DNA from: Bacteroidales bacterium
GTDB lineage: Bacteria; Bacteroidota; Bacteroidia; Bacteroidales; Bacteroidaceae
Direction of reading: 5' to 3'
DNA length: 42,329 nt
NCBI GenBank assembly: GCA_030531335.1
Contig: JAUNNV010000001.1
Span: forward strand, 1-42,329
In this document: one piece after another, positions 1 through 42,329 of the stretch
How the letters are laid out: the number at the start of each line of letters is the position of its first letter
Numbering within the stretch: position 1 is the stretch's first letter
Notes under the pieces: model-generated
The model's input: only the letters and a program-made list of their open reading frames with translations
Database searches by the model: none
Told to the model about the DNA's origin: nothing
Program-made: the position numbers and the translations under genes

Positions 1-2
1 GT

Positions 3-623
3 AAGAGTCTTGCATGTAAGATTCGAGAACTCATTGACGCAAAGTCTTCATTTGCTGATTGGCTTAATAACCAGCGAGTCCGTGACCAGTTGAAACTGGA
101 CATCAAAATTTGCCTTGTAAAGAATGGTTATCCACCTCAGTACACTCCAGAGGTCTTCCGCAAAGTAATGGAACAGGTGGAGAATTTCAAGGAGAACGAG
201 CAAAACGATTATATCGAAAGAGGTTCGTCAATAGCAAAAATGTCGTTTTATTCTCCAAGGGAAGAAGATGCAAATCTAATGATGGCTGCAGAAGCCATCT
301 TCATCTATGGCAGCATTCCTGTTGACCTGCCCAACACGAAATACAATGAGTTGGCTAATGGCAAGTTGGATTTGGTTCTGATGTATGCCATAGGTAGTAG
401 TGCTCGCCAGAAAACGGAGACTGCAGGCAGAATTGCGTTGGGTATAAAAGAAGGTATGTTGAAGAACGAACAGATGATTGCATACAAGAGCATCAAATAC
501 CTGATGTTCCATTATTGGAGTAATCCTAAAGCTTATGCATTGATTAAAGAGCCAACTTTGGTTGATAAGAATTCTGTTCCATCAGACTATCTGCTCAGAC
601 AAGAGAAAGATGCAGTTAAGTAA
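3..623 (+). CDS. Type I restriction HsdR-like protein, C-terminal part, with unrecognised tail (partial)
   Basis: The frame is open from the window edge, so only the C-terminal 206 codons are seen. The first ~60 residues (ADWLNNQRVRDQLKLDIK, then NGYPPQYTPEVFRKVMEQVE) look like the C-terminal helical end of type I restriction HsdR subunits, the ATP-dependent translocase and nuclease of the restriction complex. Such proteins usually stop shortly after the VMEQVENF motif. Here the frame continues for about 140 residues (FYSPREEDANLMMAAEAIF, GRIALGIKEGMLKNEQM) that I do not recognise. The tail could be an extra domain or an in-frame fusion made by rearrangement. The stop lies a few bases before an insertion sequence, which therefore follows the gene and does not cut it. 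An internal TTG at 90 is not a credible start because the homology extends upstream of it. Confidence 0.6.
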   Translation, partial: KSLACKIRELIDAKSSFADWLNNQRVRDQLKLDIKICLVKNGYPPQYTPEVFRKVMEQVENFKENEQNDYIERGSSIAKMSFYSPREEDANLMMAAEAIFIYGSIPVDLPNTKYNELANGKLDLVLMYAIGSSARQKTETAGRIALGIKEGMLKNEQMIAYKSIKYLMFHYWSNPKAYALIKEPTLVDKNSVPSDYLLRQEKDAVK

Positions 624-629
624 TGATAA

Positions 630-648
630 AAAAATAACTTGGTACGAT
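630..648 (+). repeat. Left terminal inverted repeat of the insertion sequence
   Basis: Nineteen bases match the reverse complement of 2048-2066 exactly. Just inside, the two ends diverge (tttatgtacc on the left, atgttcc on the right). Confidence 0.8.
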
Positions 649-832
649 TTTATGTACCGTTCGTCTTAAATTGTAGTCCGTAAATATTAGTCTAAAAGGC
701 TCTCGGAAGGGCTTATGGAATACCATTTAATTTATGTAGGATTCAACATATAACTTATTGCTGATTAACTATTTATATTTTGTAATCTAAGGGAAAACTC
801 GTACATTTACAGTTGTGTTTCAAGCAGTTATA

Positions 833-2041
833 ATGGTTACAAATAATCCCTCAGATATATTTACCGAGATGGATCTGAAGTATATCGACAGCCTTGACGA
901 ACGCCAGAAGCGACATTACCTTGCAACCAGGGCGACAAGCCTTGGCAGGCGCGGTGTGTCCCTTGTGTCAAGGGCAATCGGTACTGACCGTAAAACGACA
1001 TACAGAGGCATCCATGAGTTGAAATCAGGCGAAGGCATTCCCGATGGTCACATACGTCATGAAGGTGGCGGAAGGACACCCATTATAGACAAGCATCCTG
1101 AGTATGTGGATGTATTCCATAAGATGGTTGATAATGGGATTGCCGGTCTTCCGCAGGATGAGGATGTAAGATGGCTCAAGAGCCCGCCTTCACAGATAAG
1201 CGGCAGGTTCAAGGACAAATATCATATCCACATCGGCATCTACATCGTAAAGCAACTTATTGGGCGTGACGGCTATAGGTTCCGCAAACCATTCAAGAGC
1301 CTTCCGATGAGGGAATGCAAGGATCGTGATGGGCAGTTCAACCATATCTTCGAGCTGAGGGAGCAATGTCCAATACAGCTTGGCATAGACACCAAGAAGA
1401 AGGAACAGGTTGGTAACTTCAGACGTGATGACGGGCGCGTTTGCAGCAAGGAGCGGATAAGGACCTTTGACCATGACTTCGGTTCCTTTGGTGGTGAACC
1501 CATCATACCACACGGAATCCTTGACATCAATCGCAATTCCGCATACATGACATTTGGTACCAGCCATGACACTTCTGAATTTGCTTGCGATTGCATTGCA
1601 GGAAACTGGGAATCAAGCTTAAGGCACATCTATCCAAATGCAAAGGGAATCCTGCTTCTCTGCGATGGGGGAGGATCCAGTTCTTCAAGGGGATGGCTCT
1701 TCAAGTGGGAACTGATTAAATTGGCAAAGAGGATAAAAGTGAACATACGTGAAGCTCACTATCCTCCATACTGCTCAAAATGGAATCCCATAGAACACAT
1801 GATTTTCTCGCAGATTACCAGAGTCTGGAAAGGCGAAATCCTCAATTCCGTAGAACTGGCAAGAGACCTTGCTGCAGGATGCAGGACAAAGACTGGACTT
1901 GCAGTTTTCAACTCTATTAACCGTAATGTATATGAGACAAACAAAGAACGCGTTAGCAATTATGAAGACGAGTGCAGAAAACATATCGTCTATGATGCTG
2001 TTTTGCCCAAATGGAACTACGTTGTCAAATGGGCTTGTTAG
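833..2041 (+). CDS. ISAzo13-like DDE transposase
   Basis: A transposase that would cut and join the ends of the surrounding element. The N-terminal ~90 residues contain a helix-turn-helix-like stretch (GRRGVSLVSRAIGTDRKTTYRGI) followed by a Gly-rich turn. The catalytic region carries the expected acidic triad: Asp in LGIDTKKKEQ (about residue 186), Asp in LLLCDGGGS (about 278) and Glu in KWNPIEH (about 321). This spacing and the Lys-rich stretch after the first Asp fit the ISAzo13/Rhodopirellula-type family. I chose the ATG at 833; a GTG at 815 would add six residues. About 402 aa, normal for the family, with no frameshift. Confidence 0.85.
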   Translation: MVTNNPSDIFTEMDLKYIDSLDERQKRHYLATRATSLGRRGVSLVSRAIGTDRKTTYRGIHELKSGEGIPDGHIRHEGGGRTPIIDKHPEYVDVFHKMVDNGIAGLPQDEDVRWLKSPPSQISGRFKDKYHIHIGIYIVKQLIGRDGYRFRKPFKSLPMRECKDRDGQFNHIFELREQCPIQLGIDTKKKEQVGNFRRDDGRVCSKERIRTFDHDFGSFGGEPIIPHGILDINRNSAYMTFGTSHDTSEFACDCIAGNWESSLRHIYPNAKGILLLCDGGGSSSSRGWLFKWELIKLAKRIKVNIREAHYPPYCSKWNPIEHMIFSQITRVWKGEILNSVELARDLAAGCRTKTGLAVFNSINRNVYETNKERVSNYEDECRKHIVYDAVLPKWNYVVKWAC

Positions 2042-2047
2042 GAACAT

Positions 2048-2066
2048 ATCGTACCAAGTTATTTTT
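2048..2066 (-). repeat. Right terminal inverted repeat of the insertion sequence
   Basis: Reverse complement of 630-648, seven bases after the transposase stop codon. Together the two copies bound the element. Confidence 0.8.
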
Positions 2067-2068
2067 TA

Positions 2069-2475
2069 ACCATTACTAAAAAGCTGTTTTGAAATGTTCC
2101 AATTAATCTTTTATGAAATCTTTCCAGCTGAAAAGTTCGTTTCTTTTCAGTCACAATGGAGCCCCATTGATTTCATCTTCCTCCTTCGCACCTCGGACAT
2201 TAAGTACCCTTTTCAATCGGCTGCTCTCGGCATAGTCCAAGCATGGTTCGACCAGCTCACCATCCGCTTGGCCTCTGCTCTCGATTGCACGATTGTTCAA
2301 ACAAGTTTGATGTCGCTCGGTTTGGCGTCGGTTGCTATTTCAAAACAGCTTCTAAAGGAAAATGTTTTTGTTGTGGTATCACAAAAATAGCATTCAATCA
2401 TCTGATTACCAAACAATCCAGAGGATTCCTTTGTTTTCTTTATGAATAATTCGAGTAAAAAAAAGCATTGTTTTT
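2069..2475. other. Non-coding stretch between the IS and the glycan cluster
   Basis: About 400 bases with no convincing gene. The only frames are short, overlap on both strands and have no recognisable product. Its visible content is the hairpin element at 2221-2283, described separately, and A/T-rich runs near 2390-2480. Confidence 0.5.
2221..2283. repeat. Hairpin element flanked by 9-bp direct repeats
   Basis: The 9-mer ctgctctcg occurs at 2221-2229 and again at 2275-2283. Between them is an imperfect inverted repeat: ccaagc + atggt (2237-2247) pairs with accat + gcttgg (2259-2271), with a two-base bulge and an 11-base loop. There is no T run, so it does not look like a terminator. It resembles a dispersed palindromic intergenic element, but I cannot test copy number from this window. 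Confidence 0.45.
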
Positions 2476-2507
2476 TTTGCTCCTGTTCGTCCAAATCATT
2501 ATATTCG
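2476..2507 (+). promoter_or_regulatory. Promoter for the heparinase-like/fucosidase cluster
   Basis: TTTG at 2476-2479, 20 nt, then TATATTCG at 2500-2507, one mismatch from the Bacteroidetes -7 consensus TAnnTTTG. This leaves an A/T-rich 5' leader of about 25 nt before the ATG at 2536. No comparable promoter is seen in the short gaps before the next two genes, suggesting one transcription unit. Confidence 0.6.
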
Positions 2508-2535
2508 CACCAAATTAATCGTTAAATTCTTTATC

Positions 2536-4458
2536 ATGAAAAGATTATTCTTGTGTTTGTATATTCTCATCGTCACAGCCTTGCAGTTGCAGGCCGTCGA
2601 GCAGCGCAACTTGTTGCAGAAGCAGTGTGCCGACGTGAATCAGTTGAAATCGTTGCTGGTGATGGACCAGAAGTGGGTGCCTTATCCTGCCTACGCCGAC
2701 CGTGCAGGGTGGGACAAGCTCCTGGGCGGTCTGAAAGACGAATACATCCGAAATGGCGAACGCTACCTGGACTATGAGTGGAAGGTTGTCAAGGCTACCG
2801 ACTATGTGGAGTACGAGCGTTCTGGCAACCGCACCATCATGGAAGGCCCCTACGGCTCCAACAACGCCGCCATTGCTGCCTTGCTGATGGCAGAGCTGGC
2901 CGAAGGGATGGGGCGTTTTGTGGAGCAGATTGCCAATGGCGTGTTCCACACTTGCGAGATGACCTCTTGGTCGCTTTCGGCCCATCTGGCCTCGCTCTCT
3001 CCCTCGCACCGTTCGTTGGGCGAGAAGGGCGACAACACGTTGGAGCTTACCCAAGGCGAGGTGTCGCAGCTGTTCTCCTGGATTTATTATTTCCTACATG
3101 CCGAAATCGACAAGGTGCAGCCCGAGATTACCAAACGCTTGCGCAGCGAGTTGCAATACCGTGAGCTGGATGCCTACATGGATCGTGAAGACCTTTGGTG
3201 GATGGGCTTGGGCGAATACAAGGGCACCCAGCTCAACAACTGGAATCCGTGGTGCAACAACAACGCCATCCTTTCGTTCATGCTGCTCGAGAACGACCCC
3301 GACAAGCTGGCCGAAGGGGTCTGGAAGTCGATGGTCAGTGTCGATCAGTACCTGAACTACGTACAGGGCGACGGCGGCATTGAGGAGGGACCCTCCTATT
3401 GGTGGCATGCGCCAGGCAAGCTCTACGACTATCTCCACGCCTTATACATGATTACCGATGGCAAAATCAATATCTTCAACGAACCCTTGGTGAAGTGGAT
3501 GGGCGAGTACATTGTCCGCTCGTATGTAGGCGATGGCTGGGTGGTCAACTTTGCCGATGCTTCCGCCAAGGGGGGGCGCGACGCGCTCGACCTGATCTAC
3601 CGCTACGGGGTGGCGGTGGGCAGCGACCTGATGCAGAGCTATGCCGTCGATCTGAACCAAGGCAAGCCCATGCCCATGACTTTCGGCACCGACGTGTCGC
3701 GCTCTTTGGAACGCCTCCGCTTCGCTCCGCAGATGTTGTCGCAGCAGCTCTCCTACAAGGCACCGGCCTACACCTGGTACCCCGAGACGCAGTTCTGCTA
3801 TCTCACCAACAAAAACGACTGGTTCGTGGCTTCCAAGGGTGGCTACAACGGCGAGAGCCACAACCACAACGATGTGGGTTCGTTCAATCTCTACATCGAC
3901 AAACTGCCTGTGTTCATCGATGCCGGCGTGGGCACCTACACCCGCCAGACCTTCAGCAGCGAACGCTACGACATCTGGACCATGCAGAGCCGTTACCACA
4001 ACCTGCCCGTCATCAATGGTGTGGCACAGTCGGACGGTCATGGCTTCCGTGCCCGCGATGCCAAGGCGGTGCCGGGCTCCTTCTCGGTCGATATAGCTGG
4101 CGCCTACAAGCCGGAGGCCAAGGTCGAGAAGTGGGTGCGTGCCTACAAGCTGGGCGCGTCGTCGCTCAAAATCACCGACACGTTCAAGCTGTCCGAGGCG
4201 GTGGCTCCTGCCGAAATCAATTTCATGACCTGGGGCAAGGTCGATGTGGCCAAGGCTGGTGTCGTGTCGCTCGACGTGCAGGGGCAGAAGGTCCAGCTGA
4301 AGTACGATGCCGGCGTGTTCGAGGCTCATGTCGAAACCATACCTCTTCCCGACACCCGCCTGTCGAGGGTGTGGGGTCCCGAAATCTATCGCATCACGCT
4401 GAAGGCCCGCAAGGCGGCGACAAACGGCAGCTACACTTACACCGTAACCAAACTCTGA
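2536..4458 (+). CDS. Heparinase II/III-like secreted polysaccharide lyase, paralogue 1
   Basis: A 640-aa secreted protein of the heparinase II/III superfamily, which cleaves uronate-containing polysaccharides by beta-elimination; the substrate cannot be read from sequence. Residues 1-20 are a Sec signal peptide (MKRLFLCLYILIVTALQLQA). An alpha-helical barrel follows, with conserved blocks KWVPYPAYADRAGWDK (~46-61), NNWNPWCNNN (~234-243) and EEGPSYW (~283-289). The C-terminal beta-sandwich begins near 430 and carries SHNHNDVGS (~441-449) and DAGVGTYTRQTF. The Asn, Tyr and His residues typical of this fold's active site are therefore present. First gene of a unit with a GH29 fucosidase and two paralogues. 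No SusC/SusD pair accompanies it. Confidence 0.85.
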   Translation: MKRLFLCLYILIVTALQLQAVEQRNLLQKQCADVNQLKSLLVMDQKWVPYPAYADRAGWDKLLGGLKDEYIRNGERYLDYEWKVVKATDYVEYERSGNRTIMEGPYGSNNAAIAALLMAELAEGMGRFVEQIANGVFHTCEMTSWSLSAHLASLSPSHRSLGEKGDNTLELTQGEVSQLFSWIYYFLHAEIDKVQPEITKRLRSELQYRELDAYMDREDLWWMGLGEYKGTQLNNWNPWCNNNAILSFMLLENDPDKLAEGVWKSMVSVDQYLNYVQGDGGIEEGPSYWWHAPGKLYDYLHALYMITDGKINIFNEPLVKWMGEYIVRSYVGDGWVVNFADASAKGGRDALDLIYRYGVAVGSDLMQSYAVDLNQGKPMPMTFGTDVSRSLERLRFAPQMLSQQLSYKAPAYTWYPETQFCYLTNKNDWFVASKGGYNGESHNHNDVGSFNLYIDKLPVFIDAGVGTYTRQTFSSERYDIWTMQSRYHNLPVINGVAQSDGHGFRARDAKAVPGSFSVDIAGAYKPEAKVEKWVRAYKLGASSLKITDTFKLSEAVAPAEINFMTWGKVDVAKAGVVSLDVQGQKVQLKYDAGVFEAHVETIPLPDTRLSRVWGPEIYRITLKARKAATNGSYTYTVTKL

Positions 4459-4459
4459 G

Positions 4460-5809
4460 ATGGTCATGAGGAAAGTCTTGTGCGGCCTGTTCCTGTCCTG
4501 CAGCCTCTGTATGGCAGCGTTTGCCCGGCAAACCGACAACAAGCCTGCCGTCGTGGAGCGTTTCATGGACATGGGGTTCGGCATGTTCATCCATTGGAGC
4601 GTCGATTCGCAGTTGGGGGCTGTCATCAGCCATTCGCTTTCGGGTGCGTCCGAGGACTATTGCCAACGCTTCTTCACGGAGCTGCCCTTGACGTTCAATC
4701 CCAAGAAGTTCGACCCCGATGCATGGGCGGTGTTGGCCCGGCTGGCGGGCATGAGGTACGTGGTGTTCACCACCAAGCATCATTCGGGCTTCTGCATGTT
4801 CGACACGCAAACCACGCCGTTCAACATCATGAACACTCCGTTCCATCGCGACATCACGCGCGAACTGGTCGATGCTTTCCGCCGACAAGGCATAGCCATC
4901 GGCTTCTACTTCTCGCCCGAGGATTTCTGGTTCTTCCATCGGCAGGGTGTGCCCATCGGTCGCTTGCAGCACGAGCAGCACTATCCGGTCAGCAACCCTG
5001 CGTTGATGGAGCACGACAAGCGGCAACTGAAGGAACTGCTCACCAACTACGGACAAGTCGATGTGCTTTTCTTCGACGGACCGGCCGAGGAGCTCAAGGA
5101 GTATGCGTGGTCGTTGCAGCCCGACCTGATGGTCACGCGCGGACAGATTTCCACCCCCGAGCAAACCACCCCGGGTGTTCCCATGCCCGGACCGTGGGAG
5201 GCTTGCTACACCATGGGCACCGACTGGCAGTACAAGCCCACCAACGACCCGCACAAGTCGGGCAAGGACATCATCAACATGCTTATCGAGATGCGCGCCA
5301 AGGGGGGCAACTTCCTGCTCAACGTGGGGCCGAAACCCGATGGCGAGCTGCAGATTGAGCAGGAGGCGCGGCTTCGCGAAGTGGCCTTGTGGAACTTTGC
5401 CAACACCGAGGCCATCCACGACATCCGTCCGTGGCACATCGTCCGCGAGGGCGACGTGTGGTTCACCCGCTCCAAGGACGGCACGGCCGTCTATGCCTTC
5501 GTCACCCGCACCGCGTGGAAGTATGGCGAGCGCAAGGAACTGGTGTTGCGCACGCTTCGTGGCAATGCCGGCACCAAGGTGTCGGTGCTGGGCTACGACA
5601 GCCGCCTGGTGGAATACCGGCAGGACTACGATGCCACGCTGCGTTGGGATGCCTCGCCACTGGGACTGGTCGTCAGTGCCGTCAATGGACAGCGTTTCTA
5701 CACCAACAACCTCTGGGACAACCCGGTGGTGCTGAAAATAGAGCATGTGGACTACCAGCCCATCAACGACAAGGCAAGCAAGCAATCGCAAATCGATGGT
5801 GCCAAATAA
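4460..5809 (+). CDS. Secreted alpha-L-fucosidase, GH29 family
   Basis: A retaining fucosidase expected to remove terminal alpha-L-fucose from glycans in the periplasm or outside the cell. The first ~20 residues form a signal peptide (core VLCGLFLSCSLCMAAFA). The TIM barrel shows family motifs: GMFIHWSV near residue 36, YVVFTTKHHSGF near 100, GFYFSPEDFW near 150 and DVLFFDGP, whose Asp (about 206) is the expected nucleophile. A smaller C-terminal beta domain follows GGNFLLNVGPKPDG. The start is one base after the stop of the preceding lyase gene, so the two are almost certainly co-transcribed; an ATG two codons on is equally possible. At 449 aa it is a compact member. Fucose next to lyases suggests a fucosylated, uronate-containing glycan (inference). 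Confidence 0.9.
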   Translation: MVMRKVLCGLFLSCSLCMAAFARQTDNKPAVVERFMDMGFGMFIHWSVDSQLGAVISHSLSGASEDYCQRFFTELPLTFNPKKFDPDAWAVLARLAGMRYVVFTTKHHSGFCMFDTQTTPFNIMNTPFHRDITRELVDAFRRQGIAIGFYFSPEDFWFFHRQGVPIGRLQHEQHYPVSNPALMEHDKRQLKELLTNYGQVDVLFFDGPAEELKEYAWSLQPDLMVTRGQISTPEQTTPGVPMPGPWEACYTMGTDWQYKPTNDPHKSGKDIINMLIEMRAKGGNFLLNVGPKPDGELQIEQEARLREVALWNFANTEAIHDIRPWHIVREGDVWFTRSKDGTAVYAFVTRTAWKYGERKELVLRTLRGNAGTKVSVLGYDSRLVEYRQDYDATLRWDASPLGLVVSAVNGQRFYTNNLWDNPVVLKIEHVDYQPINDKASKQSQIDGAK

Positions 5810-5841
5810 TCACCTATAACACCTACTAACAACAACCTACA

Positions 5842-7752
5842 ATGAAAAAACTGTTTCTTTTTGCCCTTTTGTTGGGCATGGCACTGCAAGGCAGTGCCTA
5901 CACCGAGCGTAACATTCTTCAGGCCAAGGCCACCGAGGCCCAGCTGAAGGATATGTTGATTACCAACCAGAAGTGGGTGTCTTATCCTGCCTACGCCGAC
6001 CGTGCCGGATGGGACAAGCTCACCGGCGACTGGAAGGCCCGTTATGTGGAGGCTGGCGAAAAGTATCTCGACTTCGCGTGGATTACCATCAAGGCTACCG
6101 ACTACCTGGAGTTCGAACGCACGGGCAACCGTATCATCATGGAGAATCCTTATTTCGAGAACCGTTCGGCTTTCTCGGCTTTGCTCATGGCCGAGTTGGC
6201 CGAGGGTAAGGGTCGCTTCATCGACCAGATCATCAATGGTGTGTTCTACTATTGCGAAATGACCACTTGGTCGCTCTCAGCCCACACCAGTGCCCAGAAG
6301 TCGCGCCGTTCGTTGCCTGCCTTGGGCGACGACGTGTTCGACCTCTTCGCCGGCGACATGGGCTCGCTCCTGTCCTGGACTTACTACTACCTGCACGACT
6401 CGTTCGACAAGGTCGATCCCGAAATCTCGCGTCGCCTGCGCTACGAACTGCAGCATCGCATCATCGATGCCTTCATGAAGGGTGGCTTTGGCTGGATGGC
6501 CGAGAACTATGTAGAGGGCAAGACCACCATCAACAACTGGAACCCCTGGTGCAACTTCAATGCGCTGGCTTGCTTCGCCCTGCTCGAGAACGACCGCGAC
6601 GCGCTGGCCAAGGAGGTCTATAAGTCGATGGTGTCCATCGACAAGTTCATCAACTACAGCAATGTCGATGGCGCTTGCGAGGAGGGACCGAGCTATTGGA
6701 ATGCGGCCGGCGGCAAGATGTACGACTACATCGAGCTGCTCTACAAGCTCACCGGCGGCAAGCTCAATGTCTATGACGACGTGCAGGTGAAGAACATGGG
6801 CGAGTACATCGCTCATTCGTATGCAGGCAATGGCTGGGTGGTCAACTTCGCCGATGCTCCTGCCCGTGGCGGTGGCGATCCTTCGCACATCTTCCGCTAC
6901 GGCAAGGCCGTCAACAGCCCCATCATGATGAGCCATGCCAACTACCTCAAGCAGACCAAGGGCGAGCCTCGGGCTGCCGGCAACGACATCACCCGCAACC
7001 TTGAGGCACTCTCCGTCCGCAGCGAATTCGCCCAGTACACCGTCGAGCGTACCACAGCTCCTTACAGCTGGTACCCACAGACGCAGTTCTGCTACATCCG
7101 CGACAAGGCCAACGACCTTATGCTGGCTGCCAAGGGCGGACACAATGCCGAGAGCCACAACCACAACGACGTGGGCACGTTCATCCTCTACAAGCATTCC
7201 GAACCAGTGTTCATCGATGCCGGTGTGGGCACTTACACCCGTCAGACCTTCGGGCCGGAGCGTTACACCATCTGGACCATGCAGACCGACTATCACAACA
7301 TCCCGCTCATCAACGGCGTGTCGCAGAAGGCCGGCCGTGAGTTCCGCGCCGCCAACGCACAGATGAAGGGTGCCAAGACCTTCTCCGTCGATATAGCCGG
7401 CGCTTATCCCGCCGAGGCCGACGTGAAGTCGTGGGTGCGCTCCTACAACCTGGGCAAGGGTGTGTTGCGCATCACCGACAAGTTCTCGCTCGGTAGTGCC
7501 AAGGCTGCCAACCAAATCGACTTCCTCTCCTGGGGAAAGGTGGAAGCTGCCGCTCCCGGCGTAGTGGTGGCCGAGGTGAACGGGCAGACCATGTCGCTCA
7601 TGTACGACAAGAACGCATTCGACTGCAAGGTGGAGAAAGTGGGAATCAACGACCCCAAGCTGGCAAACTCGTGGGGCAATGCGGTCTATCGCATCGCGCT
7701 GACGGCTAAGAAGCTCACCACCAGCGGCACCTACACCTTCTCCATCAAGTAA
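5842..7752 (+). CDS. Heparinase II/III-like secreted polysaccharide lyase, paralogue 2
   Basis: A 636-aa paralogue of the product of 2536-4458, with matching domain order: signal peptide MKKLFLFALLLGMALQGSAY, helical barrel with KWVSYPAYADRAGWDK, NNWNPWCNFNA and EEGPSYWN, then a beta-sandwich with SHNHNDVGT (~438-446) and DAGVGTYTRQTF. All motifs linked to catalysis are kept, so it is probably active. Differences are spread through the barrel loops (for example GGFGWMAENYVEGKTT in place of EDLWWMGLGEYKGTQ), which suggests altered substrate or linkage preference. It follows the fucosidase by 32 nt with no promoter in the gap. Codon use is strongly GC-ending, as in its neighbours. Confidence 0.85.
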   Translation: MKKLFLFALLLGMALQGSAYTERNILQAKATEAQLKDMLITNQKWVSYPAYADRAGWDKLTGDWKARYVEAGEKYLDFAWITIKATDYLEFERTGNRIIMENPYFENRSAFSALLMAELAEGKGRFIDQIINGVFYYCEMTTWSLSAHTSAQKSRRSLPALGDDVFDLFAGDMGSLLSWTYYYLHDSFDKVDPEISRRLRYELQHRIIDAFMKGGFGWMAENYVEGKTTINNWNPWCNFNALACFALLENDRDALAKEVYKSMVSIDKFINYSNVDGACEEGPSYWNAAGGKMYDYIELLYKLTGGKLNVYDDVQVKNMGEYIAHSYAGNGWVVNFADAPARGGGDPSHIFRYGKAVNSPIMMSHANYLKQTKGEPRAAGNDITRNLEALSVRSEFAQYTVERTTAPYSWYPQTQFCYIRDKANDLMLAAKGGHNAESHNHNDVGTFILYKHSEPVFIDAGVGTYTRQTFGPERYTIWTMQTDYHNIPLINGVSQKAGREFRAANAQMKGAKTFSVDIAGAYPAEADVKSWVRSYNLGKGVLRITDKFSLGSAKAANQIDFLSWGKVEAAAPGVVVAEVNGQTMSLMYDKNAFDCKVEKVGINDPKLANSWGNAVYRIALTAKKLTTSGTYTFSIK

Positions 7753-7767
7753 TCGCCTGGATTTTCC

Positions 7768-7785
7768 AGCACCTCTGTGCTTTTT
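7768..7785 (+). terminator. Small hairpin with T run between paralogues 2 and 3
   Basis: agcac (7768-7772), loop ctct, gtgct (7777-7781), then a T run and a second one in agatttttag. It is too short to be a strong terminator but could lower expression of the third lyase relative to the second. The GTG at 7777 inside this hairpin is in frame with the next gene but is an unlikely start. Confidence 0.35.
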
Positions 7786-7809
7786 AGATTTTTAGATTTC
7801 CCGACTCAC

Positions 7810-9747
7810 ATGAAACGATTTCTAATCTCTCTTCTTTTCCTCGTGGGCATTGGCCTTTCCGCCAACGCCTACGAGGAACGCAACATGCTGTTGGGCAGCA
7901 TCACCAAGGAGCAGCTTCGCGACGTGGTGGTGCAGCACCGGCAGTGGATGCCTTATCCTGCCTACGCCGACCGCGCCGGATGGGACAAGTTTCTCGGCAA
8001 TCAGAAGGACTTGTACATCCGGAAAGGCGAGAAGTACCTTGGCTATGGTTGGCAGTATGTCAAGACCAGCTACTACCTGGCCTACGAGACCACTGGCGAC
8101 CGCATGGTCATGCAGAATCCTTACGAGGCCAACATCGATGCCGTGGGATTCCTGCTCCGGGCCGAGTTGGCAGAGGGCAAGGGTCGTTTCATTCCCGACC
8201 TCATCGACGGGGTTGTCTGCTTCTGCGAAATGACCTCGTGGGCTCTCTCCGCCCATCTGGTGTCCCACCAGTCGAGCGGCCGTTCCATCCCCGACATCGA
8301 CGAGCCTGTGGTGGCGCTCCGCCAGTCGAAGGTGGCCGAGATGCTGGCTTGGGTGTGGTACTACTTCCACGATGAGTTCGACAAGACGAGTCCCGTCATT
8401 GCCCGCCGTCTGCGCCATGAGTTGCAGGTGCGTATGCTCGACCCCTTCATGGCCCGCGACGACTTTTGGTGGATGGGGCTGGGGGACAAGCGGCAGGTGC
8501 TCAACAACTGGACCGCCTGCTGCTCTTTCAATGCCATGATGTGCTTCATGCTGCTCGAGGACGATGCCGACAAGCTCACCGAGGGGGTGTGGAAGTCGAT
8601 GCGTTGCGTCGATCAGCTCCTCAACTATGCACCGGCCGACGGTGCCTGCGACGAGGGTCCCAGCTACTGGAAGGGCAACGCTGGCATGATCATCAACTAC
8701 CTCAGTGCCTTGCGGCGCATCACGGCAGGCAAGGTGGATTTGTTGTGCGACCCCTTTGTGCGGCGCATGGCGGAGTTCTACGTCCACTCGTGTGTGGGCG
8801 ACGAGTGGTTGGTGAGCTTTGCCGATGCCCATGCCCGCAATGCCAACACCACCTATCCGCTTCTCTATCGCTTCGGTGCCGAGGTGCGGAGCCCGCTGCT
8901 CAAGGCCTTCGCTGCACGGGGTGTGCGCCTGCAAGGCAAGGTGGATTTCGAAAGCGACATGTCGCCCTGCTTCTATTCGCTCTACCACGAGTTCGAGAAC
9001 CTGTGGTATGCTGACGAAATGCAGCGCTACGACGAGCCCATCGATCGTCCGTCGTGCGTGTGGTATCCTGAGGCGCAGTTCTGCTATCTCGACAATCGGC
9101 ATGGCTTTTTCCTTGCCGCCAAGGGCGGCCACAACGGCGAGAGCCACAACCACAACGACGTGGGGTCGGGAGTGTTCTTTATCGATGAGACACCCATCCT
9201 GGCCGATGCCGGCGTGGGGGTCTATACCCGCCAGACATTTGGAAAGGAGCGTTACACCATCTGGAACATGCAAAGCCAATATCACAACCTGCCCATCATC
9301 AATGGAGTGATGCAGCACGAAGGCAGTGCGTTCCATGCCACCGATGTGAAGGCCGACACACGCCGACTTTCCTTCTCGGCCGACATTGCCGCAGCATATC
9401 CCACCGAGGCCAAGGTCGATTCGTGGGTACGCTCCTACCGACTAAGCAAGTCCGGGTTGGTCATCACCGACAAGTTCTCCCTCGCCGAGGCCAAGATGCC
9501 CAACACCGTCAACTTCCTCACCTGGGGCAGGCCATCGGTACAGCATGGGGGGATTGTCGCCATTCGCACGGAGAAACTCACGGCCCTTCTCTCCTACGAT
9601 GCACAACAGTTCTCGGTGGCCGTAGAGGAGATACCCCTCAATGACAAGATTCTGGCACACACTTGGGGACCGATGCTCTATCGCGTCGTGCTCACCGCCA
9701 GACAACAACCCACCGAGGGCACTTACCGCTTTGTGATTTCCAAATGA
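7810..9747 (+). CDS. Heparinase II/III-like secreted polysaccharide lyase, paralogue 3
   Basis: Third tandem paralogue, 645 aa from the ATG at 7810, chosen because it begins a proper signal peptide (MKRFLISLLFLVGIGLSANA). The same blocks recur: QWMPYPAYADRAGWDK, then NNWTACCSFNA where paralogues 1 and 2 have NNWNPWC, DEGPSYWKG, SHNHNDVGS (His at ~446 and ~448) and DAGVGVYTRQTF. Loss of the NPW triplet in the barrel motif and a distinct region SDMSPCFYSLYHEF mark it as the most divergent of the three. Active-site Asn, Tyr and His candidates are kept. It is the last gene of the cluster; the next gene has its own promoter. Confidence 0.85.
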   Translation: MKRFLISLLFLVGIGLSANAYEERNMLLGSITKEQLRDVVVQHRQWMPYPAYADRAGWDKFLGNQKDLYIRKGEKYLGYGWQYVKTSYYLAYETTGDRMVMQNPYEANIDAVGFLLRAELAEGKGRFIPDLIDGVVCFCEMTSWALSAHLVSHQSSGRSIPDIDEPVVALRQSKVAEMLAWVWYYFHDEFDKTSPVIARRLRHELQVRMLDPFMARDDFWWMGLGDKRQVLNNWTACCSFNAMMCFMLLEDDADKLTEGVWKSMRCVDQLLNYAPADGACDEGPSYWKGNAGMIINYLSALRRITAGKVDLLCDPFVRRMAEFYVHSCVGDEWLVSFADAHARNANTTYPLLYRFGAEVRSPLLKAFAARGVRLQGKVDFESDMSPCFYSLYHEFENLWYADEMQRYDEPIDRPSCVWYPEAQFCYLDNRHGFFLAAKGGHNGESHNHNDVGSGVFFIDETPILADAGVGVYTRQTFGKERYTIWNMQSQYHNLPIINGVMQHEGSAFHATDVKADTRRLSFSADIAAAYPTEAKVDSWVRSYRLSKSGLVITDKFSLAEAKMPNTVNFLTWGRPSVQHGGIVAIRTEKLTALLSYDAQQFSVAVEEIPLNDKILAHTWGPMLYRVVLTARQQPTEGTYRFVISK

Positions 9748-9898
9748 GGCAGATTGGAACCCGTCAGTCTGAACCAATCGTATCCAGATTGTGTCCTTAT
9801 CGTTACGAAAAAAGAACGAATGCAGTTAGCCTGATTTCTCCACTTGCTACAGAGCCAAAATAAATGTGGAAAATCATGACTTTCTCGAAATCTTATTA
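9748..9898. other. Intergenic region after the lyase cluster
   Basis: About 150 bases without a gene. A 6-bp inverted repeat (gattgg 9752-9757 with ccaatc 9774-9779, 16-base loop) follows the lyase stop, but there is no T run. Base composition drops sharply to A/T-rich here, marking the end of the GC-rich cluster. Confidence 0.4.
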
Positions 9899-9906
9899 TA
9901 TATTTG
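9899..9906 (+). promoter_or_regulatory. -7 promoter element for the alpha/beta hydrolase gene
   Basis: TATATTTG matches TAnnTTTG exactly, about 55 nt before the ATG at 9961. No good TTTG is seen 19-21 nt upstream, so the -33 part is weak. An in-frame TTG start at 9904 would lie inside this element, which supports the start at 9961. Confidence 0.5.
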
Positions 9907-9960
9907 CCCTTGACATTTTACGAACGACAATTCAAACCAACTATAATTGACCCCAAAAAC

Positions 9961-10830
9961 ATGAAAACATTGCTCGGAAAATCCATTTTGCTTTTGATTG
10001 GATTACTTGCCTGTACTTTTGTAAGGGCTCAAGGACCAACAAATTTTACCACTCATACAGACATTCGTTATGCCAAGCAACGTAAGAACCTTGTTGAAAA
10101 CGAAAAATGTAGCGACAGATTGCTCGATGTTCTTCTGCCCAGTATTGAAAAACCTCTCGACGGATTTCCTGTGGTCGTGTTTATTCACGGTGGTGGATTT
10201 CGCGAACGTAGCAAGGAGGAACGCAACCCGGTGGTGCGAAAACTACTTGAACAGGGATTTGCCATTGTGTCCATCAACTACTATCTTACGTTCAAGTATG
10301 TGCAACGTGACAACTCCTCCAATCAACATGGCCAACGCGAGATAACTCCAGAAGGCGGCACATACAGCTCGTTGGTGGAACAGGCTGTTGCTGAAGCTTC
10401 CACCGATGCGTCGTTGGCTTTGAAATGGCTGAAGAAAAACGCCAGACACTATGGACTGAATCCGCGAAAGGTGGCTCTGCTGGGGGGATCGGCTGGCGCA
10501 ATGACCGCGCTTCACACGGTATATCACATGCGTCGCTCCAGTGTAGCCGTAAGGGCAGTGATCGATCTGTGGGGATCGCTCAATTATCCGTCCGACATTA
10601 AGGCTGGCAGTCCTGCCTTACTGATTGTCCACGGTGATGCCGACACAACCGTATCCGTGAAACATGCCTACATGTTGGATCGTTTTGCCGAGGAGGCGGG
10701 AATAGACCACGAAATGTACATCATGAAAGGCCTGGGCCATGCCCAATATAGACATGTGGGGACAAACATGATGGAGCCTATCATCGCGTTTCTCAACAAA
10801 CATTTCCGAATGACGGAACCGATGGATTGA
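9961..10830 (+). CDS. Secreted alpha/beta hydrolase (carboxylesterase-like)
   Basis: A 289-aa exported esterase/lipase-type hydrolase. Signal peptide MKTLLGKSILLLIGLLACTFVRA. The oxyanion-hole motif FIHGGGF begins near residue 75, the nucleophile elbow is GGSAGAMTA (Ser), the acid is probably Asp in HGDADTTV, and the His is in GLGHAQY. This is the BD-FAE/hormone-sensitive-lipase-like layout often found in enzymes that remove acetyl or feruloyl groups from plant polysaccharides, but the substrate cannot be assigned. It has its own -7 element, and its base composition differs from the GC-rich lyase cluster upstream, so it may not belong to that unit. It lies 75 nt before the DUF3467 gene. Confidence 0.8.
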   Translation: MKTLLGKSILLLIGLLACTFVRAQGPTNFTTHTDIRYAKQRKNLVENEKCSDRLLDVLLPSIEKPLDGFPVVVFIHGGGFRERSKEERNPVVRKLLEQGFAIVSINYYLTFKYVQRDNSSNQHGQREITPEGGTYSSLVEQAVAEASTDASLALKWLKKNARHYGLNPRKVALLGGSAGAMTALHTVYHMRRSSVAVRAVIDLWGSLNYPSDIKAGSPALLIVHGDADTTVSVKHAYMLDRFAEEAGIDHEMYIMKGLGHAQYRHVGTNMMEPIIAFLNKHFRMTEPMD

Positions 10831-10905
10831 AGAAGAAGATGAGGGGGCGTATGTTAATAATGTGTGATGTGGCTTGTCAATAATGTAAAAAAAAAAATAG
10901 AAACT

Positions 10906-11241
10906 ATGGATAATTTGAACGGTGATCATTTCTCGCTGGACATTTCAGATGAAGTAGGTCTGGGCGTGTTTTCAAATTTGGCTATAATTGTACATTCATC
11001 GACTGAATTCGTGCTCGATTTTGCCACGGTTCTTCCAGCCCTGAAGAATGCCAAGGTGCGTTCGCGTGTCGTGATGCCTCCAGAACATGCAAAACGTTTG
11101 TTGCTCGCATTGAAAGAGAACATAGCCAAGTACGAGAATACTTACGGCCCAATAATCCTTCGCGATATGGTGGGCTCGGGGGAGGACTCAAACGGCAACA
11201 CCTACATGCCTCCAATGGGAGGATTCAAGGGAAAGGCATAA
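10906..11241 (+). CDS. DUF3467 family protein
   Basis: A 111-aa protein starting MDNLNGDHFSLDISDEVG, with the conserved pattern GVFSNLAIIVHSSTEFVLDF and VVMPPEHAKRLLLALKENI of the DUF3467 family. The function is unknown. It has no signal peptide or membrane segment. In many Bacteroidetes this gene lies between rpoC and rpsL; here it precedes rpsL as expected, but rpoC is not upstream. I chose ATG 10906 over the GTG/ATG near 10864 because the conserved region starts just after it, and the longer frame would add a Lys-rich, poly-A-encoded leader. Confidence 0.8.
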   Translation: MDNLNGDHFSLDISDEVGLGVFSNLAIIVHSSTEFVLDFATVLPALKNAKVRSRVVMPPEHAKRLLLALKENIAKYENTYGPIILRDMVGSGEDSNGNTYMPPMGGFKGKA

Positions 11242-11269
11242 AACCTCCTCACTTAAAAAACGCTAAAAA

Positions 11270-11302
11270 GTTCGGAAATGTAAAATAAATACGTTTCCGA
11301 AC
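11270..11302. repeat. Inverted repeat upstream of the rpsL promoter
   Basis: gttcggaaa (11270-11278) and tttccgaac (11294-11302) form a perfect 9-bp dyad with a 15-base A/T-rich spacer, 19 bases before the -33 box of the rpsL promoter. It could end transcription of the DUF3467 gene or bind a regulator. A T-rich stretch (atgttttg) follows but is not a clean U tract. Confidence 0.45.
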
Positions 11303-11321
11303 ATGTTTTGTATAAGGCATC

Positions 11322-11352
11322 TTTGCCTGTTCATTATTATTTAGTACTTTTG
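11322..11352 (+). promoter_or_regulatory. Promoter of the ribosomal protein superoperon
   Basis: TTTG at 11322-11325, exactly 19 nt, then TACTTTTG at 11345-11352, a perfect match to the Bacteroidetes vegetative promoter. It leaves a leader of roughly 75 nt before rpsL at 11435. No other promoter this good was noticed before 29471, so it may drive much of the 18-kb superoperon. Confidence 0.8.
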
Positions 11353-11434
11353 CAACCCAAAAGCGTGTTTATGGGATTAAACATGATTTTATGTGATTAT
11401 TATTAACAAATATATAAACTTAAAAACAAACAAA

Positions 11435-11818
11435 ATGCCTACCATTCAACAGTTAGTTAGAAAAGGAAGACAGGTTTTGGAAGACAAAAGTAAATCTCCG
11501 GCACTCGATTCATGCCCACAGAGACGTGGAGTGTGTGTCCGCGTTTACACTACAACTCCCAAAAAACCTAATTCAGCAATGCGTAAGGTGGCTCGTGTGC
11601 GCCTTACAAACTCAAAGGAAGTAAACTCTTACATCCCAGGTGAAGGTCACAATTTGCAAGAACACTCGATTGTTCTTGTACGTGGTGGTCGTGTAAAGGA
11701 TCTTCCAGGTGTTCGTTATCATATCGTTCGTGGCACATTGGATACGGCAGGTGTCGCAGGACGTACTCAACGCCGCTCGAAATATGGCGCAAAGCGTCCG
11801 AAGGCAGGAAAGAAATAA
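11435..11818 (+). CDS. rpsL: Ribosomal protein uS12
   Basis: A 127-aa small-subunit decoding-centre protein. The start [12 protein letters not shown] at 11435 matches the family; the in-frame ATG at 11393 would add 14 A/T-rich-encoded residues. The PKKPNSA and [12 protein letters not shown] loops that contact helix 44 keep the lysines whose mutation typically gives streptomycin resistance, so this looks like the sensitive form. The LPG loop Asp that is methylthiolated in some bacteria is present. Confidence 0.97.
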
Positions 11819-11889
11819 TCACAGCCTAAGGATATTATAAGTTAAATACAAGTTTTTGGTTTGTTGGAATACGCGGTAAGGTTGAGTAA

Positions 11890-11907
11890 ATACTTCGGAG
11901 GAAGTGT
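11890..11907 (+). promoter_or_regulatory. Hairpin with GGAG loop in the rpsL-rpsG gap
   Basis: atacttc (11890-11896), loop ggag, gaagtgt (11901-11907): seven pairs including one G-U. It lies in a 140-nt gap that is long for this operon. Such a gap upstream of rpsG could hold a ribosomal-protein feedback site, but nothing here proves it. Confidence 0.3.
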
Positions 11908-11958
11908 TGAAGTAAACAAGATGCAACCCCAAACAAAAAACGCAATTTTTGAGAAAAA

Positions 11959-12435
11959 ATGAGAAAAGCAAAACCAAAAAAACGTGTGATCCTGCCGGAT
12001 CCCGTATTCGGCGATCAGAAGGTGTCGAAATTTGTCAACCACCTGATGTATGATGGCAAGAAGAATACTTCGTATGAAATCTTCTATGCCTCGTTGGACA
12101 TTGTAAAATCCAAACTCCCAAACGAAGAGAAGTCTGCTCTTGAAATCTGGAAAGCTGCATTGGACAATGTGACTCCTCAGATCGAAGTGAAATCGCGTAG
12201 AATCGGTGGCGCCACATTCCAGGTGCCTACTGAAATCCGCCCGGAACGCAAGGAGTCAATCTCTATGAAGAACCTGATATCCTATGCCCGCAAACGTGGC
12301 GGAAAGACCATGGCTGACAAGTTGGCTGCAGAAATAATGGATGCATACAACCAGCAGGGTGGTGCATTCAAGCGCAAGGAGGACATGCACCGTATGGCTG
12401 AGGCCAACCGTGCATTCGCTCACTTCAGATTCTAA
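11959..12435 (+). CDS. rpsG: Ribosomal protein uS7
   Basis: 158 aa, begins [20 protein letters not shown]. It nucleates assembly of the 16S rRNA 3' domain and lines the E site. The family blocks [12 protein letters not shown] and the long central helices are intact, and the C-terminus [11 protein letters not shown] is typical. It is followed 18 nt later by fusA, as in most str operons. Confidence 0.96.
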
Positions 12436-12453
12436 AAATCAGGCATATAGAAA

Positions 12454-14571
12454 ATGGCTAAACAAGATTTACATTTGACACGCAACATCGGCATTATGGC
12501 TCACATTGATGCTGGAAAGACTACGACGTCCGAGCGTATATTGTTCTACACCGGATTGACCCACAAGATTGGTGAGGTTCACGACGGTGCAGCTACAATG
12601 GATTGGATGGAGCAAGAACAGGAGCGTGGCATCACTATCACTTCAGCTGCAACTACAACACACTGGAAGTATGCTGATCAACTTTATAAAATCAATCTGA
12701 TTGACACTCCGGGACACGTGGATTTCACTGCTGAGGTGGAGCGCTCGCTGCGTGTGCTCGATGGTGCCGTGGCTGCTTATTGTGCCGTCGGTGGCGTGGA
12801 ACCCCAGTCGGAGACAGTTTGGCGTCAGGCCGACAAATATAATGTTCCCCGTATAGGTTACGTGAACAAGATGGATCGTTCGGGCGCGGATTTTTTCAGC
12901 GTGGTTCGCCAGATGAAGGACGTGCTTGGCGCAAATCCTTGCCCGGTCGTAATTCCTATCGGTGCCGAAGAGCACTTCAAGGGTGTGGTTGACCTGATAA
13001 GGATGAAAGCTATCGTGTGGAAAGACGAAACGATGGGAGCCAATTATGATGTGGAGGAGATTCCTGCCGACCTGCTTGCCGAAGCAGAGGAGTGGAGAGG
13101 ACAACTTCTTGAGAAGGCTGCCGATTTCGACGATGCCTTGATGGAGAAGTTCTTTGAGGATCCTTCGACCATTACTGAGGGCGAAATCATTGCAGCTGTT
13201 CGTAAGGGTACATTGTCGATGGATTTGGTTCCGATGCTGTGTGGCTCTTCCTTCAAGAACAAGGGCGTGCAGACTTTGCTCGACTATGTCTGTGCTTTCC
13301 TCCCTTCTCCGTTGGATACTCCCAACATCGTGGGTACAAATCCACAAACAGGCGCTGAGGAAGACCGATGTCCCGACGAGGGCGAACATACTTCGGCTTT
13401 AGCTTTCAAAATCGCCACAGACCCTTATGTCGGTCGTCTTACTTTCTTCCGCGTCTATTCGGGAAAGGTTGAATCCGGCTCATACATTTACAACACGCGT
13501 TCGGGCAAGAAAGAGCGGGTGTCTCGTTTGTTCCAGATGCATTCGAACAAACAGAATCCTGTAGATGTGATCTGTGCCGGCGATATTGGTGCTGGTGTTG
13601 GTTTCAAAGATATCCATACAGGTGATACGCTGTGTGATGAAGAAGCACCCATCGTGTTGGAGTCGATGGAGTTCCCCGACCCAGTAATCGGTATTGCAGT
13701 TGAGCCCAAGACCCAAAAAGACTTGGACAAGCTTTCGAACGGCTTGGCTAAGTTGGCTGAGGAGGATCCGACATTTACTGTACACGCGGACGAACAGTCT
13801 GGACAGACCATTATCTCTGGCATGGGTGAGCTTCATCTTGACATTATCATCGACCGTCTGAAGCGCGAGTTCAAGGTCGAATGTAATCAGGGTAAACCTC
13901 AGGTGAACTATAAGGAGGCGATTACCAAGACCGTGGAATTGCGTGAAGTATATAAGAAACAGTCGGGTGGTCGCGGTAAGTTCGCAGACATCATCGTGTC
14001 CGTAGGTCCGGTAGATGAGGATTACAAGGAAGGTGGCTTGCAGTTTGTCGATGAGGTAAAGGGTGGCAATATTCCTAAGGAATTTATCCCTTCTGTACAG
14101 AAAGGTTTCCAGACAGCCATGAAGAACGGAATTCTGGCAGGTTATCCTATGGATTCGCTGAAGGTTGTCTTGAAGGATGGTTCGTTCCATCCTGTTGATT
14201 CCGACCAACTCTCGTTCGAGATTTGTGCAATTCAGGCTTATAAGAATGCTTGTACCAAGGCTGCTCCTGTGTTGATGGAGCCTATGATGAAATTGGAGGT
14301 TGTCACCCCGGAGGAAAACATGGGCGATGTCATTGGTGATTTGAACAAGCGTCGTGGTCAGGTAGAAGGAATGGAGTCGAGTCGCTCGGGCGCTCGTATC
14401 GTAAAGGCCATGGTGCCGTTGGCCGAGATGTTCGGCTACGTTACGGCTCTGCGTACAATCACATCCGGTCGTGCGACTTCTTCCATGAGTTACGACCATC
14501 ATTCCCAGGTGTCCTCTTCTATTGCGAAGTCGGTGCTTGAAGAAGTCAAGGGACGTGTCGATTTAGTATAA
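12454..14571 (+). CDS. fusA: Translation elongation factor G
   Basis: 705 aa, normal length. This GTPase drives translocation and, with RRF, ribosome recycling. G motifs are intact: [14 protein letters not shown] (G1), DTPGHVDF (G3) and [10 protein letters not shown] (G4). The [10 protein letters not shown] switch segment and domain IV with its [17 protein letters not shown] region are present, as is GERL-like C-terminal domain V. This appears to be the canonical housekeeping EF-G by context, between rpsG and rpsJ. Confidence 0.97.
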
Positions 14572-14583
14572 ACAAGAAAAGAT

Positions 14584-14623
14584 GGGGGCAACAAATTAGC
14601 GAATGACTCTTAATTTGTCCCCC
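14584..14623 (+). promoter_or_regulatory. Strong hairpin between fusA and rpsJ (candidate S10-operon leader element)
   Basis: ggggg (14584-14588) + acaaatta (14591-14598) pairs with taatttgt + ccccc (14611-14623), giving 13 pairs with a ca bulge and a 12-base loop. The right arm is followed by acctgacatag, not a T run, so it is not a standard intrinsic terminator. Its place in front of the S10 cluster fits an attenuator or a ribosomal-protein binding site, possibly for uL4; this is inference. Confidence 0.5.
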
Positions 14624-14661
14624 ACCTGACATAGTATTAACTTTTAATGATAAATTTAACA

Positions 14662-14967
14662 ATGAGTCAGAAAATCAGAATCAAACTGAAATCTTACGAT
14701 CACAACTTGGTGGACAAGTCGGCTGAGAAGATTGTAAAGACTGTAAAGGTGACAGGTGCCATTGTCAGTGGCCCGATACCATTGCCAACTCACAAACGCA
14801 TCTTTACCGTGAACCGTTCGACATTCGTCAACAAGAAGTCGCGCGAACAGTTCGAACTCTCTTCCTACAAGAGGTTGATAGACATTTACAGCTCTACGGC
14901 AAAGACCGTTGACGCACTGATGAAGCTGGAGCTTCCGAGTGGTGTAGAAGTAGAAATTAAGGTTTGA
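14662..14967 (+). CDS. rpsJ: Ribosomal protein uS10
   Basis: 101 aa, beginning [15 protein letters not shown], the usual start; an ATG at 14647 would add MINLT. It belongs to the 3' domain of the small subunit and elsewhere also acts as the NusE transcription factor. The conserved loop [16 protein letters not shown] is intact. It starts the S10 block after the fusA gap hairpin. Confidence 0.96.
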
Positions 14968-14989
14968 TGTATTAAAAAATTTAACTGAA

Positions 14990-15607
14990 ATGCCAGGATT
15001 ATTAGGAAAAAAAATCGGAATGACATCCGTTTTCAGTGCTGATGGCAAGAACGTGCCATGCACTGTTATCGAAGTTGGTCCTTGTGTGGTTACTCAGATT
15101 AAAAGTGTCGAGAAAGACGGTTATAAGGCCGTCCAGTTGGGTTTTCAGGAGGCAAAGGAAAAGAACACTCCAAAACCAATGATGGGACATTTTGAAAAGG
15201 CGGGAGTAACACCGAAGCGCCACTTGGCCGAGTTCAAGGATTTTGAGACAGAGTACAATTTGGGCGATGTGATAACCGTCGAATTGTTTAACGACTCAAC
15301 GTTTGTTGACGTTGTTGGTACATCTAAGGGAAAAGGCTTCCAAGGTGTTGTAAAGCGTCATCATTTCAATGGTGTTGGTGAAACTACCCACGGACAGCAC
15401 AATCGCGCTCGCAAGCCGGGTTCTATCGGTGCTTGTTCTTATCCTGCAAAGGTGTTTAAGGGAATGCGTATGGCAGGTCGTCTTGGTGGCGATCGGGTGA
15501 CTGCGCAGAATCTGCAAGTGTTAAAGGTGATTCCAGAACACAATCTGCTTTTGATAAAGGGTTCGGTTCCGGGTTGCAAAGGTTCAATCGTTTTAATTGA
15601 GAAATAA
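14990..15607 (+). CDS. rplC: Ribosomal protein uL3
   Basis: 205 aa, begins [16 protein letters not shown] large-subunit assembly initiator whose long loop approaches the peptidyl transferase centre. The loop motif ([18 protein letters not shown]) contains the Gln that is methylated in some bacteria. The stop codon shares one base with the next start (taatg), implying translational coupling with rplD. Confidence 0.96.
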
Positions 15608-16233
15608 TGGAAGTTAACGTATTAAATATTAAAGGTGAAGACACTGGGAGAAAGGTTACGTTAAACGAATCTATCTTCGGAATTGAACCTAATGACCATG
15701 CCATTTACTTAGACGTGAAGCAGTTCCTCGCCAACCAGCGACAGGGTACACATAAGGCAAAGGAAAGAAGTGAGGTTAGTGGTTCTACTCGCAAGTTAGG
15801 CCGTCAGAAAGGTGGCGGTGGCGCACGTCGTGGTGACATCAACTCTCCTGTTTTGGTGGGCGGAGGTCGTGTGTTTGGTCCAAGACCACGCGATTACTGG
15901 TTCAAGGTCAATAAGAAGGTGAAACAGCTTGCCCGTAAGTCGGCTCTCTCTTACAAGGCTCAGGAGAACAGCATCGTCATTGTTGAAGATTTCGCGATGG
16001 AGGCTCCAAAGACAAAGGAGTTTGTCGCAATTATAAATAATCTTAAACTTTCTGATAAAAAGTTGCTTTTTGTTTTGCCGGAAGCAAATAAAAACGTATA
16101 TTTGTCAGCTCGTAATTTACAGCGAGTTAACATGGCTATAGCATCTGCGTTGAATACATATTCGGTATTGAATGCTGGTGTGCTTGTGGTTACAGAGAAT
16201 TCGTTGAAAGCTATTGATGAAACTTTATCTTAA
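15607..16233 (+). CDS. rplD: Ribosomal protein uL4
   Basis: 208 aa. It lines the exit tunnel and in enteric bacteria represses its own S10 operon. The extended tunnel loop [21 protein letters not shown] is recognisable at about residues 58-78. The start overlaps the rplC stop by one base. Confidence 0.95.
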
Positions 16234-16250
16234 TAGAAAGGAATTGAAAT

Positions 16251-16541
16251 ATGGGATATATTGTTAAGCCGTTGGTGACAGAGAAAATGACCGCAATTAC
16301 AGAGAAGCTGAATCGTTTTGGCTTCATTGTGCGTCCTGAGGCCAACAAACTGGAAATTAAGAAGGAAGTTGAAAACTTGTATAACGTGACAGTGGTTGAT
16401 GTAAACACGATGCGTTATGCTGGAAAGAACAAGAGTCGTTACACAAAGTCGGGCCTTATTTGTGGCCGCACCAATGCTTACAAGAAAGCTATTGTAACCC
16501 TCAAGGAAGGTGATACTATTGATTTTTATAGCAACATTTAA
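16251..16541 (+). CDS. rplW: Ribosomal protein uL23
   Basis: 96 aa, near the tunnel exit, where signal recognition particle and trigger factor dock. The opening [16 protein letters not shown] and the [30 protein letters not shown] region are typical. It starts 17 nt after rplD and ends five nt before rplB. Confidence 0.95.
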
Positions 16542-16546
16542 TAAAG

Positions 16547-17368
16547 ATGGCAGTACGTAAATTTAAGCCCACAACACCGGGGCAGAGACATAAGATTATT
16601 GGTACTTTTGAGGAGATTACTGCGTCAGTACCAGAAAAATCCCTTGTATATGGCAAGCGTTCGAGTGGCGGTCGCAACAATGTGGGACGTTTGACCACAC
16701 GCTATATTGGTGGCGGCCACAAGCGCAAATACCGTCTCATTGATTTCAAAAGGGACAAGGATGGTGTGCCAGCAGTGGTAAAGACAATTGAATACGATCC
16801 GAACCGTTCGGCTCGCATCGCTTTGTTGTTTTATGCTGATGGTGAAAAAAGATATATTATCGCTCCCAATGGATTGCAAGTTGGAAGCACCTTGGTTTCA
16901 GGGGCAAATGCAGCACCTGAGATAGGTAATGCTATACCTCTTGAAAACATTCCAGTAGGTACCGTGATTCATAACATTGAATTGCGTCCTGGACAAGGTG
17001 CTGTGTTGGTAAGATCAGCAGGTAATTTCGCTCAGTTAACAGCACGTGAAGGCAATTATTGTATCATCAAGCTGCCTTCAGGAGAATTGAGAAAGATACT
17101 TGGAACGTGCAAGGCTACAGTCGGTAGTGTTGGTAACTCTGACCATGCGTTGGAACAGTCGGGTAAGGCCGGCCGCTCGCGTTGGTTGGGTCGTCGTCCA
17201 CACAACCGTGGTGTTGTCATGAACCCGCATGATCACCCGATGGGTGGTGGTGAAGGACGTCAGTCTGGTGGTCATCCAAGATCACGTACTGGCTTGTATG
17301 CTAAGGGCTTGAAGACAAGAGCACCGAAGAAGCAGTCGTCCAAGTATATTATAGAGAGGTGTAAGTAA
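16547..17368 (+). CDS. rplB: Ribosomal protein uL2
   Basis: 273 aa, one of the core proteins near the peptidyl transferase centre and needed for subunit joining. The start [16 protein letters not shown] and the C-terminal loop [17 protein letters not shown], which reaches toward the active site, are conserved. Length is normal. Part of the contiguous S10 block. Confidence 0.97.
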
Positions 17369-17390
17369 TAACTGATTAATTGAGTAAATT

Positions 17391-17660
17391 ATGAGTCGTT
17401 CATTAAAAAAGGGTCCATACATCAACGTTAAGCTCGAGAAGAAGGTGCTTGAGATGAATGAGAGTGGCAAGAAGGTTGTTGTAAAGACTTGGGCCAGAGC
17501 TTCGATGATTTCACCTGACTTTGTAGGTCATACTATTGCAGTTCACAACGGAAACAAATTTATTCCTGTATATATTACCGAAAACATGGTAGGACACAAG
17601 TTGGGAGAGTTTTCCCCGACACGTACGTTCCGTGGACATGCTGGTAACAAAAAGAAGTAA
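17391..17660 (+). CDS. rpsS: Ribosomal protein uS19
   Basis: 89 aa, begins [18 protein letters not shown]. It binds 16S rRNA with uS13 in the head of the small subunit. The signature [19 protein letters not shown] is intact. It follows rplB by 22 nt. Confidence 0.97.
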
Positions 17661-17695
17661 GCAGGACATTATTAGAAAATAAAAAGTAACAAATA

Positions 17696-18106
17696 ATGGG
17701 AGCAAGAAAAAGAATATCGGCTGAAAATAGAAAAGAGGCCCTGAAGAGCATGTATTTTGCCAAGTTGCGCAATGTACCTACTTCTCCACGTAAGATGCGT
17801 CTTGTTGCTGACATGATTCGTGGTATGGAAGTGAGCCGTGCGCTTGGTGTCTTGAAGTTCTCCTCCAAGGAGGCTTCTGCAAAAGTAGAAAAACTTTTGC
17901 GCTCTGCTATTAATAACTGGGAACAGAAAAACGAACGTAAGGCTGACGAAGGCGAGCTGTATGTGTCGAAGATTTTTGTTGATGGTGGCGCAACGCTGAA
18001 GAGAATGCGTCCAGCACCACAGGGTAGAGGTTACAGAATCCGTAAACGTTCTAATCACGTTACTTTGTTCGTTGAGGCAAAGAATACTAATGATAATCAA
18101 AATTAA
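17696..18106 (+). CDS. rplV: Ribosomal protein uL22
   Basis: 136 aa. Its long beta hairpin lines the exit tunnel; changes there give macrolide resistance in other bacteria. Conserved segments are [17 protein letters not shown] near the N-terminus and the hairpin tip [18 protein letters not shown] near residues 100-117. The gene is A/T-rich (20 G+C in the 60 bases from 17881), in contrast to the lyase cluster. Confidence 0.95.
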
Positions 18107-18113
18107 GAATTAG

Positions 18114-18839
18114 ATGGGACAGAAAGTTAATCCGATAAGCAACCGCTTGGGAATTATTAGAGGATGGGATTCTAATTGGTACGGAGGCAATGATTATGGC
18201 GACACATTGTTGGAGGACAGCAAAATCCGTAAGTATCTCAATACACGACTTGCTAAGGCCAGTGTTTCAAGAATCGTCATTGAACGTACATTGAAATTGG
18301 TGACAATTACGATTTGTACAGCTCGTCCAGGCATTATCATTGGTAAGGGCGGTCAGGAAGTTGACAGCTTGAAGGAAGAGTTGAAGAAGATTACCGACAA
18401 GGATATTCAAATCAACATTTTTGAGGTAAAGAAACCTGAGTTGGACGCAGTTATCGTAGCCAACAACATCGCTCGTCAGGTCGAGGGTAAGATAGCCTAT
18501 CGTCGTGCCATTAAGATGGCCATAGCCAACACCATCCGAATGGGTGCTGAAGGTATCAAGGTGCAGATTGCAGGTCGCTTGAATGGTGCTGAAATGGCTC
18601 GTTCGGAAATGTATAAGGAAGGCAGGACACCGTTGCATACCCTTCGTGCAGACATCGATTATTGTCATGCAGAAGCACTGACCAAGGTCGGATTGCTGGG
18701 TATCAAAGTTTGGATTTGTCGTGGTGAGGTTTATGGTAAGCGCGACTTGGCACCCAACTTTGCTCAGACAAAGGAAACCGGTCGTGGCAACAACAATGGT
18801 GGTGGCCGTAACTTTAGAAAAAAGAAAAACAATCGCTAA
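18114..18839 (+). CDS. rpsC: Ribosomal protein uS3
   Basis: 241 aa. It sits at the mRNA entry channel and contributes to helicase activity. The KH domain with [20 protein letters not shown] is clear. The C-terminus is extended with an Asn/Gly/Lys-rich tail ([19 protein letters not shown]), a low-complexity end that varies between lineages. It starts seven nt after rplV. Confidence 0.95.
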
Positions 18840-18860
18840 CGAATTTGAATTTTAAGTAAT

Positions 18861-19295
18861 ATGTTACAACCGAAAAGGACAAAATTCAGAAGACAGCAGG
18901 ATGGTCATCAAAAAGGCAATGCCCAAAGAGGCAATCAGTTGGCTTTCGGATCATTTGGCATCAAGGCTTTAGAGAGAAAGTGGATTACCGGTCAACAAAT
19001 TGAGGCCGCGCGTGTGGCTGTTACACGTTACATGCAACGTCAGGGTCAGATTTGGATTCGTATCTTCCCAGATAAACCAATCACACGTAAGCCTGCTGAC
19101 GTACGTATGGGTAAGGGTAAAGGTAATCCGGAAGGTTTTGTCGCACCAGTTCAGCCTGGTCGCATCATCATCGAAGCTGACGGAGTTCCGTTTGATGTTG
19201 CCAAGGAAGCGTTGCGCTTGGCTGCACAGAAACTACCTATTACTACGAAGTTTATTGTAAGACGTGATTACGATGCTCAAACTCAAAATGCTTAA
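18861..19295 (+). CDS. rplP: Ribosomal protein uL16
   Basis: 144 aa, begins [19 protein letters not shown]. It contacts tRNA in the A site and organises the central protuberance base. The stretch [23 protein letters not shown] is diagnostic. It is followed six nt later by rpmC. Confidence 0.96.
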
Positions 19296-19301
19296 TTGAT
19301 T

Positions 19302-19496
19302 ATGAAGATTGCAGAAATTAGAGAAATACCCGAGAATGAGTTGGCAGAGCGCATTGAAGCGGAAGTTGCCAATTACAACCAGATGGTTTTGAATCATTCG
19401 ATCTCTCCATTGGATAATCCTTCACAGATTAAGAAGTTACGTCGGACTATCGCACGTATGAAGACAGAATTAAAACAGAGAGAACTTAATAAATAA
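19302..19496 (+). CDS. rpmC: Ribosomal protein uL29
   Basis: 64 aa from ATG 19302 ([14 protein letters not shown]). The TTG at 19296 would add two residues and is less likely. A two-helix protein at the tunnel exit, next to uL23. The C-terminal [19 protein letters not shown] helix is typical. Confidence 0.93.
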
Positions 19497-19504
19497 TCGT
19501 CCTC

Positions 19505-19762
19505 ATGGAAGAGAGAAATTTAAGAAAGGAAAGAACGGGTGTTGTTGTCAGCAACAAGATGGAAAAGACCATCGTTGTGGCATCTAAGTTTAAGGAAAAA
19601 CACCCTATTTATGGTAAGTTCGTAAGCAAAACGAAGAAGTACCATGTTCACGACGAGAATAATGAATGCAATATTGGAGATACTGTTCATATCATGGAAA
19701 CTCGTCCTCTGAGCAAGACTAAGAGATGGAGATTGGTTGAAATAATTGAAAGAGCTAAGTAA
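19505..19762 (+). CDS. rpsQ: Ribosomal protein uS17
   Basis: 85 aa, a small OB-fold protein that helps early 30S assembly. The [19 protein letters not shown] opening and the [18 protein letters not shown] segment are conserved. It lies two nt before rplN. Confidence 0.95.
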
Positions 19763-19764
19763 TT

Positions 19765-20130
19765 ATGATACAAACAGAATCCAGATTAACAGTTTGTGAT
19801 AACAGTGGTGCAAAGGAAGCTCTTTGCATACGTGTCTTGGGTGGTACCAAGCGTCGTTATGCCTCTGTGGGGGATATCATTGTCGTTTCAGTGAAAAATG
19901 TAATCCCTTCAAGTGATGTTAAAAAAGGTGCAGTTTCGAAGGCTTTGATTGTACGTACGAAAAAGGAAATCCGTCGTGCTGATGGTTCTTACATTCGTTT
20001 TGATGATAATGCCTGTGTGTTGTTGAGCAATACTGGTGAGTTGAGAGGAAGCCGTATTTTCGGTCCGGTAGCGAGAGAGTTGCGCGCTGTAAACATGAAG
20101 GTCGTTTCACTTGCACCTGAAGTACTTTAA
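19765..20130 (+). CDS. rplN: Ribosomal protein uL14
   Basis: 121 aa, begins [19 protein letters not shown], the family signature. It forms an inter-subunit bridge and the docking site for the silencing factor RsfS. The C-terminal region [11 protein letters not shown] is normal. Confidence 0.96.
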
Positions 20131-20150
20131 TCATTAAAGCGTTATTAATA

Positions 20151-20474
20151 ATGAGTAAATTACATATTAAAAAAGGCGACACAGTTTACGTGAATGCTGG
20201 CGAAGACAAAGGCAAGACTGGTCGTGTGCTGAAAGTGGATGTTGAAAAACAGCGCGCTTTCGTTGAAGGTGTCAACATGGTTTCAAAGAGCACCAAGCCA
20301 AGTGCCAAGAATCCTCAAGGAGGTATTGTAAAGCAGGAGGCTTCCATTCATATTTCAAATTTGAATGTCCTTGACCCGAAATCAGGCAAGCCTACCCGTA
20401 TTGGCAGAAGAGAGAGTGCAGATGGAAGAACTTTTGTTCGTTATGCTAAAAAATCAGGAGAGGAGATTAAGTAA
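20151..20474 (+). CDS. rplX: Ribosomal protein uL24
   Basis: 107 aa, an assembly-initiator protein with a KOW motif ([20 protein letters not shown]). Its stop shares one base with the rplE start (taatg), which indicates translational coupling. Confidence 0.95.
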
Positions 20475-21031
20475 TGAGTAATACTGCCAACCTTAAGAAA
20501 GAATATGCAGAGCGCATTGCTCCGGCATTGAAGGAGAAGTTCCAATATACTTCTACCATGCAGATTCCCGTGCTCAAGAAAATTGTAATCAATCAGGGCT
20601 TGGGTTCAGCCGTATTGGACAAGAAGATCATTGATGTGGCTCAGAACGAGTTGACAACAATTACAGGCCAAAAAGCCGTTGTTACTATTTCCCGTAAGGA
20701 TAGTGCGAGCTTCAAGTTGCGTAAGAAAATGCCTATCGGTGTCATGGTGACTCTCCGTCGTGAGAGAATGTACGAGTTTCTCGAGCGTCTTGTGCGCGTG
20801 GCATTGCCTCGTATTCGTGACTTCAAGGGAATCGAGAGCAAGTTTGATGGTCGTGGCAACTATACATTAGGTATTCAGGAGCAAATCATTTTCCCTGAAA
20901 TCAATATTGATTCCATCACGAAAATTCTGGGTATGAACATTACCTTTGTTACATCGGCCAAGACTGATGAAGAAGGTTATGCTTTGTTGAAGGAATTTGG
21001 CTTACCTTTTAAGAACTCAAAAAAAGACTAA
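20474..21031 (+). CDS. rplE: Ribosomal protein uL5
   Basis: 185 aa, binds 5S rRNA in the central protuberance. Conserved segments include [31 protein letters not shown] and the [17 protein letters not shown] loop that contacts P-site tRNA. The start overlaps the rplX stop. Confidence 0.96.
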
Positions 21032-21037
21032 TATATT

Positions 21038-21337
21038 ATGGCAAAAGAATCAATGAAGGCTCGTGAGGTAAAAAGAGCCAAGATGGTAGCCAAATATGCT
21101 GAAAAACGTGCTGCTCTGAAGAAAATTGTCAATACTGGTGAACCTGTAGAGGCTTTTGAGGCAGCTCAGAAATTGCAGGCGATACCTAAGAATGCCAATC
21201 CAATTCGTTTGCATAATCGTTGCAAACTCACAGGTCGTCCAAAAGGTTACATCCGTCAGTTTGGTATTTCACGTATCCAGTTCCGCGAGATGGCATCCAA
21301 GGGCTTGATTCCAGGAGTAAGAAAAGCAAGCTGGTAA
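21038..21337 (+). CDS. rpsN: Ribosomal protein uS14, zinc-free long form
   Basis: 99 aa. The C-terminal [19 protein letters not shown] stretch identifies uS14. It lacks the paired CxxC motifs of the short zinc-binding form, so it needs no zinc. It assembles late into the small-subunit head. A short inverted repeat (tcagg/cctga, 21361-21375) lies in the 59-nt gap before rpsH. Confidence 0.95.
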
Positions 21338-21396
21338 ATAGAGTTTATTATTAAATATTGTCAGGGAAGTCCTGATTAATTTAACAAATCATTTTT

Positions 21397-21792
21397 ATGA
21401 CAGATCCAATCGCAGATTATCTCACAAGGTTGAGAAATGCTATTAGTGCAAAGCACAGAGTAGTTGAAGTGCCTGCCTCAAATCTGAAAAAGGAAATCAC
21501 GAAGATTCTTTTTGAGAAGGGTTACATCTTGAACTACAAGTTTGTTGAGGATGGTCCTCAGGGTACTATCAAGGTGGCTTTGAAGTACGACGCAGTGAAC
21601 AAGGTGAATGCGATCAAGAAGTTGATTCGCGTTTCCTCTCCGGGTTTGCGTCGGTACACAGGTTACAAGGACATGCCGAGAGTAATAAACGGTTTAGGTA
21701 TTGCTATAATATCTACATCCAAAGGTGTAATGACAGACAAAGAGGCTTCAGTGCTTAAGATAGGCGGTGAGGTGCTTTGCTATGTTTATTAA
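21397..21792 (+). CDS. rpsH: Ribosomal protein uS8
   Basis: 131 aa, begins MTDPIADYLTRLRNAISAKH. It organises the central domain of 16S rRNA and in enteric bacteria is the feedback repressor of the spc operon. The C-terminal half GLGIAIISTSKGVMTDKEA is conserved. The small inverted repeat just upstream (21361-21375) could relate to such control, but this is not shown. Confidence 0.96.
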   Translation: MTDPIADYLTRLRNAISAKHRVVEVPASNLKKEITKILFEKGYILNYKFVEDGPQGTIKVALKYDAVNKVNAIKKLIRVSSPGLRRYTGYKDMPRVINGLGIAIISTSKGVMTDKEASVLKIGGEVLCYVY

Positions 21793-21795
21793 TTT

Positions 21796-21801
21796 AGGAG
21801 G
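21796..21801 (+). promoter_or_regulatory. Strong Shine-Dalgarno before rplF
   Basis: AGGAGG, seven nt before the rplF ATG at 21809. Perfect, well-spaced sites of this kind are rare in Bacteroidetes, whose ribosomes generally hide the anti-Shine-Dalgarno, and few other genes in this operon have one. It supports the chosen rplF start and may mark special translational control. Confidence 0.7.
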
Positions 21802-21808
21802 ATAAGCA

Positions 21809-22378
21809 ATGTCAAGAATAGGAAAATTACCCATCAATATTCCGGCAGGAGTCACTGTTACCATGAATGACAATGTTGTAACAGTAAAGGGACCCAAGGG
21901 TGAACTTTGCCAGAGTGTAGATCCCTCTATAGAGGTCTCCATCGCCGATGGTCGTGTTACATTGAAGGAAGTCGAAACAGCAATGATTGATAACCCCAAA
22001 CAGCGTCATGCCTATCACGGTTTGTATCGTGCACTTGTCAACAGCATGGTCGTAGGTGTGTCGGAAGGTTTCAAGAAGGAACTTGAGTTGGTGGGAGTGG
22101 GTTATCGTGTTTCCAACAACGGCAACCTCATTGAGTTTGCTTTGGGTTTCACACATCCGATTATCATGCTACTTCCGGAACAGATAAAGGTTACGACGAA
22201 GTCTGAGCGTAATCAGAATCCATTGATTACCTTGGAATCGTGCGACAAGCAGTTGCTTGGTATGATATGTGCCAAAATACGTTCTTTCCGCAAGCCTGAA
22301 CCATATAAGGGCAAGGGTATTAAGTTTGTTGGTGAAGTAATTCGCAGAAAGTCTGGTAAGTCAGCTGGCGCTAAATAA
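21809..22378 (+). CDS. rplF: Ribosomal protein uL6
   Basis: 189 aa, begins MSRIGKLPINIPAGVTV. Two similar domains sit near the factor-binding site by the sarcin-ricin loop. The C-terminal KPEPYKGKGIKFVGEVIRRKSGKSAGAK is typical. It is preceded by a full AGGAGG, unlike its neighbours. Confidence 0.97.
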   Translation: MSRIGKLPINIPAGVTVTMNDNVVTVKGPKGELCQSVDPSIEVSIADGRVTLKEVETAMIDNPKQRHAYHGLYRALVNSMVVGVSEGFKKELELVGVGYRVSNNGNLIEFALGFTHPIIMLLPEQIKVTTKSERNQNPLITLESCDKQLLGMICAKIRSFRKPEPYKGKGIKFVGEVIRRKSGKSAGAK

Positions 22379-22397
22379 TATTTAAAATTGCATCATT

Positions 22398-22739
22398 ATG
22401 ACAACAAAAATCGAAAGACGAATCAAGATTAAATATAGAGTACGTAACAAGATGTCAGGTACTGCTGCACGTCCGCGTATGAGTGTGTTTAGAAGTAACA
22501 AGCAGATTTACGTTCAGGTCATTGACGACTTGGCAGGTAAGACTATGGCTGCTGCATCGTCATTGGGTATGGAAGCCATGCCAAAGAAGGATCAGGCTGC
22601 TAAGGTGGGTGCTTTGATTGCAGAGAAGGCAAAGGAAGCAGGCATCACCAATGTTGTGTTTGACCGTAACGGATACTTGTATCATGGGAGAGTAAAAGAG
22701 TTGGCAGATGCTGCTCGTAACGGTGGACTTAAATTTTAA
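22398..22739 (+). CDS. rplR: Ribosomal protein uL18
   Basis: 113 aa, a 5S rRNA binding protein of the central protuberance. The [20 protein letters not shown] core and the C-terminal [21 protein letters not shown] motif are clear. It ends six nt before rpsE. Confidence 0.96.
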
Positions 22740-22745
22740 TCAATT

Positions 22746-23258
22746 ATGGCAATTAATAAAGTAAGAATATCCAGCGACGTTGAACTGAAGGATAGATTGG
22801 TTGCTATCAACCGCGTCACCAAGGTGACCAAGGGTGGTAGAACATTTACTTTCGCAGCAATCGTAGTAGTTGGTAACGGTGACGGAATTATTGGCTGGGG
22901 TCTTGGTAAGGCTGGTGAAGTAACCGCAGCAATTGCCAAGGGTGTAGAGTCTGCTAAGAAGAATTTGGTGCGTGTGCCTGTTCTCAAGGGTACTGTTCCT
23001 CATGAGCAGTCTGCAAAGTTCGGTGGTGCCGAGGTATTTCTCAAGCCTGCATCGACAGGTACGGGAGTGGTAGCAGGTGGTGCTATGCGTGCAGTGCTTG
23101 AAAGTGTAGGTATTTGTGATGTCTTGGCTAAGTCGAAGGGTTCTTCCAATCCTCATAACTTGGTCAAGGCTACAATTCTTGCATTGAGCGAGATGCGTGA
23201 TGCTTATACTGTAGCCCAGAACCGTGGTGTTAGTGTTGAAAAAGTGTTTAGAGGATAA
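22746..23258 (+). CDS. rpsE: Ribosomal protein uS5
   Basis: 170 aa. It contributes to mRNA unwinding at the entry channel and to decoding accuracy. The N-terminal double-stranded-RNA-like domain ([19 protein letters not shown]) and the C-terminal [20 protein letters not shown] region are intact. The stop codon overlaps the Shine-Dalgarno of rpmD. Confidence 0.96.
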
Positions 23259-23262
23259 GGAG
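23257..23262 (+). promoter_or_regulatory. Shine-Dalgarno-like site before rpmD
   Basis: AAGGAG, six nt before the ATG at 23269, overlapping the rpsE stop. It decides the rpmD start over the in-frame GTG-type starts within rpsE. It is the second clear site of this type noticed in the spc block. Confidence 0.55.
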
Positions 23263-23268
23263 AATATT

Positions 23269-23445
23269 ATGACAAAGATTAAGATTAAACAGATTAAAAG
23301 TAGAATAGGTGCTCCGGCTAATCAAAAGCGGGTACTTGATGCTCTGGGACTTCGTAAATTGAATCGTGTGGTTGAGCATGAGGATTCTCCTTCTATCATG
23401 GGCATGGTCGAAAAGGTAAAACACCTTGTAATTATTCTTAAGTAA
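23269..23445 (+). CDS. rpmD: Ribosomal protein uL30
   Basis: 58 aa from MTKIKIKQIKSRIGAP. A small large-subunit protein. The stretch NQKRVLDALGLRKLNRVVEHEDSP is the family signature. A longer reading starting inside rpsE is excluded by the position of the Shine-Dalgarno. Confidence 0.95.
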   Translation: MTKIKIKQIKSRIGAPANQKRVLDALGLRKLNRVVEHEDSPSIMGMVEKVKHLVIILK

Positions 23446-23475
23446 TTCAGTTGTTAATAAAAAAGAAAAGACGAT

Positions 23476-23922
23476 ATGGATTTAAGTAATTTGAAACCTG
23501 CAGAAGGCTCGGTTAAGACCAGAAAGAGAGTTGGTCGCGGTGCTGGTTCCGGTTTGGGTGGCACTTCAACAAGAGGTCATAAGGGAGCCAAGTCAAGATC
23601 AGGTTATAAGAAAAAGGTCGGTTTTGAAGGCGGTCAGATGCCACTTCAGCGCCGTTTGCCGAAATTTGGTTTCCAGAACATCAACCGTGTTGAATATAAG
23701 GCTATCAACCTTTCTACAATTCAGGCTTTAACAGAGGCAAAGGGACTGGAGAAGGTTATGGTAGCTGATTTGGTAGAGGCTGGTTATATCTCTGGGAATC
23801 AGTTGGTGAAAATCTTAGGCAATGGAAGCTTGACAGTAAAGGTCGATGTCGAGGCCAATGCATTCTCGAAGAGTGCAGAGGCTGCTATCGTAGCTTTGGG
23901 CGGTCAGGCAATTAAACTCTGA
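23476..23922 (+). CDS. rplO: Ribosomal protein uL15
   Basis: 148 aa, begins MDLSNLKPAEGSVKTRKRVGR. A late assembly protein with a Gly/Arg-rich N-terminal extension (GRGAGSGLGGTSTRGHKGAKSR) that threads into 23S rRNA. It lies four nt before secY. Confidence 0.96.
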   Translation: MDLSNLKPAEGSVKTRKRVGRGAGSGLGGTSTRGHKGAKSRSGYKKKVGFEGGQMPLQRRLPKFGFQNINRVEYKAINLSTIQALTEAKGLEKVMVADLVEAGYISGNQLVKILGNGSLTVKVDVEANAFSKSAEAAIVALGGQAIKL

Positions 23923-23926
23923 TTCA

Positions 23927-25261
23927 ATGAGAAAATTTATTGAAACACTGAAGAATATATGGAAGATTGAGGATTTGAGAAAACGAATCCTCATCACCAT
24001 ACTCTTTGTTGCTATCTACCGTTTTGGCTCGTTCGTAGTTCTTCCTGGTATTGATACTCAGCAACTGAGTAATTTGGCAAGTCAGACATCGGGTGGCTTG
24101 ATGGCCTTGTTGGATATGTTCTCTGGTGGAGCATTCTCAAATGCTTCTATTTTTGCATTGGGAATCATGCCATACATTTCAGCATCCATTGTCATCCAGT
24201 TGCTGGCCATTGCAGTTCCCTACTTTCAAAAGTTGCAGCGTGAAGGAGAGAGTGGCCGTCGTAAGATCAATCAGTACACTCGTTACTTGACCATCGCGAT
24301 TTTGCTGTTCCAAGCACCTTCTTATCTGCTGAATTTGAAGTATCAGGCTGGCAGTGCTATCAATCCTTCTCTCAATTGGAGTCTTTTTATCATTACTTCT
24401 ACCATCATTTTGGCTGCTGGCAGTATGTTTATCCTGTGGTTGGGTGAAAGAATCACTGATAAGGGTGTGGGCAATGGTATATCATTCATCATCTTGATTG
24501 GTATTATCGCACGTCTCCCACAAGCATTGGCTCAGGAGTTCATTTCTCGTATCACATCGCCGGGAGCGGGTGGTATCGTCATGGGATTGTTGGAAATCGT
24601 ATTCCTCGTATTGGTCATTGCAGCTGCCATACTGCTTGTTCAGGGTGTTCGTAAGGTGCCCGTACAGTATGCAAAGCGGGTCGTGGGTAATAAGACAGTT
24701 GGTGGCGCACGTCAGTACATTCCTTTGAAGGTCAATGCGGCTAACGTGATGCCTATCATCTTTGCGCAGGCCATCATGTTCATTCCTATCACTTTGGTTG
24801 GTTTCTCGAACACAGCCAGTGCGACAGGTCTTGTGCGTGCTTTGGTCGATCACACAAGTTTCGGCTACAACATAGTCTTCGCTTTGTTGATTATCTTGTT
24901 TACCTATTTCTATACGGCCATAACCATCAATCCTACCCAGATGGCTGAAGACATGAAGCGTAACAACGGATTCATCCCGGGCATTAAGCCGGGAAAGAAT
25001 ACAGCAGAATACATTGACACTATCATGTCGCGTATTACTTTGCCGGGTTCTTTCTTCCTTGCCATTATCGCTGTACTTCCAGCCTTTGCTGGTGTGTTTG
25101 GGGTTCAGCAGGGTTTTGCTGCATTCTTTGGAGGCACATCATTGCTGATACTTGTGGGAGTTGTGCTTGACACGCTTCAGCAGGTTGAAAGCCATTTGAT
25201 CATGCGTCATTATGATGGCCTTCTAAGTTCTGGTAGAATTAAGGGTCGTGCCAGTTATTGA
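23927..25261 (+). CDS. secY: Protein translocase subunit SecY
   Basis: 444 aa, the channel of the Sec translocon in the inner membrane. Ten hydrophobic segments are expected; several are evident, such as ILITILFVAIYRFGSFVVL (TM1) and IVIQLLAIAVPYF. The cytoplasmic loop with RKVPVQYAKRVVGNK is the conserved SecA/ribosome contact. Its place in the spc operon between rplO and map is canonical. It would export the secreted lyases and hydrolases found in this window. Confidence 0.97.
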   Translation: MRKFIETLKNIWKIEDLRKRILITILFVAIYRFGSFVVLPGIDTQQLSNLASQTSGGLMALLDMFSGGAFSNASIFALGIMPYISASIVIQLLAIAVPYFQKLQREGESGRRKINQYTRYLTIAILLFQAPSYLLNLKYQAGSAINPSLNWSLFIITSTIILAAGSMFILWLGERITDKGVGNGISFIILIGIIARLPQALAQEFISRITSPGAGGIVMGLLEIVFLVLVIAAAILLVQGVRKVPVQYAKRVVGNKTVGGARQYIPLKVNAANVMPIIFAQAIMFIPITLVGFSNTASATGLVRALVDHTSFGYNIVFALLIILFTYFYTAITINPTQMAEDMKRNNGFIPGIKPGKNTAEYIDTIMSRITLPGSFFLAIIAVLPAFAGVFGVQQGFAAFFGGTSLLILVGVVLDTLQQVESHLIMRHYDGLLSSGRIKGRASY

Positions 25262-25272
25262 TTAGCGAAAAG

Positions 25273-26070
25273 ATGATATATCTTAAAACTGATGATGAAA
25301 TAGAGCTATTGCGTCAGAGCAACTTGCTTGTTGGCAAAACCTTGGCGGAAGTAGCGAAGCTCATCAGGCCAGGTGTTACTACTCGTCAACTCGACACCAT
25401 AGCCGAACAGTATATCCGCGATAATGGAGCTGTTCCTACGTTTAAGGGTTTTCTTGGTCCGAGCGGCATACCATTTCCTGCATCGATTTGCACTTCGGTC
25501 AATGGTCAGGTAGTGCATGGCATCCCTAACGACAATCCTTTGGAGGAAGGCGACATTGTGTCGGTTGATTGTGGTACATTCATGAATGGTTTTTGTGGCG
25601 ATTCGGCTTATACGTTTTGTGTAGGCGAAGTATCCTCAGAGGTTCTTCAGTTGCTTCGTACAACGAAAGAAGCTTTGTATTTAGGAATTGAAAAAGCGGT
25701 TCATGGAAATCGTCTGGGCGACATCAGCTATGCGGTTGAGCAGCATTGTGAGGCGCAATCCTACGGTGTAGTACGTGAATTTGTTGGTCATGGAGTCGGA
25801 AAAAACATGCATGAGGATCCGGCAGTGCCTAATTACGGACGACGCGGTACGGGTGTCATGCTGAAAAAAGGCATGTGTATAGCCATCGAGCCGATGATAA
25901 CAATGGGCGACCGTCACATTTTGCTTGAGCCGGATGGTTGGTCGGTTCGTACGCGCGATGGCAAGTATGCAGCGCACTACGAACATACGGTGGCCATCGG
26001 CAAGGGAGAGGCTGAAATTTTATCATCATTTAGGTATATCGAGGAAGTTTTAGGAGAAAACGCAATATAA
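25273..26070 (+). CDS. map: Methionine aminopeptidase, type I
   Basis: 265 aa. It removes the initiator Met from nascent proteins. Metal ligands are visible in [15 protein letters not shown] (two Asp), [12 protein letters not shown] (His), IEPMI (Glu) and YEHTVAI (Glu). I chose the ATG at 25273 ([15 protein letters not shown]), as family members begin here. A TTG at 25258 overlapping the secY stop would add five residues. It has no N-terminal zinc-finger extension. Confidence 0.95.
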
Positions 26071-26093
26071 AACAAATATCTGCTAATCAGTTT

Positions 26094-26312
26094 ATGGCAA
26101 AACAATCTGCAATAGAACAAGATGGAGTAATCGTAGAGGCATTGTCCAATGCAATGTTTCACGTTGAGTTGGACAATGGACATGAGATAACCGCTCATAT
26201 CTCTGGTAAGATGCGGATGCATTACATCAAGATCTTGCCAGGTGATAAGGTGAGGGTCGAAATGTCTCCTTACGATCTGTCAAAGGGAAGAATTGTTTTT
26301 AGATATAAATAA
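26094..26312 (+). CDS. infA: Translation initiation factor IF-1
   Basis: 72 aa, a single OB-fold that blocks the A site during initiation. It starts [22 protein letters not shown] and ends with the typical [15 protein letters not shown]. It lies between map and rpmJ, its usual place in Bacteroidetes. Confidence 0.97.
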
Positions 26313-26324
26313 AAGGACAAAGAT

Positions 26325-26441
26325 ATGAAAGTAAGAGTATCATTAAAGAAACGTACACCGGATTGTAAAATCGTTCGACGCAATGGCCGATTGTATGTTA
26401 TTAACAAGAAAGAACCCAAGTATAAACAGCGTCAGGGTTGA
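26325..26441 (+). CDS. rpmJ: Ribosomal protein bL36, zinc-free form
   Basis: 38 aa, read directly from the sequence: begins [20 protein letters not shown] and ends EPKYKQRQG. Zinc-binding bL36 has three Cys and one His. Here only one Cys remains; the others are Thr, Asn and Tyr, so zinc cannot be held. The position between infA and rpsM and the KQRQG end make the call firm despite the small size. Confidence 0.95.
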
Positions 26442-26468
26442 TTTGTTTCGAAAAAAAATAATTAGTAT

Positions 26469-26849
26469 ATGGCTATAAGAATAGTTGGTGTAGATTTGCC
26501 TCAGAACAAGAGAGGTGAGATAGCGTTGACCTATATTTTTGGTATCGGACGCAGCAGTGCAACGAAAATCCTGGAGAAGGCAGGCGTTGACAAAAGTTTG
26601 AAGGTTTCAGAATGGTCTGACAATCAGGCCGCCAAGGTTCGTGAAATCATCGGCGCGGAATTCAAGGTCGAAGGTGATCTTCGTACGGAAATTCAGATGA
26701 ACATAAAGCGACTCATGGACATTGGTTGCTATCGTGGAGTTCGTCATCGTAATGGCTTGCCCGTACGTGGCCAGAGCACGAAAAACAATGCTCGTACACG
26801 CAAGGGAAAGAAGAAAACAGTTGCAAATAAGAAAAAAGCTACTAAATAA
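26469..26849 (+). CDS. rpsM: Ribosomal protein uS13
   Basis: 126 aa, begins [20 protein letters not shown]. It contacts P-site tRNA and forms inter-subunit bridges in the head. The C-terminal [22 protein letters not shown] motif is diagnostic, followed by a Lys-rich tail. Confidence 0.97.
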
Positions 26850-26857
26850 TAGTTGAT

Positions 26858-27247
26858 ATGGCAAAAAAAACAGTCGCAGTAAAAAAGAGAGTGGTGAAGG
26901 TTGATGCTAATGGACAGCTTCATGTTCATTCATCGTTCAACAACATCATTGTTTCTTTGGCAAATAGTGAAGGTGAAGTCATTTCTTGGTCTTCAGCTGG
27001 TAAGATGGGATTCCGTGGTTCGAAGAAAAACACACCGTATGCAGCTCAGATGGCTGCACAGGATTGTGCAAAGGTTGCGTTTGACCTTGGTCTGCGAAAG
27101 GTAAAGGCATACGTTAAGGGTCCGGGCAACGGCCGTGAATCTGCAATTCGTACCGTTCACGGTGCTGGCATTGAGGTAACTGAGATTATCGACGTTACTC
27201 CGCTTCCACACAATGGGTGTCGTCCTCCAAAGAGAAGAAGAGTATAA
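26858..27247 (+). CDS. rpsK: Ribosomal protein uS11
   Basis: 129 aa. It lines the mRNA channel at the platform and contacts the Shine-Dalgarno/anti-Shine-Dalgarno region. The core [17 protein letters not shown] and the end [18 protein letters not shown] are typical. It follows rpsM by eight nt. Confidence 0.97.
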
Positions 27248-27280
27248 TAGAACCTGTAACAATTTAATTTTCGATAAAAT

Positions 27281-27886
27281 ATGGCTAGATATACTGGACC
27301 AAAATCTAAGATAGCCCGTAAGTTCGGAGAACCTATCTTTGGGCCTGACAAGGTGCTGTCGAAGAAGAATTACGCTCCCGGACAGCATGGTAATAATCGT
27401 CGCAAGAAGAATTCTGAGTACGGCATCATGTTGGCTGAGAAGCAGAAGGCAAAATACACATACGGTGTGCTCGAAAAGCAGTTCCGTAACATGTTCGTCA
27501 AGGCTTCCCGTTCGACAGGCATTACAGGCGAGGTGCTGTTGCAGAATCTTGAGTCGCGTCTCGACAATGTCGTTTTCCGTTTGGGTATTGCCCCTACACG
27601 TGATGCAGCGCGTCAGTTGGTAAGCCACAAGCACATTGTTGTTGATGGTGAGGTTGTCAATATTCCTTCCTATGCAGTGCAGCCGGGTCAGATTGTTGGT
27701 GTTCGTGAAAAGGCAAAGTCGTTGGAAGTAATCCAGAATGCGCTTGCCGGCTTCAATCACAGTAAGTATCCGTGGATTGAATGGGATGAAAACGCAAAGG
27801 CAGGCAAGTATTTGCATCGGCCGGAACGTGCCGACATTCCTGAAAACATCAAGGAACAACTGATTGTCGAATTGTACTCTAAATAA
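27281..27886 (+). CDS. rpsD: Ribosomal protein uS4, zinc-free form
   Basis: 201 aa, a 16S 5'-domain assembly initiator. It begins [21 protein letters not shown]; the N-terminal region has no Cys cluster, so this is the zinc-independent form. The S4 domain [22 protein letters not shown] is clear near the middle. Twelve nt separate it from rpoA. Confidence 0.96.
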
Positions 27887-27897
27887 AAAATAAATTC

Positions 27898-28884
27898 ATG
27901 GCGATATTAGCATTTCAAAAACCTGATAAAGTAATAATGTTGGAGTCCGACGATAATTTCGGCAAGTTCGAATTTCGTCCACTCGAACCAGGTTTTGGCA
28001 TTACTATTGGTAATGCGTTGCGCCGAATACTTTTGTCCTCTTTGGAGGGTTATGCCATCAATACCATCAAGATAGAAGGTGTAAGGCATGAGTTCGGCAC
28101 GGTTCCTGGTGTTCTGGAGGATGTTACCAATATTATTCTGAATCTGAAGCAAATCAGGTTCAAGCATGTAGTAGAGGATTTTGACACAGAGAGAGTTTCA
28201 ATCTCTGTCGAGAATTCTAAAGAATTTAAAGCAGGTGACATAAGTAAATATTTGACTGGCTTTGAAGTGTTAAACCCTGAATTAGTTATTTGCCATTTAG
28301 ATTCCAAAGCAACACTCAAAATCGAACTGAGTATCAATAAAGGTCGAGGCTATGTTCTCTCTGATGAGAATCGTGAGTTTTGTACCGATATTAATACAAT
28401 TCCTATTGATTCTATCTATACTCCGATTCGCAATGTCAAGTACCAAGTAGAAAACTATCGTGTCGAGCAGAAAACCGATTATGAGAAGTTGGTGCTTGAA
28501 ATTACTACGGATGGTTCCATACACCCGAAGGAGGCTTTGAAGGATGCGGCTAAGGTGCTTATTCAGCATTTCATGCTCTTTTCTGATGAGCGTATCTCGC
28601 TCGAAAGTCTTGATGTTGAGAACAATGAAGAGTTCGATGAGGAAGCACTGCGAATGCGCCAGCAGCTCAAAAATCGCCTCATCGACATGAATCTCTCCGT
28701 TCGTGCCCTTAATTGCCTCAAGGCAGCCAATGTGGAAACCCTTGGCGACCTTGTGCAGTTGCAGCGCAACGATTTGCTAAAGTTCCGCAACTTCGGTAAG
28801 AAATCGCTCACTGAGCTGGATGGTTTGCTCGCGAGTCTGAATCTGTCGTTTGGAATGGATACATCAAAATATAAACTCAAATAA
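27898..28884 (+). CDS. rpoA: RNA polymerase alpha subunit
   Basis: 328 aa. The N-terminal dimerisation domain ([20 protein letters not shown]) assembles beta and beta-prime. The C-terminal domain ([34 protein letters not shown]) binds upstream DNA and activators. The linker is short. It lies in the alpha operon between rpsD and rplQ. The large subunits RpoB and RpoC are not in this window. Confidence 0.97.
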
Positions 28885-28896
28885 TGTAAATTTGAA

Positions 28897-29367
28897 ATGA
28901 GACATAATAAGAAATTCAATCATCTTGGTCGTACTGCAGCTCATCGCGCCGCTATGTTGTCCAACATGGCAACCTCGTTGATTATGCACAAAAGAATCAC
29001 TACGACCGTCGCTAAGGCTAAGGCACTCAAAAAATATGTCGAGCCTTTGATCACTAAGTCCAAGCAAGATTCTACCAACTCGCGTCGCGTTGTGTTTAGT
29101 TACTTGCAGGATAAACATGCCATTACTGAACTGTTTTCAACTATTTCTCCAAAGGTAGCGAACCGTCCTGGTGGTTACACTCGTATCATTAAGACAGGCA
29201 ATCGCTTGGGCGACAACGCTCCAATGTGCTTTATCGAACTTGTTGATTTCGATGAGAACATGATGAAGGCTGTAGCGAAGAAGGCTCCACGTACTCGTCG
29301 TTCCAAGAAGTCATCTGCTCCAGCTACTGCTGCTCCAACCGTTGAGGAAGCACCGAAAGCTGAATAA
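28897..29367 (+). CDS. rplQ: Ribosomal protein bL17
   Basis: 156 aa, begins [20 protein letters not shown]. It lies near the tunnel exit. The core ends around residue 125, followed by a Lys/Ser/Ala/Pro/Glu-rich tail ([20 protein letters not shown]) that makes it longer than enteric homologues. Last gene of the superoperon; a strong terminator follows 28 nt later. Confidence 0.96.
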
Positions 29368-29395
29368 TCCAACAAACCAACTAATTGTTTTAAAA

Positions 29396-29427
29396 GGGCT
29401 GCGATATGTTGTCGCAGCCCTTTTTTT
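29396..29427 (+). terminator. Intrinsic terminator of the ribosomal superoperon
   Basis: gggctgcga (29396-29404), loop tatgttg, tcgcagccc (29412-29420), then seven T. A perfect 9-bp stem with a U tract. It separates the ribosomal operon from the CRISPR-Cas locus. Confidence 0.92.
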
Positions 29428-29470
29428 GATGGGTAGATTTTGGTTACATATAGGAAAACGCGTTATTTTG

Positions 29471-29501
29471 TTTACTTGTAAAAACATTTTTATTATATTT
29501 G
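29471..29501 (+). promoter_or_regulatory. Promoter upstream of the XRE-ImmA/cas genes
   Basis: TTTA at 29471-29474, 19 nt, then TATATTTG at 29494-29501, an exact -7 match with a one-mismatch -33. It leaves a short leader before the ATG at 29528. No good promoter is seen between the regulator gene and cas9, so this site may drive the whole cas unit. Confidence 0.6.
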
Positions 29502-29527
29502 TAAACTCATAATAAATCGATATTACC

Positions 29528-30646
29528 ATGCAAACAGACAGTCAATCCCCAGAATTTGCCCGGCTAAGCTCACCCGAAAGGAAAATAGACCCACAAAGAA
29601 TAAAACTGGCGCGTAGGCTGTGCCACTACTCTATGGATGAACTCTGCCGACGAATGGGGGAGGATGCCGTCAGTAAGATGGCAATCTCGAAGATAGAGCG
29701 TGGTATCTTCACCCCATCTCCCAACGTCCTAAAAGCTATGGCCAAAGCCTGCGGAGTGCCGCTCGGCTACTTTTACCGACAAGACATCCACATCGGCCAA
29801 ATGGACTTCCGTTTCTCAGAAAGCATCTCGAAGCGCAAGTCCGAGGAGATACGCGCACAGGTGACGGCGGCCATCATAGACTACGCCATCACCAACTCGT
29901 GCGTGCCGTCCACCAACGAGTTTTTTGCTCCGATGGCACGGACTACCCTACGTACCTACGCCGATGTCGAGGTGGCAGCAAGCCGGCTTCGCCGCAAATG
30001 GTGCATAGGCCTACAGCCGATATTCTCCGTGTATGAATTGTTGCAAAACCATGGCATCCACATTATAGAGCTCGAAATAGATGACTTGAATGTTGACGGC
30101 ATAGCAACGACCATCAATTCCTCGCTGCCCGTGATTGTGGTGAACACCCTGAAGCACACCACCACCGAACGCAAGCGGTTCACGGCACTTCACGAACTCG
30201 CCCATCTGCTGTTTCGCCTGTGCCCGTTGTCGGCTGCCGAACATGAAGAATATGTTGGCGCATTACCTCCGTTGCCCTACAGGGTTTCGCTGAAACATGC
30301 CGACATCGAGCGCCTTTGTAACTTCTTTGCCAACGCCATGCTGTTGCCAAGCCAGGCCGTTGTACGCCGTATAGGTCAGTCGCGATTCGAGTTGGACATG
30401 AGGGAACTCGTCGGTGTCCGCGAGATGTATGGCATCAGCATAGCCGCTATCGTCCACCGCCTCCACGACATGCGCATCATCCCCGACACCCTTTACCACT
30501 ATTTTTTCGAGCACATCATCAGTCCCAACCTTATGGAGGTCGGCTGGGGCACTTTCCCCATCATGGAACATGCCGACATGCCGATGTTGTTGAAGATAAG
30601 GATAGAAAAAGAAAACTCCCCGTTAAAGGACGAGGAGCAGACCTAA
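29528..30646 (+). CDS. XRE-family regulator fused to ImmA/IrrE metallopeptidase-like domain
   Basis: A 372-aa protein in two parts. Residues ~20-75 form a helix-turn-helix domain (KLARRLCHYSMDELCRRMG ... MAISKIERGIFTPSPNVLKAM). Residues ~160-300 form an ImmA/IrrE-type zinc protease domain with HELAH at 222-226 and a likely third ligand in IERLCNFFANAMLLP (Glu ~261). Such proteins typically bind an operator and/or cleave a repressor in response to stress, phage or mobile elements. All expected metal ligands are present, so it is probably active. It lies directly upstream of cas9 in the same direction with no terminator on that strand between them. Whether it regulates the CRISPR system, is itself a defence or stress gene, or is only adjacent cannot be settled here. 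Confidence 0.8.
   Translation: MQTDSQSPEFARLSSPERKIDPQRIKLARRLCHYSMDELCRRMGEDAVSKMAISKIERGIFTPSPNVLKAMAKACGVPLGYFYRQDIHIGQMDFRFSESISKRKSEEIRAQVTAAIIDYAITNSCVPSTNEFFAPMARTTLRTYADVEVAASRLRRKWCIGLQPIFSVYELLQNHGIHIIELEIDDLNVDGIATTINSSLPVIVVNTLKHTTTERKRFTALHELAHLLFRLCPLSAAEHEEYVGALPPLPYRVSLKHADIERLCNFFANAMLLPSQAVVRRIGQSRFELDMRELVGVREMYGISIAAIVHRLHDMRIIPDTLYHYFFEHIISPNLMEVGWGTFPIMEHADMPMLLKIRIEKENSPLKDEEQT
30602..30637 (-). terminator. Intrinsic terminator of the tracrRNA
   Basis: On the - strand: ctcctcgt, a six-base loop, acggggag (30637-30616), then ttttctttttct. Eight pairs including one G-U, with a good U tract. It overlaps the 3' end of the ImmA-type coding sequence on the other strand. Confidence 0.85.
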
Positions 30647-30694
30647 ATGTTTTCACAACGGAATAATCCTTATTGTGAATAGCTACAAATTCGT
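30602..30694 (-). ncRNA. tracrRNA
   Basis: Read on the - strand. Positions 30694-30672 (acgaatttgtagctattcac then aat) are complementary to the first ~24 nt of the crRNA-sense repeat (GTTGTGAATAGCTTACAAAA...), with one bulge, one mismatch and a terminal G-U. It continues with aaggattattccgttgtg, a segment typical of Bacteroidetes tracrRNAs as I recall them, and ends in a terminator hairpin. A consensus promoter lies just upstream (30729-30699). Predicted length is about 93 nt; the exact 5' end is uncertain by several bases. It would pair with pre-crRNA for processing and load into Cas9. It is antisense to the last 45 nt of the ImmA-type gene and to the leader of cas9. Confidence 0.88.
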
Positions 30695-30698
30695 GATG

Positions 30699-30729
30699 CA
30701 AAAGTATGAATATAATCTCAACCAACAAA
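30699..30729 (-). promoter_or_regulatory. tracrRNA promoter
   Basis: On the - strand: TTTG (30729-30726), exactly 19 nt, TACTTTTG (30706-30699). This is a perfect Bacteroidetes vegetative promoter, with the same boxes and spacing as the rpsL promoter. Transcription should begin within a few bases of 30694. The -33 box is about 17 nt from the cas9 start codon on the opposite strand, so polymerase loading here could interfere with cas9 expression. Confidence 0.85.
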
Positions 30730-30745
30730 ATAAATTCGAAAGAAA

Positions 30746-33700
30746 ATGAAAAGAATTTTAGGATTAGACCTTGGCACCACCAGTATCGGGTGGGCATTGG
30801 TCAATGAAGCGGAAAACAAGGAAGAATGTTCTTCCATTATTAAATTAGGTGTAAGGGTCGTTCCACTTACTGTTGATGAACAGGGCAACTACGAAAAAGG
30901 GAAAAGCATAACTACCAATGCCGACAGAAATCTAAAGCATGGAATGCGAATCAATCTCCAGCGTTACAAATTGCGTCGTGCAAAACTCGTTCAGTGCCTA
31001 AAACAGAATGGCATCATAACAGACGATTCCGTTTTGTGTGAATCAGGCAACTCAACTACTTTTCAGACGTATCAACTGAGGGCGAAGTGCGCGACAGAAA
31101 GAATCGAACTCAACGACTTTGCCCGCGTTCTTCTAATGATCAACAAGAAGCGTGGCTACAAAAGTTCCCGCAAAGCCATGTCTGCTGAGGATGGGCAGAT
31201 TATCGACAGCATGGATGTAGCCAAGATCCTTTACGAAAATAATCTCACTCCAGGCCAATATGTTTATCAATTGCTTCGTGATGGAAAGAAGTGCGTTCCT
31301 GACTTTTACCGTTCTGACTTGAATACAGAGCTTGAACGTATTTGGACATTCCAAAAGCGATTCCATGCGGGCATACTTACTGACGACTTCCGTGAGCAAA
31401 TATCGGGTAAGACGAAAGCCAACACATCAAAGATTTTCCATGGCAAATATGGCATTTTCACCGCAGAGAACAAAGGAAGTGAAAAGCGTATCCAATCATA
31501 CCGTTGGCGTGCAGATGCTTTGCAGAAAGAACTTTCACAAAGTGAACTCGCCTACGTTATAGCCGACTTGAATGGAGCCATAAACAATTCAAGCGGTTAT
31601 CTCGGAGCAATCAGCGACCGCAGCAAGGAACTTTTATTCAACAAACTTACCGTTGGTCAGTATCTGATGAAGCAAATAGAAGAAAATCCCAACAAAAGCC
31701 TAAAGAACAAGCCTTTCTACCGCCAAGATTACCTCGACGAGTTTGAGAAAATATGGCAGTGCCAGGCTTCTTTCCATCCAGAACTGACACCCGAATTAAA
31801 GAAAGAAATACGCGACATTGTCATCTTCTATCAGCGTCCGCTGAAAAGCAAGAAGGCAATGCTCGACACTTGTGAATTTGAGAACCGAACCGTATCGTAC
31901 GAAATAGAAGGACGGCAGAAGACAAAGACTGTCGGGCTGAAAGTCTGTCCGAAGGCATCTTTCCTGTTCCAAGAGTTCAAGGTTTGGCAGATACTCAACA
32001 ATATTGTGGTGAGAAATGAGGAGGGCAAACGGCCATTGTTGCAGAATGAGAAAGAATTGCTTTTCAAGGAGCTAACCCTACACGAGAAACTTTCAAAAGC
32101 CGACACCTTGCGACTTCTGTTCAAGCAGCTGAAAGGTTTTGACCTCAATTACATAGAGCTTGAAGGAAACCAATCCATGGCAGCTATCATGCGTGCTTGT
32201 GTCAACATCGTGGCCATGACCGGACATGAGGAACTTGACTACGACAAGACCCTTGCCACAGACATTTACCCTGTTGTCACGGATGTTTTCAAGTCATTGG
32301 GTTTCGCAACCGATTTTCTTTCCTTCGATGCGAGCCTCCAAGGCAAGGATTTTTACACCCAACCTGCATACCGCCTTTGGCATTTGCTCTATTCTTATGA
32401 AGGCGACAAATCCAAGTCGGGCACAGAAAGTCTTGTGCGGAAAATATCAGAACTGACGGGGATGGACAAGGAGTATGCCCAAGTATTGGCCAATGTCACT
32501 TTCGCCGATGACTATGGCAGTCTTAGCGCGAAGGCCATTCGCAACATACTTCCTTTCATGAAGCAAGGGCTGGAGTACAGCATGGCGTGTGAAGAAGCTG
32601 GTTATCGTCACTCGAAGGCATCGCTCACCAAAGAGGAATTGGACAACAAGGTTCTTGTTGACCATATCAGCCTTCTTCCTCGGAACAGTTTGCGTAATCC
32701 TGTCGTGGAGAAGATTATCAATCAAATGGTCAATGTTGTCAACTCCATAGCGGAAACATACGGCAGACCCGACGAAATACGTATTGAGCTTGCACGCGAA
32801 CTGAAGAAAAACGCGCAAGAACGCGAGCAACTTTCGAAAAGCATTAATGTGGCAAAGGAAAATGCAGACAAATACACAGAGATACTAAAGAAGGAATTCG
32901 GACTGCCATACGTCAGCCACAACGACATTGTCAGGTATCGTCTTTATCTCGAATTGGAGCCCAACGGATTCCACACGCTCTATACCAACACATTCATACC
33001 AAAGGAGAAACTGTTTAGCAAGGAGTTCGACATCGAGCACATCATCCCTCAGGCGAGGCTTTTTGACGATTCCTTTTCGAACAAGACCCTTGAAGCACGC
33101 GATGCCAACATTGAGAAAGGCAACTCCACGGCTTACGACTATGTGGTTGCAAAGTGTGGAGAATCTGGCGCAGAGGAGTATAAGAAAAAGATTGATACGA
33201 TGCTTAAGGATGGAGTGATTACGAAATCGAAGCACGACAAACTGCTCATGAAGGAAGCCGATATTCCGGAAGGCTTTATCGAGCGCGACCTCCGCAACTC
33301 GCAGTATATCGCACGCAAGTCGCGCGAGATTCTGGAACAAATGGTGCGCACCGTCGTACCTACCGTTGGTTCCATCACCGAACGCTTACGCGAGGACTGG
33401 CAGCTTGTCGATGTAATGCAGGAGTTGAATTGGAACAAGTACGATGCTCTCGGCATGACGGAGCGCCGTACCGACAAGGATGGGCGCGAAATCAGGAGCA
33501 TTAAGGACTGGACGAAGCGCAACGACCATCGTCATCATGCCATGGATGCCCTTACCATTGCATTCACCACACCAAGCATCGTGCAGTATCTCAACAACCT
33601 AAATGCCCGCAGCGACAAATCGAGTAGCATTTATGCCATAGAGAAAACTTGTCTGGAGCGCGACAAGAGAGGACACCTTCGCTTCATTCCTCCTATGCCT

Positions 33701-34873
33701 ATCAACACTTTCCGTGCTGAGGCAAAGCGTCATCTGGAATCGGTCATCGTGTCGGTCAAGTCAAAGACAAAGGTAGTGACGCGCAATGTCAACAAAACGA
33801 AATGCAAGAGTGGTTACAACAAGAAAGTGCAACTCACTCCGCGTGGTTCGCTCCATAATGAAACCATTTATGGCAGCATACATCAGTATGCCACCCACGA
33901 AGTCAAGGTTGGGGCTTCATTGACAGCCGATCTTATAGCCCTTGTGTCGAAGAAGGCCTATCGCGAAGCCCTTGCCCAACGCTTGGAGCAGTTTGGAGGC
34001 AATCCTAAGAAAGCGTTCACTGGCAAGAACTCGCTTGAGAAGAATCCTATCTATCTCAACGAATCCCACACCGAAACGGTTCCTCCTAAAGTCAAGCTTA
34101 CCGAGCAAGTCACACTATACCCCATTCGCAAGGCTATCGACAAAGACTTGAAGGTCGAAAAAGTTATCGACGTTGGTGTTCGCCGCATCCTTCAGCAACG
34201 TCTCGACAAATTTGGCGGTGATGCCAAAAAAGCCTTTGTCAACCTCGATGAGAATCCAATTTGGCTTAACAAGGAAGCTGGCATCAGCATAAGGCGGGTC
34301 ACCATCACAGGCATTGCCAATGCTACAGCGCTTCGCACCAAGAAAGATCGGTTTGGTCGCGAAATACTCGACGGGGAAGGAAAAACTCAGCCTGTTGATT
34401 TTGTCAATACAGGCAACAACCATCATCTTGCTGTGTTTATGGATGCCGATGGGAAATATCAAGAGCACATCGTGTCGTTCTACGAAGCTACGGCACGCGC
34501 TTCCATGAATCTGCCAATCATCGACCGTCGGTATCGCAGCGAAGACGGATGGAGGTTTCTCTTCTCGCTCAAACAGAATGAATATGTGGTTTTTCCAAAT
34601 CCAGAAACAGGCTTCGACCCACACGAAATCGATCTTCTCAATCCCGACAACTACAGCGTCATCAGCCCGAATCTGTTTCGTGTGCAGAGCTTCTCGACAA
34701 GAGATTATTGGTTCCGGCATCATCTTGAAACCATGTTGGTGGATGACATTACATTAAAGGATACAACATGGAAAAGAATACGTACCGTTGATGGATTGTC
34801 TGGTTTGGTAAAGGTGCGTGTCAACCATATCGGCCAAATTGTTTCGGTCAACGATAACGAGCGTCAATCATGA
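30746..34873 (+). CDS. cas9: CRISPR-associated endonuclease Cas9, type II-C
   Basis: 1375 aa, an RNA-guided nuclease that cuts both strands of target DNA. All catalytic parts are present: RuvC-I ILGLDLGTTSIGW (Asp8), Arg-rich bridge helix RINLQRYKLRRAKLVQ (~72-87), RuvC-II IRIELAREL (Glu681), HNH DIEHIIPQ (His765) with a following SNKTL, and RuvC-III HRHHAMDA (His931, Asp934). It should be active. The locus has cas9-cas1-cas2 only, with no csn2 or cas4, hence II-C. It is long for II-C but in the range of Bacteroidetes members. The C-terminal third holds an internal repeat (about 1073-1105 and 1146-1175: QRLEQFGG..KKAF / QRLDKFGG..KKAF). Its stop overlaps the cas1 start by 4 nt. The leader upstream carries the antisense tracrRNA. 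Confidence 0.96.
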   Translation: MKRILGLDLGTTSIGWALVNEAENKEECSSIIKLGVRVVPLTVDEQGNYEKGKSITTNADRNLKHGMRINLQRYKLRRAKLVQCLKQNGIITDDSVLCESGNSTTFQTYQLRAKCATERIELNDFARVLLMINKKRGYKSSRKAMSAEDGQIIDSMDVAKILYENNLTPGQYVYQLLRDGKKCVPDFYRSDLNTELERIWTFQKRFHAGILTDDFREQISGKTKANTSKIFHGKYGIFTAENKGSEKRIQSYRWRADALQKELSQSELAYVIADLNGAINNSSGYLGAISDRSKELLFNKLTVGQYLMKQIEENPNKSLKNKPFYRQDYLDEFEKIWQCQASFHPELTPELKKEIRDIVIFYQRPLKSKKAMLDTCEFENRTVSYEIEGRQKTKTVGLKVCPKASFLFQEFKVWQILNNIVVRNEEGKRPLLQNEKELLFKELTLHEKLSKADTLRLLFKQLKGFDLNYIELEGNQSMAAIMRACVNIVAMTGHEELDYDKTLATDIYPVVTDVFKSLGFATDFLSFDASLQGKDFYTQPAYRLWHLLYSYEGDKSKSGTESLVRKISELTGMDKEYAQVLANVTFADDYGSLSAKAIRNILPFMKQGLEYSMACEEAGYRHSKASLTKEELDNKVLVDHISLLPRNSLRNPVVEKIINQMVNVVNSIAETYGRPDEIRIELARELKKNAQEREQLSKSINVAKENADKYTEILKKEFGLPYVSHNDIVRYRLYLELEPNGFHTLYTNTFIPKEKLFSKEFDIEHIIPQARLFDDSFSNKTLEARDANIEKGNSTAYDYVVAKCGESGAEEYKKKIDTMLKDGVITKSKHDKLLMKEADIPEGFIERDLRNSQYIARKSREILEQMVRTVVPTVGSITERLREDWQLVDVMQELNWNKYDALGMTERRTDKDGREIRSIKDWTKRNDHRHHAMDALTIAFTTPSIVQYLNNLNARSDKSSSIYAIEKTCLERDKRGHLRFIPPMPINTFRAEAKRHLESVIVSVKSKTKVVTRNVNKTKCKSGYNKKVQLTPRGSLHNETIYGSIHQYATHEVKVGASLTADLIALVSKKAYREALAQRLEQFGGNPKKAFTGKNSLEKNPIYLNESHTETVPPKVKLTEQVTLYPIRKAIDKDLKVEKVIDVGVRRILQQRLDKFGGDAKKAFVNLDENPIWLNKEAGISIRRVTITGIANATALRTKKDRFGREILDGEGKTQPVDFVNTGNNHHLAVFMDADGKYQEHIVSFYEATARASMNLPIIDRRYRSEDGWRFLFSLKQNEYVVFPNPETGFDPHEIDLLNPDNYSVISPNLFRVQSFSTRDYWFRHHLETMLVDDITLKDTTWKRIRTVDGLSGLVKVRVNHIGQIVSVNDNERQS

Positions 34874-35808
34874 TAAAGAAAACCCTTTATTTCGGAAACT
34901 CTGCCTACCTGAGTATGCGTTTGCAACAACTGGTGGTGCAGATTCCCGAAATGCAAAACTCCGGTGACTTCTCTCCCGAGCAGAAGAAAGCTTACGAACG
35001 AACCACCCCCATCGAGGATATTGGTGTGGTGATTCTCGACAACCGTCGCATCACCATCACCAGTGGAGCCATGTCGGCTTTGTTGGCGAACAATGTGGCT
35101 GTCGTTACCTGCGACGAGCACAGCATGCCCAACGGACTGCTCATGCCGCTTGAGTGCAACACACTCCAACATGAGCGGTTCCTTTCCCAAACATCTGCAT
35201 CGCTGCCTCTGCGCAAGCAACTCTGGGCGCAAACCGTCAGGCAGAAGATACTCAATCAGGAGCATGTGCTTCGCACCAATGTGCCAAGTGTGGAAACCAA
35301 TTGCATGAAAGTCTGGGCCGCCAATGTGCGTAGTGGCGACCCTGACAACCTGGAAGCGCGTGCCGCTGCTTACTATTGGAGAAACCTGTTTCCCGACGTC
35401 CCAGATTTCACTCGCAACCGTGAGGGCGTGTCGCCAAACAATCTGCTCAACTATGGCTATGCCATACTTCGTGCGGTCGTTGCCCGCAGCCTTGTGGCAA
35501 GCGGACTTTTGCCCACTCTTGGCATACATCACCACAACCGCTACAACGCCTATTGTCTTGCCGACGACATCATGGAGCCTTATCGCCCATACGTTGATAT
35601 GCTGGTAATCAAGGTGCACCATGAAATGGGCGACACCGACTGCCTCTCGCGGGACTTGAAGGCACAGATGCTACAGATTCCCACTCTCGATGTTGTTGTG
35701 GATGGCAAGCGCAGTCCGCTCATGGTTGCGGCTGGCATTACTGCTGCCTCGCTTGCAAAATGTTATAAAGGAGAGGCTCGATTGGTCTCATATCCTGTAA
35801 TGTCATGA
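34870..35808 (+). CDS. cas1: CRISPR adaptation integrase Cas1
   Basis: 312 aa. With Cas2 it integrates new spacers at the array end. The N-terminal beta domain ([29 protein letters not shown]) and C-terminal helical domain are both present. Metal-binding candidates are Glu162 in [12 protein letters not shown], His in GIHHHNRYN (about 221) and the acidic [11 protein letters not shown]. Length and motifs are typical for type II. It overlaps cas9 and cas2 by 4 nt each (ATGA), implying coupled translation. Confidence 0.95.
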
Positions 35809-36149
35809 TAGCCGACCTCAGTCGTTATAGCGAGTATCGTGTCATGTGGATTCTGGTGTTCTTCGACTTGCCTACCGAAACAAAGAAAGACCGCAAAATA
35901 TATCAGGAATTCCGCAAGAACCTGATGCGCGACGGATTCACCATGTTTCAGTTTTCCATCTATCTGCGCCATTGCGCCAGCCGCGAAAACATGGCTGTCC
36001 ACATAAAGAGAGTGCATGAATGGCTTCCCGAATATGGCAAGGTCGGCATACTTACCATCACCGACAAACAATTTGGCGACATGGAAATATTCTATGGCAG
36101 AAAGGCGAAGATTGAAAAACACGTGCCAATACAGCTTGAACTTTTCTAA
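35805..36149 (+). CDS. cas2: CRISPR adaptation protein Cas2
   Basis: 114 aa, the dimeric scaffold of the Cas1-Cas2 integration complex. The ferredoxin-like core starts [21 protein letters not shown], with the conserved Asp after the first strand. It ends with a beta-strand tail (VPIQLELF) that docks on Cas1. Last gene of the cas unit; a long hairpin follows 19 nt later. Confidence 0.94.
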
Positions 36150-36168
36150 GTCCTCTTTGTTAGAAACA

Positions 36169-36198
36169 AGAAATCCCACTCCAAGGAGTGGGATTTCT
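36169..36198. terminator. Long hairpin between cas2 and the CRISPR array
   Basis: agaaatcccactcc (36169-36182) and ggagtgggatttct (36185-36198) are perfect complements; the tip of the stem must open to form a loop. The T run on the + strand is about 15 nt downstream, so it is not a textbook terminator. Its symmetry suits a shared stop for the convergent cas and array transcripts. Confidence 0.65.
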
Positions 36199-36273
36199 CT
36201 TGTTCACAAACAATTTTTTTTATTGTGAATCATCCTTATATCCAGTTAACAATCAATACTCTATACGTATTGT
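36199..36273. other. Cas-proximal flank of the array with repeat-like fragments
   Basis: ttcacaaacaat (36203-36214) and ttattgtgaat (36220-36230) resemble the two ends of the crRNA-sense repeat, but on the + strand, opposite in orientation to the array. Together they form a dyad (TTCACAA/TTGTGAA). The second fragment is also identical to 11 bases at the tracrRNA anti-repeat (30670-30680). It may be the remnant of an inverted repeat or of a second anti-repeat. The rest is A/T-rich. Confidence 0.4.
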
Positions 36274-37859
36274 ATTGTTTGTGATACATTCTCAATACGA
36301 TTTTGTAAGCTATTCACAACGATGGTGTCCTTTGGGTTCATGTAATACAATTGTTTGTGATACATTCTCAATACGATTTTGTAAGCTATTCACAACAGCC
36401 TTAAATCGAGCGTCGAAAAAGGCGAGCATTGTTTGTGATACATTCTCAATACGATTTTGTAAGCTATTCACAACATAGACGAAAACGGAGAAACCGATGA
36501 ACGAATTGTTTGTGATACATTCTCAATACGATTTTGTAAGCTATTCACAACTACCCTGCGAATATCCACTTTCAGGAACCAATTGTTTGTGATACATTCT
36601 CAATACGATTTTGTAAGCTATTCACAACGCCTTTAGCGGTTATCAAACGGCAGGTACTATTGTTTGTGATACATTCTCAATACGATTTTGTAAGCTATTC
36701 ACAACCTGGAACGTACTATTTCCACAATTCTACAAATTGTTTGTGATACATTCTCAATACGATTTTGTAAGCTATTCACAACTGCAGTTGCAGGACATGT
36801 ATAATCGCAGTTAATTGTTTGTGATACATTCTCAATACGATTTTGTAAGCTATTCACAACGCCTGCCTCTGTCTTGCTCCAGCTCCAGAGATTGTTTGTG
36901 ATACATTCTCAATACGATTTTGTAAGCTATTCACAACAATACCGTAATCGGTCGTTCGATTGCTGAAATTGTTTGTGATACATTCTCAATACGATTTTGT
37001 AAGCTATTCACAACTATCTTGTTATTTCGACAATAGTACCTGAATTGTTTGTGATACATTCTCAATACGATTTTGTAAGCTATTCACAACTAATTCCGCG
37101 GCCTGTTCTGCATTGATAGCATTGTTTGTGATACATTCTCAATACGATTTTGTAAGCTATTCACAACTTTACTTGACTAAATATATGGCAGTGGATAATT
37201 GTTTGTGATACATTCTCAATACGATTTTGTAAGCTATTCACAACATGAATGTTCCTCTTTCTTCGTCTGGTGTATTGTTTGTGATACATTCTCAATACGA
37301 TTTTGTAAGCTATTCACAACAAAAGGTAATTGATGACCTTGTTAGTCGTGATTGTTTGTGATACATTCTCAATACGATTTTGTAAGCTATTCACAACTCG
37401 CAACGACTATTAAAAATGCCAGAAAAAATTGTTTGTGATACATTCTCAATACGATTTTGTAAGCTATTCACAACCGGCGTGTACCTCGTTCTCACAACTG
37501 TCGTATTGTTTGTGATACATTCTCAATACGATTTTGTAAGCTATTCACAACAGTGCCATAATTAATTATTCTCTTGATTATATTGTTTGTGATACATTCT
37601 CAATACGATTTTGTAAGCTATTCACAACTCCGTTCGATTTTTGAATTTGAGCGAGTGAATTGTTTGTGATACATTCTCAATACGATTTTGTAAGCTATTC
37701 ACAACTGCAGCTGCAGGACATGTATAATCGCAATTATTGTTTGTGATACATTCTCAATACGATTTTGTAAGCTATTCACAACTCGCCGTAAATTTATTGA
37801 TTATTGTCACGAATTGTTTGTGATACATTCTCAATACGATTTTGTAAGCTATTCACAAC
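36274..37859 (-). CRISPR. Type II-C CRISPR array: 21 repeats, 20 spacers
   Basis: Twenty-one copies of a 47-bp repeat, read as identical. In crRNA sense (- strand) the repeat begins GTTGTGAATAGCTTACAAAA and ends TATCACAAACAAT. First copy 36274-36320, last 37813-37859; none is degenerate. Spacers are 29-31 nt, mostly 30. Orientation follows from tracrRNA complementarity to the repeat end starting GTTGTGA, and from a promoter at the right end. Spacers at 36783-36813 and 37706-37735 are near-identical (28 of the first 30 bases). The repeat has no TAnnTTTG box, so crRNAs probably come from one long precursor here, processed with tracrRNA and a host RNase III. On this reading the right end is leader-proximal, holding the newest spacers. 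Confidence 0.97.
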
Positions 37860-37920
37860 AGAACCACCAAAGGTAAAACTCACTCCAATCGTGCCAATTC
37901 TTTTTTTGATTTGTTACAAA
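37860..37920 (-). promoter_or_regulatory. CRISPR leader and array promoter
   Basis: On the - strand: ATTG (37898-37895), 19 nt, TACCTTTG (37875-37868), an exact -7 box with a one-mismatch -33. Transcription would begin at about the first repeat, giving almost no 5' leader RNA. The 61-bp gap also contains a T tract and a palindrome ATTTGT-T-ACAAAT (37909-37921) touching the stop of the next gene. Leaders usually direct Cas1-Cas2 integration, so this gap is the likely adaptation site. Confidence 0.6.
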
Positions 37921-38718
37921 TTACAATTTCCTGATCCAGATGTTGCGGAAGCTGATAGGCTCGCTTGGGTCGCCATGACATTGCAGAAGGATGGGGCCGT
38001 CGCCGTGAGGCTTCACTGTAGGCAAGCCGATGTATTCGGTGGTGCCGATGAGCTGTGTGTTGTTTTGTACCACCACACCATTGAAGATGACCGTAACCAA
38101 TGGGAATGTGCGGTAGGTGCCGTTGTCGTTGAATGTGGGAGCCTTGTAGATGATGTCATACACATTCCACTCGCCTGGTTTGCGGCAGGGGTTTACGAGC
38201 GGAGCAGACTGCTTGTAGAGCGAACCAGCTTGACCGTTCACATAAGTCTCGTTTTCGTAGTTGTCGAGAATCTGGATTTCATACATGCCTTGCATATATA
38301 CACCGCTATTGCCACGAGCCTGTCCTGAGCCGGTGATGTTGGCTGGAGCACACCATTCGATGTGAAGCTGGTAGTCGCGGAACGAATCTTTGGTCTGGAT
38401 GCTGCCACCACCGTTTTTCATGTCCTTGTTTACGGTCATCGTACCGTCGCCGTTGATTTTCCAAAGGGCTTCCTTCCCATTGGAGTTGATCCACTTCGAG
38501 AGGTCTTTGCCGTCGAACAGTACAATAGCGTCGGAGGGAGCCGATGCCGTAGCGGCGTCGCCCGGAGTGATTCTTTCTACTTTAGGATAGTAGAGCTCGG
38601 TCATGGCGGGCTTCATACCCTCGGTTTTCTCACTTTTTGTTCCACTGATTACATACTGCTGGGCATAGGCACTGGCACTACACGCACATGCAGCAAGCAT
38701 GAAGATTACCTTTTTCAT
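37921..38718 (-). CDS. Secreted DUF1080 / 3-keto-disaccharide hydrolase-domain protein
   Basis: 265 aa. It begins MKKVIFMLAACACSASAYAQQ: either a Sec signal peptide cut after AYA, or a lipoprotein via LAAC. The concanavalin-like domain shows the family motifs IVLFDGKDLSKWI, GSIQTKDSFRDYQLHIEW, RGNSGVYMQGMYEIQILDNY and a closing ISFRNIWIRKL. Members are found with glycan-degrading enzymes and some act on 3-keto-glycosides; the exact substrate here is unknown. It lies 47 nt downstream of purN on the same strand, and its stop is only 61 nt from the CRISPR array, which is read in the same direction. Confidence 0.8.
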   Translation of the reverse strand: MKKVIFMLAACACSASAYAQQYVISGTKSEKTEGMKPAMTELYYPKVERITPGDAATASAPSDAIVLFDGKDLSKWINSNGKEALWKINGDGTMTVNKDMKNGGGSIQTKDSFRDYQLHIEWCAPANITGSGQARGNSGVYMQGMYEIQILDNYENETYVNGQAGSLYKQSAPLVNPCRKPGEWNVYDIIYKAPTFNDNGTYRTFPLVTVIFNGVVVQNNTQLIGTTEYIGLPTVKPHGDGPILLQCHGDPSEPISFRNIWIRKL

Positions 38719-38765
38719 TTCTTTTAGATTTTTAGATTGTTAATTACGTTCGGAACTTTTACGTC

Positions 38766-39338
38766 CTATTTTGTTTTAAGAATGACTACCTCTATGACTT
38801 GTGGGAAATGTGCTTGCTCCAATACATGAATCTTGCTCTCAATGTCCTCCACAGTGTCGCTGGCCAGTATGGGTGTTGTAAACTGACGGATTATCGCGCC
38901 GCCATCGCACACATTATTTACGTAATGGATGGTGATTCCCGTTTCGGTTTCTCCTGCTGCTTTCACGGCTTCGTGTACACGATGTCCATACATACCCTTG
39001 CCGCAATATTTCGGCACGAGCGACGGATGGATGTTGATGATACGATTCTCGAATGCCTCGACCAGAAATGGTGGAATCATAAGCAGGAATCCGGCCAGCA
39101 CGATGAAGTCGATGTCGTATTTCCTGAGTTGTGGCAGAAGCCATGCAGGATTGTTGATGTCGGTCTTGGATGCGACCACAGTGGGAACGTGCAGCCTGAA
39201 AGCCCTCGTCAGCACGTAAGCATCGGGCTTGTTGCTGATGACAAGTGCCACCCGAATGTCGGCTGACGGTTGAAAATAGCGGATGATGTTCTCGCAGTTT
39301 GTTCCATTGCCCGAAGCAAAGATTGCTATGTTGTGCAT
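38766..39338 (-). CDS. purN: Phosphoribosylglycinamide formyltransferase
   Basis: 190 aa, the folate-dependent enzyme that formylates GAR in purine synthesis. It begins MHNIAIFASGNGTNCENII with the phosphate-binding GNGTN. The catalytic Asn and His are in NIHPSLVPKYCG (around residue 105) and the catalytic Asp in NNVCDGGAII. The typical HPSLLP..KG motif is slightly altered to HPSLVPKYCGKG. Length is normal. It has its own -7 element and diverges from the LeuA-like gene. Confidence 0.94.
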   Translation of the reverse strand: MHNIAIFASGNGTNCENIIRYFQPSADIRVALVISNKPDAYVLTRAFRLHVPTVVASKTDINNPAWLLPQLRKYDIDFIVLAGFLLMIPPFLVEAFENRIINIHPSLVPKYCGKGMYGHRVHEAVKAAGETETGITIHYVNNVCDGGAIIRQFTTPILASDTVEDIESKIHVLEQAHFPQVIEVVILKTK

Positions 39339-39363
39339 AGATGTCCTAATGTTTTTTGTGCTG

Positions 39364-39371
39364 CAAATCTA
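39364..39371 (-). promoter_or_regulatory. -7 promoter element of purN
   Basis: On the - strand TAGATTTG, an exact TAnnTTTG match, 25 nt before the purN start. The -33 region is weak: TTTG occurs but only 14 nt away, TTTA at 21 nt. No purine riboswitch-like structure is evident in this short leader. Confidence 0.5.
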
Positions 39372-39478
39372 CGACTTTTTTATGACAAACCATAAATTTG
39401 AGAAGAAAGAGTGAGCATTTATCAAGAAAAAAGGGATAATGAATTATGATTATCGTGGCTTTCATTTGTTTGTTTTAT

Positions 39479-39509
39479 TTTGCTGTGTTGGAATAAATCG
39501 TTAATTTTG
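39479..39509 (+). promoter_or_regulatory. Promoter of the LeuA-like/TIM-ligase operon
   Basis: TTTG at 39479-39482, exactly 19 nt, TAATTTTG at 39502-39509, a perfect match. It leaves a leader of about 90 nt before the ATG at 39607. Confidence 0.75.
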
Positions 39510-39606
39510 CGGCCAGTTTGCTTCTTTGTTAAAACAAAATGGTTGCAGAGTGAGAATTTGCAAAAGTGGAGATTCGTCACAAGTATGTTTTCTCTGAGTC
39601 AGGATT

Positions 39607-41025
39607 ATGAAAAGAAAGATTTTTGTCAGTGATATTACGATGAAGCTCAAGGATGGAAGTCCTGAGACCGCGTTGTCGTTTCGTCAGAAGATAGAGTTGT
39701 CGAAACTTTTGGATAAGTTGGGCGTTTCGGTCATTGAGATGGGTCCGGTGATGAGTGTGAAGCGCGACAGCTTGTTGGTCAAGTCCCTTGCGTCGGCCAT
39801 CAAGGACAGCGTCTTGGCCATCCCCATCGACATATTCAACCCGGAGAGCATCGCACTGACTTGGAAATCATTGCATGAGGCAACCCATGCCCGCCTACAG
39901 GTGTGTGTGCCGGTGAGCACTGTGCAGATGGAATATTTGTGTCACAAGAAGCCGACGGCCATTGTGCAGATGACGGCCGACTTAGTGGCACGTTGTCGCG
40001 AATTGTGCGGCGATGTGGAGTTCATAGCCGAGGATTTCGGGCGGAGTGAGCAGTGTGTGCTGTCGGATGTAGTGAAGGCGGCCGTCGAGCAAGGAGCTTC
40101 GCTCGTGACCATGCACGACACGGCGGGCACCTTGTTCGACTATGAGATGTTTGAATTGACAAGGCGTATGCGTGAGGATTTGCCCCAACAGGTGAAACTG
40201 GGCGTGTGGTGCTCCAATGAGATATTCATGGCTGACTCGTGCGCGTTGGCTGCTGTACGTGCAGGTGCGGATGAGATAAAGACAGCCTCGTGTGGAAACC
40301 TAACCACATCGCTGAAGCGCTTTGCGAAAGTGCTGGGTGTCAAGTCGGACGAGTGCATGGCCTATTCGGACGTAAAGACCATAGAGCTGAACCGGGTGAC
40401 GGAGCAAATAAGGCTGCTTTGCGAAGACAATCGAAAAAAGAAGTCGGCTGTGGTCGAAGAGTTGTCCTCCGATGGCAGTGAATGGCAATTGTCGGCGCAC
40501 GACGACAAGGAGTCGGTGCTCAAGATGGTGCGGAAGCTGGGGTATGAACTCAGCGAGGCCGACAGCGAGAAGGTGTACGAGGCCTTTGTCGGTCATGCCT
40601 CGAAGAATGAGGTGATAGGCGTGAAGGAACTGGATGCCATCGTTGCCACTGCGGCCTTTCAGGCTCCTGCCACTTACCGTTTGGACAATTATCTCATCAA
40701 TGCAGGAAATATCATCAAGGCCACTTGCCATTTATGCTTGAAGAAAGACGATACCATATTGGAGAATGTGTGCATAGGCGATGGCCCAGTGGATGCCGCC
40801 TTCCATGCCATTGAACAGTTGGTGGGCTTGCGCAACGAACTCGACGATTTCCAAATCCAGTCGATTACCGAGGGTCGTGAGGCCATGGGTGGTGCTGTGG
40901 TGCGCTTGCGTCATGAGGGCAAATTGTTCTCAGGGCGTGGCATCTCCACCGACATTGTCGAGGCAAGCATCATGGCCTATCTGAATGCCATCAACAAAAT
41001 AGTTTACGAAGAGGAAGAAGCATGA
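39607..41025 (+). CDS. LeuA-like (isopropylmalate synthase family) protein with altered catalytic motifs
   Basis: 472 aa with the two-part layout of 2-isopropylmalate synthase. An N-terminal HMGL/DRE-TIM barrel (~1-270) shows KLGVSVIEMGPV, FIAEDFGRSE and HDTAGTLFDYE. A C-terminal LeuA-type regulatory domain (~360-465) shows LDNYLINAGN and GDGPVDAAFHAIEQL. Key residues differ from true LeuA. The usual LRDGEQ motif reads LKDGSP (~14-19), and the metal-binding HxHND reads WCSNE (201-205), losing both histidines. It probably does not make isopropylmalate; it may use another reaction or be regulatory. Its stop overlaps the start of a TIM-barrel/AMP-ligase fusion (ATGA), so the two are expected to act together, perhaps in a sugar-acid or acyl pathway (inference). 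Confidence 0.7.
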   Translation: MKRKIFVSDITMKLKDGSPETALSFRQKIELSKLLDKLGVSVIEMGPVMSVKRDSLLVKSLASAIKDSVLAIPIDIFNPESIALTWKSLHEATHARLQVCVPVSTVQMEYLCHKKPTAIVQMTADLVARCRELCGDVEFIAEDFGRSEQCVLSDVVKAAVEQGASLVTMHDTAGTLFDYEMFELTRRMREDLPQQVKLGVWCSNEIFMADSCALAAVRAGADEIKTASCGNLTTSLKRFAKVLGVKSDECMAYSDVKTIELNRVTEQIRLLCEDNRKKKSAVVEELSSDGSEWQLSAHDDKESVLKMVRKLGYELSEADSEKVYEAFVGHASKNEVIGVKELDAIVATAAFQAPATYRLDNYLINAGNIIKATCHLCLKKDDTILENVCIGDGPVDAAFHAIEQLVGLRNELDDFQIQSITEGREAMGGAVVRLRHEGKLFSGRGISTDIVEASIMAYLNAINKIVYEEEEA

Positions 41026-42329
41026 AAATCTCGTTTTCGACACGCGGCTGGAGCGGTTACACATGGGCTGACCTTGTGGAGAAAGCCTGCGAGATGCACT
41101 TTGCAGGCATTGAGGTGTATAACGCACTGGCGCAAGGCGGCATGGTGGAGAGTGGTGGTCCCTTCCACAAGTACTCGTTGGTGAAGTCGCTTCGTGAACT
41201 TCGCGAGAAACATCTGACAATCCCTTGTTTCGACTCGTCATACGATGTATCGGTTTCGGATAGTGGCATGTTGGAGAATGTTCGCCGGTTGATACGTTTG
41301 GCCGCCGACATGCACACCCCATACGTGTGCGTGTGGGTCAAGGACAATCGGCCTGAGGCAGTACGCCAAAACCTTTCCACACTGGTTTCAGAGGCTGCAT
41401 CGTGCAATGTGACGATACTCATCAAGACCAGTGGCCTGTATGCCGATACGGCATTGCTGCGCAATTTGCTCAACTTCTTTGCCTGCGACCAACTGGCCGT
41501 GTTGTGGGATGTGCACCATCCGTATCGCGACCATGGAGAGACGCCGGCCCAGTCCATCAAGAACCTGGGCGCATACGTGCGACACATCCATCTGCGCGAC
41601 AGCGACGATGCCCAGACTTACAATCTCATTGGTGAGGGAACCTTCCCTATAAAAGAGGTGATGGATGCCCTGCGCTCAATCGACTACGACGGATTCATTT
41701 CCATGGAGTGGAAACCCGAGTGGATGGACGACCTGACCGACATGGATGTCATCATGCCCCATTTCGTGAACTTTATGGAACGTTTTGAGCGCAGCCGCGA
41801 CCTGAAAGTGAAACTCTATCCCAACTACGACGGAAGCGGATTCTATGTATGGAAGAAGGACGAGCTCATCGACCTGACCTTCTCGCAGGTACTCGACCGC
41901 ATGGCCGATGAGTTTCCCGACCAATATTGTTTCAAATATACCACCTTGGACTATACCCGTACCTACAGCGAGTTTCGCGACGATGTGAACGACTTTGCCC
42001 GAGCTCTTGTGTCGCTTGGGGTACGCCCCGGCAGCAAGGTGTCGGTGTGGGCGACCAATGTGCCTGCTTGGTACATCACCTTCTGGGCCACGGTGAAGAT
42101 AGGTGCGGTGTTGGTCACGGTCAACACTGCTTATAAGTCGCACGAGGCCGAATACCTGCTACAACAGTCCGACACCCACACGCTGGTCATGATAGAGAAG
42201 AGCCTCGACTCCGATTACCGAGGCATCATCAACGAACTCTGTCCAGAAATTAAGGACAGTGTCCCAGGCGATCCCCTGCATTGCAAACGGCTTCCTTTCC
42301 TGCGCAATGTCATCACTGTGGGCTACCGT
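41022..42329 (+). CDS. Xylose-isomerase-like TIM barrel fused to AMP-dependent acyl-CoA synthetase/ligase (partial)
   Basis: 436 codons open to the window end, so the C-terminus is missing. Residues ~1-255 form a sugar-phosphate isomerase/AP-endonuclease-2-type TIM barrel with candidate metal ligands in LWDVHHPYRDHG, HIHLRDSDD and SMEWKPEW. From ~265 an AMP-binding ligase domain starts: DLTFSQVLDRMADEFPDQ, TYSEFRDDVNDFARALVSLG and TVKIGAVLVTVNTAYKSHEAEYLL, as in fatty-acyl-CoA ligases. The ATP loop and acceptor region lie beyond the window. The frame is continuous between the two parts. The start overlaps the preceding LeuA-like gene by 4 nt. The combination suggests isomerisation and activation of a small acid, but no substrate can be named. 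Confidence 0.75.
   Translation, partial: MKISFSTRGWSGYTWADLVEKACEMHFAGIEVYNALAQGGMVESGGPFHKYSLVKSLRELREKHLTIPCFDSSYDVSVSDSGMLENVRRLIRLAADMHTPYVCVWVKDNRPEAVRQNLSTLVSEAASCNVTILIKTSGLYADTALLRNLLNFFACDQLAVLWDVHHPYRDHGETPAQSIKNLGAYVRHIHLRDSDDAQTYNLIGEGTFPIKEVMDALRSIDYDGFISMEWKPEWMDDLTDMDVIMPHFVNFMERFERSRDLKVKLYPNYDGSGFYVWKKDELIDLTFSQVLDRMADEFPDQYCFKYTTLDYTRTYSEFRDDVNDFARALVSLGVRPGSKVSVWATNVPAWYITFWATVKIGAVLVTVNTAYKSHEAEYLLQQSDTHTLVMIEKSLDSDYRGIINELCPEIKDSVPGDPLHCKRLPFLRNVITVGYR

Follow-up and report, generated by a model that had tools for sequence, protein, structure and literature searches.

The window, that is, the whole 42,329-nt stretch analyzed here (positions 1–42,329 of contig JAUNNV010000001.1, assembly GCA_030531335.1), comes from a Bacteroidales bacterium of the Bacteroidaceae. 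On the plus strand, a gene for a putative regulator with HTH_3 and Peptidase_M78 domains (HTH-ImmA, 29528–30646) is followed by cas9 (30746–34873; 1375 aa; Pfam RuvC_III and HNH_4, TIGR01865) and by cas1 (34870–35808) and cas2 (35805–36149), both assigned with Pfam. The order cas9-cas1-cas2, with neither csn2 nor cas4 before the array (Pfam and ORF map), is that of type II-C. The interval between cas2 and the array contains a perfect hairpin (36170–36203; AGAAATCCCACTCC/GGAGTGGGATTTCT), likely a bidirectional terminator for the convergent units. At the cas-proximal end of the array (36206–36235), short repeat-like pieces occur in inverted order (CACAAACAAT and ATTGTGAATCATCC).

The CRISPR array (36274–37859, crRNA on the minus strand) comprises 21 repeats (47 nt each) and 20 spacers (29–31 nt). 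Promoters within repeats have been proposed for Flavobacterium (PMC8092290, PMC10309648), and the box TAnnTTTG is complete in 62 of 69 Bacteroidota II-C repeats. The repeat of the window is without this box (TATTGAGA); instead, a candidate promoter, TACCTTTG with an upstream TTG-type −33 element, lies just upstream of the first repeat (37867–37897, minus strand). Across 24 arrays in which the terminal repeat is decayed, identity is 0.74 in the handle half, 0.97 in the box and 0.98 in the tail, the handle being the more decayed half in 22 arrays and the less decayed in 2. Since the decay spares box and tail, promoters inside repeats are supported.

The tracrRNA gene of the window

The minus strand between HTH-ImmA and cas9 contains a predicted tracrRNA gene of about 90 nt (30604–30695) with an anti-repeat, an invariant nexus and a terminator. 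The promoter (30699–30729), identified by direct reading, has the form TTTG-19-TACTTTTG, with TTTG at 30729–30726, a 19-nt spacer and TACTTTTG at 30706–30699; most homologous promoters show TAnnTTTG. The expected start is near 30695 and the 3′ end near 30604. The anti-repeat (30673–30694; plus-strand sequence TTGTGAATAGCTACAAATTCGT) pairs with nucleotides 2–24 of the repeat. The complementarity to the repeat end pointed out in the initial annotation is thus real, with one bulge and one mismatch within it. The computed crRNA:tracrRNA duplex has −25.2 kcal/mol versus −7.7 ± 2.3 kcal/mol for shuffled handles. The repeat handle reaches a score of 34 here, and 100 Markov-shuffled windows give at most 27. 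Because both values exceed those of the shuffles, chance is ruled out for the site. The nexus, AATAAGGATTATTCCGTTGTGAAAAC, recurs in a near-identical version in other loci.

The intrinsic terminator (30604–30638) is formed by a stem of 9 pairs (30638–30615) followed by TTTTCTTTTTC, and it sits in the final codons of HTH-ImmA, whose nearest relatives stop several residues sooner. The last ~42 nt of the tracrRNA overlap the HTH-ImmA stop region, an overlap already noted in the initial annotation. The promoter had been placed there in the cas9 leader; it is present, in the 99-nt gap between HTH-ImmA and cas9, a gap not proven to be a leader. A search of the window against Rfam gave no match. As in type II-C tracrRNAs, the anti-repeat stands outside the array, with its own promoter and terminator. 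The reading of the minus strand at ~30604–30729 as a complete type II-C tracrRNA gene, antisense to cas9, is confirmed at the level of sequence and shuffle tests.

In S. pyogenes, the tracrRNA gene divergently adjoins cas9, as in the window. The S. pyogenes tracrRNA locus takes part in cas control through tracr-L, for which a long tracrRNA carrying a Pcas-directed guide is required (PMC11417352). By the same scheme, a 5′-extended tracrRNA would act here as a natural single guide with which Cas9 represses the cas promoter. Neither a second upstream promoter nor a 5′ guide matching the cas promoter was found. On the minus strand, no further promoter box occurs as far as 31400; the sequence upstream of the anti-repeat contains nothing resembling a repeat, and matches to the regulator promoter do not exceed 10 nt. 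This form of autoregulation was rejected and is hardly credible for the window.

Antisense orientation and the start of the cas9 message

For comparison, 102 distinct cas9 loci related to that of the window were assembled, many of them fragments of metagenome-assembled genomes, with genes called as simple ORFs. A tracrRNA, searched up to 300 nt upstream of cas9, was found in 93 of them. Rows L026 and L130 of alignment A2 were left out. It is antisense to cas9 in 91 of the 93 (L055 included) and in sense orientation in the other two, L048 and L069. An intact TAnnTTTG (6/6) is present in 83 of the 93 tracrRNA promoters, with 3.0 expected. The anti-repeat is upstream of cas9 also in the Bacteroidota type II-C systems of Prevotella intermedia (PMC5608340) and Riemerella anatipestifer (PMC5006608), and for P. 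intermedia the tracrRNA was already predicted opposite to the cas operon (PMC5608340). In that report the tracrRNA promoter was not predictable, whereas the window has an explicit promoter and a terminator inside the upstream coding sequence. The antisense layout, the conservation of which in related II-C loci was a question left by the initial annotation, is therefore kept, and it is real but ordinary.

The gene upstream of cas9 runs in the same direction in 46 loci and in the opposite direction in 38. The upstream neighbors are mostly unrelated among the Cas9 loci, so that a conserved upstream partner gene at all of them was rejected. In two loci (L091 and L100), another regulator-like gene (WYL-like by eye) upstream of cas9 also ends within the antisense tracrRNA. 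Decayed second copies of tracrRNA parts are seen upstream of the intact tracrRNA gene in three others (L104, L059 and L061).

In 55 of 89 loci (4.4 expected), the stretch from the tracrRNA promoter to cas9 includes a plus-strand TAnnTTTG, most often 30–40 nt ahead of the start codon. With the box at this place, the cas9 mRNA would start outside the tracrRNA gene and lack its complement. Loci with a short gap (40–70 nt) have the cas9 box in 0 of 12 cases. In the window (gap, 73 nt), no plus-strand TAnnTTTG occurs within 330 nt of the cas9 start, and the interval from HTH-ImmA to cas9 shows no plus-strand terminator. On these two grounds, read-through would be the simplest source of the cas9 mRNA, and read-through from the HTH-ImmA promoter is plausible from the sequence. 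The initial annotation had the geometry right: a plus transcript from HTH-ImmA into cas9 would hold the entire tracrRNA complement, and the full duplex has a computed −169 kcal/mol. The built-in balance between Cas9 and tracrRNA proposed there finds no support as a general property, since most relatives have their own cas9 box downstream from the tracrRNA gene. Read-through as a general design was rejected for the same reason; it characterizes individual loci, probably including the window, and is not conserved as a design.

Plain divergent transcription would also account for the arrangement, with tracrRNA and cas9 independent, cas9 served by a weak non-consensus promoter in the 99-nt gap, and the overlap with HTH-ImmA an accident of the position of the CRISPR locus. 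The back-to-back promoters of most relatives, an antisense layout that is near-universal whatever the upstream gene, and the nearly random direction of that gene agree with it; the gap of the window without TAnnTTTG and the recurrence of the upstream gene's clade at CRISPR-Cas operons (below) do not. We consider it possible, if somewhat unlikely.

A putative regulator clade adjoining several CRISPR-Cas types

The HTH-ImmA protein (372 aa) has an intact HExxH motif, with conserved H222-E223-H226 and E261. Its best PADLOC matches are the models of RmrA, the antitoxin of RosmerTA systems (PMC10440598), and the capP and capH models match more weakly. RmrA and the ImmA-domain antitoxins (PMC10440598; COG2856-Xre, PMC2701414) join HTH and M78 protease in one protein and have an inverted-repeat operator, as here. 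HTH-ImmA thus combines the HTH and the M78 domain with HExxH that mark RosmerTA; an adjacent RmrT toxin gene is absent from the window, where the next gene is cas9. In contrast to RosmerTA, a CRISPR-Cas operon occupies the toxin position, and the protein belongs to a clade separate from relatives with PIN-like genes.

Within the collection gathered by Cas9 similarity (110 loci), this regulator is found in the window only and in none of the other 109. A search with HTH-ImmA itself yielded a clade of 17 sequences (support 100/99) holding cas-linked proteins; the identity of HTH-ImmA to its closest relatives is only 48–55%. In the window and in L170, L189 and L190, cas9 lies downstream, directly or one gene later. 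The next gene is cas12a in six members (L161, L165, L167, L171, L183 and L186), with the regulator 2–58 nt upstream. At four type I loci the regulator is directly upstream of I-C cas3 (L166, L181 and L182) or I-B cas6 (L172). The contig of L191 ends after an HNH gene, the same one that lies ahead of cas9 in L189, and in the sister pair L162 and L163 the visible sequence shows no cas genes. Outside the clade, the flanks read for the 34 homologs contain none; many of these homologs are followed by a gene of 165–180 aa that is PIN-like on the basis of sequence motifs and one weak Pfam match. One cas12a of the clade (L167:7224–10978) is split into two ORFs by a stop or frameshift.

Three further clade members, from two genera, were held out as a test. 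Of these, L256 stands first in a type I-C operon, and L255 heads a DdmD-like helicase gene. In L254, the regulator gene is divergent from a cas9 of the window type, and the locus occupies the site downstream of rplQ that is also used in the window; L254:7055–10913 is thus a second CRISPR locus of the window type at this site. In L255:5673–12533, the clade member heads a gene for 665 aa besides the helicase gene. Overall, 16 of 20 clade members adjoin CRISPR-Cas (I-B, I-C, II-C and V-A) versus 0 of 34 homologs outside, with ~0.01 expected on a rough gene-count estimate, so that the linkage recurs beyond chance. On the tree, effector types are intermixed: cas12a as a label requires six changes, and the sisters L166 and L167 are type I-C and cas12a, respectively. 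The regulator therefore seems to move among CRISPR types. Its presence is optional, as 6 of 24 genomes in the cas12a survey carry it. None of the 21 homologs in a class-wide survey, the window and G033 aside, is near cas genes, so that the linkage has not so far been seen beyond the family of the window. No earlier report of it was found in the open-licence literature searched. Judged from sequence, the recurrence of this clade at the head of several CRISPR-Cas types is a larger finding than the antisense layout.

BRO-N or HNH genes are present between HTH-ImmA and the effector, or within the operon, in L190, L170, L182 and L189. Such genes between HTH-ImmA and cas9 in some loci, distant relatives in phages and the PIN-like genes next to the more distant homologs would fit a phage-derived or Aca-like (anti-CRISPR-associated) repressor, or a stray antitoxin, that came to lie beside cas by passive gain. 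Such an origin is quite improbable: in types I, II and V the regulator is on the strand of the effector and at an operon-like distance from it, the linkage persists while the effector type changes along the tree, and the phage matches have only ~31% identity or less.

A putative autoregulatory operator, the inverted repeat GTTTAC-25-GTAAAC (29470–29506, plus strand), straddles the HTH-ImmA promoter TATATTTG (29494–29501). The search for inverted repeats sequence by sequence was too weak alone, and a test anchored at the −7 box took its place. Of the 17 clade members, 11 have an exact six-base inverted repeat there (0.01 expected), with covarying arms (GTTTAC, GTTGAC and GGTTAC). The exact match is absent from this test in L171, L172, L181, L182, L189 and L191; the repeat of L189 lies downstream from the box. 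The same repeat occurs in 11 of the 34 non-CRISPR relatives outside the clade and thus supports autoregulation as a family trait, not control of CRISPR as such. HTH-ImmA probably represses its own promoter via the GTTTAC/GTAAAC repeat.

Proposed control of the cas9 operon

With a probability of roughly 0.6, the locus would be a regulator-led HTH-ImmA-cas9-cas1-cas2 operon, the message of which crosses an independently transcribed tracrRNA gene. The sequence elements, how well they are conserved and the linkage of the regulator to CRISPR-Cas operons are observed; repression, induction, read-through and any RNA pairing are inferred. HTH-ImmA, similar to the RosmerTA antitoxin/repressor, would repress its own promoter through the inverted repeat. 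Since cas9 is here without its own consensus promoter (lost or never had), the HTH-ImmA promoter probably yields an HTH-ImmA-cas9-cas1-cas2 message, which would traverse the tracrRNA gene antisense. The tracrRNA would come from its own strong promoter and the crRNA from the array, and under repression there would be much tracrRNA and little Cas9. In CapH-CapP, an HTH repressor and an M78-like protease control CBASS. By analogy with CapH-CapP and with ImmA/IrrE, inactivation of the regulator by some trigger would increase the amount of cas message. The same two functions head a defense operon in both cases, and the capP and capH models match HTH-ImmA weakly; CapH-CapP has two genes and CBASS, whereas the window has one fused protein and CRISPR-Cas. 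CvkR, a MerR-type repressor of type V-K CAST that also lowers tracr-CRISPR RNA (PMC9938897), is likewise a dedicated repressor encoded beside a class 2 effector, with a palindromic motif, but it belongs to an unrelated protein family and a different system.

The regulator-led operon is favored by the anatomy and conservation of the tracrRNA together with the lack of a nearby consensus cas9 promoter or plus-strand terminator, and by the single 100/99 clade with homologs heading cas12a, cas3 and cas6 operons. The operator repeat at the regulator promoter and the held-out clade members fit it as well. Further support comes from L189, L190 and L170, where, as in the window, the tracrRNA is antisense between the regulator's operon and cas9, in several Cas9 subfamilies. 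L189, like the window, has no plus-strand box. In L190, the sole plus-strand box is upstream of the tracrRNA 3′ end, and a cas9 mRNA started there would include the tracrRNA complement in full. The plus-strand box of L170 lies beside cas9. Because cas9 keeps its own box near the start codon in L170 and L254, regulator linkage does not always mean read-through, and this counts against the regulator-led reading, as do the divergent regulator of L254, the window as the sole carrier among the 110 Cas9-similarity loci, the operator repeat in non-CRISPR relatives and the 48–55% identity of the window protein to its closest relatives.

The initial annotation went further, in that cas message and tracrRNA could pair and limit each other; by pairing or collision, this would set a Cas9:guide ratio. 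This would add to the regulator-led operon and does not exclude it. The full complementarity of the read-through message, the similar geometry of L189 and L190 and the boxless gaps of the 12 shortest-gap loci are consistent with such a limit. We regard it as unlikely, given a geometry not conserved in most relatives and a structured, protein-bound tracrRNA that may not pair.

Put forward tentatively, and with more doubt than confidence, the HTH-ImmA clade may be an exchangeable, protease-equipped switch for guided defenses (I-B, I-C, II-C, V-A and DdmD-type); in Cas9 operons, the induced message would cross the antisense tracrRNA, coupling Cas9 induction to tracrRNA availability. Little is known of how gut Bacteroidales keep CRISPR-Cas silent and turn it on, and one regulator clade at four subtypes offers a testable common switch, possibly tied to DNA damage or phage entry, in line with ImmA/IrrE proteins elsewhere. 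With its antisense tracrRNA, the Cas9 case is well suited to a clear-cut test for interference between effector mRNA and guide RNA.

What the first reader, a model, noticed from the sequence alone, without database searches (positions are those of the whole stretch)
36783..37735. Two spacers are diverged copies of one target
Spacers at 36783-36813 and 37706-37735 share tgcag, then tgcaggacatgtataatcgca, differing by T/C at position 6 and G/A at position 28. In one frame they read QLQDMYNR followed by S or N, and the T/C change is a synonymous Leu codon change (TTG/CTG). This pattern suggests two independent captures of the same site from related but diverged phages or plasmids, twelve spacers apart. 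The same edges suggest a shared PAM. Simple duplication of a spacer would more likely leave identical copies.
Basis: partly seen in the sequence, partly recalled or inferred. Interest (0 to 1): 0.65.

Follow-up and report, generated by a model that had tools for sequence, protein, structure and literature searches.

The report
Twice-captured phage site in CRISPR array
A bacterium's CRISPR memory holds two slightly different copies of one target, most likely taken on two occasions from variants of the same invader, and a survey of relatives shows that such repeat captures recur in this kind of Cas9 system.

Summary
Spacers 7 (36783-36813) and 19 (37706-37735) of a 21-repeat Cas9 array match at 28 of 30 positions (differences at 6 and 28) and share the left edge. 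The locus is type II-C. By the F. columnare rule, and by relatives' degenerate distal repeats and PAM-side signal, the left edge is the PAM-proximal, leader-facing one. So spacer 19 is older, spacer 7 newer, and position 6 lies in the seed. No protospacer was found in any collection searched.

A survey of 138 related arrays (2529 spacers) found 25 diverged pairs in the same exact register, in 18 arrays, with codon-like 3-base periodicity (107 of 202 spacings; 0 of 5000 shuffles). Duplication plus mutation is thus not the general cause. Two pairs map to one phage site each; in both, the older spacer carries the phage allele.

Verdict: two captures of one PAM-defined site from variant invaders, likely; prompted by seed escape, plausible but exploratory. 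Legionella type I-C offers a precedent.

The parts
36783..36813 (-). Spacer 7 (31 nt), the newer copy; low-coordinate edge is PAM-proximal; position 6 = T, position 28 = G. Strand given is that of the crRNA.
   Evidence: orientation
37706..37735 (-). Spacer 19 (30 nt), the older copy; position 6 = C, position 28 = A
   Evidence: orientation
36274..37859 (-). CRISPR array, 21 identical 47-nt repeats, 20 spacers of 29-31 nt; crRNA read from the minus strand
36150..36273 (.). Probable leader (between cas2 and the first repeat)
   Evidence: inferred from the F. columnare rule and from relatives, where the repeats on the far side are the degenerate ones
35805..36149 (+). cas2
   Evidence: PF09827, TIGR01573
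34870..35808 (+). cas1, type II
   Evidence: PF01867, TIGR03639
30746..34873 (+). cas9
   Evidence: TIGR01865, RuvC_III and HNH_4 domains
30606..30707 (-). Probable tracrRNA: anti-repeat 30673-30707, then a terminator-like hairpin 30616-30637 with a run of U
   Evidence: both strands pair about equally well with the repeat (-32.3 and -31.2 kcal/mol), so the strand rests on the hairpin and on the family rule

Best explanation
Spacers 19 and 7 record two encounters with variants of one invader. The acquisition proteins (Cas1-Cas2, probably guided by Cas9) chose the same PAM-adjacent site both times and inserted the fragment at the leader (cas2) end. Spacer 19 came first; spacer 7 was inserted later, twelve places nearer the leader, from a variant that differed at position 6 from the PAM edge (seed) and at position 28 (PAM-distal, probably outside the part of the guide that Cas9 uses). 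The most likely reason that a second capture was kept is that the seed change weakened cutting by the older guide, so cells that took up the new allele regained protection. Shown here: the pair, its shared edge, and that such pairs recur in relatives and can map to one phage site. Inferred: that this pair had the same origin, and that escape, not mere exposure to a related invader, drove it.
For: Same PAM-side edge, lengths differing only at the far edge, unrelated neighbours. PAM side supported by PMC8092290, by distal-repeat degeneracy (far repeat worse in 57 of 138 arrays, first worse in 1) and by flank signal in L117 (0.67-1.13 bits at positions 1-5 against at most 0.39 on the other side). 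25 of 31 diverged same-strand pairs in relatives share exactly that edge, and of 12 pairs with unequal lengths 8 share it against 2 sharing the far edge. Codon periodicity 107 of 202, 0 of 5000 shuffles. L117 spacers 8 and 12 both sit on one site of phage PDS1, the older matching fully, the newer differing at position 4; L122 spacers 3 and 5 likewise at one microvirus site, differing at position 9. Close pairs: 9 of 12 mismatches at positions 1-10, p 0.0038.
Against: No protospacer for either allele or, in phage and plasmid records, for any credible spacer of this array, so the target, its PAM and the polarity of the change are not seen. The seed enrichment was noticed in the first batch of arrays; in the second batch my count is 18 of 48 mismatches at positions 1-10, no excess over one third. 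L118 alone gives 5 of the 25 pairs. The close pair L100 25/26 is adjacent and differs at position 27, which fits duplication better. Position 28 of the window pair is not explained by escape.
Confidence: 0.75

Rival explanations
1. Two captures of the same PAM site from co-circulating related invaders, without escape: the site is conserved and often sampled, and the position-6 difference is neutral. This shares the first half of the best explanation and denies only the escape step.
For: The 17 pairs with 3 or more mismatches look like sampling of diverged homologous genes: strong codon periodicity and only weak seed excess (38 of 90, p 0.044). Second-batch pairs show no seed excess (my count).
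Against: Close pairs concentrate mismatches at positions 1-10 (9 of 12, p 0.0038; without the window 8 of 10, p 0.0042); in 2 of 2 polarisable close pairs the newer spacer carries the base that the phage records lack.
Confidence: 0.4
2. One spacer is a copy of the other made by recombination within the array and then mutated at two places.
For: Identical repeated spacers do occur in related arrays (14 pairs), and the review PMC8047081 (passages) describes duplication of units.
Against: Identical pairs lie 1 to 5 spacers apart, this pair 12. Neighbours are not duplicated and lengths differ. All 21 repeats are unchanged: if two changes fell at random on the two spacers and the 14 repeats from number 8 on, both would hit the spacers with chance 0.007 (repeats may be homogenised, so this is a rough guide).
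Confidence: 0.08
3. The pair targets an IS1595-type transposase related to the fragment on contig C222 of the own genome, that is a transposable element and not a phage.
For: The only match within 3 mismatches of the 21-base core in the own genome outside the array lies in that fragment (C222:219-239), and its frame reads LFQDMYHG against QLQDMYNR.
Against: 9 mismatches of 31 over the whole spacer; by arithmetic about 0.04 such core matches are expected by chance in this genome; no closer copy in 399 family genomes.
Confidence: 0.04

Closest known systems
Paired spacers against element LME-1 in Legionella pneumophila Toronto-2005, type I-C (Rao et al. 2016, PMC5071653; section 12 read whole, other passages seen)
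   Same: Two spacers of one array aimed at one place; the older member carries a seed or PAM mismatch to the present element; escape and renewed capture proposed.
   Different: Type I-C with primed acquisition and overlapping regions; here type II-C, exactly the same PAM-side edge, and the target of this pair is unknown.
Flavobacterium columnare type II-C (Hoikkala-type locus; PMC8092290, passages seen)
   Same: Repeat beginning GTTGT in crRNA orientation, transcription towards the leader, PAM end facing the leader.
   Different: 36-nt repeats and a TAAA-type PAM there; 47-nt repeats here and no PAM known for this Cas9.
Spacer duplication within arrays (review PMC8047081, passages seen)
   Same: Repeated spacers in one array.
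   Different: Duplicates are expected to be identical and often in blocks; here the copies differ, are unequal in length and have unrelated neighbours.

Membership tests
Type II-C CRISPR-Cas | cas9 with RuvC and HNH, type II cas1, cas2 | tested here: met
Type II-C CRISPR-Cas | no csn2 or cas4 in the operon | tested here: met
   cas9, cas1 and cas2 adjoin each other and the array; the gene before cas9 is an HTH/IrrE-type protein. An unlisted small or distant gene is not excluded.
Type II-C CRISPR-Cas | tracrRNA with anti-repeat | tested here: met
   anti-repeat at about 30673-30707; expression not tested
Escape-and-recapture spacer pair (as in Rao et al. 2016) | two spacers of one array aimed at one site | tested here: met
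   28 of 30 identical with a shared edge; the site itself was not found
Escape-and-recapture spacer pair (as in Rao et al. 2016) | difference in the seed or PAM | tested here: met
   position 6 from the PAM edge (orientation); PAM not known
Escape-and-recapture spacer pair (as in Rao et al. 2016) | newer spacer matches the present invader better than the older | tested here: inconclusive
   no protospacer found for this pair
Escape-and-recapture spacer pair (as in Rao et al. 2016) | the mismatch lowers interference by the older guide | not testable with these tools
   needs an interference assay
Array-internal spacer duplication | identical copies, usually close together or in blocks | tested here: not met
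   two differences, unequal length, 12 apart, unrelated neighbours; the 14 identical pairs in the survey lie 1 to 5 apart

The most novel reading that the evidence does not exclude
Type II-C arrays of this Bacteroidota family keep a readable record of invaders escaping Cas9 in nature: when an invader changes the seed of a targeted site, the host takes the same PAM site again, in exact register, so that older and newer spacers archive the ancestral and the escaped allele. The window pair is one entry. Type II systems would then renew immunity at the failing site itself and not only elsewhere on the invader.
Probability: 0.4. Interest if true: 0.65.

Novelty: new member of a known kind. Interest (0 to 1): 0.5.

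Why it matters
If true, array order plus in-register variant pairs gives ordered pairs of target alleles from nature, which makes the question of how phages escape Cas9 outside the laboratory testable from genomes alone. It also bears on whether type II adaptation returns to a site that an old guide still partly recognises. In the survey 18 of 138 arrays hold at least one such pair and 7 hold a close one, so the material is not rare.

Tried and rejected
Protospacer searches that found nothing credible. IMG/VR: exact 21-base core, peptide QLQDMYNR, two other frames, the two 20-base halves; a further frame gave 9 contigs, all with 9 or more mismatches to either spacer. GTDB contigs: core, 0; peptide, 16 contigs, mostly Arthrobacter, best 6 mismatches of 30. 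Phage and plasmid records with the whole array: no credible match. Family genomes: own only, of 399. Genus g6: 0 of 249.

Nine Lak phages share 22 of 22 bases with spacer 13, but two of the three bases at the PAM-side edge differ, E is 2, and the same 22-mer gave 0 in IMG/VR: taken as chance.

tracrRNA duplex energy as proof of strand: rejected, both orientations score alike.

The first wide run of my array detector (statistics) split arrays and counted one identical pair twice; one search is the corrected run and its counts are used. The unequal-length count rests on the pair list. Loci L144 and L145 (36-nt repeats, distant Cas1) were dropped, as were two arrays of unclear orientation (L210 and L227; 45 and 16 spacers). 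Phage matches were sought for eight relatives' arrays: L171, L188 and L053 gave none at E 0.1, L119 only Acinetobacter phages at E 0.3, L168 nothing that bears on its pair.

Full report
What is there. The window holds a type II-C CRISPR-Cas locus: cas9 30746-34873, cas1 34870-35808, cas2 35805-36149, then 21 identical 47-nt repeats with 20 spacers at 36274-37859. A probable tracrRNA lies before cas9 on the minus strand, with an anti-repeat at about 30673-30707 and a terminator-like hairpin. The own genome is a 2.3 Mb assembly in 222 contigs, 83% complete. Only one other genome of its genus is held, and it lacks the repeat.

The observation. Spacers 7 and 19 match at 28 of 30 positions and differ at 6 (T/C) and 28 (G/A); they are 31 and 30 nt long and share the left edge. 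Chance is excluded (about 7e-13 expected among 190 pairs).

Orientation. In F. columnare II-C the 3' end of the repeat is leader-proximal and the PAM end of the spacer faces the leader (passages of PMC8092290). Applied here, the leader is the cas2 side, the left edge is PAM-proximal, spacer 7 is the newer and spacer 19 the older. Relatives bear this out. The leader-distal repeat is more degenerate than the first in 57 of 138 arrays, the reverse in 1, and the rest tie. The flank on the predicted PAM side carries the signal: for the 17 spacers of L117 with phage matches of at most 4 mismatches, positions 1-5 hold 0.67-1.13 bits (mostly A), against at most 0.39 on the other side. L051 and L122 (8 spacers together) show no such clear contrast.

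Target search. Neither allele was found in IMG/VR, GTDB contigs, phage or plasmid records, 399 family genomes (own array only) or 249 genomes of one large genus of the family. The own genome gives only a weak match in an IS1595-type transposase fragment, judged chance. No other spacer of this array had a credible match in the phage or plasmid records either, so the absence says little.

Survey of relatives. With the window's Cas1 as query I fetched 178 stretches: 100 of the places listed, 41 and 37. Two were dropped (36-nt repeats). Of 177 loci scanned, window included, 133 gave 138 arrays with 2529 spacers and 33,645 within-array pairs; two arrays of unclear orientation were dropped. There are 14 identical same-strand pairs, 1 to 5 spacers apart; 31 diverged same-strand pairs; and 2 reverse-complement pairs. 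Of the 31, 25 align at offset 0, that is with the same PAM-side edge, in 18 arrays. Random between-array pairs reach the same score once in 395,834. Of 12 pairs with unequal spacer lengths 8 share the PAM edge, 2 the far edge and 2 neither.

What makes the pairs. Diverged pairs lie further apart in the array than identical ones (p 0.0017). In the 17 pairs with 3 or more mismatches, 107 of 202 mismatch spacings are multiples of three (null mean 62.7, maximum 97 in 5000 shuffles). That is the mark of codons and is not expected from mutation inside an array. Most of these pairs are therefore separate captures from diverged homologous genes at a conserved PAM site. A few (L188 22/23, L192 31/34) look like terminator hairpins and do not show it.

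Direct cases. L117 spacers 8 and 12 both map to one site (1789, minus strand) of Parabacteroides phage PDS1. The older spacer 12 matches fully. The newer spacer 8 differs at position 4, where PDS1 and its relatives PD491P1 and C1_85S2P all carry the older allele. L122 spacers 3 and 5 both map to L152:4385 (microvirus VP1); the older carries the phage base at position 9, the newer does not. L051 spacers 17 and 41 both map to L152:4037 with 5 and 6 mismatches. So in 2 of 2 close pairs that can be polarised, the newer spacer carries an allele not seen in the phage records, in the PAM-proximal part.

Seed enrichment. In the 8 pairs with at most 2 mismatches (7 arrays), 9 of 12 mismatches are at positions 1-10 (p 0.0038; without the window 8 of 10, p 0.0042); in the other 17 pairs 38 of 90 (p 0.044). 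For spacer-to-phage mismatches, with at most 3 per match, 22 of 46 are at positions 1-10 (p 0.0375); reversed spacers gave 0 matches of at most 4 mismatches as control. Against this: the idea came from the first batch, and by my count the 10 pairs of the second batch show 18 of 48, no excess over one third; only one of the 8 close pairs (L168, both mismatches within 1-10) is from that batch. I treat seed enrichment as exploratory.

Reading of the window pair. It belongs to the close class: one seed difference, one PAM-distal difference that probably lies outside the used guide (recalled from other II-C Cas9s, no call), same PAM-side edge, different length at the far edge, 12 places apart. The best reading is two captures of one PAM-defined site from variants of one invader, the second perhaps prompted by seed escape. 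Duplication with mutation is unlikely: the 21 repeats are unchanged, the neighbours unrelated and the distance long.

Known or new. Rao et al. 2016 (PMC5071653, section 12) describe two pairs of spacers in a Legionella type I-C array whose older members carry seed or PAM mismatches to the element, and propose escape followed by primed acquisition. The kind of event is thus known. Searches for reports of nearly identical spacers or recapture at one protospacer listed no paper whose title or abstract describes same-register pairs in type II-C systems; the library holds open-licence papers only and I read few of those listed. The passages that I saw of a B. fragilis CRISPR survey (PMC9367070) do not mention the matter.

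Noticed in passing
   Followed up: partly
window 37248-37269 (spacer 13): 22 of 22 bases shared with nine Prevotella Lak megaphages, but mismatched at the PAM-side edge and at E 2; probably chance.
   Followed up: partly
window 2536-9747: Three long ORFs in a row (2536-4458, 5842-7752, 7777-9747) have clearly similar translations, as of paralogous secreted enzymes; family not searched.
   Followed up: no
window 29528-30646: An HTH plus IrrE-like peptidase gene (PF01381, PF06114; below the cut-off for antitoxin family NF052239) directly before cas9; the probable tracrRNA terminator overlaps its 3' end.
   Followed up: no
L051 spacer 35 and L122 spacer 14: Spacers of two different genomes overlap on opposite strands (20 of 23 bases) and map to the same microvirus stretch (L151 near 2742-2777).
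   Followed up: no
L003:2-412 (own contig C222): A transposase fragment at the contig end, IS1595/ISXO2-like (PF12762 above cut-off; NF033547 below its cut-off), with a 3-mismatch match to the spacer core.
   Followed up: partly
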